This document shows, one piece after another, positions 1-64,000 of a stretch of 64,000 nucleotides of DNA; positions within the stretch are counted from its first letter, which is position 1; the number at the start of each line of letters is the position of its first letter. A program made the position numbers and the translations under genes. Origin of the DNA: Candidatus Saccharimonadota bacterium (GTDB lineage Bacteria; Patescibacteriota; Saccharimonadia; Saccharimonadales; Saccharimonadaceae); assembly GCA_017460225.1 (NCBI GenBank), contig JAFUBM010000014.1, positions 1-64,000 on the forward strand, in the 5' to 3' direction. Under the pieces are notes generated by a model. That model worked only from the letters and a program-made list of their open reading frames with translations, searched no databases and was not told where the DNA came from.

Positions 1-35
1 ACGGCTTTACTGTTCGCTGCGTCGCGCAGTTGTAG
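1..35 (+). CDS. 3' end of the DGR target (variable) protein gene
   Basis: Only the last codons are inside the window. Reading from base 3 gives GFTVRCVAQL and a TAG stop. The ending G-x-x-VRCV is usual for C-type-lectin-like DGR variable proteins and FISUMP domains. The same ending is encoded in the template repeat 560 bases downstream, where the second residue is Leu (TTA) instead of Phe (TTT). The rest of the gene lies to the left of the window, so size, signal peptide and location cannot be judged. Confidence 0.85.
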   Translation, partial: GFTVRCVAQL

Positions 36-63
36 CGTCGTAGTTCCCCCTTCCCCCGAATTC
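1..63 (+). repeat. DGR variable repeat, 3' end with IMH
   Basis: Bases 1-63 match 561-623 in 62 of 63 positions. The only difference is base 8 (T) against base 568 (A), an adenine-specific change as expected of DGR mutagenic retrohoming. The 55 bases after it (9-63) are identical and run 28 bases past the stop codon; this invariant end is the candidate initiation-of-mutagenic-homology (IMH) segment. Similarity stops sharply after base 63. Confidence 0.9.
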
Positions 64-68
64 CCGGA

Positions 69-96
69 AAACCTCCCCCAGCGATGAGGGAGGTTT
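69..96. other. Hairpin just after the variable repeat
   Basis: A perfect 9-bp stem (69-77 with 88-96, AAACCTCCC/GGGAGGTTT) and a 10-base loop begin 5 bases after the repeat ends. A hairpin or cruciform a few bases downstream of the variable repeat is required for retrohoming in the Bordetella phage DGR, and this one has the matching position, although its loop is longer. It could also end the target-gene transcript, but no T-run follows. Confidence 0.55.
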
Positions 97-181
97 GGGG
101 GTGTCTGGGACAGAGAAGCTAAGGCCAGTCCACCCCGCTCGGAAAAAGAGTAAAACCGATGAGACTTGCGGGACGGTGTGG

Positions 182-187
182 TACAAT
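182..187 (+). promoter_or_regulatory. Candidate -10 box for the DGR RNA
   Basis: TACAAT preceded by GG is the same extended -10 style seen before many genes here. It would start an RNA near base 194 that runs through the structured region into the template repeat. No convincing -35 box lies at the usual distance. Confidence 0.4.
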
Positions 188-189
188 GG

Positions 190-412
190 AGACGTGAGGT
201 GCCGACGCTGCTAAGAGTATGAATGAGCTCCTAAACAAGGAGCTTCCGGAATCCGCTTAGAGGCAGCGATGCCCTCTGGCGGGAATTCAGAAGCGCCCTC
301 AGCATCTAAAAAAATCTCTACACAAGCTAAGGTCAATATCACTGGAGACGAAAGGTTCCTTTGACACTAAGCCGCTTCTCGAGGTCGTTGTCCTCTCTCT
401 ATCCCCTTTACC
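190..412 (+). ncRNA. Structured RNA region upstream of the template repeat
   Basis: No protein gene of normal size is present. Stems: CGCTGC (206-211) with GCAGCG (263-268), continued by TAAG (212-215) with CTTA (256-259), enclosing a 7-bp hairpin AGCTCCT/AGGAGCT (226-232 with 238-244). A second hairpin pairs GATGC (268-272) with GCATC (302-306) and GGCG (278-281) with CGCC (294-297). In other DGRs the Avd protein is often encoded between variable and template repeat; here the space holds structured sequence and two tiny reading frames (14 and 31 codons). I infer that it is the 5' part of the template RNA. Confidence 0.5.
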
Positions 413-623
413 GGAAACTACAATTGGGCTAACGCTAACCTTAACAATCGTGGGTCCAACGGGAACTTCTGGTCACGTACTGCCAACTCTCAGCCTAACG
501 CACGGAACTTGAACTTCAATGGCACTAACGTCAACCCTCAGAATAACAACAATAAGGTAAACGGCTTAACTGTTCGCTGCGTCGCGCAGTTGTAGCGTCG
601 TAGTTCCCCCTTCCCCCGAATTC
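413..623 (+). repeat. DGR template repeat (TR)
   Basis: Read in the frame of the target gene, this segment has about twenty Asn codons, fifteen of them AAC, spread through a C-type-lectin-like ending with FW at its start and VRCVAQL then stop at its end. AAC codons at variable positions are the signature of DGR templates, because adenine mutagenesis turns them into many residues but no stop. The last 63 bases match the variable repeat. The left boundary is an estimate, since the matching part of the variable repeat is outside the window. Confidence 0.9.
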
Positions 624-642
624 TCGTCAGGGCATAATCGTT

Positions 643-680
643 CCCCGGAGGTTAATCTCGTTTGAGCATTACCTCCGGGG
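643..680 (+). other. Hairpin between TR and reverse transcriptase
   Basis: A 10-bp stem (CCCCGGAGGT 643-652 with ACCTCCGGGG 671-680) begins 20 bases after the template repeat and ends 43 bases before the reverse transcriptase start. It may be a structured part of the spacer RNA that primes cDNA synthesis in DGRs, or it may attenuate transcription into the RT gene. No T-run follows. Confidence 0.45.
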
Positions 681-723
681 GCACCAGAAAAGCTAGTAAA
701 AAAGAATAGTTTGGAAAAAGAAA

Positions 724-1875
724 ATGCAGAGAGAACCAGAATACTTTGGTGAAGAGTGGGTCAAGACGTTTGGCGACGAGGCAGACCTAGATAGCTGGCT
801 GATGGCTGAGCTAACGAGAGCATTTTTCTTGGCTCGGAAAGCAAAGCGCTCGACTTATGACGAACAGGTGTTTGAGACAAGGCTGGTAGAAAACCTGATA
901 CAGCTAAAAGACGACGTAATGAACCGGATTTATCATCCGGGACACGGAATAGCGTTTATCGTCCACGACCCGGTGATGAGAGAAATTTTTGCCGCACCGT
1001 TTAGAGATAGAGTAATCCATCATTTTCTCTATAATGGAGTGGCGGACTGGTGGGACCGGAGACTAATCTATGATTGTTACTCTTGCCGAGTGGGCAAGGG
1101 GACGCTGTTTGGCATCCAGAGATTGGCGCACCACATCAAGTCTGTTTCCGAAGGATATACGAAAAAGGCATGGTCGATCAAGCTGGATGTAGAGGGGTAT
1201 TTTATGTCCCTGCCACGGCAGGGGCTGTACGAGCGCATAATGTGGGGGCTGGACCGGCAATTCCCAAACAAGGGGCCGATTTATGAAATCTATAAATACG
1301 CTTGGAAAGAAGTGATTTTTGATGAGCCGGTAAACGGAGTACATAGGCGGGGACATTTGGGCGAGTGGGATAAGCTGCCAAAGAGCAAGAGCTTGTTTTG
1401 TCAGCCACCGGGGAGAGGAATCGTGATCGGGAATCTGTCCTCGCAACTGCTCTCGAACATTTACTTGGATCTTTTGGATAGGTTTATTGTCTACGACCTG
1501 GGGTATAAACACTACGGGAGGTATGTGGACGATTTCTATATGATAGTAAAAGAGGAGGAGCTGGAAAAGGCGAAGAAAGACGTGGCGCTGATTGAGGCGT
1601 TTTTGACGAGTATCGGGCTGACGCTGCACCCAAAGAAAATCCACATCCAGCCAGTAGAGAGAGGCACGGCGTTTCTCGGGGCGGTGGTGTATCCGGGGAG
1701 AATCGTGCCGGGGAAGAGGATTATCCGGAATTATGTGAAAGCCCTAAAAGCATACACAAACGAGCTAAAAGACGAAGAGGTGATTATCTCTTATATGGGG
1801 ATGATGAAACACCTGAACTCTCAGCGGACGCAACAAAGGATTTTTGAGGCGGCGGGGATGGAGTATAATATCTAG
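724..1875 (+). CDS. DGR reverse transcriptase
   Basis: Group-II-intron-like reverse transcriptase of the DGR clade, 383 residues. It copies template-repeat RNA with errors at adenines, and the cDNA replaces the variable repeat of the target gene. Motifs in order: HHFLYNGVADWWDRRLIYDCYSCR (shown here in parts: HHFLYNGVAD, DCYSCRVGKGT) near residues 99-126, WSIKLDVEGYF (about 148-158), IGNLSSQ (about 236-242; this [IVL]GxxxSQ form is diagnostic for DGR enzymes, others have QGxxxSP), and the catalytic YVDDF (about 268-272). There is no maturase or endonuclease domain. It is located right after the template repeat and overlaps the convergent gene by 4 bases. The start at the first ATG has only a weak ribosome binding site. 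Confidence 0.95.
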   Translation: MQREPEYFGEEWVKTFGDEADLDSWLMAELTRAFFLARKAKRSTYDEQVFETRLVENLIQLKDDVMNRIYHPGHGIAFIVHDPVMREIFAAPFRDRVIHHFLYNGVADWWDRRLIYDCYSCRVGKGTLFGIQRLAHHIKSVSEGYTKKAWSIKLDVEGYFMSLPRQGLYERIMWGLDRQFPNKGPIYEIYKYAWKEVIFDEPVNGVHRRGHLGEWDKLPKSKSLFCQPPGRGIVIGNLSSQLLSNIYLDLLDRFIVYDLGYKHYGRYVDDFYMIVKEEELEKAKKDVALIEAFLTSIGLTLHPKKIHIQPVERGTAFLGAVVYPGRIVPGKRIIRNYVKALKAYTNELKDEEVIISYMGMMKHLNSQRTQQRIFEAAGMEYNI

Positions 1876-2735
1876 CTGTTTTTGTGGGACTGGGCGATGG
1901 TGGGAAAGAGCTTTTGCTCGGTCTCGATGGCGGAGAGGGCGGAGATGAGCTGGGCGGCGATGGCGGTGGAGTCGCCGATGCTCCAAATCTCTAGGGTCTC
2001 GATCTGCATAACATCGCACATACCGCGCTTCAAAATCTCGGAGATTTTGGTGAGACCGGCGGGCTTGTCGAGCTCGCCGCGAGCAATCATCAGGACCATT
2101 TTGTGAGCGATGCGCATTTGGTCGGTAAACTTCTCGGTAAGGATGGTACGGCCGTCTGGGTCTTTGTATTTTTTATAGAGGCGGAAAGCGGTCCGGAAGA
2201 CCTCCTCGACCTTTTGGTGGACCTGGGGCATGGGGAAACTCTGGATAATCATCTTCTCAAACTTTTGTTGTTTGAGCTCACGAGAGTTTAGCAGGAGCTT
2301 GTACTCTGTCTCGGAGACTTTGTCCTTGAGATAAAAATAGACAGAGTCGGCGGTTTGGCGGGGAGCGCCCTTAATATAGGCGGACTTTTTGACCGCGTCG
2401 ATATAGAAGTCGAGATTGGAAAAGGAGATGATACCGTCACGGAACTTATAGTCAAAATCCGTGTCGCGCTTGACCCCGACGCGGAGCTTGACCTCCGGGC
2501 CGATTTTGTTGGCCAGGATGATGGCGGAGTGGCCACCGATAATCCAGAAATTGCCCGTGGCACGCATAAAGACGATACGGGTGTAGTTGGTCTCTTCTAG
2601 AGAGTAGAGTTTTTTCTTGCGGGCAAGATAGGCTTGTTTTTCCAGACGTTTTTGCTCACGCTCTTCTTGGGTTTGGTTTTTTTGGGTTTGGGCGTGAGCG
2701 GGTGTGCGGGGCGATGCGTTGGGCGATGCGGGCAT
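1872..2735 (-). CDS. Candidate DGR accessory protein (MutS-I-like plus Avd-like helices)
   Basis: 287 residues, no assignment certain. After a charged, Gln/Lys-rich N-terminus, residues about 45-125 have the spacing of the MutS mismatch-recognition domain I (a hydrophobic strand, GNFW where MutS has GDFY, then an Ala-rich helix and further strands). Residues about 165-280 are predicted all helical with a four-helix-bundle look (QMRIAHKMVLMIARGE, ISEILKRGMCDVMQIETLE), like the DGR protein Avd. MutS-like (MSL) genes have been described next to DGRs. It ends tail to tail with the reverse transcriptase, overlapping 4 bases. Promoter TATAAT (rc of 2763-2768) and a strong AGGAGGAGG ribosome binding site fix the start. 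Family membership is inference from pattern and position. Confidence 0.5.
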   Translation of the reverse strand: MPASPNASPRTPAHAQTQKNQTQEEREQKRLEKQAYLARKKKLYSLEETNYTRIVFMRATGNFWIIGGHSAIILANKIGPEVKLRVGVKRDTDFDYKFRDGIISFSNLDFYIDAVKKSAYIKGAPRQTADSVYFYLKDKVSETEYKLLLNSRELKQQKFEKMIIQSFPMPQVHQKVEEVFRTAFRLYKKYKDPDGRTILTEKFTDQMRIAHKMVLMIARGELDKPAGLTKISEILKRGMCDVMQIETLEIWSIGDSTAIAAQLISALSAIETEQKLFPTIAQSHKNS

Positions 2736-2776
2736 AATCCTCCTCCTATTTGTTCTTGGGAGTATTATAGCATAGA

Positions 2777-4081
2777 TTAGGGGAGACGGGAGAGAATGAT
2801 GAGGTTTTCTATATGGGGCGTCTTGGGGAAGAAGTTGAAGGGGACGATTTTGGCGATACGGTAGTGCTGGAGCAGGAGAGCGACGTCGCGGGCCTGAGTA
2901 GAGGGGTTGCAGGAGAGATAGATGATGGTTTCGGGCTGGACGGCGTTGAGACGTTCGATTAACTTAGCGTCGCAGCCGGCGCGGGGAGGGTCGAGGATGA
3001 CGGTCTGGCCGGGCTGGATGAAATCTGTGACGTCTTCGGACTTGGCCAAGATGGCGAGGGTTTGCTTGCGGTCGGAGGTTCCTTTCGGGACACGGAGTTC
3101 TCTCGGCCCGTCGTTACGGGCGAGAGCCTCCTCTTCCTCGGCCCGTTGGCCTGCGGACGGTCCCGAGAAGAAACACTCCTCCCCGCAAACTTCCTCGCAA
3201 TTTTTTACTAGTTCTTTAAATGCTGATTTATCAGATTCTACCAATACTAATTTTTTGTCGCGGGCGACGGAGAGGCCGATGGTGCCGACACCGGAATAGA
3301 GGTCGAGGACGTCGCTGGTGGTGATGTGTTTTCTAATCTCTTGCAGAGCGAGCTCGTAGACCGGGAGGTTGATCTGGAAGAAGCCGTTGGGAGAATAAGA
3401 GTATTCGTGGCCGAGGAGCGTATCGCGAAGATTGGGGAAGACTGGGTGAGGGCGGTGGTTTTCTAAGAGACCGCCAGAGACTTCGCCGTGTTGATTGCAG
3501 CGCAGAAGCAAGGACTGGTATTTGCGGGCTTCTTCATGGCGATTATTTAGGTCTCTGACGCATTCTAAGGCTGCCTGTAGCAATTCTGGACGTTCGAGGC
3601 TAGACGTAAGCACTTTTTGTTTTTTGTGCGTCCCACGGGCTCTGAAAGCCAAATAAATGCAATTGTCTGAATTGTCCCAGTAGAGCGCATATTCCATTTT
3701 GTTACGATAATGCCATTCTTTGCCGTCGGTCTGGACGGGGGAGATGTCTAGACCGTCGAGGGGGATGTGGGCTTGGCGGAGAGATTCGGCGACGAGCGCG
3801 CACTTCTGAGCGAGTTCGTAGTCCCAGTCGAAAATTTGCCAGGGAGAGGTGGAGAGATAGAGCGAGTCACGCGGCGTGACGCGATGGGGCGAGGGATGTT
3901 CGATTTCTGTGGCGATGCCCTCGAGATAAGAGGATTTGCGTTTGGTGAGGTCGAAAGCGGTGACGGTCTCCCCAGGCAGGGCGTTCCAGAGAAAGACCTT
4001 TTTGCCGTGGTCGGGAGAGGCGGGGTCGTCGAGCGTGCCGAGGGCTTGGCCGCCGGGGGTAAGTTTTGTTACGTGAATCAT
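2777..4081 (-). CDS. RlmD/TrmA-family RNA (uracil-5-)-methyltransferase
   Basis: SAM-dependent methyltransferase forming 5-methyluridine in rRNA or tRNA, 434 residues. N-terminal TRAM-like part (1-60), then YRNKMEYA (about 122-129), the SAM motif LDLYSGVGTIGL (about 258-269), DPPRAGCD and the catalytic SCNPSTQARD near the end. The Fe-S cysteines of E. coli RlmD are not apparent. Residues about 299-339 are encoded by a 123-bp palindromic element shared with valS and interrupt the Rossmann fold after its second strand; the family has no such insert. TATAAT lies 8 bases before the ATG, so the mRNA is probably leaderless. Whether the substrate is 23S rRNA or tRNA is not certain. Confidence 0.85.
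   Translation of the reverse strand: MIHVTKLTPGGQALGTLDDPASPDHGKKVFLWNALPGETVTAFDLTKRKSSYLEGIATEIEHPSPHRVTPRDSLYLSTSPWQIFDWDYELAQKCALVAESLRQAHIPLDGLDISPVQTDGKEWHYRNKMEYALYWDNSDNCIYLAFRARGTHKKQKVLTSSLERPELLQAALECVRDLNNRHEEARKYQSLLLRCNQHGEVSGGLLENHRPHPVFPNLRDTLLGHEYSYSPNGFFQINLPVYELALQEIRKHITTSDVLDLYSGVGTIGLSVARDKKLVLVESDKSAFKELVKNCEEVCGEECFFSGPSAGQRAEEEEALARNDGPRELRVPKGTSDRKQTLAILAKSEDVTDFIQPGQTVILDPPRAGCDAKLIERLNAVQPETIIYLSCNPSTQARDVALLLQHYRIAKIVPFNFFPKTPHIENLIILSRLP
3064..3186. repeat. Palindromic element family A, copy 1 (inside the rlmD-like gene)
   Basis: A 123-bp element (41 codons, in frame) almost identical to 6479-6601. Outer arms 3078-3091 and 3160-3174 pair with one bulge; an inner stem pairs CTCTCG-CCCGT with ACGGG-CGAGAG around CGTT (about 3099-3126). 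The two copies differ almost only in the outer arms, and the changes compensate each other (TCGGGAC/GTCCCGA here, CCGAGAC/GTCTCGG in the other copy), so pairing is conserved. Confidence 0.9.
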
Positions 4082-4120
4082 TAGAGGTGATTATAGCACA
4101 GAAGGCGGAACATAGGAAAT

Positions 4121-4151
4121 ACATAGGTAAAACGTAGGAAATTACCTATGT
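4121..4151. other. Intergenic hairpin upstream of the rlmD-like gene
   Basis: A perfect 10-bp inverted repeat (ACATAGGTAA 4121-4130, TTACCTATGT 4142-4151) followed on the + strand by TTTTT. Part of it is repeated directly as CATAGGAAATA at 4111. It lies between tRNA-Gln and the -10 box of the methyltransferase gene. It resembles a terminator on the + strand, but no + gene precedes it. Confidence 0.4.
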
Positions 4152-4171
4152 TTTTGGGGAAGGTGAGAGAT

Positions 4172-4193
4172 AAAAAAGAGGTCCCGAGGGACT
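4172..4193 (-). terminator. Terminator of tRNA-Gln
   Basis: On the - strand AAGTCCCTCGGGACCT forms a short hairpin followed by CTTTTTTA, just downstream of the tRNA. Confidence 0.65.
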
Positions 4194-4207
4194 TTGGAGG
4201 ATAGGCT

Positions 4208-4282
4208 TGGCTGGGCTGGCAGGGATCGAACCTGCGAAGGACGGGACCAAAACCCGTTGTCTTACCACTTGGCGACAGCCCA
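4208..4282 (-). tRNA. tRNA-Gln (anticodon TTG)
   Basis: Cloverleaf on the - strand: acceptor TGGGCTG/CAGCCCA with discriminator G and encoded CCA; anticodon stem ACGGG/CCCGT around loop TTTTGGT gives anticodon TTG; T-loop GGTTCGATCCC. It reads CAA codons. Confidence 0.93.
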
Positions 4283-4334
4283 ATCGCTAGCTATTTTAGC
4301 ACAGGAAGGCAACGGAGTCAATTTACGGGGGAGG

Positions 4335-7271
4335 CTACTCGATAACCGTGAGCTCTTGTTTCAAGCGGGAGATGAGGGCGGTTTTGTCGGCGATTCCCTG
4401 GCGGGTTTCTTCGACGAGATGGGCGGGAGCCTTGGCGACGTAGTTGGGATTTTCGAGGCGCTTCTCAAGAGCGTCGAGCTCGCGACCGACGGAGAGAATC
4501 CGCTCGGTCAGGGCGTCTTTGTAGACTTTGAGGATGTCGTCGGAGACGTCGAGATAAACTTCGCGGCCGGAGAGCGCAAGCCGAATCCCGCGAGGCGAAC
4601 CCTTGGTTGGGCCGATTTTGTCGGTGTGGGTCAAAGCGCGAAGCAGCTCGGCATTCTCCTCTATCAGCCCATCATCACCATAGAGCAGACCGATGTCGAC
4701 ACCTTTGACGGCATCTTTGAGACCGGCGAGCACCCGGCGTGCCTCAAGGACGGTCTCTTGGAGACGAGTGAAGTTCTCGGCGGAAATCGGGTCGAAGTTG
4801 AGCGGGGTTGGCCAGGACTGGTTAATCAGGAAGCCGTCTGTCCAGGAGAGCGCCTGCCAGATGGTCTCGGTGACGAAAGGCATGAAGGGATGGGCGATAA
4901 TCAAAAGATTTTCTAGCGTGCGCTTCAGAAGCGGGAGGTTTTTGAAGATTTTTTCACTCTCGAGGAACCAGTCGGCGTATTTGTCCCAGATGGTGCTATA
5001 AAGCTCTTCGACGGCTTCGGCGAAGCGGTAGGATTTGAGGTCTTTGGCGACGGATTTGGCGAGGCTGTTGAGCTCGCGGCAGATCCAATCTTCGGACATG
5101 CTGAGGGTATCGTAATGCAATGAGTCGCCAGAGGTCTTTTTCGCTAGGGAAAATTCAGTCTGATTTCCCTCGTCGACCAGTCGGTTCGAGCGCAAAGCCG
5201 TTCGGGTAGCACCGGCCACGTTTTGCGCTCTCCCGTGTTCTCCTCGGGAAATCCGTGAATTTTCTTTAGTCGCTTCAAAAGACTCTGTCGACTCATTTAC
5301 TAGACCATCGATGAAGCGGGAGATGTTCCAGAGTTTGTTGCAGAGGTTGCGGCCGGCGATGACGGATTCCTCCGAGAAAGCCTGGGACATACCGGCGGAG
5401 CGGCCGCGGAGAATCCCTAGCCGGAAAGCATCGGAGCCGTACTTGGCGACAAGATCCATCGGATTGATAACGTTACCCTTGGACTTGCTCATTTTCTTGC
5501 CGTGGGCGTCGAGCACGAGACCGTGGAGATAAACTTCCTTAAACGGCACCTCGCCGGTAACGTAAACCCCAATCATAATCATCCGGGCAATCCAGGCAAA
5601 GAGAATGTCAGCACCGGTCTCCATAACATTGAGCGGATAATAGGGCGAACCGTGGGCTTCGGTCCAGTCTGTGCAGACGATTGGCCAGTGGGCGGAGGAG
5701 AACCAGGTGTCAAAGGTGTCTTCATCTCGAACGTATTTGACCCCGCCAACCTCAATTTCTTTTAGATTGACGCGCGTGTCAAAAATCCAGTCGGCGGCAT
5801 CGGAGAAGTTATCCTTCCCTGTCCCGGCGGACTCGGTGCGGACTTTCTTAAACATCGGGATGGGAATCCCCCAAGGAATCTGGCGAGAGATGTTCCAATC
5901 TTTAAGCCCGGCGAGGTAGTTGGTCAACACCTTTTGCTTGCTTTTTGGATAAAATTTAATCTCGTTGTGGTCTAGATGCTGGATGGCGAGCTTGGCGAGT
6001 TTCTCGGTATCGATGAACCACTGCTCTTTCAGAGTAGGCTCAATCACCGTGCCGCATTTGTAACAATGGGCGACGGCGTGGGAGATTTCGTGAGAGCCGA
6101 GGAGCAGGCCTTGGTCTCGTAAATCTTTGATCACAAGGGCGCGGCATTCTTCGGTGGAGAGACCAGCGTAACGCTTACCGGCGGCGGGCAACATCCGCCC
6201 GTCGTCACCAATGACCTGAAGATTCTCTAGATTGTGGCGTTTGCCAACCTCAAAATCGTCGAAATCGTGCGCGGGGGTAATCTTGACCGCACCGGTGCCA
6301 TACTCCGGATCGGCGTGCTCGTCGGCAATGATGGGAATCGTGCGGTTAGTCAGAGGGAGCTTGACGAATTTGCCAATCAGATCTTTGTAGCGGGCGTCGA
6401 AGGGGTTGACCGCAACGGCTTGGTCGCCGAAGAGGGTTTCGGGGCGGGTGGTGCTGATGATTATGGTGCGATTTCGGGGCTTGCGGTCGGAGGTACTTTC
6501 CGAGACACGGAGTTCTCTCGGCCCGTCGTTACGGGCGAGAGCCTCCTCTTCCTCGGCCCGTTGGCCTGCGGACGGTCTCGGAGAAGTACACTCCTCCCCG
6601 CCGCCTGAAATCGCACTGTTTTCCACTACTTCGTAGGCGATGTCCCAGAGGAAGCCGGGCTCGTCTTTGTGCTCGACTTCGATGTCGGCGAAGGCGGTCT
6701 GGTGCTTGGGGCAGTAGTTGACTAGCTTTTCCCCTCTGTAAATAAAGCCGTCGTTCCACATCTTCTCAAAAGTCTTGTAAACCCGAGAGACGACATTCTC
6801 GTCTAATGTAAAGGTTAGGTCGTCCCAAGCGCAGCTAGCCCCGAGCGCGCGGACCTGGAGCTCCATATTACCTCGCTGCTCCTGAACGAAGTCCCAGACC
6901 TGAGCGTAGAGCTCGTCACGAGAGTATTCAAAACGCGAGTGGCCCTGGGCCTCAAGCGCCCGCTCGTACACCACCCAAGTCTCAAAACCGGCGTGGTCTG
7001 CCCCCGGAATATACCAGGCACTCTTCCCTTGCAGGCGATAAAAACGCGTCAATGTGTCTTCAAGCGCGATAGTGAGGCCGTGGCCGATGTGGAGATTGCC
7101 GTTGGCGTTGGGGGGAGGCATAACAATGGAATAGTATGGTCTGCCGTTAGGAGTTTTCGCTCCGGCAGACTGATTATTAACCTCGCTGGGGTTAAAAAGG
7201 CCTTCGGATTCCCAAGCGGCGTAGATGTCAGATTCAAAGTTTTGCGGTTCGTAAGAAGATGTGAATTTCAT
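4335..7271 (-). CDS. valS: Valyl-tRNA synthetase
   Basis: Class Ia synthetase charging tRNA-Val, 978 residues. HIGH-type motif HIGHG at 61-65, editing domain with STTRPETLFGD (about 275-285), WIARMIMIG region, KMSKSK near 592, helical anticodon-binding domain and a C-terminal coiled coil (about 900-978, LDALEKRLENPNY). Two palindromic elements are inserted in frame: family A at residues about 224-264, just before the editing motif, and family B at about 669-707, at the start of the anticodon-binding domain. Without them the length is close to that of normal ValRS. TAGAAT lies 6 bases before the ATG, and another promoter about 175 bases upstream could give a longer transcript. Confidence 0.96.
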   Translation of the reverse strand: MKFTSSYEPQNFESDIYAAWESEGLFNPSEVNNQSAGAKTPNGRPYYSIVMPPPNANGNLHIGHGLTIALEDTLTRFYRLQGKSAWYIPGADHAGFETWVVYERALEAQGHSRFEYSRDELYAQVWDFVQEQRGNMELQVRALGASCAWDDLTFTLDENVVSRVYKTFEKMWNDGFIYRGEKLVNYCPKHQTAFADIEVEHKDEPGFLWDIAYEVVENSAISGGGEECTSPRPSAGQRAEEEEALARNDGPRELRVSESTSDRKPRNRTIIISTTRPETLFGDQAVAVNPFDARYKDLIGKFVKLPLTNRTIPIIADEHADPEYGTGAVKITPAHDFDDFEVGKRHNLENLQVIGDDGRMLPAAGKRYAGLSTEECRALVIKDLRDQGLLLGSHEISHAVAHCYKCGTVIEPTLKEQWFIDTEKLAKLAIQHLDHNEIKFYPKSKQKVLTNYLAGLKDWNISRQIPWGIPIPMFKKVRTESAGTGKDNFSDAADWIFDTRVNLKEIEVGGVKYVRDEDTFDTWFSSAHWPIVCTDWTEAHGSPYYPLNVMETGADILFAWIARMIMIGVYVTGEVPFKEVYLHGLVLDAHGKKMSKSKGNVINPMDLVAKYGSDAFRLGILRGRSAGMSQAFSEESVIAGRNLCNKLWNISRFIDGLVNESTESFEATKENSRISRGEHGRAQNVAGATRTALRSNRLVDEGNQTEFSLAKKTSGDSLHYDTLSMSEDWICRELNSLAKSVAKDLKSYRFAEAVEELYSTIWDKYADWFLESEKIFKNLPLLKRTLENLLIIAHPFMPFVTETIWQALSWTDGFLINQSWPTPLNFDPISAENFTRLQETVLEARRVLAGLKDAVKGVDIGLLYGDDGLIEENAELLRALTHTDKIGPTKGSPRGIRLALSGREVYLDVSDDILKVYKDALTERILSVGRELDALEKRLENPNYVAKAPAHLVEETRQGIADKTALISRLKQELTVIE
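5149..5264. repeat. Palindromic element family B (inside valS)
   Basis: Three nested perfect inverted repeats: GAAAATTCA/TGAATTTTC (5149-5157, 5256-5264), GATTTCCC/GGGAAATC (5162-5169, 5246-5253) and GAGCGCAAA/TTTGCGCTC (5188-5196, 5222-5230), around a loop with CCG/CGG pairing. It encodes about 39 residues that interrupt ValRS between the catalytic core and the anticodon-binding domain. I found no second full copy in the window. Confidence 0.8.
6479..6601. repeat. Palindromic element family A, copy 2 (inside valS)
   Basis: Same length, orientation and reading frame as 3064-3186. Outer arms 6493-6506 and 6575-6589 pair perfectly apart from one bulged base. Both copies translate to PSAGQRAEEEEALARNDGPR within the host proteins. 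Confidence 0.9.
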
Positions 7272-7444
7272 AAAACTATTCTACCATAATTCCCTTTTCA
7301 CGTCCATTTTCTTTGCACAAAAAGCAGAACCACTTTATTTCGCTTGCAAAAACAATCCTTTTATGGTTTATCTTTTCAAAATGTGCGTACACTCACCCAA
7401 AAGTTTTATAAGGTTCGATTCGCAGTGACCTTTTGGATGGTTTT

Positions 7445-7473
7445 ATTGTAGTATAAGCGGGATGCTAAGTCAA
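7445..7473 (-). promoter_or_regulatory. Promoter pointing toward valS
   Basis: On the - strand TTGACT (rc of 7468-7473), a 17-base spacer and TACAAT (rc of 7445-7450) make a good sigma-70 promoter. A transcript from here would have a leader of about 165 bases before valS, with a possible stem CCAAAAG/CTTTTGG. I do not recognise a T-box or known riboswitch. The + strand of the gap 7272-7684 shows nothing coding until 7685. Confidence 0.5.
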
Positions 7474-7527
7474 GGGGGTGCTAATGTGCTCTATAGTTGA
7501 CTTATTTTGGCTGTGTAAAACCGATGG

Positions 7528-7549
7528 TTGCTTGCGGTCGGAAGTTCTA
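7528..7549 (+). repeat. Remnant of the left end of element A
   Basis: TTGCTTGCGGTCGGA (7528-7542) is identical to 3062-3076, and the next bases AGTTCT differ at two positions from GGTTCC. The rest of the element is missing. Confidence 0.5.
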
Positions 7550-7584
7550 GTTTTTCTATCTCTAAAAAAAGTGGATATACCCCG

Positions 7585-7607
7585 GGGCGCGCGCGCCGCG
7601 CGCGCCC
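7585..7607. other. GC-only palindrome
   Basis: GGGCGCGCGC (7585-7594) and GCGCGCGCCC (7598-7607) form a 10-bp stem with a 3-base loop, preceded by CCCCGGGG. The alternating CG run could extrude or adopt Z-DNA. It lies between valS and the next gene, 78 bases before its start. Confidence 0.7.
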
Positions 7608-7684
7608 ACGTCCCGCAAAGCGGAACGGCTCCAGAAGAGAGGGGAAAACCAGAAAACGAAAGGGGAATGTGCTAAAATAAAAGC

Positions 7685-7891
7685 ATGGCATTTATTAGAA
7701 AGTTTAAGACGGGGTCGGGGAAGACGGGCGTGCAGGTGTGTTATAAGGAGAGAGGGGAAGTAGTGAAGACCGTGCACGTGGGCTCGGCGGAGACGGAGCA
7801 GGGAATCGAAAAGCTGGTAAAGAAAGCACAGGGAATCATCGACGCAGAAAAGCGGCCGCTGTTTGACCTTACGAAGTTTGATAAAACCTAA
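7685..7891 (+). CDS. Small protein resembling the N-terminus of IS1634/IS4-type transposases
   Basis: 68 residues. The order FIRKFKTGSGKTGVQVCYK, VVKTVHVGSAETEQGIEKL and a closing LFDL resembles the short N-terminal domain of IS1634-like DDE transposases (SG-T-VQ, KTIG-A-TE-EIE-LV). No catalytic domain follows, so it is either a domesticated fragment or a remnant. TAAAAT lies 6 bases before the ATG, suggesting it is still transcribed, as a leaderless mRNA. The DUF3800 gene starts 43 bases downstream. Confidence 0.6.
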   Translation: MAFIRKFKTGSGKTGVQVCYKERGEVVKTVHVGSAETEQGIEKLVKKAQGIIDAEKRPLFDLTKFDKT

Positions 7892-7934
7892 GTCTGAGAG
7901 CGGATTTTGGGCGAAATATGGTACACTAGAGAGT

Positions 7935-8651
7935 ATGGTACGCGTGTATGTGGATGAATCGGGAAATATGGGGACGGCCGGAGAGTATTTTGTTTTGGCG
8001 GCGGTAGTGACGCGAGACGAGAAAGCCGAGGCGCGGCTAAAGCGCATCATCCGCAAGGAGCAAGTCTTAAATGCGAAGGGGGAGAAGCTACCCGCTAAGA
8101 TAAAACGGGGCGAGCTAAAGTTTTCTCGAATGAAGTTCCCGCAGAGGCAGAGAATCTTGGATGAAATCTCCCGGGAAAAGGGAATAGATGTGTTTTATTT
8201 TGTGGCGTATAAGCCAAAGGTGTCACTGCTGACGGCTGGGAAAGAGAAGAACTTGGTCTATAATTATTTTTCTAAACTTTTGATGGCGAGAGTGTTTAAG
8301 CGATACGAGGACGATTTTGAGATTATTTTTGACCAGAGGTCGACGGCGGTAAAATCGATGAACTCGCTGACGGAATATATCGAGCTTTCGGCGGTGACGG
8401 AGTTCCCAAATTTGACCCAGAAGACGATAAGGGTCAACCAGGCGGACTCACGAACGAACCTGCTCCTCCAGGCGGCGGACGTGGTGGCCGGGGCGGGCGG
8501 ACAGGCGTATCAGCTACATAACCTGCATTTTTTGGAGATCTTAGGGACGAGGACGAAGATGATAGATGAGTTCCCGAAACGGGGGTTTGTGGGGAGTTTG
8601 AAGTTTTCCATAGGAAAACTACAGCTATTATACAAATTAAGAGGTTTTTGA
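7935..8651 (+). CDS. DUF3800 family protein
   Basis: 238 residues. The start YVDESGN followed by FVLAAVV, and the C-terminal NLLLQAADVVAGA, are the marks of DUF3800, a family with a predicted RNase H-like fold often found near mobile elements and defence genes. The acidic DES motif and the Asp of QAAD are candidate metal ligands. TACACT lies 7 bases before this ATG, which is why I chose it over an upstream in-frame codon lying inside the preceding gene. Biochemical role unknown. Confidence 0.8.
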   Translation: MVRVYVDESGNMGTAGEYFVLAAVVTRDEKAEARLKRIIRKEQVLNAKGEKLPAKIKRGELKFSRMKFPQRQRILDEISREKGIDVFYFVAYKPKVSLLTAGKEKNLVYNYFSKLLMARVFKRYEDDFEIIFDQRSTAVKSMNSLTEYIELSAVTEFPNLTQKTIRVNQADSRTNLLLQAADVVAGAGGQAYQLHNLHFLEILGTRTKMIDEFPKRGFVGSLKFSIGKLQLLYKLRGF

Positions 8652-8689
8652 ATATTTAAAAAGTGCCAGCAATATGGTAAAATGAAATC

Positions 8690-8788
8690 GGCGTAAGCCT
8701 CCTGGGGAGTTTATCCGTACAAATAAATTAGCGAGCAATCGCCGAACCAGGAGCGGCTTCTAGAGCTCCTCCTCGGGGGAGCTTTTTT
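8690..8788 (+). ncRNA. Discrete small RNA with an H-type pseudoknot, upstream of argS
   Basis: TAAAAT (8678-8683) would start an RNA near 8690. Stem A pairs TCGGCG (8688-8693) with CGCCGA (8740-8745). Stem B pairs AAGCC-TCCTGG (8695-8705) with CCAGGA-GC-GGCTT (8747-8759), with two bulged bases. The order A5'-B5'-A3'-B3' is an H-type pseudoknot. A terminator hairpin with six T ends the RNA at about 98 bases, and argS has its own promoter 13 bases later, so it looks like an independent RNA rather than an argS leader. It lacks the GGAAGCAGCC loop of SRP RNA, and I do not recognise the class. If the start is exactly 8690, stem A loses two pairs. Confidence 0.6.
8764..8788 (+). terminator. Terminator of the pseudoknotted RNA
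   Basis: AGCTCC/GGAGCT stem (8764-8769, 8778-8783), extended inward, followed directly by TTTTTT. Confidence 0.8.
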
Positions 8789-8801
8789 GAAGGACGTATG
8801 G

Positions 8802-8807
8802 TATAAT
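8802..8807 (+). promoter_or_regulatory. -10 box of argS (leaderless start)
   Basis: GGTATAAT then GGGGGTA and ATG: the first base of the start codon is 8 bases after TATAAT, where transcription should begin. The same TATAATGGGGG spacing occurs before polA. Confidence 0.75.
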
Positions 8808-8814
8808 GGGGGTA

Positions 8815-10458
8815 ATGGAAAAGATTAGAGAGATACTAACAGAGATAATTAAGCGAATTTTTGAGGCGGAAATTGAGGTGGAAGTCTCGACACCACCGGA
8901 GCTGGAGAACACGGGGGAGTTCCGGGCGGACGTGGCGACGAACGTGGCGATGAAGCTGGCGGGGGTGTTGAGCAAAAGGACGGGGAAGAAGCAGAACCCG
9001 CGCTCCGTGGCGGAAACATTGAAGGAAGAGTTTTTGAAAGCATGCGACGGAGAGCTGGCCGGAACGAAGGTAGAAGCGGCGGGGCCGGGATTCTTGAACT
9101 TTATGCTACCGGACGCATATTTTTACGGGGTTTTGACGGAAATGGCGGGGGATTTCCAGAAAAATATATCATGTGATGAATATAGCGGGAAGACGGTGGT
9201 GACGGAGTTTTCTGACCCGAACCCGTTTAAGGTACTCCATATTGGGCATCTCTATACGTCCATCGTGGGGGAGGCGATTAGCCGGCTGATTGAGTTTGCC
9301 GGAGGGGAAGTGCATAGAGTGAATTTTGGCGGGGACGTGGGGTTGCACGTTGCTAAAACACTCTATGCTTTGGATTTTGATAGAGAGTTTACGATTGAGG
9401 ACATAGCGGCGGCGTATGTGGAGGGGACGAGGCTGTATGAGGAAGATGAGGGGGCGAGGGCGGAGATTGTGAAGCTGAATAAGCAAATCTACGAGCTGGT
9501 AGAGCGAGACGAGCACGAGGGAGAGCTGGCTGAGGCGTATTGGCGTGGGCGAGAGCTGAGCTATCGCTATTTTGACGAGTTCTATGCGCGAATCGGAGTG
9601 AAGTTTGAGAAGTATTACCCGGAGAGTACGGTGGCGCGGCGAGGGCTGGAGACGGTCCGAGCGCACGTGCCGGAAGTGTACCAAGAGAGCGACGGAGCGG
9701 TGGTGTTCCCGGGGGAGGAATATGGACTACACACGCGAGTGTTTATCAATAAAGAGGGGCTGCCGACGTATGAAGCGAAGGATGTGGGGCTGATTTTCCA
9801 GAAAGACGAGGACTACCACTTTGATGAGTCGGTGGTGATTACAGGAAACGACATTATCGATTATATGAAAGTGGTCCTGAAGAGCGTGGAACAGTATGCA
9901 CCGGAGCTGGTAACAAAGACACGGCACATCACCCACGGGAATGTGCGGCTTCCTGGGAATGAGAAGATGAGTAGCCGGAAAGGGAACTTTGTCAAGGCGG
10001 TAGATGTCTTGGAGCAGGCTCCCCTCGACGCAATCAAATATAGCTTTTTAAAGTATAAAATCGGGGGGAATATTGAGTTTGATGCGAAAGAGTCGGTGAG
10101 TTTGGCGGGGAACTCGGGGCCGTATCTGCAATACTCAGCGGTGAGAGCGAAAAAGATTTTGAAAAATGTTAAAAAAATAGATAAAGATGAAATAAAATTG
10201 AATAAGTTTGAAATAAATTTGCTCAAGAAGTTTGTTTTGTACCCGCGGGTGTTGACGGAGGCGGTGAGAGAGATGGCGCCGCACGTGGTGTGTACGTATC
10301 TGTTTGAGCTGGCGCAAGAGTTTAGCCGGTTCTACGAAAACTGCCAAGTTGCGGGAGACCCGCGTGAAGCGGAGCGAGGAATGATGGTTAGAGTGTTTTA
10401 CCAAATTATGGAGCACGGGCTGGGGCTGCTTGGCATCGAAATCCCGGAGGAGATGTGA
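8815..10458 (+). CDS. argS: Arginyl-tRNA synthetase
   Basis: Class I synthetase charging tRNA-Arg, 547 residues. N-terminal Arg-S domain (about 1-110), KVLHIGHL (about 138-145), KMSSRKGN (about 383-390) and the DALR anticodon-binding domain (about 430-547). The KMSSRKGN loop has Lys, unlike the degenerate loops of many bacterial ArgRS. The ATG at 8815 sits 8 bases after TATAAT; an in-frame ATG nine bases earlier overlaps the -10 box and is unlikely. Its stop overlaps the orn start by one base. Confidence 0.96.
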   Translation: MEKIREILTEIIKRIFEAEIEVEVSTPPELENTGEFRADVATNVAMKLAGVLSKRTGKKQNPRSVAETLKEEFLKACDGELAGTKVEAAGPGFLNFMLPDAYFYGVLTEMAGDFQKNISCDEYSGKTVVTEFSDPNPFKVLHIGHLYTSIVGEAISRLIEFAGGEVHRVNFGGDVGLHVAKTLYALDFDREFTIEDIAAAYVEGTRLYEEDEGARAEIVKLNKQIYELVERDEHEGELAEAYWRGRELSYRYFDEFYARIGVKFEKYYPESTVARRGLETVRAHVPEVYQESDGAVVFPGEEYGLHTRVFINKEGLPTYEAKDVGLIFQKDEDYHFDESVVITGNDIIDYMKVVLKSVEQYAPELVTKTRHITHGNVRLPGNEKMSSRKGNFVKAVDVLEQAPLDAIKYSFLKYKIGGNIEFDAKESVSLAGNSGPYLQYSAVRAKKILKNVKKIDKDEIKLNKFEINLLKKFVLYPRVLTEAVREMAPHVVCTYLFELAQEFSRFYENCQVAGDPREAERGMMVRVFYQIMEHGLGLLGIEIPEEM

Positions 10459-10982
10459 TGAAAAAAGCGAAGCTACTGTGGATTGACCTAGAGATGACCG
10501 GGCTGGAGCCGGAGAAAGACCGTATTCTGGAAGTGGCGGCGATTGCGACGGGGTGGGACTTGGAGCCGATGGCGGAGCTGACCGCCGTGGTGCGACAGGA
10601 GCCAGAGCTGATGGAAAAACGGATGGTAGGGGAGTTTTGGGAGAAAAACAGGGCGTCGAAAGAGGCGCTGATGGCCCAGAACGAGCAGGGGAAGCCGGAA
10701 GCGGAGGTGGAGAAAGAACTGCTGGAGTTCCTAGACAAACACTTTGGAGAAGAGGTGATCCTAGCGGGGAACTCGATCCATCAAGACCGGAAGTTTATCG
10801 ACCGAGAGATGCCGGAGCTGAGCCAGAGACTGCATTACCGGATGCTCGACGTGTCGGCTTGGAAAGTGTATTTTGAGGGAGCGAAGCGAAAAAAGTTTGT
10901 AAAGCCGGAAGCGCATCGAGCGTTGAGTGATATACAGGGGTCGATTGAGGAGTTAAAATGGTATTTGACGTTTCTAAAATAA
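10458..10982 (+). CDS. orn: Oligoribonuclease
   Basis: DEDDh 3'-5' exonuclease that degrades 2-5-nt RNAs to mononucleotides, 174 residues. The motifs are WIDLEMTGL (DxE), GNSIHQDRKFI (middle Asp) and HRALSDI near the C-terminus (His and Asp). It is translationally coupled to argS (ATGA overlap) with GGAGGA ahead of the start. Its 3' end overlaps the next gene by 25 bases. Confidence 0.93.
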   Translation: MKKAKLLWIDLEMTGLEPEKDRILEVAAIATGWDLEPMAELTAVVRQEPELMEKRMVGEFWEKNRASKEALMAQNEQGKPEAEVEKELLEFLDKHFGEEVILAGNSIHQDRKFIDREMPELSQRLHYRMLDVSAWKVYFEGAKRKKFVKPEAHRALSDIQGSIEELKWYLTFLK

Positions 10983-11293
10983 CCGGTATAGGTAAGTATG
11001 GTTCTTTTTCCGGGGCTATAACGGCGATGCCTCGCCAGCCGGAAAAAGAACGGATGTTATATACTGTTGGGGAGGGGGAGAAGGTTTTTCTTGTTGTAAA
11101 TAAGAACACGATTGAGGTGAGGACGGATGAGAGGCTGGGGAAGCTGCTGAGAGGGAAGTATGAGAGCGTGATGGAGAGCCGGTACTTTGGGCGGGGCGGA
11201 ATCGAAATCGTAATGGCGGGGAAGCAGTTGGGCGAGAGCGAGATCGAGGATTTGGTGCGACTGAGCTATAATTTGACGAAAGAAATGAAATAA
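10958..11293 (+). CDS. YjbR/MmcQ-like protein with a palindromic insert
   Basis: 111 residues. From residue about 38 on, the pattern (VFLVVNKNTIEVRTD, LLRGKYESVMES, GIEIVMAGKQL, LVRLSYNL) resembles the YjbR/MmcQ double-wing fold, a small DNA-binding-like domain of unknown role. Residues about 15-31 come from a 51-bp palindrome with 13-bp perfect arms (element C), so the N-terminus is altered. GAGGAG precedes the start, inside orn, and the transcript ends at a strong terminator 1 base after the stop. Confidence 0.65.
   Translation: MVFDVSKITGIGKYGSFSGAITAMPRQPEKERMLYTVGEGEKVFLVVNKNTIEVRTDERLGKLLRGKYESVMESRYFGRGGIEIVMAGKQLGESEIEDLVRLSYNLTKEMK
11001..11051. repeat. Palindromic element family C, copy 1
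   Basis: Perfect 13-bp arms (11001-11013, 11039-11051; GTTCTTTTTCCGG and its complement). The core 11014-11036 matches the core of the element in polA (17426-17448) in 21 of 23 bases, including GGCTATAACGGCG and GCCTCGCC. Confidence 0.8.
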
Positions 11294-11315
11294 AAAGCCC
11301 CCGGAAGGGGGCTTT
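11294..11315. terminator. Bidirectional terminator
   Basis: AAAGCCCCC-GGAA-GGGGGCTTT, 9-bp stem and tetraloop, between two convergent genes. Confidence 0.85.
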
Positions 11316-11352
11316 AAGGTGCGGGGGAGGGGTTAGATGGTAGACCTGAGAT

Positions 11353-12183
11353 TTAGGGGTCGAGGGGGTCAAGATACCAGAAGAGGCAGGGATAGCCGGC
11401 GTAGTGGCTGGCGGCGAGGACTTTGGCATCGGTGCTGACGCGAGTGTAACCACCGTTGTCGCGGATGAAGGCGGAAACTTTTTGACCATCGTAGGAGAAA
11501 ACGGGAGCTTCACCGTAGAGATGAGACGAACTGGTGTGGGCGCGGAAATACGTCGGCGCGGACAAGATGGTCTCGCGAGAGCTGGCGATGACGTTGGGCA
11601 GCCACGGGCCGTGATGGGTAAAGTCGGCTTCGCCTTCGGCGATGAAGCAAAAGGCGTTGTGGTAAATCTTGTTGTAGAGCCGAGGTTCGGTAGCCAGATA
11701 GAGCCCGGGAAAAGTCTCGTCACGCGGCAGCGCGTCGAAGCAAGTCGACTGGAGCGCGTCTTTTGAGACGGATTTGTAGGAATAGTCCGCCTCGCGGTCG
11801 TAGATCAGGGAGAAGGACATCTCACGAGCGTAGTCCAGAATCTCGCGCAGGGAATGTTGGGTGCCGAAGATGGACTGCTTGTCTGTGCGTTGGAGCGTCA
11901 AGATGGCGTGACGACCGGAGATGAGCTCTACCAGGAAACGATCGAACTTGCCGATGGTCTCGCCACGACCGCCTTCTTGGCCAAAGGGGCGAAGAACGCG
12001 CTTGATGTTTTTGGAAACCGGGATGGGTCGACCAAAGTAGTCGTAGAGCTGGCCATCGAAGATAGCGGTGGAGTAATGGTCGGGATAGTAGGTGCCGGCG
12101 GAACGACCGTTCTCGTCCATTAAGGAGAGGGCACGGGCGACCTTGGGGTCAGCGCTGTCGATAGCGGAAAGGGTCTGATACAT
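11353..12183 (-). CDS. Hypothetical protein, 276 residues
   Basis: No family recognised. It has no signal peptide or membrane segment and is rich in aromatic residues and His (TYYPDHYSTAIFDGQLYDYF, ILDYAREMSFSLIYDREADY), which suggests a compact soluble enzyme-like domain. Unlike the leaderless genes nearby it has TATAAT (rc of 12225-12230), a leader of about 40 bases and a GGAGGTG ribosome binding site. It stands alone between terminators. Similar promoter architecture is seen for the orphan genes at 26633, 56709 and 57918. Confidence 0.75.
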   Translation of the reverse strand: MYQTLSAIDSADPKVARALSLMDENGRSAGTYYPDHYSTAIFDGQLYDYFGRPIPVSKNIKRVLRPFGQEGGRGETIGKFDRFLVELISGRHAILTLQRTDKQSIFGTQHSLREILDYAREMSFSLIYDREADYSYKSVSKDALQSTCFDALPRDETFPGLYLATEPRLYNKIYHNAFCFIAEGEADFTHHGPWLPNVIASSRETILSAPTYFRAHTSSSHLYGEAPVFSYDGQKVSAFIRDNGGYTRVSTDAKVLAASHYAGYPCLFWYLDPLDP

Positions 12184-12265
12184 AAAAACACCTCCAAAGA
12201 ATTAAGGTACAAAAATATGCTACTATTATAGCATATTTTCGCAAAAATGTAAAGAAGATAGGGAG

Positions 12266-12733
12266 CTACTTCTTCTTGGCGTCTTTTTTCAGGAGGTCGC
12301 GGATTTCTTTCAGGACCTCGGTTTGAGAATCTTCGGCCTTGGCCGCGGCCTTGTCCTCAACAGGGGCGGGAGCGGACTTTTTCTTCATATTATTTAACGT
12401 ACGGACCATGAAGAAGATAACCAGGGCGATAATCAAGAAGTTGACCGTGGCCTGGAGGAAGTTGCCGTAGTTGATAGTGGCGGGCTCGATACCCTCGACG
12501 TAGGCGGGGATGACGAGCTTGAGACCGGTAAAGTCAAAGCCACCGATAATCATACTGACGACGGGCATAACGACGTCGTTGACCAGGGAATTGACGATGC
12601 TGGTAAAAGCACCACCGATGATGATACCGACAGCGAGGTCCATAACGGAGCCGCGGTTAATGAACTCCTTGAACTCTTTGAGCCAGGCGGGTTCTTTTTT
12701 CTTGATGTTGTCTAAATCTAGTTTTTTACTCAT
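12266..12733 (-). CDS. mscL: Large-conductance mechanosensitive channel
   Basis: Inner-membrane pentameric channel that opens under hypo-osmotic stress, 155 residues. Signature FINRGSVMDLAVGIIIGGAF then the first membrane helix (about 32-55), a periplasmic loop, the second helix (about 90-112, NFLIIALVIFFMVRTLN) and a C-terminal helix with a Lys/Ala-rich tail. TACAAT is 6 bases before the ATG. It follows the Ser-rich membrane protein gene with 17 bases between. Confidence 0.94.
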   Translation of the reverse strand: MSKKLDLDNIKKKEPAWLKEFKEFINRGSVMDLAVGIIIGGAFTSIVNSLVNDVVMPVVSMIIGGFDFTGLKLVIPAYVEGIEPATINYGNFLQATVNFLIIALVIFFMVRTLNNMKKKSAPAPVEDKAAAKAEDSQTEVLKEIRDLLKKDAKKK

Positions 12734-12750
12734 GCACTAATTGTAGCACA

Positions 12751-13365
12751 TTATTTGGTCTCGGAGAAGTTGGAGAAGGAAGACTGGAGAGTGGTAAGAG
12801 AGGAGTAAGAGGAAGAGAGATAGTCTGAGACGGCGGAGTTGGAAGACTTAGAGAGGGCGAGCTCTTCAAGAATTAAGAGATGGGAGATCTGGTAAGACAG
12901 CTCGGAAGCGTAGGCGCGATCGAGGATACCGTTTAGGCGGGCGGACTCGAGGGCGGAGGAGGATTTGTCAAGCAGGGCGGCGTCGTCTGAGGAGAGGGAG
13001 AGGTCGCTCGCGCTGATGCCATAAAGAGTCTCAAGAGAGGAAGAGGAACTGCTGGCGAGCTCTGTCAGCAGGACGGAGAGCGAAGCGCCAGAAGCGCGAA
13101 GAGAGGAAGATTTAACGGAGGAATTATAGGAAGAAATGAGCTCGTTGAGGGAAGAGGCGCGGAGGTTGATGCGAGAAAGCTCGACATCGAGGGAAGACTC
13201 CTTGGGCGTGGCGGCGGAAAGCAGGGCGAGCGCAAGAATAATCACGAGGGCGGCAGCGGCGAAGATGCCCAGCAGGCGGAAAGCCCGACCGGAAAAGAGA
13301 GAACTAGAGGCGGGGGAAGGATTGGTCCCGGCGGAGATTTGTTGGAGATAGGCCATGTCGTTCAT
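12751..13365 (-). CDS. Ser-rich membrane-anchored hypothetical protein
   Basis: 204 residues. One membrane helix at about 31-50 (LLGIFAAAALVIILALALLS), then an outside part unusually rich in Ser, Leu and Ala and predicted helical. No family recognised. TATACT lies 6 bases before the ATG. Same direction as mscL and probably transcribed with it; back to back with dnaG. Confidence 0.7.
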   Translation of the reverse strand: MNDMAYLQQISAGTNPSPASSSLFSGRAFRLLGIFAAAALVIILALALLSAATPKESSLDVELSRINLRASSLNELISSYNSSVKSSSLRASGASLSVLLTELASSSSSSLETLYGISASDLSLSSDDAALLDKSSSALESARLNGILDRAYASELSYQISHLLILEELALSKSSNSAVSDYLSSSYSSLTTLQSSFSNFSETK

Positions 13366-13401
13366 GGTTTAAGTATAACATACTTCTGCTATAATAATAA
13401 T

Positions 13402-15036
13402 ATGCAAGATGCGAAGGAGGAGATAAAGAGTCGGCTGGCGATTGAGGACGTGATCTCGCAGTATGTGGAGCTGAAACGAGCCGGACGGACACTAAAGGGA
13501 AGGTCGCCTTGGGGGATCGACAAAACACCGAGCTTTATGGTGAGCCCAGAGAAAGGGATTTGGCACGATTTTTCGGCGAACAAGGGAGGAGACGTGATTT
13601 CTTTTGTCATGGAAGTAGAGGGGATAACCTTTATGGAGGCGATGGAGAAGCTGGCGGCGCAGGCGGGGGTAGACCTGGAGAAATACAAAACAAGAGGGAA
13701 CAAAGACGTGGCGCGGCGCAAGGCACGGGCCCGAGAAGCGCTGGAGCTGGCGACGAAGTACTATCAGTTTTGTCTGTCGAAGAGCCGAAGAGTGGCAGAA
13801 TATGTGTTTTATAAGCGGAACTTAAACCGAGGGACGGTGAAAGAATTCCGGATTGGGTATGCACCGGCGGACGGGAAGAGCCTGAAGACGTTCCTAAAAA
13901 GCCGGGGATTCTCGGAGGCGGAGATGGGTGATGCGGGGCTGCTTAACCGATTTGGCGGCGATATGTTTAGAGGGCGGATGATGGTGCCGTTTATCGAGGG
14001 AGAGAATGTGATAGGTTATACGGCGCGGGTGCTGGACAAGAGTGAACCAAAATATTTGAACACGAGTGATACGATTTTGTTCAATAAGAGCCGATTTATC
14101 TTTGGGCTGGCGCAGGCGAAGGAGGCGATACGAAAAAACGGGTTTGTGGTGATAGTGGAGGGGAATATGGACGTGATTTCTAGCCATCAGGCAGGGGTAA
14201 AAGAGGCGGTGGCAACGAGCGGAACGGCGATGACGGAGCAACACCTGAAAATCCTGTCTAGACTGACGAACGACATCCGGCTAGCGTACGACGGAGACGA
14301 GGCGGGGGTAAACGCAACGGAGCGGGCGATTGGGATGGCGGGAGAGCTGGGGATTAACTTGACGGTAATCTCGGACTACCACGGAGCGAAAGACCCGGAC
14401 GAGCTGATACAGAAAGACCCGCAACTGTGGCAAGCGGCGGTGGGGACGGCGAAGCCGGCGGTGGATTGGCTGCTAGATAAATATGAAGAGAAGGTCGATA
14501 TGGGGAGTGCGTTTGGGAAAAAGGAGTACTCGGACGTGGCGCTGAAGCTGCTAAAGTCGGTGAAAGATAAGGTGGAGCGGGCGCACTATGAGGAAGTAGT
14601 AGCGCGGAGGCTAGGAGTGTCGCGAGAGGACTTAAGAGGGAAGCAAGAGGACTTGACGAGAAAACTGGAAGAGAAGCCGAAGCGGCGGCTAAAAAAAGCC
14701 AAGACAGAAGCTAAGACAGATACGTTGGGGAGGCTAGAGAGTAATTTGCTGGCGATTGGGGTGTACGGCGGGGTGGAGATACCGAGCGAGCTGGAGATTC
14801 CGGAGGACGAGACGAAGCTGGGGGAACTAGAGCTGGTGTTTGAGCAGACCTATAAGGGCTGGGGACGAGCGGCGTTGGAGGCGGAAGTAAAGGGGCTGTA
14901 TGCGCGGCTAAAGACGGAAGTGAGAAAGACGGAGATTGAGAAACTAACGGCGGAGCTAGAGGACGAAGATTTGGATCCGGAACGAGAAAAGGAGATTTTG
15001 CGGCGGATTACAGAGTTGCAAAAAACAAAAAAGTAG
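13402..15036 (+). CDS. dnaG: DNA primase
   Basis: Makes RNA primers for replication, 544 residues. The N-terminal domain (1-90) keeps KTPSFMVSPEKGIWHDF and GGDVISFVMEVEG but the zinc ligands are gone: CPFH of other DnaG is SPWG, and the CxxC pair reads FSAN. TOPRIM domain about 245-340 with VVIVEGNMD and LAYDGDEAG intact. The C-terminal part is charged and diverged, with a final coiled coil. Start chosen at the ATG 6 bases after TATAAT. The next gene is rpoD, keeping part of the classical rpsU-dnaG-rpoD order. Confidence 0.93.
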   Translation: MQDAKEEIKSRLAIEDVISQYVELKRAGRTLKGRSPWGIDKTPSFMVSPEKGIWHDFSANKGGDVISFVMEVEGITFMEAMEKLAAQAGVDLEKYKTRGNKDVARRKARAREALELATKYYQFCLSKSRRVAEYVFYKRNLNRGTVKEFRIGYAPADGKSLKTFLKSRGFSEAEMGDAGLLNRFGGDMFRGRMMVPFIEGENVIGYTARVLDKSEPKYLNTSDTILFNKSRFIFGLAQAKEAIRKNGFVVIVEGNMDVISSHQAGVKEAVATSGTAMTEQHLKILSRLTNDIRLAYDGDEAGVNATERAIGMAGELGINLTVISDYHGAKDPDELIQKDPQLWQAAVGTAKPAVDWLLDKYEEKVDMGSAFGKKEYSDVALKLLKSVKDKVERAHYEEVVARRLGVSREDLRGKQEDLTRKLEEKPKRRLKKAKTEAKTDTLGRLESNLLAIGVYGGVEIPSELEIPEDETKLGELELVFEQTYKGWGRAALEAEVKGLYARLKTEVRKTEIEKLTAELEDEDLDPEREKEILRRITELQKTKK

Positions 15037-15051
15037 CTTATAATTTTTGCA

Positions 15052-16008
15052 ATGGATCAAGAAAAAGATGACTTACTCCTCGAGCCGCTTGAGCCAGACG
15101 CGCTCGACCTTGCGGACGAGGAAGAACTTTCTGATGAAGACCTGGAAATAACGGTCGATAATGTTGATGCGTTTGCGGACGACTCGGTGCGGCTGTATTT
15201 GCGTGAGATTGGGAAAATCCCGCTACTATCGCAAGATGAAGAACAGGAATTGGCGCTGAAAATTGTAGAGGGGGACAAAAAGGCGAAAGATAAGATGGTG
15301 GAAGCGAATATGCGGCTGGTAGTGTCGATTGCAAAGCGATATAGCGGGCGGGGCTTGGACTTTTTGGACTTGATACAAGAGGGAAATACTGGGTTGTTGC
15401 GCGCAGTGGAGAAGTTTGACCCGGACAAGGGATTTAAGTTTTCTACCTATGCGACGTGGTGGATTCGCCAGGCGATTACGCGGGCGATTGCGGACCAGGC
15501 ACGGACGATCCGGATTCCGGTACACATGGTGGAGACCATCAACAAGGTCCTTCGGACGACACGCAAGCTGACGACCGAGCTAAACCGCGAGCCGACTACG
15601 GAAGAGATCGCAAAAGAGCTGGATATGGAAAAAGAGAAGATTGAATACGTGATGCGGATCAAACAGGACATCGCGAGCTTGGACGCGAGCGTAGGGCGAG
15701 ACGGAGACGATGAAGATTCGGTCCTGGGGGATTTTGTGGAAGACGAAGAGCGGATTTCTCCAGAAGATTCGGCGGCGACGCAGATTCTGAAGGAACAACT
15801 AGCGGCGATTATTTCGACGCTGAGCGAACGAGAACAGAAGATTATCAAGATGCGCTTTGGGATTGGCGGGGAGAGGCCGCATACGCTAGAGGAAGTAGGG
15901 TCGGAGTTTTCCGTGACGCGGGAACGCATCCGTCAGATTGAGGCGAAAGCTTTGTCGAAGCTACGCAAGCACAAAGATACGAAAAAATTACACGAATATC
16001 TGAGGTAG
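15052..16008 (+). CDS. rpoD: Primary sigma factor (sigma-70)
   Basis: Housekeeping sigma factor, 318 residues. A short acidic N-terminus replaces region 1.1. Region 1.2/2 spans about 44-150 ([53 protein letters not shown]), region 3 about 160-235, and region 4 about 255-318 with the helix-turn-helix [20 protein letters not shown]. It reads the -10 boxes seen across the window. TATAAT is 7 bases before the ATG, inside the end of dnaG. Confidence 0.97.
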
Positions 16009-16011
16009 ATA

Positions 16012-16332
16012 ATGAATATATATAATATATTGACGATAATGGCGGCGAAATGCGGAGGAGTTGAGACAGCTTTGATAAATTGCGGTGCAAACGAAAACGG
16101 GATTTATGCAATCTTGGCGCTAGTAATCAACATCTTGACTTACGGCGTGGGGGCGGCAGGAGTGTTGGGGATTGTGATTTCTGGGATACAGTATATGTCC
16201 TCTAGCGGTGACCCGGCGACAATGACGAAAGCAAAGAACCGCTTGGTGCAGGTGATTATTGGATTACTATGCTGGGGGTTGCTCTGGGCGTTTTTGGAAT
16301 GGCTAATCCCCGGCGGAGTTCTAAACTCCTAG
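16012..16332 (+). CDS. Small two-helix membrane protein (pilin/VirB2-like)
   Basis: 106 residues. After a short N-terminus with two Cys (CGGVETALINCG), two membrane helices at about 33-58 and 80-98 enclose a short basic loop with SGDP and KNRLVQ. This layout resembles the TrbC/VirB2 pilin-like proteins frequent in CPR genomes, but similarity is weak. The start is 3 bases after rpoD; an in-frame ATG at 16039 is possible. Confidence 0.6.
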   Translation: MNIYNILTIMAAKCGGVETALINCGANENGIYAILALVINILTYGVGAAGVLGIVISGIQYMSSSGDPATMTKAKNRLVQVIIGLLCWGLLWAFLEWLIPGGVLNS

Positions 16333-16441
16333 AAGGCAGCATCTACTTCCTCTGAAGGTGCGCTACTCGCTCTCCGTACTTTAAGTACGGTTCGCTCCGT
16401 TGCTCCTTCATCGTCGTATCTACTACCTTCTAGAAGTTTAG
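16321..16441. repeat. Palindromic element family D, intergenic copy 1
   Basis: Arms 16321-16339 and 16423-16441 match in 17 of 19 positions; an inner perfect hairpin CCGTACT/AGTACGG (16374-16380, 16384-16390) is followed by a GCTCC-rich segment ending TTCATCG, as in the polA copy. Its left arm overlaps the stop codon of the preceding gene. Confidence 0.7.
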
Positions 16442-16463
16442 AAATTTATGCTATAATCATTTT

Positions 16464-17030
16464 ATGATTAGTAAAGATGTGAAAATCCTGGCCGTGGTGG
16501 GGATGAGCGGGAGCGGGAAGAGCGTGGCGGTGGATTATCTGACGTCGCTTGGCTACCCAAAAGTGTACTTTGGGGGGATGATTTTGAGAGAGATGGAACG
16601 GCGGGGGATTGTTGATACGCCGGAGAACGAGAAGCAGTTCCGCGAGGAGATTAGGGAGAAAGAGGGGAAAGATTGGGTAGTGAGGCAAGTGGTAGACGAA
16701 GCACGGAGGTTGATTGCGGCGGGACAGAAGCGGATTGTGCTGGACGGGGTGTATTCTTGGACGGAGTATAAGATTCTCAAGAAAGAGTTTCCGAGGGAGA
16801 TGACGTTTCTAGCGCTAGTGGTGCCGAAGAAGCTACGCTATAAGCGCGTAAGCGAGAGACCGGAGAGACCGTTTGATCATAAGGCGATTGTGGAGAGAGA
16901 TATTGCGGAGATTGAGAACTTGGAAAAAGGCGGGCCGATCGCCGCGGCGGATTATTATATCTTGAACGACGGCGAGATTAGTGAGACGCAAACGAAAATT
17001 GATGAGATTTTGAGAGACATAGAGTTCTAA
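16464..17030 (+). CDS. Dephospho-CoA kinase-like P-loop kinase (UPF0200 type)
   Basis: 188 residues. The P-loop GMSGSGKSV (about 13-21) is followed by GYPKVYFGGMI, a lid-like segment (ERPERPFDHKAIVERD), and ILDGVYSWTEY as Walker B. This is the UPF0200/archaeal dephospho-CoA kinase-like pattern rather than bacterial CoaE. The substrate is not certain. TATAAT lies 6 bases before the ATG. Confidence 0.75.
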   Translation: MISKDVKILAVVGMSGSGKSVAVDYLTSLGYPKVYFGGMILREMERRGIVDTPENEKQFREEIREKEGKDWVVRQVVDEARRLIAAGQKRIVLDGVYSWTEYKILKKEFPREMTFLALVVPKKLRYKRVSERPERPFDHKAIVERDIAEIENLEKGGPIAAADYYILNDGEISETQTKIDEILRDIEF

Positions 17031-17048
17031 ATTGTGTATAATGGGGGT

Positions 17049-19523
17049 ATGAAGAGATTAGTGGTAATCGACGGGAAGTCGGTGTTTTATCGGGGGTATT
17101 ATGCGATGGGGTCGCTCAGTACGAGCGACGGGACGCCGACGGGCGGCGTGTATGGGTTTGCGGCGATAGCGATGGAGCTGGTGCGGAAGCTGAGACCGGA
17201 TAAGGTGGTCGTGGCCTGGGACAAGGCAAAAACGTCGATCGCAAAACGCAAGGCGATTTATCCGGAATATAAGGCGGGGAGAGTGAAGCCGCCGGAAGAC
17301 TTTTTTACGCAGATACCGCTGCTGAGAGAGTTGGTGGAGGCGCTGGGGTGGTATTTTTGCGAGATTGATGAGTATGAAGCGGATGATATAATCGGGACTT
17401 TGGCTTTTCAGGTTAGTACCGGGGCGGCTATAACGGCGGAGCCTCGCCGCCCCTATGAGATGTACATCATCTCAAGCGATCTGGATATGTTGCAGGTCGT
17501 GGATGAGAATGTGAAGATGTATCGATTGCTCAAGGGGTTTACGGAGCTGGAGGAGATTGACGTTAAGGCCGTAGAGGAGAAATATGGCATTCGCAAAGAG
17601 CAGTTTTTGGACCTCAAAGCCCTGAAGGGCGACGCGTCGGACAACATCCCGGGCGTGCCGGGGATTGGCGAGAAAGGGGCGGTGAAGCTACTGAACGAAT
17701 ACGGCAGCTTGGACGGCATATATAATAATATAGAGAAGATTACGGGCGCGACGCGGAAGAAGCTAGAGGCGGGGAAGGAGAGCGCCTACATGAGCTACAG
17801 ATTAGCGAAGATTATGACGGATGCGCCAGTCGAACTTTCGCAGATACCAGAGCTAACATTAGACCGCGATAGAATTGTTGAGGCACTAGATAGATTAGAG
17901 TTTAAGAGTCTGAAAAGAAAATTCCTGTCCGGTTCTATGGCTTTTGATACGACGCATTCTGCTTCTTCAGCGGATGCGTTGCTCACTCGACGTATGTCAA
18001 ATACGTCTCGTTCCGCTACTCCCGCTTCATCGCATAATGCGCCGTCTGAAAAGCCTGAGCTTTTAGACGGATTGCCAGAAGGTGTGATTTTTAGTTTTGA
18101 TATTAAGGGGTTGATGCATCGAGATGCGGAGGTGGCGAAGAAAATCCTGGGTGGGGTGGAGTTTTATGACCTGGGGCAGGGAAAGTTCCTGCTGAATCCG
18201 CTGGCGCGGAAGAATGTTGAGGAGCAAGGTAGTTTGTTTGGCGATGACCCGGAGGAGATGCGGGCAGAATATGTACGGCAACAAGCGGAGTTTGAGAAAT
18301 ATCCGAAGCTGAAGCGAGTGTTTTACCAACTAGATATGCCGCTAATTCCGGTACTATACAAGATAGAGCAGAATGGTATGAAAATCGACCGGGAGTATTT
18401 CCGGAGGTTACAGGCGGAGTATGAAGCGGAGGTGGGGCGGCTGACTAGGGAAGTGTACGAGCTGGCCGGGACGGAGTTTAACCTAAACTCGCCGATACAG
18501 CTAGGAGAAGTGTTGTTTGAGAAGTTGGGGCTGCCGACTAAGGGAATCAAGAAGACCCTAAGAGGGTATTCTACCGGAGCGAAAGAGCTAGAAAAGCTGA
18601 AAGGGCTACACCCGATTATCCCGAAGCTGATGGAGTATCGCGAGGCGGCGAAACTGTTAAATACCTATATCGTACCACTACCGCAGCTGATGGACGGAGA
18701 GGGACGAGTGCACACTACGTTTACTCAGGACGTAACGGCGACGGGACGGCTATCGAGCGTGAATCCGAACTTACAGAACATCCCAACGCGAACGGAGGCG
18801 GGGAAGAAAATTCGCGGGGGATTTGTGGCCGAGCCGGGGAAGGTGATGATTTCTGCGGACTATGCGCAGTTTGAACTGCGGCTGGCGGCGGCGATGAGCG
18901 GGGACGAGGCACTGGTAAAAGACTTTAACGAGGGGGTGGACATCCACACGAAGACGGCGGCGGAGGTTTACGGAATACCGATGAGCGAAGTAACGAAAGA
19001 CCAGCGACGCGAAGCAAAAGTGGTTAACTTTGGGATTATCTATGGGATGAGCGCGAAGGGGTTGGCGGATGCGACGGGGATGACGGTGGCGGAAGCGCAG
19101 GAGTTTGAGAGGCAATATTTTGAGCTGAGAAAGCCGATTGAGACGAAACTAAAGAGTTACCTAGAACAGGCGAGGACAGAGGGGTTTGTGGAGACGTGGT
19201 TTGGGCGACGACGCCCGACGCCGGACGTGAAGAGCGCAAACTTCGTAGTCCGGACGGGGGCGGAGCGAGCGGCGCAGAATATGCCAATCCAGGGGACGGA
19301 AGCGGATTTGATGAAATTAGCGATGATACGACTGAACGAGAAGTTGCCGGAGGGGGCGGAGATGATTATGCAGGTGCATGATTCGATTATGGTGGAGTGC
19401 GAGCCGGGACAGGCGGAGGAGGTGGGCCAGATAATGCGAGAAGTGATGGAAGGGGTGGCGCCGGAGCTGGGGGTGAAGCTGGCGGTGGACGTGAAGACCG
19501 GGAAGAACTGGGGAGAAGTATAG
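17049..19523 (+). CDS. polA: DNA polymerase I without an intact proofreading domain
   Basis: 824 residues. The 5'-nuclease domain (1-about 290) has VVIDGKSVFYRGYYA, EADDIIGTLAF and SSDLDMLQ. The 3'-5' exonuclease region (about 340-420) is short and lacks the DxE motif. The polymerase domain (about 430-824) has DYAQFELRLAA (motif A), RREAKVVNFGIIYG (motif B) and QVHDSIMVE (motif C). Two palindromic elements interrupt it in frame, at residues about 124-135 inside the nuclease and 297-335 between the domains. TATAAT lies 6 bases before the ATG. Confidence 0.95.
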   Translation: MKRLVVIDGKSVFYRGYYAMGSLSTSDGTPTGGVYGFAAIAMELVRKLRPDKVVVAWDKAKTSIAKRKAIYPEYKAGRVKPPEDFFTQIPLLRELVEALGWYFCEIDEYEADDIIGTLAFQVSTGAAITAEPRRPYEMYIISSDLDMLQVVDENVKMYRLLKGFTELEEIDVKAVEEKYGIRKEQFLDLKALKGDASDNIPGVPGIGEKGAVKLLNEYGSLDGIYNNIEKITGATRKKLEAGKESAYMSYRLAKIMTDAPVELSQIPELTLDRDRIVEALDRLEFKSLKRKFLSGSMAFDTTHSASSADALLTRRMSNTSRSATPASSHNAPSEKPELLDGLPEGVIFSFDIKGLMHRDAEVAKKILGGVEFYDLGQGKFLLNPLARKNVEEQGSLFGDDPEEMRAEYVRQQAEFEKYPKLKRVFYQLDMPLIPVLYKIEQNGMKIDREYFRRLQAEYEAEVGRLTREVYELAGTEFNLNSPIQLGEVLFEKLGLPTKGIKKTLRGYSTGAKELEKLKGLHPIIPKLMEYREAAKLLNTYIVPLPQLMDGEGRVHTTFTQDVTATGRLSSVNPNLQNIPTRTEAGKKIRGGFVAEPGKVMISADYAQFELRLAAAMSGDEALVKDFNEGVDIHTKTAAEVYGIPMSEVTKDQRREAKVVNFGIIYGMSAKGLADATGMTVAEAQEFERQYFELRKPIETKLKSYLEQARTEGFVETWFGRRRPTPDVKSANFVVRTGAERAAQNMPIQGTEADLMKLAMIRLNEKLPEGAEMIMQVHDSIMVECEPGQAEEVGQIMREVMEGVAPELGVKLAVDVKTGKNWGEV
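17421..17453. repeat. Palindromic element family C, copy 2 (inside polA)
   Basis: GGGGCGG/CCGCCCC arms (17421-17427, 17447-17453) around a core that matches 11014-11036 in 21 of 23 bases. It encodes a short extra loop in the 5'-nuclease domain. Confidence 0.75.
17939..18055. repeat. Palindromic element family D (inside polA)
   Basis: 117 bp, 39 codons in frame. Arms 17939-17958 and 18036-18055 pair in 17 of 20 positions (GGCTTTT/AAAAGCC at the tips). Inner hairpin GACGTAT/ATACGTC (17989-17995, 18001-18007), then TCGTTCCGCTACTCC. The Ser/Thr-rich peptide made is unlike the rest of PolA. Confidence 0.8.
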
Positions 19524-19528
19524 ACGGG

Positions 19529-20500
19529 ATGGAAAAGGGCTTGGTGATCTATGACACCGTGGAGGGGGAAGTAGTGTTTGATATTGATAAGGAGCGGGAG
19601 ACGATTTGGGCGACGCAGGCGGAGATGGCACAGCTGTTTAGTGTGGATCGGACGGTAATTGGGCGACACTTGAAAAACATATTCAAAGATGGGGAGTTAG
19701 AAGAAAAGGCAGTATGTGCAAAAAATGCACATACTGCCGCGGACGGGAAGACCTACTTAAAAAAGTTTTATAATCTAGACGCGATTATCTCGGTAGGGTA
19801 CAGAGTAAACTCAAAGAAGGCGACGAAGTTCCGAGTGTGGGCGACGAGAGTGTTGAAGAATTATATTGTGGACGGCGCGGCAGTGAACGAGCGAAGGCTA
19901 CGAGAGCTGCCAGAGGCGAAACTGGAAAAAATAGAGGCGACACTGAACCTGGTAGGGCGACTGATAGAGCGACAAGAGCTAGAGGAGGGGGAAGCGAGGG
20001 GAATACTTGAGGTGATTGCGCGGTACGGGAAGACGGTGGAGACGATTGGAGAGTATGACGAAGGGAAAATCTTGGCGCTGGGGACGGGGAGCGGAGGAAC
20101 CCGGCGAAACTTGACGATTGGGGATGTGCGGAACTTGGCGGAAAACTTGCGTGAGCAACAAGAGAACAAGGAAGGGTTTGGGGAACTAAAGAGTGAAGAG
20201 AAGTTTGAGGCGTTTTTGGGCGAACTGGCGACGGAAGCGGGCGGACGGAGCGTGGCGGAAAAAGCAGCGAGATTATTGTATTATATCTGTAATACAATGC
20301 CGTTTAAGGAGGGGAATCGGCAACTCGGGGCGTTACTTTTTATCTACTTTTTGACGATCAACGACTTTAGACTGGCGGAGGGGGGAGAGACGAAAATCTC
20401 TGACCGGGCGTTGACGGCGATGGTGTTGTTGATTGCGGAGAGCAAGCGGGAAGAAAAGGACTTGATGATAAGTTTGGTTCAAAAATTGCTGGAAAGCTGA
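19529..20500 (+). CDS. RhuM-Fic/Doc fusion protein with a degenerate Fic motif
   Basis: 323 residues. The N-terminal RhuM-type domain (1-about 120) has ATQAEMAQLFSVDRTVIGRH, FYNLDAIISVGYRV and FRVWATRVLKNYI. A coiled linker and a C-terminal Fic/Doc domain follow. The Fic core reads MPFKEGNRQLGALLF where active proteins have HPFxxGNxR: the catalytic His is Met and the Arg is Gln, so AMP- or phosphotransfer is doubtful. The start ATG lies 5 bases after the polA stop, with GGGAGAAG before it. Such fusions are usually linked to toxin-antitoxin or mobile loci; no partner gene is adjacent. Confidence 0.8.
   Translation: MEKGLVIYDTVEGEVVFDIDKERETIWATQAEMAQLFSVDRTVIGRHLKNIFKDGELEEKAVCAKNAHTAADGKTYLKKFYNLDAIISVGYRVNSKKATKFRVWATRVLKNYIVDGAAVNERRLRELPEAKLEKIEATLNLVGRLIERQELEEGEARGILEVIARYGKTVETIGEYDEGKILALGTGSGGTRRNLTIGDVRNLAENLREQQENKEGFGELKSEEKFEAFLGELATEAGGRSVAEKAARLLYYICNTMPFKEGNRQLGALLFIYFLTINDFRLAEGGETKISDRALTAMVLLIAESKREEKDLMISLVQKLLES
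19708..19738. other. Perfect inverted repeat inside the RhuM-Fic gene
   Basis: 13-bp arms GGCAGTATGTGCA and TGCACATACTGCC with an AAAAA loop. It encodes AVCAKNAHTAA, which is close to what RhuM proteins have at this position, so it may be natural coding sequence with hairpin potential. Confidence 0.6.
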
Positions 20501-20512
20501 TATATTATATAT

Positions 20513-21574
20513 ATGGTAAAGAAAAATCAGAAGAATGTAGTAAAAAAGACAAAGACAGAGACGAAGCCGGAGGCGAAAGCGCCGAGCAAGGCGCCGGAAA
20601 AGAAGCCGAAGGAGAAGAAGAAGGTCGGGAAGATAGCGGGGATTATCTTGGGCGTGGTGATAGTGCTGGCGGGGACGCTAGTGGGGGCAAAGCTGATATT
20701 GGGGCGGACGACGACGGAGACGTTGACGGTGGAGCTGCCGGATGATACGCGAAGCTTCTCGGGATTTTTTAAGGAATATTTGGCAGACCGAGTAAAGGCA
20801 GAGAATTTGATGGCGTATAAGTTCCGCGAGGAGGGGACGGCGGAGATTTTGGAAGAGCTGACGGCGCTAAAGGATGGATTTTCTAAGGTCTCGCGGGGGA
20901 TGAACGGGTTTGATGAGGAGTCGGAGTTTTATGAGCTGGCAAAAATCATGAAGAGTGATGCGAACGCGTATTTGACGCTAGTAAGAGAGTTGAGGGCGAT
21001 CGAGACGGGAGAGTATGCGGACGAGGCAGACCGGCAGGTGGCGTTTATGAAAGCGGTGGAGACGAGAGGAGAGGAGCTGAGGAGCCGGCTGTATGTGTCG
21101 CGGAGTGCGTATGAGGAGGGGAGAAGCGGGCTGTCGACGGAAGCGATTTTGATTTTTGAGGGGAGCGCGATGGTGGAAGTTGGCGGAGGGGTGATGAATC
21201 TGTTTCTTGGTGATACGACAGAAAACTTGACGGCGGTAGTAAACCGAGACTTTACGGAGGGGGTAGTGCAGACGGTTGAGGGAGGGAAGTTGTATGGTTA
21301 TACGAACGCACGGTTGGTGAAGTTTGGCGAGAGAGTGAAGGATTTGTTAGAGCTAGGGAAGCTAGTAGACGTAAAAATTACCTTGAAGACGGGTGAGGCG
21401 GAGATTTGGAAGCGGAAGCTGAGCTTGATCGGCGAGACGACTTGGAGCTTAGAGAAGACCTTGGAAAAAGAGGGGATTCGTGGCGTAGTGGGGGAGAGTA
21501 AAGGAAGTATGAGCCAGACGTTGACGGAAGCAGAGGCGGCGATTCGGGGGAAGAATAAGACGGGAGAGGAATAA
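20513..21574 (+). CDS. Membrane-anchored hypothetical protein with a Lys-rich cytoplasmic tail
   Basis: 353 residues. Residues 1-42 are Lys/Pro/Ala/Glu-rich, one membrane helix lies at about 43-63 (IAGIILGVVIVLAGTLVGAK), and the outside part is mostly helical with a short beta-rich stretch near the end (KLVDVKITLKTGEAEIWKRK). No family recognised. TATTAT lies just before the start. It overlaps mutM by one base (ATAATG). Confidence 0.75.
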   Translation: MVKKNQKNVVKKTKTETKPEAKAPSKAPEKKPKEKKKVGKIAGIILGVVIVLAGTLVGAKLILGRTTTETLTVELPDDTRSFSGFFKEYLADRVKAENLMAYKFREEGTAEILEELTALKDGFSKVSRGMNGFDEESEFYELAKIMKSDANAYLTLVRELRAIETGEYADEADRQVAFMKAVETRGEELRSRLYVSRSAYEEGRSGLSTEAILIFEGSAMVEVGGGVMNLFLGDTTENLTAVVNRDFTEGVVQTVEGGKLYGYTNARLVKFGERVKDLLELGKLVDVKITLKTGEAEIWKRKLSLIGETTWSLEKTLEKEGIRGVVGESKGSMSQTLTEAEAAIRGKNKTGEE

Positions 21575-22428
21575 TGCCGGAATTGCCGGAAGTTGAGACG
21601 ATACGGCGGGGGCTAAGGGAGTGTATGACGCCGGCGAAAGCGGGGAAGATTTTGCGCGTAACGGCGTTTGAGCCGAAAAGTTTGATGGGGGATTTTTCTG
21701 AGATAGTGGGGGCGGAAGTCCAGGAGTTTGACCGGAGAGGGAAGGCGCTGATTGTGCGGTTGTCGAACGGGCAGTCGCTGATAATACACCTAAGGATGAC
21801 CGGACAGTTGATTTGGCGGGGAGAGGAAGAGTTTGCCGGCGGACATCCGAACGATAATTTTATCGCGGCGCTGCCGAACAAGCAGACGAGAGTGGAGATT
21901 GAGTTTGAGAAGGGGACGCTGTTTTTTAATGACCAGAGGAAGTTTGGGTTTATTAAGATTGTGCCGACAGAGAAAGTAGGAGAGGATGCGTTTATCCGGA
22001 AGCTGGCGAAAGAGCCGTGGGAGATGACGGGGAAGGAATTGTATGAAAAGCTACAGAGGCACCGGGGGAGCGCGGTGAAGCCGGTGATTTTGGATCAGAC
22101 GGTGATTTGTGGGCTGGGGAATATCTATGCGGACGAGGCACTGTATTTTGCGGAGATTGCGCCGACGCGCAAGGCGGGAGAGGTGTCGGAAGCGGAGGTA
22201 GAGCGGCTAGTGGAGGGGGCGAGAGTGGTGATGGAGCGGAGCTTGGAGGCGGGCGGGTCGACTATACGGAATTATGTAAAAGCAGATGGAACGAAGGGAG
22301 ATTACCTAGAGCTGTTTGCGAAGGTGTTTAACCGGCAAGGGAAGAAATGCGAGAGGTGTGGCGGGGAGATTGTGAAGATAAAAGTGGGTGGGCGGGGGAC
22401 ACATTATTGTCCGCAGTGCCAAAAATAG
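21574..22428 (+). CDS. mutM: Formamidopyrimidine-DNA glycosylase
   Basis: Base-excision repair enzyme removing 8-oxoguanine and formamidopyrimidines, 284 residues. Pro2-Glu3 catalytic start (PELPEVETIRRGL), beta-sandwich domain, H2TH domain with GLGNIYADEAL, and a C-terminal zinc finger CERCGG...HYCPQCQ. All key residues are present. Confidence 0.96.
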   Translation: MPELPEVETIRRGLRECMTPAKAGKILRVTAFEPKSLMGDFSEIVGAEVQEFDRRGKALIVRLSNGQSLIIHLRMTGQLIWRGEEEFAGGHPNDNFIAALPNKQTRVEIEFEKGTLFFNDQRKFGFIKIVPTEKVGEDAFIRKLAKEPWEMTGKELYEKLQRHRGSAVKPVILDQTVICGLGNIYADEALYFAEIAPTRKAGEVSEAEVERLVEGARVVMERSLEAGGSTIRNYVKADGTKGDYLELFAKVFNRQGKKCERCGGEIVKIKVGGRGTHYCPQCQK

Positions 22429-22453
22429 TGTAAAATAGAGAAAAGGAGGCGAG

Positions 22454-22543
22454 ATGGAAGAAGAAAAAGATATCGAATTACTAGAGAGCGAGCGAGAAGA
22501 CAACCGCGAGGATACGGACGAAAAGGGCGATTGTGGGGATTAG
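22454..22543 (+). CDS. Possible 29-residue acidic peptide ahead of holA
   Basis: ATG with AGGAGGCGAG ribosome binding site and a TAAAAT box 20 bases before. The peptide is mostly Glu, Asp and Lys. It overlaps the holA start by 11 bases in another frame, so it could be an upstream coupling frame for holA. There is no other sign that it is a functional protein. Confidence 0.4.
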   Translation: MEEEKDIELLESEREDNREDTDEKGDCGD

Positions 22544-23162
22544 CATCTTTACGGGGGACGACCGAGGGAAGATTGCGGCGGAAGTACGGCGGAGGCTAGG
22601 CGAAGGATATGAGGTGTTTGAGGGGGAAAACTTAGCACCGGGGGATTTGCCGGGCTTATTTCTGGGGGCGACATTGTTTAGCGCGGGGGCGCGAAAGATT
22701 TTGGTGAAAGACGGGCTGGAGAATAAGGAAGTTCTGGAGGCGCTGGTGGCGAGGCTGGGAGAGTTTTTGCAGACAGAAAACGAAGTAGTAATCTGGGAGA
22801 CGAAGCTGGACAAGCGGTTAGCGGCGACGAAAGCTTTGGTAAAAGCAGGGGTAGAGATACGAGAATGGAAGCTGGCGCCAGAGGTAGACACAAGGGCAGT
22901 GTTTGGGATTTATGACTTGGCGCTAAGAGACGGCGCGCGGGCGATAAGAGAGCTGGAGAAAATCGAAGCAGAGCAAGACCCGTATATGTTTTTTGGGCTG
23001 ATGGTGACGCAAGCGTTGAAGAAGCTGGAATGGCGGCCGAACGGAGCGAAGGAAAAGCGAGCGCTAAGAGAGCTGGCAAAAGTAGATATGCAAATGAAAT
23101 CCACGGCGGTGGAGCCGTGGATGTTGGTGAAGAGTTTTTTGGCTAGGCTTGCTTGGTTGTAG
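22533..23162 (+). CDS. holA: DNA polymerase III delta subunit-like protein, shortened
   Basis: 209 residues against about 340 in E. coli HolA. SIFTGDDRGKIAAEVRRRL (start), a Gly-rich ATALFSAGARKILV-like segment, then VVIWETKLDKR, and C-terminal helices with PYMFFGLMVTQALKKL fit the clamp-loader delta family. The only plausible start is GTG, within the end of a 29-codon frame. It converges with rpsT and overlaps it by 20 bases. Confidence 0.7.
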   Translation: MGISIFTGDDRGKIAAEVRRRLGEGYEVFEGENLAPGDLPGLFLGATLFSAGARKILVKDGLENKEVLEALVARLGEFLQTENEVVIWETKLDKRLAATKALVKAGVEIREWKLAPEVDTRAVFGIYDLALRDGARAIRELEKIEAEQDPYMFFGLMVTQALKKLEWRPNGAKEKRALRELAKVDMQMKSTAVEPWMLVKSFLARLAWL

Positions 23163-23508
23163 GTTTCTTGGCGGCAGGTTTCTTAGCCGGAGCTTTGGCT
23201 GGGGCCTTAGTGGCGGGTTTGGTAGCAGGTTTCTTAGCGGCGGATTTTTTGGGCTGAGCCTTGACGCCAGAGAGATCTTTAGCGAGCTTGGCGACGCGAG
23301 CTTTGCGGCGAGAAGCGGTGTTTTTCTTGAGTAAACCCTTTTTGACGGCTTTGTCATACTCGCTCTGGATTTTTTGCATATTCTCGGCGGTAGGGTTGGA
23401 CTTGAAAGCCTTAAGAGCGGCTTTGATGTTTTTCTTGATTTCGACGTTTTTAGCGGTGCGCTTGGTAGTCTGACGCGCGGCTTTTTTCGCGGATTTGATA
23501 ATCGGCAT
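23143..23508 (-). CDS. rpsT: Ribosomal protein S20 with a Lys/Ala/Pro tail
   Basis: 121 residues. Residues 1-85 are S20 (MPIIKSAKKAARQTTKRTAK, KKGLLKKNTASRRKARVAKL). Residues about 86-121 are a repetitive Lys-Lys-Pro-Ala/Thr tail absent from the usual 87-residue protein. The tail overlaps the convergent end of holA. Confidence 0.95.
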   Translation of the reverse strand: MPIIKSAKKAARQTTKRTAKNVEIKKNIKAALKAFKSNPTAENMQKIQSEYDKAVKKGLLKKNTASRRKARVAKLAKDLSGVKAQPKKSAAKKPATKPATKAPAKAPAKKPAAKKPTTKQA

Positions 23509-23622
23509 TGAGATTCCTATAGATTAAATTATATAACGTTTGGGACATTATACCTTATTTTAGATGAAAATGCAACTTCTAGCGGTTGTTTTCTGAAACT
23601 TGTTATGGTAAAATGGGGTAAA

Positions 23623-25569
23623 ATGCAAAATAATCCGCAAAACACCCAAGCTCCGAATGTACCGGGGTTTTTGAGTGCTAACCCAGCGGGAGGCGCGGTG
23701 TCAGCGGGTACGGCGGAGAACGCGGGGAGTGCGGCACCGAAAAAGGTAGATACTGCGGCAGTGATGAAAGAGGTGGTGCAGAAGATTAAAGATGCGGAAA
23801 ATGTGTTGATTGCGCTGTCGAATGACCCGAGTGTAGACGAGATTGCGGCGGCACTGGGGCTGACCACGGCGATTGATGCGGCGGGGAAACACGCGACAGC
23901 GATTTATTCGGGAAAGACGCCAAATGTGCTAGAGTTTTTGAAGCCGGAAGAGACGTTTGAGACGAACACGGACAGTTTGCAGGACTTTATTATTGCTTTG
24001 AACAAAGACAAGGCGGACCATCTGCGGTATAAGATAGACGGGGATTTTGTAAAGGTCTATATTACACCATACAAGACGACGATAAGCGAGGATGACCTGG
24101 AGTTTTCTCGCGGGGACTTTAATGTGGACTTGGTGATTGGGCTGAATGTGCCGGCGGCGACGGAGCTGGACGGGGCGCTGAAAGAACACGGGCGGATCAT
24201 GAATGACGCGACGGCAGTAAACATCACGAACGGCGCAGCCGGGAAGTTTGGCGACGTGGAATGGGTGAACGACAAGGCAAGTTCGGTGGCGGAGATGGTG
24301 GCGGAGCTGGCGTTTGAGCTATCGAAAGACGTGGACGCGGCGACGGCAACGGCGTTATTGACTGGGATTGTGTCGGCGACAGATAAGTTTACGAACCAAG
24401 CGACAACGCCGGAGGCGATGAACTTGGCGGCGAAGTTGATGAAAGCGGGGGCGGACCAACAAGAGGTGATCCAGAATATCTCGATGGATCTGAAGTTTAA
24501 CGAGCGGAAAGACGCGGAGGAAGGCGAGGCGGTCTCGGGAGACGGGAGCGAATTGTCGATCAAACACGCGACGGAAGCGGGGGCGGAGACGGCGCCAGAA
24601 CAGGGAGCGGGGGGCGAAAATGCAGAAATTTCGAGCGCGGGTGAAACTTCCGAAAATACAGCGGCTACAAATGCGGCGGAGACGGCGGGTTTGACGGGTG
24701 CGCTGGCGGCGCAGATGGGGGCAGGCGCAGACGGAGGAGCGAGCTCTGCGACACCGGTAGACCCGGTGCAGGCAGCGATGGCGTCGGCGATAAACCCGAT
24801 GGGTACGCCAGATGCGAACGGCGTCCAGACTAATACGATAGCGGGCGTTCAGGTAACAGCACCGGCGGGGGACGGGACGTATGCTGGAGGAGCGCTAGCG
24901 GACCAGATGTTGGCGAATATAAACGGCGGCGCACCGGGAGCTCCGGCTGAGCCGAGCGGAGCGGGGATGGCGCCAGACGGAGCGCAACCGCCAGCCGAGG
25001 CGGCGGCCGCACCGGCGACAGATTACGGAAAGATGATTGATGATGCCTTGGCGGAGCCGATGCCAGGAGAAGCAGGGACGAGCGTGCCAGGGGCTTTGGG
25101 CGCGGCGGCGGAACCGCCAAAGATCGTACCAACGGGTGGGGCGCTTGGCTATGAGAGCCCGGCGACGATGGGTCAACAACCAGCAGGAATGATGGCACCG
25201 ATGGGGCAACCGATGGGCGAGCCGATGATGGGAATGCAGGCTGGCATGAATCCGGCACTGATGCAGGCGCCAGGAATAGAGGGCATGCAAGCACCGACAG
25301 ATATGCCGGCGATGGATTATAATATGGCAGGTATGGGCGCGACGGCGCCGACACTATCACCAATGGGGCAACCGATGATGGCGCAACCTGCCGATATGGC
25401 GGTACAACCGGGTGTGTTACCGATGCCGGGACAAGAATTGACCCCACCGCCAGCAACGCCAACTCCGGATTTTGGCGCGATGCCACCGGCGATGCCGCAG
25501 ATGCCGGCGGTTGACCCAAATATGGCGGCGCAGCCGGGGGCGTATCAGATACCGAATGGTCAATTCTAA
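23623..25569 (+). CDS. DHH-phosphoesterase-like protein with a Met/Gln/Pro-rich tail
   Basis: 648 residues. Residues about 30-290 follow the order of a DHH-type fold (AENVLIALSNDPSVDEIAAA, then AIYSGKTPNVLEFL, and later VDLVIGLN), but the metal-binding DHH triad is not visible; the first motif reads DPSVDEI. The tail (about 300-648) is low complexity, Ala/Glu then Gly/Met/Pro/Gln-rich with MGQPMGEPMMGM-like repeats. There is no signal peptide. Start chosen 8 bases after TAAAAT. It is probably catalytically changed; function unknown. Confidence 0.6.
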   Translation: MQNNPQNTQAPNVPGFLSANPAGGAVSAGTAENAGSAAPKKVDTAAVMKEVVQKIKDAENVLIALSNDPSVDEIAAALGLTTAIDAAGKHATAIYSGKTPNVLEFLKPEETFETNTDSLQDFIIALNKDKADHLRYKIDGDFVKVYITPYKTTISEDDLEFSRGDFNVDLVIGLNVPAATELDGALKEHGRIMNDATAVNITNGAAGKFGDVEWVNDKASSVAEMVAELAFELSKDVDAATATALLTGIVSATDKFTNQATTPEAMNLAAKLMKAGADQQEVIQNISMDLKFNERKDAEEGEAVSGDGSELSIKHATEAGAETAPEQGAGGENAEISSAGETSENTAATNAAETAGLTGALAAQMGAGADGGASSATPVDPVQAAMASAINPMGTPDANGVQTNTIAGVQVTAPAGDGTYAGGALADQMLANINGGAPGAPAEPSGAGMAPDGAQPPAEAAAAPATDYGKMIDDALAEPMPGEAGTSVPGALGAAAEPPKIVPTGGALGYESPATMGQQPAGMMAPMGQPMGEPMMGMQAGMNPALMQAPGIEGMQAPTDMPAMDYNMAGMGATAPTLSPMGQPMMAQPADMAVQPGVLPMPGQELTPPPATPTPDFGAMPPAMPQMPAVDPNMAAQPGAYQIPNGQF

Positions 25570-25601
25570 GGGGCTTTGACTGTTTTTGATATAATATATA
25601 T

Positions 25602-26258
25602 ATGAATGAGATTATTTTGATTGATAAGCCGGCGGGGATGAGTAGTTTTGGAGTGGTGGCGAGGGTGAGGAGAGTGTTGTCAGAAAGAGAGGGAAAGAAG
25701 GTAAAGGTGGGACATACAGGGACGTTGGACCCGTTTGCCACGGGGCTGTTGATTTTGATGGCGGGAAAGGCGACGAAACGTTGTAATGAGTTTTTGAAGC
25801 TGGATAAAGAATATGAGGCGGAGATTGTGCTGGGAAAAGTATCGACAACGGGCGACCCGGAGGGGGAGATTACAGAGAGTTATGACGGGGAGGCGGTGAG
25901 CCGAGAAGAGGTAGAGAGGGTAGTTGAGGGGTTGGTGGGCGAGATTGAGCAGCGAGTGCCGGCGTTTTCTGCCGTGAAGATTAACGGGCGGCGGGCGTAT
26001 GACTTGGCGAGAAAGGGAATAGACGTAGAGATGCCGGTCCGGAAAGTGAAGATTTATCGCATTGACATCTTAGAATACAAGTGGCCGATGTTGAAAATAC
26101 GGGCAGAAGTGTCGAGCGGGACGTACATCCGGACGCTGGGCGAGGACATTGGAAAGGCACTGGGGACGGGGGCGTATGTGCGAGTACTGAGACGAACAAA
26201 GATTGATAAATACAGAGTGGAAGACGCAATGGGGCTTGAAGATTTGATGAAGAGATGA
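25602..26258 (+). CDS. truB: tRNA pseudouridine-55 synthase
   Basis: Forms pseudouridine 55 in the T-loop of tRNAs, 218 residues. [15 protein letters not shown] holds the catalytic Asp (near residue 42). [34 protein letters not shown] and a shortened C-terminus without a PUA domain follow. TATAAT lies 6 bases before the ATG. Its TGA stop is 13 bases before the rpsO ATG, just ahead of the rpsO -10 box. Confidence 0.95.
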
Positions 26259-26271
26259 TATAATGGGGCGC

Positions 26272-26538
26272 ATGATTAGCAAAGAAAGAAAAGCTGAGGC
26301 TATCAAGAAGCTGGCGCGTTCCGAAAAGGACGTGGGTTCGCCAGAGGTGCAGGTGGCTATCTTGACCGAAAGAATCAAGGAAGTGACCGAGCACGTCAAA
26401 GCGAATAAGCACGATTTTATGGCGCGTAGAGGCTTGATGCAGATGGTTGGGAAGCGCAAAAAGTTGCTCAAGTATCTGGAGAAGACCGACTTTGAGAGTT
26501 ATAAGAAAACTCTTGAGAAGCTGGGTCTGAGAAAATAG
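26272..26538 (+). CDS. rpsO: Ribosomal protein S15
   Basis: 88 residues, full length. [14 protein letters not shown] and [20 protein letters not shown] are conserved. The ATG is 8 bases after TATAAT (26259-26264), so an earlier in-frame ATG is not used. The truB-rpsO-pnp order is that of many bacteria, interrupted here by an orphan gene on the other strand. Confidence 0.97.
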
Positions 26539-26596
26539 CTTCACGGTAAGACTTTACGCCGAGTGATGTCGGGAAGACATGACCCAGAGTAAAGAG

Positions 26597-26626
26597 AAAA
26601 CCCGCCTCTTTAAGGGGCGGGTTTTT
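26597..26626. terminator. Bidirectional terminator after rpsO
   Basis: AAAACCCGCC (26597-26606) and GGCGGGTTTT (26616-26625), T-runs on both strands, between convergent genes. Confidence 0.88.
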
Positions 26627-26632
26627 GGAGGG

Positions 26633-27178
26633 TTAGTGGCGGTAGGCGCCGACCGGCTTGTAGCCGTTGGACTTGAGGAAGTTTTTGAGGAACTGGTTGC
26701 AGGTTTTGCGCATGAGATCGCGATCGTCGGCACTGGTGGCGTTTTCTACGCGAGTGATGAGCTCGTGATGCATATCGTAGGAAGAGATGCCGTCGCCGTC
26801 TTTGTCGATAAAACGGGAGATGAGCGCGCGGAACTTTTTCTCGATGCGAGTAAAATCTTCAGTCATAAAGCGCCCCATTTCTTCGACGAGAGCGGTGTGG
26901 TCGCTGGAGTTCTTGAGCTCGGGCGAGGGGACATAGGTAACGGCGTTGAGCATAAACCGGCAAGTGGTTTCGTTTTTTTCGGCGTTGTATTTGGGAAAGC
27001 TAGCGGTGTAGCGCATAACCCGACGGGAAAACGAGGGGTTAGCGGCGAGGTTGGCGTTGATGGCGCGGAAAAATTCGATGATGACACTGTCGGTGTTGTG
27101 ATAGTGGCTGAAATCGCCGGGTAAGGTCAAGACGGCGGTGAGTTCTGTGGGATTGACAGTAAAGATAAAGTTGGACAT
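26633..27178 (-). CDS. Hypothetical protein, 181 residues, with an EF-hand-like loop
   Basis: No family recognised and no signal peptide. Residues about 127-138 contain DKDGDGISSYD, a calcium-loop-like sequence one residue shorter than a canonical EF-hand. C-terminal helices are rich in Asn, Arg and Lys. TATAAT (rc of 27221-27226), a leader of about 40 bases and AGGAGGG precede the start. Bases between this start and the next in-frame upstream ATG hold the promoter, so the longer frame is not used. Confidence 0.7.
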   Translation of the reverse strand: MSNFIFTVNPTELTAVLTLPGDFSHYHNTDSVIIEFFRAINANLAANPSFSRRVMRYTASFPKYNAEKNETTCRFMLNAVTYVPSPELKNSSDHTALVEEMGRFMTEDFTRIEKKFRALISRFIDKDGDGISSYDMHHELITRVENATSADDRDLMRKTCNQFLKNFLKSNGYKPVGAYRH

Positions 27179-27277
27179 AGAGACCCTCCTAATTGATAAT
27201 GTGCAATAATGTATACCTTTATTATAGCATAAGTTGAAAGAAAAGTCAATAAATGGTATGATAGGGGTAATAATAAT

Positions 27278-27327
27278 TGAGAAAACGGCAGAGGAGAGAA
27301 AGGGGACTGCTCTCTGGAGTTTTCTCA
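27278..27327 (+). promoter_or_regulatory. Leader hairpin of pnp
   Basis: TGAGAAAAC (27278-27286) pairs with GTTTTCTCA (27319-27327), and inside it CAGAG with CTCTG. It ends 17 bases before the pnp start. In E. coli a leader stem of pnp is cut by RNase III and then used for autoregulation; this hairpin could serve the same purpose. Confidence 0.6.
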
Positions 27328-27344
27328 TAAAAAGAAAGGAAAAT

Positions 27345-29522
27345 ATGGACATTATCAATCCTAGCGGTAAAAAGACGCAGGTGGTAAAAACAAACTGGCT
27401 GGGGCGAGAGCTGAGTTTGGAAGTGAACCGAGTGGGGTTCCGCAGCACGTCGAGCGTGCTGGTAAAATACGGCGATACGGTAGTGCTGGGGTCCGTCGTG
27501 GTGGGGACGAAGCCGGTGGTGCAAGATTTCTTTCCGCTCTCGATCGACTACGAAGAGAAGTTTTATGCGGCGGGGAAGATTTCTGGAAGTAAGTTTATTA
27601 AGCGCGAGGGGAAGCCGAGCGACAACGCGGTGCTGGTGGGGCGGCTGATTGACAGGCCGATTAGACCGCTGTTCCCGAAGGGATACAGGCAAGAAGTGCA
27701 AGTCGTGACGACCGTGCTAAGTATGGACCCGACATTCCGCCCGGATGTGGTGGCGATGGTGGCGGCGAGTAGCGCGCTGATGAACGCAGGTGTGCCGTTT
27801 GACGGGCCGGTAGCGGGGCTGAGGATTGGCCGAATTAACGGTGAGTTTAAGGCGTTCTTGACGCCGGAAGAGCGCGAAAAGTCGGCGCTAGACCTCGTGG
27901 TAGCTTGCAAAGACGGGAAGGTCGTGATGGTGGAAGCGGGGGCAAAAGAAGTCCCAGAAGAGATGATTATTGAGGCTATGCACTGGGCGGTGGAGAATGT
28001 CCAGCCGGCGCTCGATTTGCAGAGAGAATTGCAGAAGCTGGTGAATGCGCCGGAACAGGAATACGAGCTGGTCTTGCCAGATCCGGAGATACAAGAACGG
28101 GTAGATAAATGGACCGAGGGGAAGTTTGGCGAGAAGGTGCGGGGGAACGTGCTGGAGCGCGCACGGGTGCTGGATGAAATGAAATATGAGATGCACGACC
28201 AGTTTGCGCTAGAGCTGGGCGAAGGAGAGACAGACAACGAGAAGGTGGAATGGTATGACGAAAACTTGCGCGACCAGTATAACCAAGCATTTGAGCTGGC
28301 GGTACACCACGAAGTACGGCGAAGTATCGTAGAAGACGGCGTGCGCCCAGACGGACGCAAGACGACTGAGGTGCGGCCGCTGTCGAGCCAAGTGGGGATT
28401 TTGCCAAGGACGCACGGGTCTTCACTGTTTACGCGAGGCGTGACGCAAGCGATGAACATCGTGACGCTGGCGCCGCTGAGCTTTGGGCAGGTGGTGGACA
28501 CGATGGAAGTGACGGACGGCGTGCGCAGATATATGCATCACTACAACGCGCCAGCTTATACCGTGGGTGAGGTGGGGAGATTGGGTAGCCCGGGGCGCCG
28601 AGAGATTGGTCACGGGTATCTCGCCGAGAGGGCGTTGATGCCGGTGTTGCCAGACGAGGAAGAGTTCCCGTATGCGATCCGGAGCGTGACGGAGATTATG
28701 TCCCAGAATGGGTCGACCAGCATGGCGGCGACGTGTTCTTCATGCCTAGCCTTGATGGATGCGGGGGTGCCGCTGAAGCGGCCGGTCTCGGGTGTGGCCA
28801 TGGGGCTGATGGTGGACGTGCCAAAGGGGCAGGAGATTACCGCGGACGACATCGACAAGGCGTATGTCTTGACGGATTTGATGGATGCGGAAGATTTTGC
28901 CGGAGATATGGACTTTAAGGTAACGGGGACGACGGAGGGGGTGACGGCACTCCAGATGGACATGAAGGTACATGGGCTACCGGTAGAGATTTTGGAGAAG
29001 GCGATTAAACAGAGCCACGAGGGACGGATGTTTATCCTTGAACATATGCTGAGTGTGCTGTCTGGGCCGCGCAAGGAAATCTCAAAGTTTGCGCCGAGAA
29101 TTGAGAAGTTGATGGTGAACCCAGACAAGATCGGCGCGATTATCGGTAAGGGCGGCGAGATGATTAACAAGATTACATCTGAGACCGGTGCGATGGTGGA
29201 CATCGAAGACAGTGGTCTCGTGACGATTGCGGGTGATAGTGCGGAGAAGATTGAGAAAGCATTGAACTGGATTAAGTCGCTAGTGGAAGAGCCGGAGGTG
29301 GGGAAGGTGTATGAGGGGACGGTGGTAACGATCAAGGACTTTGGCGCGTTTGTAAATATTCTGCCGGGCATCGACGGGATGCTACACGTGTCGCAAATCT
29401 CGGATAAGCGAGTAGAGAAGGTAACGGATGTGTTGAAGATGGGACAGAAGGTAAGAGTGAAGCTAGTAGCGATTGATGATAAAGGACGGCTGTCCTTAAC
29501 CATGCGTAACATCGAAAAGTAA
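27345..29522 (+). CDS. pnp: Polyribonucleotide nucleotidyltransferase (PNPase)
   Basis: Phosphorolytic 3'-5' exoribonuclease, 725 residues. Two RNase PH domains (about 10-230 and 320-555; second with RPDGRKTTEVRPL and RREIGHGYLAERAL), a KH domain (IGAIIGKGGEMINKI, about 598-612) and an S1 domain (GMLHVSQISDKRVEKV, about 675-690). Start chosen at MDIINPSGKK with AAGAAAGGA before it. The leader holds a regulatory hairpin. Confidence 0.97.
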   Translation: MDIINPSGKKTQVVKTNWLGRELSLEVNRVGFRSTSSVLVKYGDTVVLGSVVVGTKPVVQDFFPLSIDYEEKFYAAGKISGSKFIKREGKPSDNAVLVGRLIDRPIRPLFPKGYRQEVQVVTTVLSMDPTFRPDVVAMVAASSALMNAGVPFDGPVAGLRIGRINGEFKAFLTPEEREKSALDLVVACKDGKVVMVEAGAKEVPEEMIIEAMHWAVENVQPALDLQRELQKLVNAPEQEYELVLPDPEIQERVDKWTEGKFGEKVRGNVLERARVLDEMKYEMHDQFALELGEGETDNEKVEWYDENLRDQYNQAFELAVHHEVRRSIVEDGVRPDGRKTTEVRPLSSQVGILPRTHGSSLFTRGVTQAMNIVTLAPLSFGQVVDTMEVTDGVRRYMHHYNAPAYTVGEVGRLGSPGRREIGHGYLAERALMPVLPDEEEFPYAIRSVTEIMSQNGSTSMAATCSSCLALMDAGVPLKRPVSGVAMGLMVDVPKGQEITADDIDKAYVLTDLMDAEDFAGDMDFKVTGTTEGVTALQMDMKVHGLPVEILEKAIKQSHEGRMFILEHMLSVLSGPRKEISKFAPRIEKLMVNPDKIGAIIGKGGEMINKITSETGAMVDIEDSGLVTIAGDSAEKIEKALNWIKSLVEEPEVGKVYEGTVVTIKDFGAFVNILPGIDGMLHVSQISDKRVEKVTDVLKMGQKVRVKLVAIDDKGRLSLTMRNIEK

Positions 29523-29561
29523 TTTGATAAATCTGACTTCTGTGCTATAATCATAATAATT

Positions 29562-31874
29562 ATGGCACAGAAGAAGAAAACTAGTTCAAGAGGTGGGAGG
29601 GGGAGGAGTTCGTCCAGGGGACGGACGGCGAGTCGTGGGCGGTCAACGAGAGAAGTAAGAAAGAAACAGGAGCTTCCCGGGGGATGGGGACAGCAGGTGT
29701 TTGCGCTGATACTGATTGCACTAAGCGTAGTAATTGTAGCGACGTGGATTTCTGGAGAAGAGAATCAGGCGTATAAAATCGCGTATTCGTTTGTGGGGAA
29801 TGCGATGTATGCGCTGCCGGTGTTGTTTACGTATTTAGCGGTGAAAGTGTTTAGGGCGGAAGACAACAGAGTGCCGGTGTCGGTGTGGGTGATGGCGGTG
29901 CTGCTGGCTGGTTTTGCGGCGGGGGCGAGCGGCGTAGCGACATATGGTACAAAGATGCCACACGGCGGGGCGGTGGGAGAATATATCAACGAACTGTTTT
30001 TGCCGATGTTTGGGGCGGGGGCGGCGGTGTTTGTGTATGGCGTACTGATACTAGTCTGTGCGCTGTTTATCTTACAGAAGACTCCGAGCGCGGTAGTGCG
30101 GGGACTTAAAGGTTCACTGAAGGGTAAAGATCGAGAGGCTACGGCCGTGGCGGAAGAGACAAAAGAAATAGAGCTGGACGGAAAGAAGCAGAGAAAGCTG
30201 GAGTTTAAGGTGAACAAGGGTGTGGCGATCGAGGAAACGGAACCGATGACGAGCAAGGAGCGCAGAGGGTTGTTTGGGAAGAGTACAAAGAGTGTAGAGC
30301 CGAGTAGCCTAGAAAAGAAGCCGGAGGTAAAGCCGGAAAAGCCGGCGGGGGCGCTGACGGCGATGGCGGATAAAGATTGGAAGTTCCCGAGTATTGACCT
30401 ACTAGAAAAGAAACAGAGCCCGGCAGACGCGGGGAACATCCAGCAGAACGCCGTAGTAATCAAATCGACTTTGGCGGAGTTTGGGATCGACGTGGAGATG
30501 GAGGGGGCAAACATTGGGCCGAGAGTAACGCAATATACGATGCGGCCGCCGGCAGGCGTAAATTTGTCGAAGATTCTGGCGCGCGACAAAGAGCTGGCGT
30601 TGAATCTGGCCGTAGATAAAATTAGGATTGAGGCGCCGATCCCGGGGACGCGAAGTGTGGGCGTGGAAATCCCGAACGTAAAGAGCGCGAGCGTGATGAT
30701 GCGGGGAATCATCGACAGCCAAGAATGGAAGAAAGCGAAAGATCCGCTGACCTTTGCCGTGGGCAAGGACATTTCTGGTAAGAGCGTAGTGGCAAACTTG
30801 GCAAAGATGCCGCACCTGTTGATTGCGGGTACGACGGGTTCGGGTAAATCGGTGATGACGAACACTTTGATTAGTTCGCTACTGTACCGCAACGCACCGA
30901 GCGATTTGAAACTGATTATTGTTGACCCGAAGCAGGTGGAGATGGCGCTATACGACGGTATCCCGCACCTTTTGACGCCGATTATTACGTCGACCGAGAA
31001 GGCACTGTCGGCTCTGAAGTGGGCAGTAAACGAGATGGAGAAGCGATATACCTTGATGGCGGAGAAGAAAGTCAAGAACATTGCGGACTACAACGCCAGG
31101 TCTGAGGAAGAGATAGCAGAAGCGAAAGAGGGAGACCTGCCGAGCGAAGGGAAGATGCCGTATATCGTGATTGTGATCGATGAGATGGCGGACTTGATGA
31201 TGATGGCAGGGAAAGATCTAGAGATGTTGATTGTACGGATTGCGCAGAAAGGACGGGCGGCGGGGATCCACCTAGTCCTGGCGACCCAGCGGCCGGAGGT
31301 AAAGGTGATTACCGGGCTAATTAAGGCGAACGTGCCGGGAAGAATTGCTTTTGCGGTGGGGAGCCAGATTGACTCACGGATTATGCTAGATCAAGGCGGA
31401 GCGGAGAAGCTGCTGGGGAAGGGCGATATGCTGATGCTAACGACCGAGATGATGGGGAAGCCGCGGCGCATCCAGGGGGCGTGGGCGTACGAAGACGAGA
31501 AAGGCAACGGCGACGTAAAGAGGTTGACAGATTTCTTGCGAGCGCAGAGAGCACCGGAGTATAATCCGGAGGTGGTGGCGCAACCGGTGCAGATTAAGGG
31601 AATGGGGCCGAGCGATGGTGGGGCGATTGGCGACCTGGGGCGCAAATACGATCCAAACGACCCGGTAGTGCGGAAAGCAGTGGAGATTTCTATCTCGAAG
31701 GGTAAGTTCTCGACGGCGATGCTGCAGACATATCTCGGGAAAGGGCACGGATTTGTGTCGGGATTGGCGATTTGGTTTGAGGAGATTGGAGTGATTGGGC
31801 CGGCGAACGGAAATAAGCCGCGCGACATGCTGATTAAGTCATTAGATGAATTCGACCAGTTAGCGAACGTATAA
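29562..31874 (+). CDS. ftsK: DNA translocase FtsK/SpoIIIE
   Basis: Septal DNA pump for chromosome segregation, 770 residues. A basic, Arg/Ser-rich N-terminus, about four membrane helices (40-180), a linker, the motor with Walker A AGTTGSGKS (about 422-430) and Walker B IVIVIDEMADLMMM (about 530-545), and the C-terminal winged-helix gamma domain (RKAVEISISKGKFSTAMLQ). TATAAT lies 10 bases before the ATG. No xerC site or terminator is visible downstream. Confidence 0.96.
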   Translation: MAQKKKTSSRGGRGRSSSRGRTASRGRSTREVRKKQELPGGWGQQVFALILIALSVVIVATWISGEENQAYKIAYSFVGNAMYALPVLFTYLAVKVFRAEDNRVPVSVWVMAVLLAGFAAGASGVATYGTKMPHGGAVGEYINELFLPMFGAGAAVFVYGVLILVCALFILQKTPSAVVRGLKGSLKGKDREATAVAEETKEIELDGKKQRKLEFKVNKGVAIEETEPMTSKERRGLFGKSTKSVEPSSLEKKPEVKPEKPAGALTAMADKDWKFPSIDLLEKKQSPADAGNIQQNAVVIKSTLAEFGIDVEMEGANIGPRVTQYTMRPPAGVNLSKILARDKELALNLAVDKIRIEAPIPGTRSVGVEIPNVKSASVMMRGIIDSQEWKKAKDPLTFAVGKDISGKSVVANLAKMPHLLIAGTTGSGKSVMTNTLISSLLYRNAPSDLKLIIVDPKQVEMALYDGIPHLLTPIITSTEKALSALKWAVNEMEKRYTLMAEKKVKNIADYNARSEEEIAEAKEGDLPSEGKMPYIVIVIDEMADLMMMAGKDLEMLIVRIAQKGRAAGIHLVLATQRPEVKVITGLIKANVPGRIAFAVGSQIDSRIMLDQGGAEKLLGKGDMLMLTTEMMGKPRRIQGAWAYEDEKGNGDVKRLTDFLRAQRAPEYNPEVVAQPVQIKGMGPSDGGAIGDLGRKYDPNDPVVRKAVEISISKGKFSTAMLQTYLGKGHGFVSGLAIWFEEIGVIGPANGNKPRDMLIKSLDEFDQLANV

Positions 31875-31914
31875 TGATTTTCTTTCTAGGGGGCTAGTAG
31901 CTTGGCATTGGTGT

Positions 31915-32091
31915 CTCCTAGTTCTGTTTCTGTCCTGGTCCTCGGCTCGCGAAGTCAAAATTACAACATTCAGTCTCGTTCGTTCTCGAGCATACGCACG
32001 CTACGCGCGCTCCTTACTTGAACTCACGAGTGAAAGTTGTAATTATTGACTGTCGGCGCCTGCGGAATCGGACAGAGAACAGAGCAAGGAG
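31915..32091. repeat. Large intergenic palindrome
   Basis: About 177 bp. The outer arms (31915-31967 and 32036-32091) pair imperfectly over about 55 bases: CTCCT near the tips, CTGTT-CTGTCC in the middle, AGTCAAAATTACAAC (31953-31967) with its complement at 32036-32051 at the inner end. The centre contains CTCGTTCG and GCGCGCTCC, reminiscent of family D. A short frame at 32018-32248 starts within it and is not credible as a gene. The palindrome separates ftsK from the surface-protein island. Confidence 0.65.
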
Positions 32092-32168
32092 CCACCCTGC
32101 GCTTTATTTGAGGAACTTCCATAAGCCTTGCCTTACGGGCGGAAGAAAACTGTTTATTAAAAATTGTC

Positions 32169-32197
32169 TTGATTTTGGAAAAATTGGTTGGTATAAT
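32169..32197 (+). promoter_or_regulatory. Sigma-70 promoter of the surface-protein gene
   Basis: TTGATT (32169-32174), 17-base spacer, GGTATAAT with the -10 at 32192-32197. Transcription should start near 32203, exactly where the first stem of the leader begins. Confidence 0.8.
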
Positions 32198-32201
32198 GAA
32201 A

Positions 32202-32432
32202 GTGCTAACATTAATCAAATGAACCGCCGATTTTTATTAGGGAACTAATAAAAATAGCAAATCAACAACTCGATTCGTAAAACACAAGTGATAGCTGGAA
32301 CTGGCACCGCGTAGGAACTGGTTGGTTACCACTTGTGTTGGCGGATCGATTAGTGTTAGCACCTCACGGTGCCAATTTTGTTTCAAGCATAATTTCTACC
32401 GCTGAGGTGAAAACCATAAGAGAGGTAGGAAA
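32202..32432 (+). promoter_or_regulatory. Riboswitch-like structured leader of the surface-protein gene
   Basis: P1: GTGCTAACATTAATC (32202-32216) pairs with 32348-32362 in 14 of 15 positions. P2: TTTTTATTAG/CTAATAAAAA (32231-32240, 32245-32254), perfect, with a GGAA (GNRA) loop. P3: AACACAAGTG/CACTTGTGTT (32281-32290, 32330-32339). Pseudoknot: GGCACCG (32303-32309) in the P3 loop with CGGTGCC (32367-32373) just after P1. A last hairpin pairs TTTCTACC (32393-32400) with GGTAGGAAA (32424-32432), covering the ribosome binding site. A closed multi-stem domain with a pseudoknot and a sequestering hairpin is riboswitch architecture; I do not recognise the class. Confidence 0.65.
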
Positions 32433-32435
32433 ATT

Positions 32436-34592
32436 ATGCAAGACCAAACCAAATCTAAAGTCCGAACTGGAGACTATCAAGGCGATTATAGTTGTAAGCG
32501 CTTATTGTCTCGTAAGACTGTTCGGGGCACCTTCTATTGTTCAATCTCGGTCTTAGCGGTTTTCTGCCTCTCTTTTATCTTGGCTCCGTATATTGCGGTA
32601 GAAGCCAAAGCCAATGCTGCCCAACAAGTCTCCGCTTCTGCTATTTGGGAACCGGTGAGCCTTGAGCTTGACCCGGATGTCGAAGCGACTACGGCCGGTG
32701 GTTCGGTCAGTGATACTGGACACGGAGATATACTGTTCGGAGACATTCATCCAACTTCCGTAGCGGATGGAAATGTTGGAACAGAAGTAGTGATTAAGAA
32801 AACTATTGGCGTCACTACTACCGGTAAGTTCTATACGGTCTATCTCTCTACTGCCTCTTCTTCTAATGCGCTTGCCCATACCTTCTCTTCTACTGGTTCA
32901 ACGATTCCAGCCATCGTTAATTCTACCGACTCCTCCACAGGCGAACTAATCCCGACTGCCTTCTCCGATGCAGCTTGGGGCTATACGCTTTCTTCTACTA
33001 TTCCGAGTGGTAACTTAGGACAAGAACTAACAAAGGTAAACAATAGTAGTATTTATAATACCGATACTTGGCTAGCCGTTCCAGTCCTAGGTTCTGCTGT
33101 CCAAATTAAGTCTAACTCGACAACAGAAAATACTGGATTCTCTTCTGGTGATACCTTTCCTATCTACTACGGTATTATGATCGATACAGACGTTCTGGCG
33201 GGGACTTATGAGAATGAGATTGTCTATACGGCTTTGGCTAGTAGTGATGCGTTGGACGAGGTAAGCAAGAACCTGACCCGCGACAAACATCTTGTGGCGG
33301 CAAGCGATACAGAAACGCTTTCTTTTGACCTGTCGGCCAGTACTGGTGCTTTGATAGATTATGACGACGTCAAAATCTATCTCGTTCCACATTCTATGGT
33401 CGTAGCCGGAAAGGACACTAACGGCAACTATACCGTCACAAGCGCGATGGAGACGGCGAGAGACAACGCCGAGCTTTCTGAATGTTCCTTTACCGCTGGT
33501 GACTTCTCACTCACGAACACTGGGACAATCATCATTTGTACTTTACCGGACAAAACACCAGAAGGAACGGGTGATGGCGTTGGGTCATTTGACTTTTGGG
33601 TCAACATTCCGACTTATGGCTACAACTACATTTCTAAGTACACCAGCCCGAGTAGCTTAGAGACCGGGAACACTATCGCTTCGATTGTCTATGCTGGACT
33701 CCAATCTACTTACGAAACAACTAACCCGGAAGACTCGACTAGTACCGTCAACTTGCCTTACGTTGCGAAGATGCAGGAGATGACGAGTAGTATTTGTAAG
33801 AATACGAATATGTGGGGGAGTCTCACGGGCGCGGAGGCGCAAATCTATGATTATCGAGGCGAACAAAAGTCGACTACGACCCAGACCGTGATCAGCTCGG
33901 AAACTGGTGAGGAAACCGAGGAGACCGTAACGACCTATGGCGGGAATCCTTTGCTTGCGGTCGGAACGGACGCGATGGGGGTTTCGACGTTTGAGCTGGG
34001 CGATGTTAGAGATAACAATACATATAAGGTGAGGAGATTTGCCGATGGGGATTGTTGGATGGCGGAAAGCTTACGGCTTGACCTTTCTACGGCTGGAACT
34101 TTAACGCCGGAGGACACTGACCTGACGACGGATTGGACGCCGGATGTAACGACGGTAACGGAAGCTTTTTCTGGGACTGGGACTTATGCTAGGTTTGCGG
34201 TTAAAGACGGTATATATTATTACAACTGGTATGCGGCGGTAGCGGAGACGGTTGGGGAAGTAAAAAAGACTGCTACAGAAAGCATTTGTCCCCACGGGTG
34301 GCATGTGGCTTATTTAACGCGGACTGAAGAATTGCTGAATAATTTTCTACTAAGCGAGACTTCTCCCGAGACGCGCTATACAGGTTTGCCGTTTTCTGCG
34401 GTGGCGGGCGGGACTTATTATGCTAGTGACAGGTTTAGGTTTGTAAGCCAGAATTATGAAACCTTTTGGCATAATGCTTCTTATAACGATGGCACTGCTT
34501 ATAAAACGAATATTTATACGACGATGAATCATCATGTTTATAATAATGCACAAAAGGGCTCTGCTGTTCGAATTCGTTGTGTGGCAAGATAA
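32436..34592 (+). CDS. Exported surface protein with C-terminal FISUMP (C-type-lectin-like) domain
   Basis: 718 residues. A long signal or anchor region (membrane segment about 31-52, then AKANAAQQ as possible cleavage area) is followed by Ser/Thr-rich beta repeats (60-440) and, from about 525, a FISUMP domain: GDCWMAESLRLDL, ICPHGWHVAYLTRTEELL, FWHNASYNDGTAYKT and the end VRIRCVAR. The same fold and ending are encoded by the DGR template, but there is no DNA similarity to it, so this is not its target. Codons are pyrimidine-rich up to about base 33770 and purine-rich afterwards, like neighbouring + genes, which suggests a mosaic gene. It probably acts in attachment. Confidence 0.85.
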   Translation: MQDQTKSKVRTGDYQGDYSCKRLLSRKTVRGTFYCSISVLAVFCLSFILAPYIAVEAKANAAQQVSASAIWEPVSLELDPDVEATTAGGSVSDTGHGDILFGDIHPTSVADGNVGTEVVIKKTIGVTTTGKFYTVYLSTASSSNALAHTFSSTGSTIPAIVNSTDSSTGELIPTAFSDAAWGYTLSSTIPSGNLGQELTKVNNSSIYNTDTWLAVPVLGSAVQIKSNSTTENTGFSSGDTFPIYYGIMIDTDVLAGTYENEIVYTALASSDALDEVSKNLTRDKHLVAASDTETLSFDLSASTGALIDYDDVKIYLVPHSMVVAGKDTNGNYTVTSAMETARDNAELSECSFTAGDFSLTNTGTIIICTLPDKTPEGTGDGVGSFDFWVNIPTYGYNYISKYTSPSSLETGNTIASIVYAGLQSTYETTNPEDSTSTVNLPYVAKMQEMTSSICKNTNMWGSLTGAEAQIYDYRGEQKSTTTQTVISSETGEETEETVTTYGGNPLLAVGTDAMGVSTFELGDVRDNNTYKVRRFADGDCWMAESLRLDLSTAGTLTPEDTDLTTDWTPDVTTVTEAFSGTGTYARFAVKDGIYYYNWYAAVAETVGEVKKTATESICPHGWHVAYLTRTEELLNNFLLSETSPETRYTGLPFSAVAGGTYYASDRFRFVSQNYETFWHNASYNDGTAYKTNIYTTMNHHVYNNAQKGSAVRIRCVAR
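33950..33965 (+). repeat. 16-base match to the end of element A, inside the surface-protein gene
   Basis: TTTGCTTGCGGTCGGA is identical to 3061-3076. It lies about 180 bases after the change in codon style of the gene, between the Ser/Thr-rich part and the FISUMP domain. Confidence 0.45.
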
Positions 34593-34660
34593 AAGGCTTG
34601 CGGAAAAGAAAAAGGTTATGTAAAATGGGGGTATAGTAGTTTAACTTAAAGTGAGGAAAA

Positions 34661-35557
34661 ATGACAAAACAACTTGTTTCTGACAAAAATAATCTGGCGG
34701 GGAGTAATGTGGCGTTGTTTCAGGAGAAAGAAATCCGGAAAGTCTGGAACGATAAGGAGGGGAAGTGGTATTTTTCGGTTGAAGACGTAGTCTTTGCGCT
34801 AACGAATTCACGGGATCCTAAACAATATATCAATAAGATGCGAAAACGTGATGAGTTTTTGAGTGCAGGGTGGGTACAAATTGTACATACCCTTGCTATT
34901 CCGACGGCGGGGGGACTGCAAAAAATGAATTGTGCGGATACCGAAGGTATACTAAGAATAATCCAATCTATTCCTTCAAAACAAGCCGAGCCGTTCAAGC
35001 GGTGGCTGGCGAGGGTGGGGCGAGAAAGAATCGACGAAATTAATAATCCAGAGCTGGCGGGGAAGCGAATGCATGATTTGTATTTGAGAAAAGGCTATAG
35101 TGAAGAATGGGTCGAACAGAGGGAGCGGGGGATTGTCTCGAGAAATGCTTTGACGGACGAATGGAGAAATCGTGGCGCGCGAGAGGGGCGAGATTATGCG
35201 ATTTTGACGAATGAGATTTATCGAACAGGGTTTGGGCTGACGGCGCGAGAATACAAAGAGTTTAAGGGGATTGAAAAACACGATAATCTAAGAGATTCGA
35301 TGACGGAAATGGAGTTGGCGCTGACAAATCTTGGTGAGGTGACGGCGAAGGAGTTGCATAAGAAAAACGATAGTTATGGAGTGCCAGAGCTAAAGAAAGA
35401 TGCGACTGATGCGGGAGAGGTAGTCGGGCTGGCGAGAGGCGAGGCGGAGAAAAGATTGGGCGAGTCGGTAGTTTCGAAGAAGAATTATAAAGGACTCAGG
35501 GGATTCGATGAAGTGAACAAAATCGAAGGAGGAAGGAGAGAGCTGGACGAAGGATAA
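34661..35557 (+). CDS. BRO-family protein (phage antirepressor-like)
   Basis: 298 residues. The BRO-N domain (about 20-120) has KVWNDKEGKWYFSVEDVVFALTNS split by a conserved W-Y-F core, DPKQYINKMRKR and a helix ending FKRWLARVGRERIDE. The C-terminal part (about 150-298) has a DinD-like look: TDEWRNRGAREGRDYAILT, NLRDSMTEMELALTNLGE. Such proteins bind DNA and occur in prophages and CPR genomes. No other phage gene is adjacent. GTGAGG precedes the start. Confidence 0.8.
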   Translation: MTKQLVSDKNNLAGSNVALFQEKEIRKVWNDKEGKWYFSVEDVVFALTNSRDPKQYINKMRKRDEFLSAGWVQIVHTLAIPTAGGLQKMNCADTEGILRIIQSIPSKQAEPFKRWLARVGRERIDEINNPELAGKRMHDLYLRKGYSEEWVEQRERGIVSRNALTDEWRNRGAREGRDYAILTNEIYRTGFGLTAREYKEFKGIEKHDNLRDSMTEMELALTNLGEVTAKELHKKNDSYGVPELKKDATDAGEVVGLARGEAEKRLGESVVSKKNYKGLRGFDEVNKIEGGRRELDEG

Positions 35558-35566
35558 GAGGTGTGA

Positions 35567-35614
35567 TATAATATAAACAATATCAACTCAGGGAACGGCG
35601 TTAGGCGCGTTCCC
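35567..35614 (+). promoter_or_regulatory. Promoter and leader hairpin of the rpsF operon
   Basis: TATAAT at 35567-35572; GGGAACG (35591-35597) pairs with CGTTCCC (35608-35614), and a strong AAAGGAGAAAGG site follows. Leaders of rpsF operons often bind the S6:S18 complex for autoregulation; this hairpin is in the right place, but I cannot confirm the CCG-containing consensus. Confidence 0.5.
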
Positions 35615-35637
35615 GTTAACCAAAGGAGAAAGGACGT

Positions 35638-36003
35638 ATGAAACAGTACGAACTGACATTCTTGATTCATCCCGACTTGGAGATGAACACGGAAGCGATC
35701 GTGAGCAAGGTCAAAGACCTGATCAGCGCAAACGGTGGTAAGGTCACAAAAGAGACCAACGAGGGCAAGAAGAAACTCGCTTATACCATCCGCGAGCAAG
35801 ATTATGCGGTTTATTACTATCTCGAACTCGAGCTTCCGGCGGAAGCCCCGGCGAAGATTTCGGGAGTATTAAACATCACGGATGAAGTACTGCGCTATCT
35901 CTTGGTAGCTGTCGACGAGCGCAAGATTAAGCTTGAAGCAAAGCGCCGAGCTTACCGTGAGAGCAGAGCAGCGGAAGCACAAGAAAAAACTGAGGAGGAA
36001 TAA
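35638..36003 (+). CDS. rpsF: Ribosomal protein S6
   Basis: 121 residues, ferredoxin-like fold partner of S18. YELTFLIHPDLEM at the start, KKLAYTIREQDYAVYYYLEL, and a Glu/Ala-rich C-terminal tail. First gene of rpsF-ssb-rpsR, 3 bases before ssb. Confidence 0.96.
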   Translation: MKQYELTFLIHPDLEMNTEAIVSKVKDLISANGGKVTKETNEGKKKLAYTIREQDYAVYYYLELELPAEAPAKISGVLNITDEVLRYLLVAVDERKIKLEAKRRAYRESRAAEAQEKTEEE

Positions 36004-36006
36004 TTT

Positions 36007-36465
36007 ATGCGTGGCTTTAGTAAAGCTATCATTACAGGTAACTTAACAAGAGATCCAGAACTACGGACGACGCCAAACGGGGCGAGCGTATGCTCGTTTT
36101 CGGTGGCAGTGAACCGCGTGTACCGCGATTCGAGCGGACAACAGCAAGAGGCGGTTTCGTTCATCGACTGTTCGGCTTGGGGGAAGCTGGGGGAGATGAT
36201 TGGGCAGTATGCTAAGAAAGGTTCTGGAGTACTAGTTTCCGGACGGCTAGACCAGAGGTCTTGGGAAGACAAGAACTCGGGCCAAAAACGCAGCCGAGTG
36301 GAAATCGTAGTAGAAGATTTTAACTTTACTGGGCCAAACAACGGGGACAACGGTGGCCGAGGAAGCTTTGGTGGTGCGGGCGCGCGCAATGACGAGCCGG
36401 CAGCTGAAGCTCCAGCAGAGGCAGAAGACGAAGAACCGATTGACCTCTCAGAAATACCATTTTAA
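36007..36465 (+). CDS. ssb: Single-stranded DNA-binding protein
   Basis: 152 residues. OB fold (1-110) with AIITGNLTRDPELRTTPNG, SVAVNRVYRDSSGQQQ and KGSGVLVSGRLDQRSWEDK. Gly/Asn- then Glu-rich linker and the conserved acidic tip, here DLSEIPF, which recruits partner proteins. It lies between rpsF and rpsR as in most bacteria. Confidence 0.97.
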   Translation: MRGFSKAIITGNLTRDPELRTTPNGASVCSFSVAVNRVYRDSSGQQQEAVSFIDCSAWGKLGEMIGQYAKKGSGVLVSGRLDQRSWEDKNSGQKRSRVEIVVEDFNFTGPNNGDNGGRGSFGGAGARNDEPAAEAPAEAEDEEPIDLSEIPF

Positions 36466-36478
36466 CTAAGGAGAAAAT

Positions 36479-36676
36479 ATGAGGAGAGTAAAAGTTGACT
36501 CCAACGTCTATTTTGACTACAAAGACGTGAAAACCTTGCAGAAGTTTCTCGACGCCTACGGTAGAATCGAAGCAGGCGCGAGAACTGGTTTGACGGCGAA
36601 GCAACAGCGCCAGTTGGCGGTTGCGGTCAAACGCGCGAGACATTTAGCATTGTTACCATTCGTAGCTGCTAACTAG
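36479..36676 (+). CDS. rpsR: Ribosomal protein S18
   Basis: 65 residues, short for S18 because the N-terminal zinc-type segment is missing. VDYKD-type start ([20 protein letters not shown]) and [20 protein letters not shown] are typical. AAGGAGAAAA precedes the start. Confidence 0.95.
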
Positions 36677-36697
36677 ATTAGGAGGACATATAATAAT

Positions 36698-37258
36698 ATG
36701 TATGGACCAACTGATTTGAAGAAAAATGCGCTGATTACCCTCGACGGGCAACCGTATAAGGTAGTGGAATACTCGCAGAAAGTGATGGGGCGGGGCGGGT
36801 CGATTGTAAACGTGAAGGTAAAAAACCTGATCACGGGAGCGCTCTTGCCAAAGACCTTTAAGGGACAAGAGAAAATCGAGCCGGCAGAAGTCACCACGCG
36901 TAAAGTCCAGTATCTCTATAAGGATGACGAAAAGTTTTACTTTATGGATCCGGAAACGTTTGAGCAGTATGAACTGCTGGCGGAGATGGTGGGGGATGCC
37001 AAGGACTTTATGAAGGACGGCGACGAGATGGAAATCCAATTCTATAACGGAACGCCGATCAACTTGGTATTGCCGAAAAACTTGTGGCTAGAGGTAACTT
37101 ATACCGAGACCGCCGTAAAAGGCGATACGTCGACGAGCGTGATGAAAGATGCGACGCTAGAGACGGGAGTGGTGGTAAAGGTCCCGGCGTTTATTAAGGT
37201 TGGCGACGTGGTGTCGATCGACACGGAGACGTATGCATACCGTGAACGTAGAAAATAA
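36698..37258 (+). CDS. efp: Translation elongation factor P
   Basis: Relieves stalls at proline runs, 186 residues, three beta-barrel domains. The loop that enters the peptidyl-transferase centre reads KVMGRGGSI, so the tip residue is Arg in place of the Lys of E. coli EF-P. Arg-type EF-P is rhamnosylated by EarP in other bacteria; no earP is in the window. AGGAGGACA precedes the start. Confidence 0.95.
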   Translation: MYGPTDLKKNALITLDGQPYKVVEYSQKVMGRGGSIVNVKVKNLITGALLPKTFKGQEKIEPAEVTTRKVQYLYKDDEKFYFMDPETFEQYELLAEMVGDAKDFMKDGDEMEIQFYNGTPINLVLPKNLWLEVTYTETAVKGDTSTSVMKDATLETGVVVKVPAFIKVGDVVSIDTETYAYRERRK

Positions 37259-37814
37259 TTACGTTTCTAGAGCCGAGAATAAGCTTGCGGGGGCGGCGCA
37301 GGCTTTTTCTTTTGATTTTAGGGGGAAGACGGTGCTAGACATTGGGTCGAGTACGGGCGGGTTTACGGAGTATGCGCTGAGCCGAGGGGCGAAGAAAGTA
37401 GTGGCGGTAGAAAAGGGGACGCGGCAGATGAAGGCGCCGCTCAAGTTTGACCCGAGAGTGGAACTACACGAAAAAACAGATATTTTTGAGTTTGAGACGG
37501 GAGAAAAAATAGACGTAATACTAGCAGACGTATCGTTTGTGTCGCTAACGAAAGTTTTGGCATACGCAAAGAAAACTTTGGCTAACGAGACAACCGAGTG
37601 GCTAGTGATGTTGAAGCCGCAGTTTGAGGCTAGACCAGACCAACTGGTTAGGGGGGTAGTGAAAAATGAGAAGATGCGGCGGGAGATTATCAAAGATTTT
37701 GAGGCGTGGCTGAGAGAGAACGGATTTTTGGTGCGCGGAAAGCGGGATAACCAGCTGGCGGGGAAGAACGGGAACGTCGAAAGATTTTATGATTTATTGC
37801 TTGCAAAAAAATAA
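37233..37814 (+). CDS. TlyA/RrmJ-like rRNA 2'-O-methyltransferase without S4 domain
   Basis: 193 residues. After VSRAENKLAGA, the signature end of the TlyA linker, comes the FtsJ/RrmJ domain with VLDIGSSTGGFTEYAL (about 36-51), DVSFVSL and WLVMLKPQFEA. TlyA proteins usually start with an S4 RNA-binding domain of about 60 residues, absent here. The start overlaps the end of efp by 26 bases; a GTG at 37242 is an alternative. Confidence 0.82.
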   Translation: MHTVNVENNYVSRAENKLAGAAQAFSFDFRGKTVLDIGSSTGGFTEYALSRGAKKVVAVEKGTRQMKAPLKFDPRVELHEKTDIFEFETGEKIDVILADVSFVSLTKVLAYAKKTLANETTEWLVMLKPQFEARPDQLVRGVVKNEKMRREIIKDFEAWLRENGFLVRGKRDNQLAGKNGNVERFYDLLLAKK

Positions 37815-37836
37815 GCGTAAGCATATAATATAATAT

Positions 37837-38883
37837 ATGAATATACTAAAAGGAGTGGGCGATTTCTTCGCGATGGATATTGGGACGACATCGATTCGTA
37901 TCGTCCAGCTGTCCGGAGATGCGACTAAGGGGTGGAGCTTACAGAGGTATGCTTATGTGCCGGTAGATGAACGGACGATTCAGGATTCTTCTGATCTCGG
38001 GAAAAAGAAGTTCCAAGATATCGTAAAGACAGCGGTAGCTCAGGCGGGGATCAGGACAAAGAACATTGCCGTGGGGTTGCCGGCGGGAAAGACATTTACT
38101 TCGATTATTGAGACCGATAACCAAGATCAAAAGGATTTGGAGAAGACGATTCGCTACCAGCTAGACCAGTATATCCCGATGGCAGTAGAGGAAGCAAAGG
38201 CAGATTATAAAATCCTAGGCCCGAGCCCGAATGACCCGGCGAAGGCAGAAGTCTTGGTCTCTTCTACGGCGAAAGATTATGCCGAGAAGACGCTAGAGAA
38301 TATCGAGGGGATGGGCTTTAACGTAGTGGCGATGGAGCCGGAGCCGCTGGCGATGGCGCGGGCGCTGATGCCGGCGGGGGCGGTAGATGCGCGGATGATT
38401 GTAGACCTGGGCGAGAGGACGACGGACCTTGTGGTAGTCTTCCATGGTGCGCCGCGGCTAGTCCGCTCGATTCCGGGCGGGTTCGATTCGTTAGTAAAGA
38501 CTGTGGCGAGTTCGCTGTCGGTGCGTGAAGACCAAGCGCGGCAGTTTATCCTAAAGTTTGGCTTAGCGCAAGACAAAATCGAGGGGCAAGTGTTTAAGGC
38601 ACTAGACTCAACACTAGAACAGTTTGCGGCAGAGTTGACGAAGTCGGTGCTCTTCTTCCAGGGGAAATATACAAACGTGAAGGTCGGAGGGATTGTGCTT
38701 TCGGGCTTTGCGGAGATTATTCCGTTTATTGCTGAGTATATAGAGGCAAAGACAGACGTGCCGACGATGCAGGGTAACCCGTGGCAGATGGTGCGGGTGT
38801 CGCAAGACCAGCAACAGGCGTTGATGTCCGTGGCAAGTGAGTTTGCCGTGGCGATTGGCCTCGCAGAGAGGAGCAACGAGTAA
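37837..38883 (+). CDS. pilM: Type IV pilus assembly protein PilM
   Basis: Actin-like cytoplasmic ATPase-fold protein linking PilN to the pilus machine, 348 residues. FFAMDIGTTSIRIVQL (phosphate 1), LPAGKTFTSIIE, MIVDLGERTTDLVVV (phosphate 2) and IVLSGFAEIIPFI (adenosine motif). It opens the pil cluster; a TATAAT stretch lies before the start. Its stop overlaps the next start by one base. Confidence 0.93.
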   Translation: MNILKGVGDFFAMDIGTTSIRIVQLSGDATKGWSLQRYAYVPVDERTIQDSSDLGKKKFQDIVKTAVAQAGIRTKNIAVGLPAGKTFTSIIETDNQDQKDLEKTIRYQLDQYIPMAVEEAKADYKILGPSPNDPAKAEVLVSSTAKDYAEKTLENIEGMGFNVVAMEPEPLAMARALMPAGAVDARMIVDLGERTTDLVVVFHGAPRLVRSIPGGFDSLVKTVASSLSVREDQARQFILKFGLAQDKIEGQVFKALDSTLEQFAAELTKSVLFFQGKYTNVKVGGIVLSGFAEIIPFIAEYIEAKTDVPTMQGNPWQMVRVSQDQQQALMSVASEFAVAIGLAERSNE

Positions 38884-40010
38884 TGTACGAGATTAACCTA
38901 GTCCCCGATATCAAGGCGGAAGCAATCAAAGCGCAAAAGATGCGCAACTTTGTCTTCTTTGTGGCGGCGGTAGTGTCGGCGATTGCAATTGGGCTGGTAG
39001 TGCTGCTGGTAGTAGTAAAGACCGGGCAGGACATCCGGATTGCGGCGCAAGATAATACACTAGAGACGATGTCGAACAAGTTGACAGAATACGACGGATT
39101 GGGCGAATTGTTGACCGTCCAGAATCAGCTGTCGGGGCTAAGCGAAATCCAGAGCAATAAAAAGGTGCTTTCTAGAGTCTTTACGATTTTGTCGTCGATG
39201 TTGCCAACGGGAGCAGATACGATTTCTATCTCTTCTTTGGATGTAAACCTGAAAGACGCAACCATGACGTTTGACGGTCAGGCCAACGCCGGCGCGGGGA
39301 CGGACGGGATTGACTATCGCGTGCTAGAAGCCTTTACGAAACAAGTAGGCTTGATGAAGTATGACTACGGACGCTACGTGGACGCGAGCGGAAATGTAAT
39401 CCCAACGATGTGCATTAGTGAGACAGACAATCGTGGGACGCCATATACGGATTCGGACGGCAACTTGTATGCGCGCTGGACCAAAGGTGTGAAAGGTTGC
39501 GACCCGAGCAGCGAGAGCTATGAGGAAAATACCGTGGACGAAGATGCGCTGGAAGAAGCAATGAGCGGTAGCTCGACGGCGAGTAGTACGATAACCAACA
39601 TTTATCGGACGCCGCGATTCCAAGAATGGTATCAGAAGGGCTACATGAAAGAAGATGGATCGATTTCTGGGATTGAACACTTTGAGAGCGAGTGTAATAA
39701 TTATAGTTTGGTACAGATGACGGGCGGCAGTATGAAGCCGGTAATCGTGAACGAATGCCTGCTGGCGCCGGATGGGGTGACGGTGGCTAACTCTTCAAAC
39801 GGTCGGGAGTCGGGCGGAGGCTTGGTGCTGAGATTTACGGCAACGGTGTACCTGGATCCGGAAGTGTTTGCGTTTAACAACAAACATATGGTGGCAATTG
39901 CGCCGAGCGGCGGGATTAACGTGACGGATTCGTTTGTCCAGATTGGTAATATGTTCTCAGAGCGGGCGATGGACTGCGAAGAGGGTGATACGAGTTGTAG
40001 GGGGAATTAG
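38883..40010 (+). CDS. pilN: PilN-like pilus assembly protein
   Basis: 375 residues, twice the usual PilN. It starts with MYEINLVPDIK, the conserved PilN N-terminus that binds PilM, then a membrane helix (about 23-47), a coiled coil and an extended outside part with Cys pairs (TMCISETD, KGCDPS, ECNNY, NECLL), which may form disulfides. The assignment rests on the INLVP motif and position after pilM. Confidence 0.82.
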   Translation: MYEINLVPDIKAEAIKAQKMRNFVFFVAAVVSAIAIGLVVLLVVVKTGQDIRIAAQDNTLETMSNKLTEYDGLGELLTVQNQLSGLSEIQSNKKVLSRVFTILSSMLPTGADTISISSLDVNLKDATMTFDGQANAGAGTDGIDYRVLEAFTKQVGLMKYDYGRYVDASGNVIPTMCISETDNRGTPYTDSDGNLYARWTKGVKGCDPSSESYEENTVDEDALEEAMSGSSTASSTITNIYRTPRFQEWYQKGYMKEDGSISGIEHFESECNNYSLVQMTGGSMKPVIVNECLLAPDGVTVANSSNGRESGGGLVLRFTATVYLDPEVFAFNNKHMVAIAPSGGINVTDSFVQIGNMFSERAMDCEEGDTSCRGN

Positions 40011-40018
40011 GAGGAAAG

Positions 40019-40912
40019 ATGGCAAAACTAAGAGGTGAAGCAATAGGAAAAAGATTAAAAATCTCGCGAGCGCAGAGCAATATGCTGGGTGCGGTGGCGG
40101 GAGCAGCAATCGTGCTGGGAGCGTCGCTGGTATTAGGCGTATACTTCCTGAAGTATATTAGGTTTAACGCGGCGGTGATTTCTGCCAAGGACGACGCGAT
40201 TGAGGGATACAGTAACGCGATTAGAGACTATGGCGTATGTAAGAAGCCAAGAGGGAAGATTTATTCTAGCTCGGAGCTGAAGAACTGCGTGCCGGATGAC
40301 GTGCGTGTGGGGGAAGTGAGCGGAACGCTCCGCTACAACGTGATGGTGACGATGGCGCAGAACCAAGACCTAGAGAGCGTGGCGCGGAACGGTTTGTCGG
40401 TCTGCGTAGACAGTAACACGGGGGAGAAGTATAGCTATGACACGCTATACTCGCGCTATGAAAACTCGACCAACGAGAAAGACAAGGCGCTAAACCTAGA
40501 AATCTTTGGACTATGCTCGAGCTTACGGGCGATTCCGGATGCGTTGCCGGGTGCAAAAAACGAATTGGCCTTGATGGCAAGCTTGGATAAGATTTTTAAG
40601 TTGTCGGGCTGGGAGCCGGATTCGATGTCGCCGGGCGGAGACGCGGAGAGCGAAATCGAGGGGCTAGGCGCGATCGGCGTGAATTTGTCCGTCAATACAA
40701 ACAGTACAACGACGATCCGGGTACTCCAAAACATTGAGAAAAGTATCCGCGAAATCAACATTGAGACGGCGAGCATTGAATGGAGCTCGGGGGACCAGCT
40801 AGAAGTAAATGCGAGCGCGACGGCTTACTATACAGAAGAGGCGATGCTACAAGAAGGACTGGTGACAGTGAAGGGGACGGGCAAGATAACTAAGAGCGGA
40901 GGGACGAACTAA
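40019..40912 (+). CDS. PilO-like pilus assembly protein
   Basis: 297 residues: basic N-terminus, membrane helix at about 25-47, short coiled coil, then an outside domain with Cys and a C-terminal segment (about 220-290) that could form a ferredoxin-like fold as in PilO. Sequence similarity to PilO is not obvious; position between pilN and pilB is the main argument. GGAGGAAAG precedes the start. Confidence 0.6.
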   Translation: MAKLRGEAIGKRLKISRAQSNMLGAVAGAAIVLGASLVLGVYFLKYIRFNAAVISAKDDAIEGYSNAIRDYGVCKKPRGKIYSSSELKNCVPDDVRVGEVSGTLRYNVMVTMAQNQDLESVARNGLSVCVDSNTGEKYSYDTLYSRYENSTNEKDKALNLEIFGLCSSLRAIPDALPGAKNELALMASLDKIFKLSGWEPDSMSPGGDAESEIEGLGAIGVNLSVNTNSTTTIRVLQNIEKSIREINIETASIEWSSGDQLEVNASATAYYTEEAMLQEGLVTVKGTGKITKSGGTN

Positions 40913-41472
40913 TGAAGATTTCTGACTACATTAGCGTGGGGACGATTGCGGTGGTGGGGACGATTATTGCTTATTTCTTGATGAACGGAATCGTGGGGGA
41001 CCCGAAAGACAAGGTAGTGACGTTTGAATACTTAGCAAACTCAACGAGCCAGCTAGTAGCGCCGGACAGCGAAATCTTCAACAGCGGGGCGATTAACCCG
41101 ACGGTAGAGGTCTATGTGGGGTCTTGTGTGGACCGAGACGGCGACGGCGTGATTAGCGAGGAAGAGCTAGTACTGTGCGGCGAGGACGATGAGTTCTCGA
41201 CCGGCGAGACAACAAGTGGCGACTATCTGGAAGCGAACCAAGGTCTGTCAAACGACGAAAACGAGGCGATAAACCAGCAACAAGGCTATGCTAGCGGAAC
41301 GACGGCGGAGCAGCGTCAGAACGTGGAGAACCAGATAAACCAGTATCAGCAACAACAGCAGACGCAGAATACACAGGGCGGAACGGAATGTGACTTTGAT
41401 GGTGACGGGGTAGTAAGCACCGCAGAAATTGCAAGGTGTAACGCAGCGCGACAAGAGACGACGTCGGAGTAA
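40912..41472 (+). CDS. Membrane-anchored protein with two EF-hand calcium loops, in the pilus cluster
   Basis: 186 residues. Membrane helix at about 8-27, then two canonical calcium loops: DRDGDGVISEEE (about 74-85) and DFDGDGVVSTAE (about 162-173), each flanked by a Cys pair (SCVD...LCG and ECDF...RCN). Between them is a Gln/Asn-rich linker. It overlaps the preceding stop by one base and precedes pilB by 5. Calcium sites are known in the pilus protein PilY1, but this is not a PilY1 homologue. A PilP-like role is possible by position only. Confidence 0.75.
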   Translation: MKISDYISVGTIAVVGTIIAYFLMNGIVGDPKDKVVTFEYLANSTSQLVAPDSEIFNSGAINPTVEVYVGSCVDRDGDGVISEEELVLCGEDDEFSTGETTSGDYLEANQGLSNDENEAINQQQGYASGTTAEQRQNVENQINQYQQQQQTQNTQGGTECDFDGDGVVSTAEIARCNAARQETTSE

Positions 41473-41477
41473 CGAGA

Positions 41478-43247
41478 ATGGCGCTACTGACGAAAGACAT
41501 CCAGGAGCGAGTAGTAGCCGTCCTGATAGAGGAGGGGCTGGTTGACCAGCAAAAAGTTGACCAATTGAGACTGCAAGTAGTGCAGACAAAACAGCCGATT
41601 ATTTCTGCGTTGATTGCGAACAAGATGACGACACAGGAGACGATTACGCACGCGACGGCGGACGTGATGAAAGTGCCGTACGTTAATCTAAAAAATGCGA
41701 AGATGGACCAGGAGACGCTGGTGAACATTCCGCAAGATGTGGCAGAGCGAAGTATGGCAGTGCCGCTAGCGGTGCAAGACGGGCGGCTAGTAGTGGCGAT
41801 GCTCGATGTGACAAACGTCCAAGCGACGGATTATCTCTCTACTCTGGTAAAGATGCCGATCCGGACGGTGATGGCGAGCGAAGAGGGAATCCGGGCGATT
41901 TTGGTACAATATCGGAGCGATTTCTCGAGCGTAAAGAAGGCGGCGACGGCGTCGGAAAAAGAGGCGGCCGCGAAGAACGCGCAGAATGGCGACGTAAAAA
42001 CGATTACGCAAGATTCGCCAATCTCTAAGGCGCTAACGACGATTCTGGATTATGCGGCGAAGTCGAAAGCATCAGATATCCATATTGAACCTTTGGAAAA
42101 CTCATTAGTGATTAGATGCCGGATTGATGGCGTGTTGAGACAGGTGATGGAGCTGCCAAAGGCGATTGAGCCGGCGCTGGTGTCGAGGATTAAGATTTTG
42201 TCTAACCTCAAGATTGACGAACACCGGATTCCGCAGGACGGGCAGTTTACCGTGGCGGTAGATGGTCAAGAAATTGACTTGCGTATTGCGATTTCTCCGG
42301 TGGTTTGGGGGGAGCAGGTGGTGATTCGTTTGTTGGACAAGAGTGGGACGGCGATGGAAGTGGAGAAGATGGGGATGACGGGGCGAGCGCTAAGGACAGT
42401 GACGAAGGGTATTGAGAAACCAAACGGGATGATCCTGACGTCGGGCCCGACGGGTTCTGGTAAGTCGACGACGCTGTATGCGCTGATCAAAAAAATCAAG
42501 AGCGAGTCAATCAACATCGTGACACTGGAAGACCCGGTGGAGTATAAGATGGATGGTGTAAATCAGATCCAGGTGAATGTGGACGCGGGGCTGACGTTTG
42601 CGTCGGGGCTACGCTCGATTCTGCGTCAAGACCCGGACGTGGTGATGGTGGGGGAGATTCGTGATGAAGAGACGGCGAGCTTGGCGGTGCAGGCGGCATT
42701 GACGGGGCACTTGGTGTTCTCGACGCTCCACACCAACTCGGCGGCGGGTATCTTGCCACGTCTTCTGGACATGGGGATTGAGCCGTTTTTGATTGCGTCG
42801 ACGCTAAACACGGTGATTGGGCAGCGGCTAGTACGGCGGGTGTCGGAAAAGAAAGACATCTACAGTTCGAGCGAGATGGAGACGAGAGAGATAAATGACG
42901 TCCTAGGCGCGGTGTTGCCAAAGAACCAAGGCGAAGTAGCGACGCTGTCGGAAGATTTGGGCTATGCGGGGCTGCCGATAGCAAACGAGAAGGGCTATGC
43001 GCTGGCGAAGGGGGTAGAGACGCGCGAAGCGCCGAGCGGTTACACGGGGCGCGCGGGGCTTTATGAGGCGATTGATGTGGACGAGGATATTCAGAAGCTG
43101 ATTGTGGCGCGGGCAACGGCAGGGGATATTATGAAAGTGGCAAAGGCGAAGGGGACGATTACGATGCGACAGGACGGGATGCTAAAGGCGCTCTCTGGGA
43201 TTACAACCATAAAGGAAGTAGATAGGGTGGCCAGCGATCTAGCGTAA
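41478..43247 (+). CDS. pilB: Pilus extension ATPase PilB
   Basis: GspE/PilB ATPase powering pilus assembly, 589 residues. N-terminal T2SSE_N domain (about 1-150), then KASDIHIEPLENSLVIRCRI, Walker A GPTGSGKSTTLY (about 322-333), the Asp box, Walker B DPDVVMVGEIRDEETA and the HTNSAAGILPRLLDMG motif. The four-Cys zinc site of many PilB proteins is missing. Confidence 0.95.
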   Translation: MALLTKDIQERVVAVLIEEGLVDQQKVDQLRLQVVQTKQPIISALIANKMTTQETITHATADVMKVPYVNLKNAKMDQETLVNIPQDVAERSMAVPLAVQDGRLVVAMLDVTNVQATDYLSTLVKMPIRTVMASEEGIRAILVQYRSDFSSVKKAATASEKEAAAKNAQNGDVKTITQDSPISKALTTILDYAAKSKASDIHIEPLENSLVIRCRIDGVLRQVMELPKAIEPALVSRIKILSNLKIDEHRIPQDGQFTVAVDGQEIDLRIAISPVVWGEQVVIRLLDKSGTAMEVEKMGMTGRALRTVTKGIEKPNGMILTSGPTGSGKSTTLYALIKKIKSESINIVTLEDPVEYKMDGVNQIQVNVDAGLTFASGLRSILRQDPDVVMVGEIRDEETASLAVQAALTGHLVFSTLHTNSAAGILPRLLDMGIEPFLIASTLNTVIGQRLVRRVSEKKDIYSSSEMETREINDVLGAVLPKNQGEVATLSEDLGYAGLPIANEKGYALAKGVETREAPSGYTGRAGLYEAIDVDEDIQKLIVARATAGDIMKVAKAKGTITMRQDGMLKALSGITTIKEVDRVASDLA

Positions 43248-43287
43248 TTTCTTTGTAAAATTAAAATGGTTATGATAAAATAGAAAT

Positions 43288-44358
43288 ATGGAAAATAGTG
43301 GGCCTCGGATAGAAACGTTACTGGAAGAGTGTATCAAGCGGAACGCTTCGGATTTGCATATCCAAGTAGGGCTGCCGCCGATTTTGCGGCAAGACGGGGC
43401 GCTAGTGGCGATTGCGGGGATGCCAGCGTTGACGCCGCAGATGGTAGAGCAGATGATTTTCTCGACACTAGACGAGATGCAACAGAAAATCTTGGTGCGA
43501 GACAAAGAGTTTGATTATTCGTTTGCGTTTGGAGAGCTGGGGCGGTTCCGCGCTAATGCGTTCCACGAGAAGGGGAACTTGGCTTGTGCATTCCGGTTGA
43601 TTCCAAACAAGATGCCGTCGATTGCGGATCTGGGGCTGCCGCCGGTAGTAGAAGGGTTTGCGGATTATCCGCGAGGGCTGGTGTTGGTGACTGGTCCGAC
43701 GGGTTCGGGTAAGTCGACGACGTTGGCGGCGATTGTAGATAAAATCAACAAAGAGAAAGCCCTGCATATTTTGACGATTGAGGACCCGATTGAGTTTACA
43801 CATAAGTCGCAACGGTCGGTGGTAGTGCAGAGGGAGGTGCATTATGATACGTTTTCCTTTGCGGCGGCGCTGAGATCGGCGCTTCGCGAAGACCCGGATG
43901 TGGTACTGCTGGGCGAGATGCGCGACCTAGAGACGATAAGCTCGGCGATTACGATTGCAGAGACGGGGCACTTGGTCTTTGCAACGCTCCATACGAATTC
44001 GGCGGCGCAGTCGGTGGACCGGATGATTGACGTGTTCCCGGCACACCAACAACCGCAAGTGCGGAGCCAGCTGTCAAATATTTTGATGGCAATTTGTGCG
44101 CAGAGGTTGGTGCCGGCGATTGGCGGAGGACGCGTAGCGGCGGCGGAGATTATGATAGCGAACAGTGCGATTAGATCGCTGATTCGGGACGGTAAGACGC
44201 ACCAGATAGACTCGATGATTCAGACGGGGGCGAGCGCGGGGATGCAGACGATGGACGCAACGCTAGCAAATATGGTGAAGCGAGGACAAGTATCCTACGA
44301 AGATGCGCGAGACTTTGCGGTGGACATAGAAAACTTTGATAGGTTGGCGAGAGGCTAG
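43288..44358 (+). CDS. pilT: Pilus retraction ATPase PilT
   Basis: 356 residues, full length. ASDLHIQVGLPPILRQDG, Walker A GPTGSGKSTTLA (about 137-148), EDPIEFTH, Walker B DPDVVLLGEMRDLET, and AIRSLIRDGKTHQI near the end, which resembles the AIRNLIREGK of PilT. It suggests retractable pili (twitching or DNA uptake). A TAAAAT box 8 bases before the ATG could start it separately from pilB. Confidence 0.95.
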   Translation: MENSGPRIETLLEECIKRNASDLHIQVGLPPILRQDGALVAIAGMPALTPQMVEQMIFSTLDEMQQKILVRDKEFDYSFAFGELGRFRANAFHEKGNLACAFRLIPNKMPSIADLGLPPVVEGFADYPRGLVLVTGPTGSGKSTTLAAIVDKINKEKALHILTIEDPIEFTHKSQRSVVVQREVHYDTFSFAAALRSALREDPDVVLLGEMRDLETISSAITIAETGHLVFATLHTNSAAQSVDRMIDVFPAHQQPQVRSQLSNILMAICAQRLVPAIGGGRVAAAEIMIANSAIRSLIRDGKTHQIDSMIQTGASAGMQTMDATLANMVKRGQVSYEDARDFAVDIENFDRLARG

Positions 44359-44360
44359 AG

Positions 44361-45566
44361 ATGAAGCGATTTAACTATAAGGCAGTAGAGAAAAAGACCC
44401 GGAAGACCGTATCCGGTACGATTCAGGCGGAAAGCGAGCGCGAAGCAGGGAAGCTGCTAGTAGAGCAAGGGTATATTCCGGAGAGGATTGTTGATGAATC
44501 GTCGACGGGGGTACTAGCTAAGCTAACCAACAAGGTGGCCACAAAGGACCGAATTATCTTTACGCGGCAGTTTGCGACGCTGATTGGGGCAGGGTTACCG
44601 ATGGCGCGGAGCTTGAAAACCGCGGCGGAACAGTCGACTTCAAAGCCGATGAAAGCTGTGATTGAGGACATCTCGGCGAGCGTGGAAGCTGGTAAGCCGC
44701 TTTCCGAAGCTCTGGCAACGCACCCGGACGTGTTTAACGACGTGTATCTGTCGCTAGTGGCGGCAGGTGAGGCATCGGGTACGCTCGATACGGCGCTGGC
44801 GCGACTGGCGACGCAAGACGAAAAAGATTCGTCGATGATTTCTAAAATCCGTGGCGCGATGGTGTACCCAGGGATTATCTTCTTGGTGATTATTGTGGTG
44901 CTGGCGTTTATGATGATAGAAGTGGTGCCGGAAGTGCGGAAACTATACGAAGATATGGACAAGACTTTGCCGGCGATTACGAAAGTCCTGGTAAATATCT
45001 CGGATTTCTTTGCTAACCAATGGTGGATTGTGCTGTTGGTAGTGACGGGGATTGTGTATGCAATAAATGTCTACCGGAAGACGGATGCGGGGAAGCGAAC
45101 GTTTGCGCTGTTTAAGCTGAACGTGCCGATTTTTAACAGTTTGTTCCAGCGGCTGTATATGAACCGATTCTCGCGGACAATGGAGATGTTGCTGGGGACG
45201 GGCGTGTCGATGCTGGATGCGCTGAAGATTTCGGCGCGGGCGACGAGCAATTATTATATGGAGCAACAGTTTATGGAAGCGTCGGAGAAGGTGAAGGCAG
45301 GTAAGCCGCTTTCGGAGTCGATTTCTGACCTGGATTATATCTTGCCGCTAGTGCCGCAGATGATTTCGATTGGGGAGCAGTCGGGTAAAATCGACGAGAT
45401 GATTGGGAAAGCGGCGGAAGTCTACGAGAATGAGCTGGACGAGAAGATTGCAAACATTTCTACGTTGATTGAGCCGGTGTTGATGGTGATTATGGCGGGG
45501 CTGATTGGGGTGGTGATTGCGGGTACGTTGCTTCCGATTTACTCCTTGGTCTCGACAATTAGCTAA
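44361..45566 (+). CDS. pilC: Pilus inner-membrane platform protein PilC
   Basis: 401 residues. N-terminal FNYKAVEKKTRKTVSGTIQA, two repeated T2SSF domains (about 60-185 and 270-390; FTRQFATLIGAGLPMARSL, FSRTMEMLLGTGVSMLDAL) with three membrane helices. It starts 2 bases after pilT. Confidence 0.95.
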   Translation: MKRFNYKAVEKKTRKTVSGTIQAESEREAGKLLVEQGYIPERIVDESSTGVLAKLTNKVATKDRIIFTRQFATLIGAGLPMARSLKTAAEQSTSKPMKAVIEDISASVEAGKPLSEALATHPDVFNDVYLSLVAAGEASGTLDTALARLATQDEKDSSMISKIRGAMVYPGIIFLVIIVVLAFMMIEVVPEVRKLYEDMDKTLPAITKVLVNISDFFANQWWIVLLVVTGIVYAINVYRKTDAGKRTFALFKLNVPIFNSLFQRLYMNRFSRTMEMLLGTGVSMLDALKISARATSNYYMEQQFMEASEKVKAGKPLSESISDLDYILPLVPQMISIGEQSGKIDEMIGKAAEVYENELDEKIANISTLIEPVLMVIMAGLIGVVIAGTLLPIYSLVSTIS

Positions 45567-45597
45567 AATTTGGCGAATTGAATGGTATAATATGGTT

Positions 45598-46353
45598 ATG
45601 TTTATGTTTTTCTGTGTGATTTTTGGGGCGGCGATGGGGAGTTTTGCGTGTTGCCAGGCGTGGCGGCTGAGGCTGAAAGCGACGGGAAAGAAAGACCCGG
45701 GGAAACGCAGCGTGTGCCTAAAGTGCGGGAAAAAGTTGACGTGGTATGAGAATATCCCGGTGGTGAGCTGGGTAGTGCAGAGGGGGAAGTGCCGGAAATG
45801 CGGCAAGAAGATTGGCGCGGCGGAGATCTTGGCGGAGCTGGGCGGAGCAGTGGCGTTTGGACTAGTAGGGTGGAGGTTTGCGCAAGGGGAGATGGAGACG
45901 GTAACGATAGTGAAAATGGCGATTGTTGTAATTTTTACAACAATCGTAATGATACTAGCAGTGTATGATGCGAAGTGGCGCGAGCTGCCGGTAAGCTTAC
46001 TGGTAGCGGCAAATATGGTGGGGGCGGCGTATGCGGCGGTGGATTTGATCTGGGGAGAGATGGACGTGGTGAGGCTGGTAGAGGGGGTAGGCATCCTGGC
46101 GGGGACGTATTATCTATTATACTTTTTGTCGGGCGAGAGATTGGTAGGGGGAGGGGACTGGCTGTTGTGTCTAGCGATAGCACTGGTGTTGGGGGAGCCG
46201 TGGTTGGCGGTATGGGTGCTGTTTTTGAGTAACTTTATAGGCGCGGTGGTGATGATGCCGCAAAAGAAGAAAAAAATCGCGTTTGGGCCGTTTCTGGTGA
46301 TGGCGTTTGTGATAGTTTATAGTTTTAGCGACGTGATTTTGAAGTATATTTGA
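45598..46353 (+). CDS. pilD: Prepilin peptidase PilD
   Basis: Aspartic membrane protease that trims prepilins, 251 residues. GAAMGSFACCQAWR, two CxxC zinc pairs (CLKCGK, CRKCGK), catalytic Asp in YDAKWRELP and in GGGDWLL, with about six membrane helices. TATAAT lies 6 bases before this ATG, so the longer frame into pilC is not used. It carries a 10-bp perfect palindrome also found in the cation transporter gene. No major pilin gene is in the window. Confidence 0.93.
   Translation: MFMFFCVIFGAAMGSFACCQAWRLRLKATGKKDPGKRSVCLKCGKKLTWYENIPVVSWVVQRGKCRKCGKKIGAAEILAELGGAVAFGLVGWRFAQGEMETVTIVKMAIVVIFTTIVMILAVYDAKWRELPVSLLVAANMVGAAYAAVDLIWGEMDVVRLVEGVGILAGTYYLLYFLSGERLVGGGDWLLCLAIALVLGEPWLAVWVLFLSNFIGAVVMMPQKKKKIAFGPFLVMAFVIVYSFSDVILKYI
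45920..45945. repeat. Short palindrome shared with the cation transporter gene
   Basis: GATTGTTGTA/TACAACAATC (45921-45930, 45936-45945) with an ATTTT loop. Bases 45920-45942 are identical to 56163-56185, and both copies encode IVVIFTT within a membrane helix. Confidence 0.7.
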
Positions 46354-46359
46354 GTTTAG

Positions 46360-47295
46360 TTAGGTTTCGGAATGGAACTTTTCGTGAATCTCGCGGAGGT
46401 GGGGGTCGGTGACGTGGGTGTAAATCTGGGTGGTGGAGATGTTGGCGTGGCCGAGAAGAGCCTGGACGGAGCGGAGGTCTGCGCCGTTCATGAGGAGGTC
46501 TGTGGCGAAAGAGTGGCGGAGAGTGTGAGGAGTGACGTGTTTGGTGATGCCGGCGGCGCGAGCGTATTTGTCGATAATGCGCTGGACGGAACGAGTGGTG
46601 AGGCGGCGGAAGTCGCCGGAAGTGTCGACGGCGTTGAGGTTGTGAGAGTTGTTGAGGAAGAGAGCAGGGAGGGAATCGTCGCGGGCGGCGAGGTAGTCGC
46701 GCGTGGCGTTGGCGGCGGCGACGGAGATAAAAATCGGGCGGTCTTTTTGGCCTTTGCCGCGGACGAGGAACTCACGGCGGTCGAGGTTGATAGAATCGCG
46801 ATTAAGCGCGATAAGCTCGGAGACGCGCAGACCGCCGGAGAAAAGTAGCTCGATAATGGCGCGGTCGCGCAGGCCGGATTCGGTGGAAGTGTCGATGGAG
46901 TCTAGCATATCTTCGACTTCGTCGTAATGGAGGAAAGTAACCTGCTTTTTGGCGGCGCGGGGGAGGTCGACGAGGGAAGGGTCGAGGGATTTGATGCCGC
47001 GGCGAGAGAGATATTTGAGAAAGCCGCGCAGAGCGATAAGATGGTAAGCTTGGGTGATGGGCTTTAGACCTTCGTCACGGACGTCGTTGGTGTAACGATT
47101 AAGTCTAAGACGGTATTTGCGCAGGAGCTCTGGCGTGATATCGCCAGGGGCGATGAGGTCTTTGCCTAAGATTTCTGAGGAGAGCTCATAAAAACGGTAG
47201 AGATAGAGGCGGTAGTTTTCCACTGTCTTCTTAGAACGACCTTTTTCTACCTCGACGTGTTCAAGAAAATCATCGATTAGCTCGTTGATGTCCAT
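46360..47295 (-). CDS. xerC: Tyrosine recombinase XerC/XerD-like
   Basis: Site-specific recombinase that probably resolves chromosome dimers, 311 residues. N-terminal SAM-like core-binding domain (1-100), catalytic domain with R (GGLRVSELI), HTLRHSFATDL, LLGHANISTTQIYTHV (His and the nucleophile Tyr). Start chosen 7 bases after TATAAT (rc of 47303-47308). It shares a promoter region with ndk. It may be the single Xer protein of the cell, working with FtsK. Confidence 0.93.
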   Translation of the reverse strand: MDINELIDDFLEHVEVEKGRSKKTVENYRLYLYRFYELSSEILGKDLIAPGDITPELLRKYRLRLNRYTNDVRDEGLKPITQAYHLIALRGFLKYLSRRGIKSLDPSLVDLPRAAKKQVTFLHYDEVEDMLDSIDTSTESGLRDRAIIELLFSGGLRVSELIALNRDSINLDRREFLVRGKGQKDRPIFISVAAANATRDYLAARDDSLPALFLNNSHNLNAVDTSGDFRRLTTRSVQRIIDKYARAAGITKHVTPHTLRHSFATDLLMNGADLRSVQALLGHANISTTQIYTHVTDPHLREIHEKFHSET

Positions 47296-47302
47296 ATATA
47301 TT

Positions 47303-47326
47303 ATTATAGCAAAATTGTGATATAAT
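47303..47326. promoter_or_regulatory. Divergent promoters of xerC and ndk
   Basis: TATAAT on the - strand (rc of 47303-47308) for xerC, leaderless, and TATAAT on the + strand (47321-47326) for ndk, which has a short leader with GAAAGGAG. Confidence 0.75.
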
Positions 47327-47343
47327 GGCGGAAAGGAGAAAAT

Positions 47344-47859
47344 ATGGGAAAAGAAAAAGATTTGATTCAGAGAAGTTTGGTAGTGTGCAAGCCGGACGCG
47401 GTGCAACGCGGGCTAGTGGGGGAAATCTTGACACGGTTTGAACGTGTGGGGCTAAAGATTGTGGGGATGAAGATGGTGATGCCGGACGAAGACCACTACC
47501 GCGCGCATTATGAAGATATTGGGCAGATGATTACGCGCCGTGGGGAACAGGCGTTCCACTACAACCTCGCATATATGACGACGGGGCCGGTGATTGCGAT
47601 GGTCTTGGAGGGAGTAGAGTGCGTGCCGCTAGTGCGGAAGATTGTGGGTCCGACGGAGCCAAAGAGCGCCGAGATGGGCACGATCCGCGGGGATTTCTCC
47701 CACATGAGCTTTGGGTATAGCGACGCAAAGGGGATTGGCGTGCCAAACTTGATTCATGCGTCGGGGAGCGTGGATGAAGCGCAGAAGGAAATCAAGCTGT
47801 GGTTTAAGGAAGATGAGCTGTACGATTATAGCGATTTAAACGAGAAATATACACGCTAA
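47344..47859 (+). CDS. ndk: Nucleoside diphosphate kinase
   Basis: Transfers phosphate between nucleotides through a phospho-His, 171 residues. KPDAVQRGLVGEIL at the start, TIRGDFSHMSF, and the active-site His in NLIHASGSVDEAQKE. It is about 30 residues longer than E. coli Ndk because of an insert (about 55-60) and a C-terminal extension. A terminator follows. Confidence 0.96.
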   Translation: MGKEKDLIQRSLVVCKPDAVQRGLVGEILTRFERVGLKIVGMKMVMPDEDHYRAHYEDIGQMITRRGEQAFHYNLAYMTTGPVIAMVLEGVECVPLVRKIVGPTEPKSAEMGTIRGDFSHMSFGYSDAKGIGVPNLIHASGSVDEAQKEIKLWFKEDELYDYSDLNEKYTR

Positions 47860-47865
47860 GAAAAT

Positions 47866-47889
47866 AAGCCCGAAAGGGCTTGTTTTTTT
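47866..47889 (+). terminator. Terminator of ndk
   Basis: AAGCCC-GAAA-GGGCTT followed by GTTTTTTT; its end touches the 3' end of tRNA-Arg on the other strand. Confidence 0.85.
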
Positions 47890-47965
47890 GGTGACCTGGG
47901 CGGGAGTTGGACCCACAACCTTCTCCTTAGGACGGAGCTGCTCTATCCAATTGAGCTACCAGGCC
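47889..47965 (-). tRNA. tRNA-Arg (anticodon CCT)
   Basis: Acceptor GGCCTGG/CCAGGTC with one G-T pair, discriminator A and encoded CCA; D-arm AGCTCAATTGGATAGAGC; anticodon loop GTCCTAA; T-loop GGGTCCAACTCCC. It reads AGG. Confidence 0.9.
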
Positions 47966-48093
47966 AGACGGAGAATAAAACGGCTCGAGTTCGATAAAAA
48001 TCTACTTCCGTTCTACTCTATAATAAAAGAGATAAGAAAACGGTGGTCGAGCCGTAAGTATATTATAGCATAGAGTTGTGGTATAATAAAAAT

Positions 48094-49113
48094 ATGAAAC
48101 TGAAATTGCCCAAAGGCAGAAATCAAAAAGAACGTAAGACAGAAAAAGAGAAAGTAGAAGAGCGCAGGGAGGAGGTGCTGTCGCGTGGGCGGAAGTTTAA
48201 GTATCCTTTGCAATATGCGAAGCACAAGCTGATAATCAATACCGTGGTGATTGCGGTGGTGGCGGTGGTGCTTTTGGTGGCTGCGGGGTGGGCGGCGCTG
48301 TATAAACTGGGTGATATGGGGGATATTATGTATCGGATTTCGTCGATTATTCCGGTGCCAGTAGCGGAGATAGAGGGGAAGAAGGTGCGATTCTCGGATT
48401 ATTTGATGACGGCGCGGAGCAGCCTGACGACGCTAGAACAACAGTCGGGGCTGGACGAGAGCTTGGAAGATAAGCAAGCGATGATAGAGCAATATAAGCG
48501 TTCGGCGTTGACGCAGGCGGAAGATTTGACTTTTGCGCTGAAGCTGGGAGAGGAGCTGGGGCTAGAAGTGTCGGATGAAGAAGTAGCAGTGGCGTTTGAT
48601 GAACATCGGAAGATTGGCGGGGCAGAGCGGAGCGAAGAGAGCTTTCTTAAGGTGCTTTCGACAAACTTTGGGTTATCAAAGCGGGAGTATCAGCGGATGT
48701 TGTATCTGGCACTAATGCGAGCGAAAGTGGAACAAGAGATTGATGCGGAGGCAAACGAGCTGGCGGAGACGGTGGCGAAACGAATCAAGGATAAGAGTTT
48801 TAGCGACGTGAAGGAAGAGTTTGCTGGGAAGGTGGAATATGAGAATACTGGAGGGCTGATTGATAATAAAAACGTGGACGGGGGACGGTCGGCGGTGGCG
48901 ATGAAACTGGGCGTGGGGGAAGTGTCGGGGAAAGTGTTGTCGACGAACGGGGACGGTTATTATTTTGTGAAGACGCTGGAGAAGAGCGAGACGCAAGTGG
49001 GGTATGAGTCGCTGTATATTAAGTTTACGGAGTTCGAGAAGCGGCTGGCGGAAATCCGTGCGGCGGGGGGAGTGAAGGAGTATATCCACTTCCGAGAAAA
49101 TACGGACGAATAA
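48094..49113 (+). CDS. Membrane-anchored SurA/PrsA-like foldase
   Basis: 339 residues. Basic cytoplasmic N-terminus, membrane helix at about 48-70 (LIINTVVIAVVAVVLLVAAG), a SurA_N-like helical domain (100-230, VAEIEGKKVRFSDYL, KLGEELGLEVSDEEVAVAF) and a degenerate parvulin-like segment (GGLIDNKNVDGGRSAVAMKL, DGYYFVKTLEK). It probably helps folding of exported proteins; peptidyl-prolyl isomerase activity is uncertain. TATAAT lies 6 bases before the ATG. Confidence 0.75.
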   Translation: MKLKLPKGRNQKERKTEKEKVEERREEVLSRGRKFKYPLQYAKHKLIINTVVIAVVAVVLLVAAGWAALYKLGDMGDIMYRISSIIPVPVAEIEGKKVRFSDYLMTARSSLTTLEQQSGLDESLEDKQAMIEQYKRSALTQAEDLTFALKLGEELGLEVSDEEVAVAFDEHRKIGGAERSEESFLKVLSTNFGLSKREYQRMLYLALMRAKVEQEIDAEANELAETVAKRIKDKSFSDVKEEFAGKVEYENTGGLIDNKNVDGGRSAVAMKLGVGEVSGKVLSTNGDGYYFVKTLEKSETQVGYESLYIKFTEFEKRLAEIRAAGGVKEYIHFRENTDE

Positions 49114-49116
49114 AAA

Positions 49117-49192
49117 TGGAGCCGATGGCAGGGATCGAACCTGTGACCTGCTCGTTACGAATGAGCTGCTCTACCAACTGAGCTACATCGGC
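49117..49192 (-). tRNA. tRNA-Thr (anticodon CGT)
   Basis: Acceptor GCCGATG/CATCGGC, discriminator T, encoded CCA; anticodon loop TTCGTAA; T-loop GGTTCGATCC. It reads ACG. Confidence 0.92.
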
Positions 49193-49200
49193 ACTTAGGG

Positions 49201-49275
49201 TGGTGCGGGTAGAGGGAGTCGGACCCTCATCTCATCCTTGGGAAGGATACATAATAGCCGCTATACGATACCCGC
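49201..49275 (-). tRNA. tRNA-Gly (anticodon CCC)
   Basis: Acceptor GCGGGTA/TACCCGC, discriminator A, encoded CCA; anticodon loop TTCCCAA; TATAAT on the - strand (rc of 49285-49290) is 9 bases upstream. Transcribed toward tRNA-Thr 8 bases away, so the two may be co-transcribed. Confidence 0.92.
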
Positions 49276-49294
49276 GACAAAGGTATTATATCAA

Positions 49295-49321
49295 AAAATC
49301 CCCCGCTTGGCGAGGGATTTT
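49295..49321. terminator. Bidirectional terminator
   Basis: AAAATCCC/GGGATTTT stem with an extended loop; the T-run on the - strand ends the DUF5684 gene. Confidence 0.75.
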
Positions 49322-49333
49322 GGGGTCTAAAGG

Positions 49334-49804
49334 CTATTTCTTGCTGAGGGCGTATTTGCTGCCGCCGAAGGCAAGGATGAGATAGAAGATGCTCGGAAGA
49401 AGGATGAGACCAATCTTGAACCCGACACCCTTCTTAAAGGCGCGACCGAGCATAATGGCGAGATAAATCTCAACGCCGATGGTGTAGAGGCCGGTGATGG
49501 TGGAGGTAGCGGTGGACTCAGAACCGAAGGCCAGACCACAAATCAGACCGAGGGCAAACGGGATGGCTAGGAGATAGATCCAGAAGTTGACCCGGATGAT
49601 TTTACAGAAGACGTAGACGTTGTAGAGAGGGACGAGAGACTTCCAGCCTGCTTCGCCAGCTTTGGTGAAAATCTTCCACCAAGCGATGACCATCAAGATG
49701 TAGAACGCAAGGGCGAAGATGCCGACCGTGGCGAGTAAACCACCAAGGATGCCACCGGCGGCTACGGCGCCAGCTTCCGCTTCAGTGAGTGTTAGTGTTT
49801 CCAT
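49334..49804 (-). CDS. DUF5684-like membrane protein
   Basis: 156 residues with about four membrane helices. The segment WWKIFTKAGEAGWKSLVPLYNVYVF (helix, then the GW-K-LVP-YN motif) is typical of DUF5684, frequent in CPR and Gram-positive genomes and often linked to signal peptidase I; no such gene is next to it here. TATACT and AAGGAG precede the start. Confidence 0.8.
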   Translation of the reverse strand: METLTLTEAEAGAVAAGGILGGLLATVGIFALAFYILMVIAWWKIFTKAGEAGWKSLVPLYNVYVFCKIIRVNFWIYLLAIPFALGLICGLAFGSESTATSTITGLYTIGVEIYLAIMLGRAFKKGVGFKIGLILLPSIFYLILAFGGSKYALSKK

Positions 49805-49864
49805 GATAACTCCTTATGTTAATTATTTTAAGTATAACACAAGAATTTTGGAAAGTACAGTGGG

Positions 49865-50620
49865 TTAGTTGACGTCGAGACCGGATGCTAGGGTGCGCCG
49901 ACCGAGGAGATAGAGAAGTGCGAAAGTAAAGAGATAATAGACGAGAGCGAAAGCGAGGACGGCGGGGTCTGGTATGGTGCCGTCGGCGGCGGAGAAGAGG
50001 GCGGAAAAAGCGGGCGAGAAACGGCTGAGCAGGAAGAGAAGTGCGAGAAGCAGGAGCTGGATGCCGATGTAGAGTCCGGCAACGGAGAGGATGGACCAGA
50101 GGGGTTTTTGAGATTTTTGGTGGCCAAGGAGGATGCCATCGAAGATGCAGAGAGTGAGAGAACAAAACTCGAGGAAGACGAGGAGGACGAAGAGGAGGAT
50201 TTCTAAGGGGTAGGCTTGGACAAGAGCTTTGAACGCATCCCAGAGTTCGGGCGTAAGCGTGCTGACGGCGAGACAGAGAAGAATAGCGGCGGAGACGGAG
50301 AGGACCAGAAGGACAGAAGAGAGGACTTTGGCGTTCCAGAGCTCGGAAGCTTTGACTGGGAGAGTGCGGAAGAGATAAGATTCGTCGCGGAAAGTTTTGT
50401 TCTTAAAATTGATGATGAGGCGAGCCAGAACGTTGAGCGAGAGCGAGAAGAAGAGAGTGATTGTTAGACTACTGAAGAAGTGGCGCATAAAGGAGCCAAG
50501 GGAGGACTCCCAGTTTGTTGAGAGGCGCGTGAGCAAAGCGGAGAGAAGGTTGGCGCCGGCGATGTACAGGAAAGAATGGTTACACCAGAGAAAATCGAGT
50601 TTGATAAGTTGTTTTAGCAT
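49865..50620 (-). CDS. ABC-2 type transporter permease
   Basis: 251 residues, about six membrane helices (20-40, 52-75, 105-125, 140-165, 180-200, 225-245), with FRTLPVKASELWNAKVLSS in a cytoplasmic loop, as in YtrC/CcmB-like permeases. Start overlaps the end of the ATPase gene by 7 bases. Last gene of a GntR-regulated transporter operon; substrate unknown. Confidence 0.85.
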   Translation of the reverse strand: MLKQLIKLDFLWCNHSFLYIAGANLLSALLTRLSTNWESSLGSFMRHFFSSLTITLFFSLSLNVLARLIINFKNKTFRDESYLFRTLPVKASELWNAKVLSSVLLVLSVSAAILLCLAVSTLTPELWDAFKALVQAYPLEILLFVLLVFLEFCSLTLCIFDGILLGHQKSQKPLWSILSVAGLYIGIQLLLLALLFLLSRFSPAFSALFSAADGTIPDPAVLAFALVYYLFTFALLYLLGRRTLASGLDVN

Positions 50621-51324
50621 TTGAATGTACTCCTAAAAAGTTCGTCAATGGATTGGTTATGCTCCTCGCGGAGGGTGTCGGCGGAGCCGGTGAGGACGAT
50701 TTTGCCTTTGTCGAGGAAAATGACTTCGTCGAGGATGCGTTCGATATCAGCGATGAGGTGGGTAGAGATGAGGACGGAAGAGTGCTCTGCGAAGTTGTTG
50801 AGGATGGTGTCTAGGATGTAGTCGCGCGTGGCTGGGTCGACGCCACCAAGGGGTTCGTCCAGAATATAGAGGTCCGCTTTCCGGGACATGACAAGAACGA
50901 GCTGAAGTTTTTCTTGCATACCTTTGGAGAGGGTAGAGATTTTGGCTGAGGGGTCGAGCTCAAGGTCTTGGAGAAGTTGCTCGGCTTTTGGGCGGCTAAA
51001 ATCTTTGTAAAAGTTCTCGAACAGGGAGAGGTTGTAGGCGATGGTAGTGGAACGGTCGAGATAGGTGCGCTCGGGAAGGTAAGAGATATGGGCTTTAGAG
51101 AAGACGCCGAGAGGTTTGCCCTTGAAACGGATGGTACCGGAGGTGGGGACGAGGAGGGTGTTGAGAAGTTTGATAAGGGTGGATTTGCCGGCGCCGTTTT
51201 TGCCGAGAAGACCGTAAATCTTCCCGGGTTCGAGCCGGAGATTAACGTCGCTTAAGACAGGGCGGCTGTTGAAAGATTTGGACAGGCCCTGAGTCTCAAG
51301 CAAGGGACGAGGAGTTTGTTTCAT
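50614..51324 (-). CDS. ABC transporter ATP-binding protein
   Basis: 236 residues. Walker A GLLGKNGAGKSTLIK (about 34-48), signature LSKGMQEKLQL, Walker B LYILDEPLGGVDPATRD and H-loop STHL. The signature LSKGM is the form found in YtrB-type exporters. It pairs with the permease downstream and overlaps the regulator by 29 bases. Confidence 0.93.
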   Translation of the reverse strand: MKQTPRPLLETQGLSKSFNSRPVLSDVNLRLEPGKIYGLLGKNGAGKSTLIKLLNTLLVPTSGTIRFKGKPLGVFSKAHISYLPERTYLDRSTTIAYNLSLFENFYKDFSRPKAEQLLQDLELDPSAKISTLSKGMQEKLQLVLVMSRKADLYILDEPLGGVDPATRDYILDTILNNFAEHSSVLISTHLIADIERILDEVIFLDKGKIVLTGSADTLREEHNQSIDELFRSTFKC

Positions 51325-51712
51325 GGTTAAAACCTTTGTTTAGGATTTTTAGGGTTTCGGATTTGCCAAAACCGATTTGCTCCATCTGGAGGAGAAAGGC
51401 ATCGACGGTCTTTTGCGCCAGAGAACGACGTTTGAGCTCTAAAAGCTCGGCGTCTTCGGTGACGTACTTGCCGTTGGTGCGATCGGTCCGAATCAGCTTT
51501 TCTTCCTCAAGGAGAGCGAGAGATTTTTGCAGAGTGTTGGGGTTGACTCGCGCGAAGAGGGAAAGCTCACGGACAGAGGGGAGACGCTCACCCTGCGCGA
51601 AGGCGCCCGAGACAATCAAAAGTTCCAGCTTTTCAGCTAGCTGGAGATAGACAGCCGTGCCACTGCTGAAATTAAAGTGGAGGGCGTCATATTTTGACTG
51701 TGTTACTTGCAT
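51296..51712 (-). CDS. GntR-family regulator (YtrA subfamily)
   Basis: 138 residues. Winged helix with GERLPSVRELSLFARVNPNT and TLQKSLALLEEEKLI (about 42-77), then a short dimerisation tail instead of a ligand-binding domain, as in YtrA. YtrA represses its own operon with an ABC transporter and responds to cell-wall antibiotics in Bacillus; the same order is present here. Start at the ATG 6 bases after TATCAT. Confidence 0.88.
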   Translation of the reverse strand: MQVTQSKYDALHFNFSSGTAVYLQLAEKLELLIVSGAFAQGERLPSVRELSLFARVNPNTLQKSLALLEEEKLIRTDRTNGKYVTEDAELLELKRRSLAQKTVDAFLLQMEQIGFGKSETLKILNKGFNHETNSSSLA

Positions 51713-51762
51713 AATACAATGATACAACTACGAGGATTGCGTTGTCAAGATTTTTGATAAAT

Positions 51763-51783
51763 AAAAAAGCCCCTTATGGGGTT
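51763..51783 (-). terminator. Terminator of tRNA-Asp
   Basis: On the - strand ACCCC-ATAA-GGGGCTTTTTT, right after the tRNA and 51 bases before the GntR gene start. Confidence 0.8.
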
Positions 51784-51784
51784 G

Positions 51785-51861
51785 TGGCGGATCCGACGAG
51801 ACTCGAACTCGCGACCTCTGCCGTGACAGGGCAGCGCTCTAACCAACTGAGCTACGAATCC
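51785..51861 (-). tRNA. tRNA-Asp (anticodon GTC)
   Basis: Acceptor GGATTCG/CGGATCC with a G-T pair, discriminator G, encoded CCA; anticodon loop CTGTCAC; T-loop AGTTCGAGTCT. Confidence 0.93.
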
Positions 51862-51933
51862 ACTAGGGAAGATTATATAGTATTTGATGATATTTTGCAA
51901 GCGCGAAAAAATCTATGCTATAATGGTTATAAT

Positions 51934-52338
51934 ATGAAAGACATTGGTAAGGGGTTTTTGAAGATTTTTAGGGAAGAGAAGGGGTTGTTGGTGGCGATGG
52001 TGTTGCTGCTGATGACGGGGATAGCGCTGGGGTTGCACACTTTTTTCCATTTTAAGGCGGGGGGGACGACGATGTATATTGGGTATTCAGACATCGGGAA
52101 GTTTAGCGGGGGAGAGTGGCTAAGCTTGTGGAACTCGGGCGGGTACCGGACCGGAGGTTGGGCAGAGATGGCGGTGTTTCCGATTCTGGGACTGGCGGTG
52201 GGGGTACTACATAATATGTTTGCGATACAGGTCTATACACGACGAGGGAAGGGTTATGCGCAGATAGTGGTCTTGATATCGTTCTTGATACTGGCGGGGG
52301 CATTTACGCTGCTTCTGAGGCTACTCGGAGAAGTCTAG
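51934..52338 (+). CDS. Small integral membrane protein
   Basis: 134 residues with three or four membrane helices (about 17-40, 72-92, 105-130). No family recognised. Start chosen after two close TATAAT-like boxes. It ends 9 bases before the glycosyltransferase and is probably co-transcribed with it. Confidence 0.75.
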   Translation: MKDIGKGFLKIFREEKGLLVAMVLLLMTGIALGLHTFFHFKAGGTTMYIGYSDIGKFSGGEWLSLWNSGGYRTGGWAEMAVFPILGLAVGVLHNMFAIQVYTRRGKGYAQIVVLISFLILAGAFTLLLRLLGEV

Positions 52339-52347
52339 GAGAGACGC

Positions 52348-53982
52348 GTGAGACGGAGCTTGGAGATACCTCTGGGGAAGAGAACGCGAAAATATCGGTT
52401 CTTGGAGATTTTGCCGGGGGCGATATCTTACGGCGGGGTGATTCTGTTGTTTTTGCTGTCGTATTTTTCGCCGATTGCAGGGGCGATTTACCTGTTGTTT
52501 ATTATTTCGACGACGCTGATTAAAGCGATTGGGGTGGCTTATCGGACATGGGATGGATACGAGACGGTGGCGGCGGCAGAGAAAGTAGACTGGGAGAAAC
52601 GTTGCCAGGAGCTTGAGAATCCGCACGAAGCCTACGAAAAACTACACAACCGGACGTCGGAGGCTTATCATTTTGCGGAGCACGTGCGGAACTTGCGAAA
52701 AATCTCGTCGGACCCGGAGGCAAAGTATAAGTATTTGAAGCCGAGCGAAGTGTATCACGCGGTGTTGATGGTGGCCTATAACGAGGGGATGGAGACGATG
52801 CGGCCGAGCATTGAGGCGGTGCGCGATTCGAGCTTTCCGAACGAGCGGATAATTTTTGTGCTCGGCTATGAAGAACGGGGCGGGGAAGAGATTGAGCAGA
52901 CGGCGAAAGAGTTAAAAAAGTTGTTCAAAGGAACGTTTAAGGAGTTTATTATTACCAAACATCCGGACGGGATTAAAGGGGAAATCACAGGGAAGGGGCC
53001 GAACTTATGCCAGGCGGGAGAAGCGTTGAGTAAATATGTTATACAGAAGCATATTGACCGAGAAAAGGTGATTATTACGTCTATCGACAGCGACAACCGG
53101 ATGCATCCGAAGTATCTCGACAACATTACCTATGAGTTTTGTGCGAGGGACCGCGAGACGCGACAGCGACGGAGCTACCAGCCGGTGTGTCTCTTTACGA
53201 ACAACATCTGGGATGCGGCGGCGCCGATGCGGGTGATTGCGGTGTCGAATTCGTTTTTTAACGTGATTCAGACGATGCGACCGCACATCTTGTGGAACTT
53301 TGCGAGCCACTCACAACCGCTGGCGGCGATTGAGGATATGGGATATTGGAGCCGGCGGACGATTGTGGAGGACGGGCACCAATACTGGCGGAGCTACTTC
53401 TTCTTCCGCGGGGATTATGACACCGTGCCGATCAGGGTGCCGATCTACCAAGACGCGGTGATGGATGAGACGACGCCGAAGACTCTGAAGGCGCAGTTTG
53501 TGCAACTGAGGCGGTGGGCGTATGGGGCGAGCGATATTGCTTACGTAGGGAATCTGTTGTTTGATAAAAAGCGGGAAGTGCCGTTTATGAAGACATTTCG
53601 GAAGTTTGTCCGGTTGTTTGATTCGCATATTACGCGGACGATGATTGCGCCGATTGTGGCGTTTGGGGGGTGGGTGCCGATGGTGATGAATTTGAGCACG
53701 AGGGGAATGGCGGTGTTCAATCTGCCAAAAGTAGTCTCGGTAGTGCAGACGATTGCGACAGTGGGGATACTGGTGACGATTCTGTTTTCCCTCAAGATGT
53801 TGCCGCCGCGGCCACAGAAGTATCGAAAGACAAAGATGATTGCGATGGTGCTACAATGGATTTTGGCGCCGATTATTGCGCTGGTATATTCGAGTGCGTC
53901 GGCGTATTATGCGCAGACGAGATTGATGCTGGGGCATTATATGGAAAAGTTTGACGTAACGAGAAAAATCGTTAAAAAATAG
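52348..53982 (+). CDS. Membrane glycosyltransferase, family 2
   Basis: 544 residues. Two N-terminal membrane helices (25-70), a GT-A domain (about 130-400) with VAYNEG, the DxD motif SIDSDN (about 246-251), VEDGHQYWR (the ED motif) and QLRRWAYG (QxxRW), then about three C-terminal helices. This motif set is that of processive or cellulose-synthase-like GT2 enzymes. It may make a surface polysaccharide. GTG start with TAGGAGAGA before it. Confidence 0.88.
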   Translation: MRRSLEIPLGKRTRKYRFLEILPGAISYGGVILLFLLSYFSPIAGAIYLLFIISTTLIKAIGVAYRTWDGYETVAAAEKVDWEKRCQELENPHEAYEKLHNRTSEAYHFAEHVRNLRKISSDPEAKYKYLKPSEVYHAVLMVAYNEGMETMRPSIEAVRDSSFPNERIIFVLGYEERGGEEIEQTAKELKKLFKGTFKEFIITKHPDGIKGEITGKGPNLCQAGEALSKYVIQKHIDREKVIITSIDSDNRMHPKYLDNITYEFCARDRETRQRRSYQPVCLFTNNIWDAAAPMRVIAVSNSFFNVIQTMRPHILWNFASHSQPLAAIEDMGYWSRRTIVEDGHQYWRSYFFFRGDYDTVPIRVPIYQDAVMDETTPKTLKAQFVQLRRWAYGASDIAYVGNLLFDKKREVPFMKTFRKFVRLFDSHITRTMIAPIVAFGGWVPMVMNLSTRGMAVFNLPKVVSVVQTIATVGILVTILFSLKMLPPRPQKYRKTKMIAMVLQWILAPIIALVYSSASAYYAQTRLMLGHYMEKFDVTRKIVKK

Positions 53983-53996
53983 CGAGCTTCTGCGTT

Positions 53997-54055
53997 AGAG
54001 TCTCCGATACTCAGTCGACGTATCTTAAATACGTCTCCTTCCGTTTCTCGACTCT
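53997..54055. repeat. Palindromic element family D, intergenic copy 2
   Basis: Outer AGAGTC/GACTCT (53997-54002, 54050-54055), inner perfect GACGTAT/ATACGTC (54017-54023, 54029-54035) followed by TCCTTCCGTTTCTC. The inner hairpin is identical to that of the element in polA. It separates the glycosyltransferase from proS. Confidence 0.7.
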
Positions 54056-54106
54056 TCCTTGAATCTCATCTATTTTTTCTACGATTTTTATGCTATTATT
54101 TTCTAT

Positions 54107-55342
54107 ATGAGATTGAGTAAGACTTTTGTAAAAACGTTGCGTGAGGCGCCGAAAGATGAGACGGCACAGAATGCGCAGCTACTAATTCGTGCGGGGTATA
54201 TTTATAAAGAGATGGCGGGGGTGTATAGTTATCTGCCGCTGGGGCTAAAGGCGTTAGAAAAAATCAAGCAGATTATCCGGGAAGAGCTGAACGGGATTGG
54301 GGCGGAAGAAGTGCAGCTGACTGTGTTGCAGAATCCAAAACCGTGGCAGGTGACCGATAGGTGGGACACGAAGAAGATGGACGTGTGGTTTAAGACGGAG
54401 CTGGCGGCGGGGGGTGAGCTGGGGCTGGGGCCGACGCACGAGGAGCCGATTACGCAGCTGATGCGAGATTATGTTTCTAGCTATCGCGATTTGCCGCGGC
54501 TGGTGTATCAGATTCAGACGAAGTTCCGGAACGAGCTGAGAGCAAAGAGTGGGATTTTGCGGACGCGCGAGTTTTTGATGAAAGATTTATATAGCTTTTC
54601 TCCGGATGAGGCGACGCATCAGAAGATTTATCACGAAGTGGAGCAAGCATACGCGCGGATTTATGACCGACTGGGGGTTGGGGCGGACACTTACGAGACG
54701 TTTGCAAGCGGGGGAGTGTTTGCTAAATACTCGCACGAGTATCAGACGTTTTTGCCGGTGGGGGAAGACACAGTTTATTATAACGAAGATAAGTCGGTAG
54801 TGTTGAATAAGGAAGTGCTGAACGACGAAGTGTTGAAAGACCTCGACGTGAAGGCGGAGGAGCTGAAGGAGACGACGGCGGCGGAGGTGGGGAACATCTT
54901 TACGTTGAAGTATAAATACAGCGAGCCGCTGGGGCTGAAGTTTGCCGAGAAGAGTGGCGAGCAGAAGACAGTGTTTATGGGGTGCTACGGGATTGGGGTG
55001 AGCCGGGTGCTGGGGGTGATTGTGGAGAAGTTTGCCGACGAGAAAGGGTTGGTGTTGCCAGAAGCGGTGGCGCCGTATAAATACTATGTCGTGGCGATGG
55101 GGGAGCAGGGCTTGGCAAAAGCCAGCGAGATTTATGAACAGTTTAGGGCAAAGGACGAGATTTTGTTGGATGATAGAGACGTGAGATTTGGGGAGAAGAT
55201 GAAAGACAGCGAACTGTTGGGGATGCCGTATAGAGTGGTGATTTCTGATCGGACGCTGGAGGCGGGGGAAGTGGAGATTACGGAGCGGGCGACGGGGGAG
55301 ACGCGCAGAGAATCTATTGACAAATTCTTGGCGAGTCTGTAA
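54107..55342 (+). CDS. proS: Prolyl-tRNA synthetase, short form
   Basis: Class II synthetase, 411 residues. Motif 2 with TKFRNELRAKSGILRTREFLMKD (in parts: FRNELRAKSG, LRTREFLMKD), GPTHEEPIT, motif 3 GCYGIGVSRVLG and a C-terminal anticodon-binding domain. The editing insertion domain of E. coli ProRS is missing, as in alphaproteobacterial and mitochondrial enzymes. TATTAT lies 7 bases before the ATG. Confidence 0.95.
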   Translation: MRLSKTFVKTLREAPKDETAQNAQLLIRAGYIYKEMAGVYSYLPLGLKALEKIKQIIREELNGIGAEEVQLTVLQNPKPWQVTDRWDTKKMDVWFKTELAAGGELGLGPTHEEPITQLMRDYVSSYRDLPRLVYQIQTKFRNELRAKSGILRTREFLMKDLYSFSPDEATHQKIYHEVEQAYARIYDRLGVGADTYETFASGGVFAKYSHEYQTFLPVGEDTVYYNEDKSVVLNKEVLNDEVLKDLDVKAEELKETTAAEVGNIFTLKYKYSEPLGLKFAEKSGEQKTVFMGCYGIGVSRVLGVIVEKFADEKGLVLPEAVAPYKYYVVAMGEQGLAKASEIYEQFRAKDEILLDDRDVRFGEKMKDSELLGMPYRVVISDRTLEAGEVEITERATGETRRESIDKFLASL

Positions 55343-55357
55343 ACTTTAGGAAGCATT

Positions 55358-55804
55358 ATGAAAAAGACCATTGATTTGACGAAAGAGGGGCGTGAAGAGC
55401 TGACGAAAGAGCTTGAGGAGCGTATCGCCGAGCGCGAGGTGATTAAAGAGAAGATTGCCACGGCGCGGGCGTTTGGCGACCTGTCGGAAAACGAAGATTA
55501 TTCGGCGGCACGGAGTGAACAGAAGTTGAACGAGAGCCGGATTGCGGAGATTGAAGACATCTTGAAAAATGCAAAGATTATCGCGAACCGAGGGCACGAG
55601 AAGGTGGTAATGGGGGCAAAGGTGACGGTGTCCGTTGCGGGGAAGAAATATACTTATTCGATTGTGGGGCCGGTGGAAGCGAACCCGCTGGAAGGGAAGA
55701 TTTCTGATCAGAGCCCGATTGGGAAGGCGATGTTTGGGAAGCGCGCAGGGGAAGAATATACTTTGCCGAACGGGAATAAGGGCAAAATTATTTCCGTAGA
55801 GTAG
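55358..55804 (+). CDS. greA: Transcription elongation factor GreA
   Basis: Rescues backtracked RNA polymerase, 148 residues. N-terminal coiled coil with ARAFGDLSENEDYSAARSEQ, holding the acidic tip, and C-terminal FKBP-like domain with SPIGKAMFGKRAGEEY. It starts 15 bases after proS with TTAGGAAGC before it. Confidence 0.95.
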   Translation: MKKTIDLTKEGREELTKELEERIAEREVIKEKIATARAFGDLSENEDYSAARSEQKLNESRIAEIEDILKNAKIIANRGHEKVVMGAKVTVSVAGKKYTYSIVGPVEANPLEGKISDQSPIGKAMFGKRAGEEYTLPNGNKGKIISVE

Positions 55805-55816
55805 TATAATAGACTT

Positions 55817-56671
55817 ATGGAAAATCGACATCAGAGAATTATGCGGGCGAGTGTTTTTGGAATCGTTCTGAACTTGGTACTGGTGGTGGCGAAGGCTACG
55901 GTGGGGATTATCTCTGGGTCGGTTTCTGTGTTGACCGATGCGGTGAACAACTTGACTGATACGCTGTCGGCGACGGTGACGCTGGTGGGGGCGAAGCTGG
56001 CAAAAAAGCGGCCGGACAGGGAACACCCGCACGGGCACGGACGGATTGAGTATGTGGCAGCGACGGTGGTGGGAGTGATTATCTTGGCGGTGGGGATTTC
56101 CGCGCTGACGACGAGTGCGCCGTTGATTTTGACGCCGAAGCTGGCGAATTATTCGACCTGGTCGATTGTTGTAATTTTTACAACAGTAGTGGCGAAGGGA
56201 GTGTTCTCTCGCTATCTGAAGCGGGTAGGGGAGGAAACGAATTCTAGGAGTTTGGCGGCGACGGGGGCGGATGCGATGTTTGATGCGCTGCTGTCGCTGG
56301 GGACGCTAGTGGGGGCGGGGGTGAGTCTGGTGTTTGGGGTGTCGATTGATGGATTTGTGGGAGTAGTGATTGCGGCGTTTATTATCAGGAGCGCGGTAGA
56401 GATTATTAAAGAGGGGGCGTCGGACGTGATTGGGCGGCGAGTGGATGAGAAGTTGGCGCGGAGCGTGCGAGCGAAGATTATGGAACAGCCGGAGGTGAAG
56501 ACAGTAAAGAAGTTGACCTTGCACGATTATGGGCCGGACAAGTTCTTGGGGGCGGCAAAGATAGAAGTGGCGCCGGGGATGACGGTGGGGCAATTCCGCG
56601 AGGTGGCGGAGAGGATAGAGGGAGGAGTTAAAAGCGAGTTTAACGTGGAGCTGGCGATAGGGGTGGCATAA
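55817..56671 (+). CDS. Cation diffusion facilitator transporter
   Basis: 284 residues, six membrane helices and a C-terminal ferredoxin-like domain. VSVLTDAVNNLTDT in helix 2 and HGHGRIEYVAA mark a CDF family member exporting Zn, Fe, Mn or other divalent metals. The metal-site residues are D in TDAVNNLTD and GADAMFDAL. TATAAT is 6 bases before the ATG. Contains the 23-base sequence shared with pilD. Confidence 0.93.
   Translation: MENRHQRIMRASVFGIVLNLVLVVAKATVGIISGSVSVLTDAVNNLTDTLSATVTLVGAKLAKKRPDREHPHGHGRIEYVAATVVGVIILAVGISALTTSAPLILTPKLANYSTWSIVVIFTTVVAKGVFSRYLKRVGEETNSRSLAATGADAMFDALLSLGTLVGAGVSLVFGVSIDGFVGVVIAAFIIRSAVEIIKEGASDVIGRRVDEKLARSVRAKIMEQPEVKTVKKLTLHDYGPDKFLGAAKIEVAPGMTVGQFREVAERIEGGVKSEFNVELAIGVA
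56163..56185. repeat. Short palindrome shared with pilD
   Basis: Identical over 23 bases to 45920-45942, in the same reading frame (IVVIFTT). The right arm here is shortened by the next codons. Confidence 0.7.
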
Positions 56672-56695
56672 AAAGACCCCGCGTTTGGGGCGGGG
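56671..56695 (-). terminator. Terminator of the orphan gene 56709-57188
   Basis: On the - strand GCCCCGCCCC-AAAC-GCGGGGTCTTTTT. Confidence 0.7.
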
Positions 56696-56708
56696 CGAGG
56701 AAGAGGGG

Positions 56709-57188
56709 TTAGGCGGTGTGGCACGCGAGAAAGCGAGCGCCAAAACTGTGGCCACGACCGTAAGCCGTGAGAAGTTCGCCTAGGGGACGGAGCCGCGGGG
56801 ACGCGAGGTCGATGATATCGGGGAACCTTAATTCCGGAGGGTCGACGTTGGTGCAGGCCTGCTCGGAGAACAGGGTGTTTTCGAGTATGCCGAGGTCGAT
56901 AGAAGCTATGCTTGGGGTGTCCGAGCGATGGGTGAGAAAACTCAAGACTTGATGGAGCTCTCGGAGCAGAAAACCTTCGGAGTTTGCGTTGCCGAGAACT
57001 CGGAACATCGCACAGTCGACGAGAGAACTGTGATTATACTCGAAATGAGGAACGATACAGTCTTGATAAGTCTTGATGAGGCGGGGGAGCTGCAACTGGA
57101 GACGGTTGTCGTCTCCGGGGTCGAGCGCTAGATAGGAATCGGCGAAAGACTGGAGCGTAGCGGAGGGAAGTTTGGGCGAAACATACAT
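56709..57188 (-). CDS. Hypothetical protein, 159 residues
   Basis: No family recognised, soluble, mostly helical. It has several Cys and His (DCIVPHFEYNHSSLVDCAMF, LACHTA at the end). A TAAAAT box, a leader of about 45 bases and GAGGAG precede the start. It stands alone between terminator and promoter, like the genes at 11353, 26633 and 57918. Confidence 0.65.
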   Translation of the reverse strand: MYVSPKLPSATLQSFADSYLALDPGDDNRLQLQLPRLIKTYQDCIVPHFEYNHSSLVDCAMFRVLGNANSEGFLLRELHQVLSFLTHRSDTPSIASIDLGILENTLFSEQACTNVDPPELRFPDIIDLASPRLRPLGELLTAYGRGHSFGARFLACHTA

Positions 57189-57295
57189 AGAAGTAATCTC
57201 CTCTCTTCAGATAGTAAGGTACTTCTTCTATTTTAGCATAATTTTCTTTATCTGTCAATGTTGGGGAGCTTGGAGGGTTATGGTAAAATGGGGGT

Positions 57296-57850
57296 ATGAA
57301 AATATATCTTGCACGTCACGGGCAGACGGATTGGAACTTAAACAACAAAATCCAGGGACGGTCAGATGTGCCACTAAACAAGACGGGGGTTGAGCAGGCG
57401 AGGGAGCTAGGGCGGAGTTTGATAGGGGTGAAGTTTGAACACATTTTTTGTTCACCGCTGAGGCGGGCAAGAGAGACGGCGGAAGTAGCGCTGGAGGCGG
57501 CGGGGGTGGCGGCAGAAAAGGAAAGAATTGTGTTTGACCCGGAGCTGGTGGAGAGGAACTACGGAGAATATGAGGGGGAGCCGGGAGAGAGTTTTGACTT
57601 TAGGAAATACTGGGACTTTGGGCTTGATTCGAGCGAGGCGGGCGTAGAGTCGATCAAGACGATGTTTGAGCGGGGGAGAAGGGTGGCGGAGAAAATCCGG
57701 GCGTTGCCGGCGGAGACGACGGTACTGGTGGTGGCGCACGGAGGGTTTTTGAAAGCGTTGTACTTTAACCTTGTGGGTTATGAGGTGGGGAAGACAGAGT
57801 TTAGGAGCTTCAAGCTGGAGAATGGGGAAGCAAGAGTGGTAGAGATTTAG
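57296..57850 (+). CDS. Histidine phosphatase (phosphoglycerate-mutase family)
   Basis: 184 residues. LARHGQTDWNLNNKIQGRSD holds the catalytic RHG and the substrate-binding Arg, ERNYGEYEG the acid, and VVAHGGFLKAL the second His. The small size suggests a broad phosphatase (PhoE/CobC type) rather than glycolytic mutase. TAAAAT then GGGGGT and ATG: leaderless. Confidence 0.92.
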   Translation: MKIYLARHGQTDWNLNNKIQGRSDVPLNKTGVEQARELGRSLIGVKFEHIFCSPLRRARETAEVALEAAGVAAEKERIVFDPELVERNYGEYEGEPGESFDFRKYWDFGLDSSEAGVESIKTMFERGRRVAEKIRALPAETTVLVVAHGGFLKALYFNLVGYEVGKTEFRSFKLENGEARVVEI

Positions 57851-57880
57851 AGGATTAACCATGAGGCTATTATAGTATAG

Positions 57881-57902
57881 AAAAAGCCCCGCGGGGCGGG
57901 GC
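57881..57902 (-). terminator. Terminator of the gene 57918-58193
   Basis: On the - strand a GC-rich hairpin (GCCCCGCCCCGCGGGGC) followed by TTTTTC. Confidence 0.7.
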
Positions 57903-57917
57903 GAGGGAAGAGAGAGG

Positions 57918-58193
57918 TCAGTAATCGGAGCCGTTTTGGCGATTGTGCTCATAGGCGGCGATGATTTCGCTGCGATAGCAACTGGTCAAATCTTCGGCTT
58001 CCTTGCGGATAGAAGAGCTAACGTCGGGGCGGCTAGTCCAGTCGCCGTAGGCGGAAATCTGGCCAATGCGACGGCCGTGCTGACAGAGGTGCCAGTGGGC
58101 AGATTCGCGATTACAGTCGGACTTGCGCGTGTCGACTTCCATGTGGTAGCCGGACTCTCTCAGAGAGACTTCTAAGGTTCTAGGATATCCCAT
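57918..58193 (-). CDS. Small hypothetical protein, 91 residues
   Basis: No family recognised. Basic and polar, with ESAHWHLCQHGRRIGQI in the middle and a helical C-terminus (KEAEDLTSCYRSEIIAAYEH). Promoter TTGACT-TATTAT, leader and AAAGGAGG fix the start at 58193; an upstream in-frame ATG lies in the leader. Orphan on the - strand. Confidence 0.65.
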   Translation of the reverse strand: MGYPRTLEVSLRESGYHMEVDTRKSDCNRESAHWHLCQHGRRIGQISAYGDWTSRPDVSSSIRKEAEDLTSCYRSEIIAAYEHNRQNGSDY

Positions 58194-58288
58194 AAGGATA
58201 CCTCCTTTAATAAAAAGTAGCAACGGAGTGCTCTGTTCCTATAATATCATATTTGTCGGTAATAGTCAACTGGTGATATAATGAGAAG

Positions 58289-58813
58289 ATGATAATAATT
58301 TTGCACAATATACGGTCGTGTCTGAACGTGGGAGCGATTTTGCGGACGGCGGAGGGGTTTGGAGTGGAGCGGGCAGTGTTTTCTGGCTATACGCCGAGAG
58401 TGGACGACGAGCGAGAGCTGCCGCACCTAAGAGAGAAATTGAACGGCCAGATTGCAAAGACGGCGCTGGGGGCGGAAAAGTTGGTGGAGTTGGAGAGTTT
58501 TGAGGAGGTGGAGACAGGGTTGGAACGCCTGAAGGGACAGGGATATAAGATTGTGGGGCTGGAGAATAATTTGGAAGACGCGCGGAAGATTTTGGCGACG
58601 AGAGAAAATCTGGAAGTGATAAGCGAGAAAATGGGGGAGAAAGTGGCGCTGTTATTAGGGGAGGAAGTGCATGGAATCGAGCGGAGGCTGTATGAATATA
58701 TAGATATGTTTTTGGAGATTCCGATGGAGGGGAAGAAAGAGTCGTTTAACGTGAGCGTGGCGACGGGAGTGGCGTTGTTTTATTTGCGGCTAGCCGCGGA
58801 AAGGAAGGTATGA
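58289..58813 (+). CDS. SpoU/TrmH-family RNA 2'-O-methyltransferase
   Basis: 174 residues, SPOUT knot domain. Motif 1 NVGAILRTAEGFG, motif 2 ALLLGEEVHGI, motif 3 EIPMEGKKESFNVSVA. No RNA-binding extension; length fits TrmL or TrmH. Target not certain (tRNA position 34 or an rRNA site). Overlaps the next gene by 4 bases (ATGA). Confidence 0.9.
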   Translation: MIIILHNIRSCLNVGAILRTAEGFGVERAVFSGYTPRVDDERELPHLREKLNGQIAKTALGAEKLVELESFEEVETGLERLKGQGYKIVGLENNLEDARKILATRENLEVISEKMGEKVALLLGEEVHGIERRLYEYIDMFLEIPMEGKKESFNVSVATGVALFYLRLAAERKV

Positions 58814-59046
58814 GAAAACTGAAGGTACACGGAGTGTATAAGCACTTTAAGGGGAAGTATTATCTCGTGGAGGAAGTGGCGATTGATTCGGAGACGTTGG
58901 GGGAGATGGTGGTGTATCGGCAGCTATACGACGAGGGGCGGTTGTATGTGCGGCCGCTAGAGATGTTTTTGAGCGAGGTGGATCATAAAAAATATCCAGA
59001 GGTGAAGCAGAAGTGGAGATTTGAGGAAGTCAGCGGTTTAGCTTGA
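58810..59046 (+). CDS. DUF1653 protein
   Basis: 78 residues. GVYKHFKGKYYLVEEVAIDS, MVVYRQLYDEGRLYVRPLEMF and a final F-E motif are the whole DUF1653 domain, a small beta-rich fold of unknown role. It is coupled to the methyltransferase by overlap. Confidence 0.85.
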   Translation: MRKLKVHGVYKHFKGKYYLVEEVAIDSETLGEMVVYRQLYDEGRLYVRPLEMFLSEVDHKKYPEVKQKWRFEEVSGLA

Positions 59047-59079
59047 TTTTTTGGGTAATTTGTGATATAATATAGAGAT

Positions 59080-59763
59080 ATGATGGTGTTGATCATTTTC
59101 TCTGTTATATTGTTCGCAATTCTGGCGTATTTTTGTGCACAGAAAGATGGGCGGAGTAATGAGGATATTAAAGATAGGTTATTTCACCCGAGAGAATACG
59201 CTAGCAGTGGACGCGCGGGGGAGAGGTTTTTGTATCGTTCTTTGCTTGAGGTAGGGGTGAGTAAGGAGCAGATTTTTAGGAACGTGTATATTCCGGCGCT
59301 TGGGAAAGACGGCAAGGAGAACGGGAAAACGACCGAGATTGATATTTTGGTGGTAGCGAGGAAAGGCGTGCTGGTTTTTGAGCATAAAGCGAGGACAGGG
59401 AATATTTACGGAGATGCCGACCGCGAGCAATGGATACAATATCTTGGGAAAAGTAAGTTTTTCTTGCAAAATCCGATTCAGCAAAATCGGTATCACAAGA
59501 AGTGCTTGGAGAGATATATCGAGGGGAAGGCGCCGATTTATACCTTTATTACTACGTCGAATAATGGTAAGTGGAAAATACAAGGCGACAAACCGGAAGA
59601 CCATATTATTCGGCGAGAGGGGGACTTTAGGAAGATGTATGAGAAATTGCCGGATTGTGCAGATATGGGGAAGGAATATAAGGGGTTGTTAGAGAAGTTC
59701 CATGGTAAATCGCGCCCGAAAGACGGAACGGCGGAGAGGCATATCAGGGATTTTTGCTTGTAA
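59080..59763 (+). CDS. Membrane-anchored NERD-domain protein
   Basis: 227 residues. A membrane helix (3-20), then a nuclease-related domain (about 45-165): GRAGERFLYRSL, TTEIDILVVARKGVLVFEHKA (acidic residue, ID and E-x-K of a PD-(D/E)xK-like core). Possibly a nuclease working at the membrane, for example on incoming DNA. TATAAT lies 7 bases before the first ATG; a second ATG follows directly. Confidence 0.85.
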   Translation: MMVLIIFSVILFAILAYFCAQKDGRSNEDIKDRLFHPREYASSGRAGERFLYRSLLEVGVSKEQIFRNVYIPALGKDGKENGKTTEIDILVVARKGVLVFEHKARTGNIYGDADREQWIQYLGKSKFFLQNPIQQNRYHKKCLERYIEGKAPIYTFITTSNNGKWKIQGDKPEDHIIRREGDFRKMYEKLPDCADMGKEYKGLLEKFHGKSRPKDGTAERHIRDFCL

Positions 59764-59803
59764 AAGAGGTAGAATAAAAATATAACAAGTTCAAATAGGG
59801 GTC

Positions 59804-59880
59804 TGGTGGGTCGCAAGGGGCTCGAACCCCTGACCTCCTCGGTGTAAACGAGGCGCTCTAGCCAACTGAGCTAGCGACCC
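59804..59880 (-). tRNA. tRNA-Val (anticodon TAC)
   Basis: Acceptor GGGTCGC/GCGACCC, discriminator A, encoded CCA; anticodon stem CCTCG/CGAGG with loop TTTACAC; T-loop GGTTCGAGCC. It reads GTA, and probably GTG. Confidence 0.93.
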
Positions 59881-59938
59881 AGTTCTTTTATTATAGCATA
59901 GATGTGGTAAAATAGAGAGATAAAGAAAGGATAAAGCT

Positions 59939-61708
59939 ATGAATAAGCAAAACGAAGTAGAAAAAATGCGTCATACGCTTAGCCACGTGCTCGCGGCGGC
60001 AGTTACGGAGCTTTATCCGACAACAACATTTGGAGTAGGGCCGGCGATTGAAGACGGATTTTATTATGATATAGATTTTGGGGAAGATAAGATTACTGAG
60101 AAAGATCTGGACAGAATCGAGAAGAAGATGCGGGGGATTATCAAACGCGGATTTACGATGAACCGAGTGGTTAAAAAACGTGAACAGGCGCTGGACTGGG
60201 CGGATCAGGCTGGACAAAAATATAAGACGGAGCTGATAAAAGATTTACCCAAGAACGAAGAAATTACATTTTATGATATGGTGGCGCCAAACGGAAAGAC
60301 GGTGTTTACGGATCTTTGCAAGGGGCCGCACATTGAGAGCGCAAAGGAGATCGGCGCGTTTAAGCTGACGAAAGTGGCGGGAGCATATTGGCGTGGGGAC
60401 GAGAAGCGCGAGATGCTGACGCGGGTCTATGGCGTGGCGTTTGCGACACAAGAGGAGCTGGAAGAATATCTGAAGCGGCAGGAAGAAGCGAAAGCGCGCG
60501 ACCATCGGAAGCTAGGGAAAGAATTGGATCTATACACCTTCTCAGATTTGGTAGGGGCGGGGCTGCCAATGTTTACGCCTAGAGGGACGCTGATGCGGGA
60601 TCTTTTGGCGGATTATTCGCTGTCTTTGCGCAAAAAAGCGGGATTTGACCGGGTTTGGACGCCGCATATTACGAAAGTTGACCTGTACAAGACGAGCGGG
60701 CATTATGCGAAGTTTGGGGATGAGTTGTTTATGGTGCATTCGCAGGTGAATGGAGAAGAATTTGCCTTGAAACCCATGAACTGCCCGCACCACACGCAGA
60801 TTTTTGCGAGCCGGCCACGGACGTACAAAGAGATGCCGGTGCGCTATATGGAGCCGACGACGGATTATCGCGACGAGAAGAGCGGGGAGCTCGGGGGGCT
60901 ATCCAGAGTACGGAGCTTGACGCAGGACGACAGCCACGTGTTTTGCCGTGAGTCGCAAATCAAGGCGGAAATCGCAAACTTGGTGAGTATCGTCAAAGAG
61001 TTTTATGAAGAGATGGGGATGATGAAGCTGAGAGCGCGACTATCTTATCGCTCGGATGAAGATAAATACTTGGGAGACAAGAAACTATGGAAGATGGCGC
61101 AAGAGCAAATTAAGCAGGCGGCCATCGACAACAAGCTCGACTTCTTTGAGATGGAAGGCGAAGCAGCGTTTTATGGGCCGAAAATTGACTTTATGGCGGA
61201 AGACGCAATTGGGCGCGAGCACCAAGTGGCGACGATTCAGCTGGACTTTGTGCAGCCGGAGCGGTTTGGATTAGAGTTTGTGAACGAGAAAGGTGAGAAG
61301 GAACGCCCGGTGATGATTCACCACGCCACGATGGGATCGATCGAGCGGTTTATGTCGGTCTTTATCGAACACACGGCAGGGTGGTTCCCGCTGTGGGTGG
61401 CGCCGGAGCAGGTGCGGATTTTGACGGTGAATGATAAGGTGGCGAAATATGTGAAGGAAATTTGCGCTGAGCTAGATACGGTAGAGTTAATGAAGCCGGT
61501 GAAGAATAACGCGTTGCGATACAGCGTTGATGATAGCGACGATTCGTTGGGGAAGAAGATAAAGCGGGCAACCGAGATGAAGATTCCGGTAGTTCTAATT
61601 GTGGGCGAGAAAGATATGGAGGCGGGAGAAGTCTCTGTGCGACTGCATGATAAGGAAGAGAAGGTGGTGTTGAAGGAGCTAGCAAAATATCTGGTCAAGA
61701 TAAAGTAG
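59939..61708 (+). CDS. thrS: Threonyl-tRNA synthetase without TGS domain
   Basis: 589 residues. It begins directly with the editing domain (MRHTLSHVLAAAVTELYP, HxxxH), so the usual N-terminal TGS domain of about 60 residues is absent. Catalytic core with the zinc ligands in MNCPHH, TQDDSHVFC and MIHHATMGS, and a C-terminal anticodon-binding domain. GAAAGGATAAAG precedes the start. Confidence 0.95.
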   Translation: MNKQNEVEKMRHTLSHVLAAAVTELYPTTTFGVGPAIEDGFYYDIDFGEDKITEKDLDRIEKKMRGIIKRGFTMNRVVKKREQALDWADQAGQKYKTELIKDLPKNEEITFYDMVAPNGKTVFTDLCKGPHIESAKEIGAFKLTKVAGAYWRGDEKREMLTRVYGVAFATQEELEEYLKRQEEAKARDHRKLGKELDLYTFSDLVGAGLPMFTPRGTLMRDLLADYSLSLRKKAGFDRVWTPHITKVDLYKTSGHYAKFGDELFMVHSQVNGEEFALKPMNCPHHTQIFASRPRTYKEMPVRYMEPTTDYRDEKSGELGGLSRVRSLTQDDSHVFCRESQIKAEIANLVSIVKEFYEEMGMMKLRARLSYRSDEDKYLGDKKLWKMAQEQIKQAAIDNKLDFFEMEGEAAFYGPKIDFMAEDAIGREHQVATIQLDFVQPERFGLEFVNEKGEKERPVMIHHATMGSIERFMSVFIEHTAGWFPLWVAPEQVRILTVNDKVAKYVKEICAELDTVELMKPVKNNALRYSVDDSDDSLGKKIKRATEMKIPVVLIVGEKDMEAGEVSVRLHDKEEKVVLKELAKYLVKIK

Positions 61709-62487
61709 TCCCGGTAATTGTGGGCCCGACGGGGTCGGGGAAGACCGGCATAGCAATAAAAATCGCGAAGCGAGTGGGCGGAGAAATTATCTCCGCCGAT
61801 TCGCGGACGATTTTTTGCGGGATGGATGTAGGAACGGCAAAGCCGAGCCTAGCAGAGCGGGAGGGAGTGCTGCACTGGGGGTTTGATTTGGTGCAGCCCG
61901 GAGAGAGATTTACGGTGGCGGATTGGAAAAAATATGCTGAACAAAAAATTGATGAGATTTTTGCGCGAGAGAAAGTCCCGATAGTGGCGGGAGGGACGGG
62001 GCTGTATGCGGACGCGCTGGTGTTTGATTACCAGTTTGCAGCGCCGAGCAAAGGATATGGGAAAAACCGAGGAGCGTCTAAAAAAGTTGTTCGCGAAGAT
62101 ACAGAAAAATATCCAGACCGGCAAGAAATGTGTTCAAAGTATAAGATTTTTGGGATTGAATGGGAGAGGAAAGAGTTGCGCGAGCGACTAAGGCAGCGGG
62201 CAGAACAAATGTTTTCTGAAGAATTATATACAGAAACACGGGAGCTTGTACAAAAATATGGACTAGAAAGTCGAGCTATGACGGGAGATGTGTATAAAAT
62301 AGTGTGGCGATTCTTGCGAGGAGAGATAACAAGGGAAGAGGCCGTCGAACTGACGGCGATAAAGGATGCGCAACTGGCAAAACGCCAGATGACATGGTTT
62401 AAACGAAATTCGGAAATCTCATGGTTGCCGCTTGAAAAAGTTTATGCGGATGTGCTAAAATGTATACAGAATGAGCAAGGAAAATAA
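61687..62487 (+). CDS. miaA: tRNA dimethylallyltransferase
   Basis: Adds dimethylallyl to A37 of tRNAs, 266 residues from this start. P-loop GPTGSGKTGIAI, ISADSRTIFCGMDVGTAKP (catalytic Asp), PIVAGGTGLYADAL and LAKRQMTWFKR. The usual start codon in this frame is GTG at 61720, but it would cut off the beta-strand PVIV before the P-loop. An ATA codon at 61687 lies 8 bases after GAAGGAG and restores a normal N-terminus; I list it, with GTG as the conservative alternative. It overlaps thrS by 22 bases. The insertion domain is short. Confidence 0.85.
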   Translation: MSGQDKVVPVIVGPTGSGKTGIAIKIAKRVGGEIISADSRTIFCGMDVGTAKPSLAEREGVLHWGFDLVQPGERFTVADWKKYAEQKIDEIFAREKVPIVAGGTGLYADALVFDYQFAAPSKGYGKNRGASKKVVREDTEKYPDRQEMCSKYKIFGIEWERKELRERLRQRAEQMFSEELYTETRELVQKYGLESRAMTGDVYKIVWRFLRGEITREEAVELTAIKDAQLAKRQMTWFKRNSEISWLPLEKVYADVLKCIQNEQGK

Positions 62488-63076
62488 TACGCCAGTAGAA
62501 AAATTGTTCGGCTCGAAGACGCGGGCAAAGCTACTGAACTTGTTTTTTGAAAACTCAGACAAATCTTTTTATGTGCGTGAGATTACGCGGGTGATTGAGG
62601 AGCAGATAAACTCAGTGCGGCGAGAACTGCTGAATCTTGAGAGTATCGGAGTGGTAAAGAATGAGACGTTTGATAACAAGGTATATTATTCGGCAAATAT
62701 GAAACATCCGTTTGCGCATGCGCTAGTAGAAATTTTTTCTAAAAAGGTGGATGCTAATAAAGACCACGATATCAAACAAGGCGGCTGGGAAGAATACATC
62801 AAGCCGGTTAAAAAATATCTCTCGGCGGTGATGGTAACAAATAGAGTCCCGGGACAGGAGGGAATCGACCTTTTGATCGTGGGCGACGATAAGACTAAGA
62901 AGCTGACGCATTGGGCGGAAGTGGTTGAAAAGAAAGTAGGGAAGCCGCTCAATTATGTGATTTTCTCCGTGGAGGATTTTTTGTACAGAAAGTCGGTGAG
63001 AGATAGGTTTATTTTGGAGATTTTGGAAATGGATGTAAGTGAATTGATCGACCCTGATAAAATAATTAAGGAGTAG
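62471..63076 (+). CDS. Winged-helix protein with a nucleotidyltransferase-like domain
   Basis: 201 residues. Winged helix at about 8-75 (KLFGSKTRAKLLNLFFEN, FYVREITRVIEEQINSVRRE), then an alpha/beta domain with GIDLLIVGDD (about 135-144), similar in place to minimal nucleotidyltransferases but without the GSxAR motif. A regulator or toxin-antitoxin-like role is possible. It overlaps miaA by 17 bases. Confidence 0.7.
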   Translation: MSKENNTPVEKLFGSKTRAKLLNLFFENSDKSFYVREITRVIEEQINSVRRELLNLESIGVVKNETFDNKVYYSANMKHPFAHALVEIFSKKVDANKDHDIKQGGWEEYIKPVKKYLSAVMVTNRVPGQEGIDLLIVGDDKTKKLTHWAEVVEKKVGKPLNYVIFSVEDFLYRKSVRDRFILEILEMDVSELIDPDKIIKE

Positions 63077-63085
63077 TTAAAAAAG

Positions 63086-63538
63086 ATGTTCGAAATCGAG
63101 AGTAAAAACCCGGATGTGATTACGATTACGACAAAGAAGACAAGCGTAACGTTTAACATTGCAGAATATACTATCTCCGGTAATTTGGCGATTGGTTCGA
63201 TTCATGGGCCAGGGGAGTTCGAGGTGGGCGATGTGACGATCCGAGGGATTGCGGTAGGCACAGAAGGAAGGACGATTTATGATGCGGAGGTGGGGGGAGT
63301 ACACGTGGGAATTATTGGCGGAGTTGAGGAGGGGCTAGATGACTTGGGGATGGCAAACATTCTTTGTACGTCTTCGGTGCGAGCAATAAGAGAGATCGAC
63401 CCAAAGATTGTGGTGGCGATGGGAAATGTTGACGGGATGGTAAGCGAACTAAAGGTTTCGGCAAGGACAGAGAAGAAATTGAAGGTGAAGAGTCTGGACG
63501 CATTGCCGGTGGCGCTGGAAGTAGTGATCTTAAACTAA
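63086..63538 (+). CDS. Short metallo-beta-lactamase-like protein lacking metal ligands
   Basis: 150 residues. The strands ISGNLAIGSIHGPGEFEVGD, TIYDAEVGGVHVGIIGGVEE and DPKIVVAMGN follow the UlaG-like MBL fold (GPGEYEV, TIY, G-ILG), but the HxHxDH motif is absent, so catalysis is unlikely. Possibly a structural or ligand-binding derivative. It lies 9 bases after the previous gene. Confidence 0.6.
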   Translation: MFEIESKNPDVITITTKKTSVTFNIAEYTISGNLAIGSIHGPGEFEVGDVTIRGIAVGTEGRTIYDAEVGGVHVGIIGGVEEGLDDLGMANILCTSSVRAIREIDPKIVVAMGNVDGMVSELKVSARTEKKLKVKSLDALPVALEVVILN

Positions 63539-63549
63539 TAGGAGGAGAG

Positions 63550-64000
63550 ATGAATCTTTTGGGCGGGGTGATAGTTTTGGGGGTGATTGTGGTCTCCATG
63601 GCGCTGCACGAGTTGGCACATGGATATGTGGCGTATCTTCTTGGTGATACGACAGCAAAGGAAGATGGGCGATTGACACTGAATCCGCTGCAACATCTTG
63701 ACCCGGTAATGTCGGTGATTTTGCCGATGATTTCTTTTTTCTTGGGAGGGGTAGTGTTTGGCGGGGCAAAGCCGGTGCCGGTGAACTCGAGGAGGCTGAG
63801 AGGAGGAGTTTGGGGGATGGCGCTGGTGGCGCTAGCAGGGCCGCTGACGAACTTTTTGATTGCTTTGGTAGCGCTGGCGCTAGGGACGAAAGTGCCGGCG
63901 CTGAGCTATGGATGGAGCGCGCAGGTGTTGTCGCAATTTGTAGTAGTGAACCTGGGGTTTGGGGTGTTTAACTTGATTCCGATTCCGCCGCTGGATGGGT
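63550..64000 (+). CDS. Site-2 protease-like M50 metalloprotease (partial)
   Basis: The first 150 residues are in the window. HELAHG in the first membrane helix holds the HExxH zinc site, and NLIPIPPLDG at the very end is the third-ligand motif (N-x-x-P-x-P-x-LDG). FGGAKPVPVNSRRLRGG and LAGPLTNFLIA are also family features. Intramembrane protease of the short cytoplasmic-facing group; AGGAGGAGAG precedes the start. Confidence 0.92.
   Translation, partial: MNLLGGVIVLGVIVVSMALHELAHGYVAYLLGDTTAKEDGRLTLNPLQHLDPVMSVILPMISFFLGGVVFGGAKPVPVNSRRLRGGVWGMALVALAGPLTNFLIALVALALGTKVPALSYGWSAQVLSQFVVVNLGFGVFNLIPIPPLDG

Follow-up and report, generated by a model that had tools for sequence, protein, structure and literature searches.

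A probable in-frame palindromic element of protein genes in a Saccharibacteria genus, with a stem that appears to be extended and kept matched by inverted copying at the host site

The palindromic elements of Rickettsia (RPEs) and of Wolbachia are palindromes of ~100–150 bp found both in intergenic positions and, in frame, inside protein genes that are not related to each other, and the RPE host protein is thought to stay functional despite the added peptide. To our knowledge, in-frame palindromic elements are known mainly from Rickettsiales. REPs are extragenic and are tied to RAYT (Y1) transposases. RPEs are mentioned in two earlier papers (PMC2694212, PMC6649704) and lose repeat identity over time (PMC6649704). 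Coding palindromes with arms that are kept matched, and with dynamic gain and loss, have been described in Nematomorpha mitochondrial genes, where template switching was proposed (PMC6649704). Template switching is an established maker and keeper of such stems (PMC8794818), and is known to occur at quasi-palindromes in bacteria (PMC7202029, PMC8794818).

The stretch analysed here, referred to as the window, consists of 64,000 nt of Saccharibacteria contig JAFUBM010000014.1 (positions 1–64,000). It carries a dispersed palindrome in the size range of about 100–150 bp that is inserted in unrelated protein genes and leaves their frame intact. These features are shared with RPEs, a likeness that is functional. 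However, the Saccharibacteria element belongs to another phylum, and has a conserved tip on a site-specific stem that is kept matched. Intragenic arms also stay complementary through evolution in the Nematomorpha coding palindromes, but both arms of those palindromes code for conserved protein and a dispersed core common to the copies has not been described, whereas here a common core of ~84 nt has been inserted. Template-switch-made RNA hairpins (PMC8794818) are similar in that their stems are made and maintained by inverted copying, but that work deals with RNA genes and not with in-frame mobile inserts. By analogy, the element would work like RPEs with an arm upkeep resembling that in Nematomorpha, and membership of neither group is claimed. 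The original prediction knew of no description in this lineage, and a literature search likewise found no published description of the element in Saccharibacteria.

Two copies in the window and the anatomy of the element

The original prediction placed the same 123-bp palindromic element in an rlmD-like gene and in valS, and this was confirmed. Window positions 3064–3186 and 6479–6601 form a direct repeat of 123 nt with 91% ungapped identity, and the repeat was also recovered when searched against its own genome using BLAST (94%, E 2.8e-47). Copy 1 is located in a gene for an RlmD/TrmA-type RNA uracil-5-methyltransferase (tRNA_U5-meth_tr; coordinates 2777–4081; PF05958, E 2.4e-18), and copy 2 in loop B (about aa 214–269) of the valS gene for valine--tRNA ligase (coordinates 4335–7271; PF00133, E 1.3e-109). 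Both genes and both copies are on the minus strand. As predicted for these two unrelated genes, each copy adds 41 codons in an identical frame, and the peptide PSAGQRAEEEEALARNDGPRELRV is common to the RlmD-type protein and ValRS.

The inner arms differ between the copies (TCGGGAC/GTCCCGA in one and CCGAGAC/GTCTCGG in the other) yet pair in each when folded, again in line with the prediction. The stem runs on past the ends of the 123-bp repeat into the flanks, which are complementary within each site but unrelated in sequence between rlmD and valS (GCGAGGGTTT/AAACTTCCTCGC in copy 1 and GTGCGATTTC/GAAATCGCAC in copy 2). In the fold of copy 1, the site-specific outer arm GCGAGGGTTT (coordinates 3054–3063) pairs with the arm at 3187–3198, which is the 5' arm on the coding strand, and in that of copy 2 the site-specific outer arm GTGCGATTTCGGG (coordinates 6466–6478) pairs with CGCCTGAAATCGCAC (coordinates 6602–6616). 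The extended hairpins of both copies have a predicted dG of about -76 to -88 kcal/mol.

Alignment of 34 copies identified a T-shaped core of ~84 nt (a three-way junction), in which a closing stem leads to two hairpins, the small P2 (CGGAGGYYACGRCCGAGG in the main class) and P3, which bears the nearly invariant tip CCCGTRACGACGGG, and covariation was seen at 9 of the 14 predicted pairs in the P3 stem. This core sits on a long stem whose sequence differs site by site. A covariance model built on the core, R1, detected it at 3083–3170 in copy 1 (E 3.5e-19) and at 6498–6585 in copy 2 (E 1.0e-17), both on the minus strand. The original prediction is therefore refined in two respects, as the conserved unit is the ~84-nt tip rather than the entire hairpin, and the joint change of the arms reaches into the site-specific host flanks. 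Two copies in congener G022 (L302 and L305) appear to lie nested within an older member of the family, in its P2 hairpin.

The ends of the element are the least conserved part of the 34-copy alignment. Four recent copies in the genome that includes the window (rlmD, valS, L003 and L004) have the ends GCGGGG...CCGCAAGC in common, with site-specific inverted flanks directly after them, and no direct target duplication was found at these four copies. MITEs are similar in being short, repeated and without their own transposase, and in having inverted ends. However, the ends vary most here, the flanks of the same four copies are inverted and not direct repeats, and the conserved terminal inverted repeats and target-site duplication of MITEs were not found.

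Loop C of valS holds another in-frame hairpin insert (coordinates 5120–5296, minus strand; fold dG -77), whose core is unrelated in sequence and which has no R1 match; in other species, R1-family copies are found in this loop. An 18-nt intergenic match to the element end (GCTTGCGGTCGGAAGTTC; coordinates 7530–7547; E 0.14) is possibly a remnant and possibly due to chance.

Distribution, host genes and reading frame

Within this Saccharibacteria genus, 59 of 60 genomes have R1 matches, whereas 40 genomes representing 40 other genera in the order have none, which excludes chance as the source of the repeat. The number of copies per congeneric genome has a median of at least 9.5 and a maximum of at least 31, the family totals at least 717 copies, and nine members are present in the genome that includes the window. 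An exact-pattern scan of 85,000 GTDB species returned at least 80 loci. Among the matches listed, 79 were in Saccharibacteria, mostly in ruminant gut MAGs from several studies, and the single Rhizobium locus is taken as chance. As many independent assemblies carry the element, an assembly artefact is unlikely. Pattern scans of IMG/VR and of plasmids gave no matches, and a phage match (MT835928; E 0.03) that was GC-rich and without the tip motif was rejected as a chance hit. Judged jointly with the explanation of the stem given below, the family probably consists of genus-wide, small, non-autonomous palindromes that are inserted in protein genes with the frame unbroken.

Another palindromic family, in which the internal loops are conserved and the stems vary, is represented in the window at 16343–16405, 17959–18021 and 53987–54049, and was found in 10 of 36 genus genomes compared with 0 of 24 others.

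Copies of the R1 family were counted as coding when located in an open reading frame of ≥200 aa that left 50 aa on each side of the copy, and 164 of 220 non-redundant copies (75%) were intragenic by this definition; the sample also holds intergenic copies. The coding copies are found in both orientations (94 one way and 70 the other), and all phases are used. The element occurs in more than 20 unrelated proteins, and the hosts include IleRS, ValRS, AlaRS, PheT, GatA, GatB, MnmA (two sites), TruB, TrmD, TsaD, LepA, Der, PolA, DnaX, UvrB, PcrA, cysteine desulfurase and TatD. Targeting is recurrent, with different species carrying inserts in the same loop. REPs and REPINs are also small non-autonomous hairpins with several to many copies per genome, but the extragenic location of REPs does not apply to an element with 164 of 220 copies in genes, and the cognate Y1 (RAYT) family, PF01797, is absent from 58 of 60 genus genomes.

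For 157 of the 164 coding copies, both flanks match one homologous protein elsewhere. Among the remaining 56 of the 220 copies this was the case for only two, L138, which is in frame and just under the size cut-off, and L214, the sole out-of-frame case, which is associated with an NN assembly gap. The frame is kept in all 158 evaluable within-gene insertions. As splicing or bypass would need no such constraint, the sequences indicate that the insert is most likely translated, and a linker of about 30–50 residues would be added to a tolerant loop of the host protein. Strong intragenic hairpins are found in mitochondrial byps, and an insert that is similarly skipped by the ribosome, or removed from the mRNA as an intron would be, could account for such a hairpin, but non-translation leaves the frame free, and 158 of 158 in frame against a chance expectation of about one in six contradicts this explanation, making it very improbable. 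The element lacks the tested defining features of REP/RAYT systems, MITEs and byps.

Empty and filled loops in the host genes

Comparison of ValRS from 16 congeners and outgroups revealed three loops, A at the N terminus, B at a junction near residue 214 and C at a junction near residue 663, that are filled with hairpin inserts in some species and empty in others. A further comparison found an empty loop B in 24 sequences. In the RlmD-type gene, the distance between fixed anchors is 47–58 residues in 13 congener sequences with an empty loop versus 90 in the window, a net gain of about 41 codons, and at the position of the window insert the congener L130 gene encodes KNAGSSATTILDKSE. As the same loops are empty in relatives, the rlmD and valS copies are true insertions as judged at the protein level, the species compared being too distant for nucleotide-level empty sites. 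The shared peptide might suggest an ordinary protein domain or an ancestral segment of RlmD and ValRS. However, the segment is missing from RlmD and ValRS of many congeners and from outgroup ValRS, more than 20 unrelated host proteins carry the element in both orientations, a domain search of the host proteins found no known domain matching it, and an Rfam search matched only tRNAs, such that the element represents no Rfam family. A domain origin is contradicted by its absence from these relatives and is scarcely credible.

Within a single gene (valS, lepA or rlmD), the presence of the element is scattered among congeners, and in some cases the core is reduced or missing with the arms retained (rlmD L336, L339 and L342; lepA L259 and L260), which reads as decay. 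AlphaFold predictions made with a shallow alignment had a mean pLDDT of 37 for ValRS and 56 for RlmD, with ~33 for the RlmD insert, a value compatible with disorder without counting as evidence for it.

In 12 congeners (G018, G020, G023, G030, G038, G044, G046, G047, G051, G053, G054 and G059; loci L279–L290), LepA/EF4 is encoded in two pieces, one gene for the N-terminal GTPase half and another, with a start of its own, for the C-terminal half; the split falls in the loop where other species have the palindromic element. The 0.7–2.9 kb interruptions of LepA were considered as autonomous elements or inteins and rejected, as the gene has undergone fission and unrelated genes lie between its halves.

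Pairing of the arms and origin of the stem

The original prediction of an RPE-like in-frame insertion with arms that change jointly agrees with the comparative data. Pairing of the flanks beyond the core exceeded the 99th percentile of swapped-flank controls for 85% of 220 copies. In 67 orthologous insertion pairs, which share members and so are not independent and some of which may have arisen by independent insertion into one loop, 274 positions were changed on both sides, of which 195 still pair and 79 are broken; pairing was thus kept at 71% of double changes compared with 38% when the register was slid. Between the GatB copies L159 and L214, a 9-nt difference is present in both arms simultaneously.

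Compensatory change of this type could also stem from selection on an RNA structure that functions in the mRNA, such as an RNase III or translation-pausing site, with selection on pairing matching the arms, and the invariant tip loop, the strongly covarying stems and the proportion of double changes that stay paired are consistent with this. However, single changes in the orthologous pairs mostly break pairing (393 versus 158 that keep it). The scattered presence for each gene, the use of both orientations and several frames, the intergenic copies, and the loss of cores with the arms remaining (rlmD L336, L339 and L342; lepA L259) are also at odds with regulation of a particular gene. Selection on an mRNA structure is therefore considered unlikely.

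At 33 of 37 sites, the net insertion is shorter than the hairpin (medians 96 and 123 nt, respectively), indicating that the stem partly consists of gene sequence that was already there. At the handful of sites where arm polarity was judged by eye, the ancestral-looking arm is the 5' arm for ValRS site A in G007, ValRS site B in G005 and RlmD in the window, and the 3' arm for LepA L262 and L259; in LepA, either side may look ancestral. At ValRS site A, G007 has GACAGGTTTGAA where the empty G012 has DDRFE, and the window RlmD arm AATTGCGAGGAA, the partner arm at 3187–3198, resembles AATTGCGAGAAAAG in the insert-free gene of L346. At some sites, one arm appears to correspond to the insert-free gene and the other to its inverted copy.

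The outer arms would instead predate the insertion if the core prefers the loops of pre-existing hairpins. The recent copy L004 is in an apparent terminator hairpin (AAGGCTCG...CGAGCCTTTTTT), the two apparently nested G022 copies lie in a P2 hairpin, and rlmD L342 has an 11-bp palindrome without a core. However, no such palindromes are present in the empty rlmD, valS and lepA loops of most congeners, and it is implausible that loops of essential genes already contained inverted repeats of 20–40 bp to serve as targets, leaving this explanation quite improbable.

The most parsimonious account is two-layered, with a mobile core followed by fold-back copying. A mobile core of ~84 nt would insert in a protein gene with the frame kept, and fold-back (template-switch) DNA synthesis at the site would then lengthen and repair the stem by copying one host-gene flank as an inverted repeat into the other flank. 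The element would persist as a tolerated peptide without benefit to the gene. An RPE-like in-frame element with a stem that is extended and kept matched by inverted copying at the host site is thus regarded as the probable explanation. The stricter proposal, that only the T-shaped ~84-nt tip moves and that the stem of each copy is built from the invaded gene, in frame, by the host replication machinery, is more tentative, and falls a little short of an even chance.

No transposition or excision event was directly seen in the genomes compared, and no mobilising enzyme was found among the Y1_Tnp, IS110 and reverse transcriptase families checked in genus genomes. Y1/RAYT (PF01797) was rejected as it occurs in only 2 of 60 genus genomes, IS110 as it occurs in only 1 of 36, and the reverse transcriptase (RVT_1), which occurs in 23 of 36, as it is missing from several element-rich genomes, such as G003 and G004. 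None of the three families tracks where the element occurs and in how many copies.

The wider question addressed by the element is how in-frame palindromic elements spread and how matched arms are kept up. About 60 related species offer hundreds of copies in loops of conserved genes that are hit repeatedly, and as filled alleles coexist with empty ones, template switching and selection as origins of the compensatory changes can be tested against each other in closer strains. The host genes suggest that a strongly reduced genome tolerates linkers of 30–50 residues in core translation enzymes.

Other palindromes and repeats were also observed. Two long, strong hairpins without an R1 match (window coordinates 31921–32100 and 32191–32370) were energy outliers in a blunt window scan. 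The region at 1–1875 has a DGR-like layout, with repeats at 1–66 and 561–626 (97%) followed by a reverse transcriptase gene (PF00078; coordinates 724–1875). In congener G024, five near-identical palindromes of ~225 nt (L294–L298, L314–L317) have an R1-family core at the tip, and their outer arms hold the 3' end of a DGR variable-protein-like gene (GTCCGCTGTTTGGTATA, PVRCLVY).
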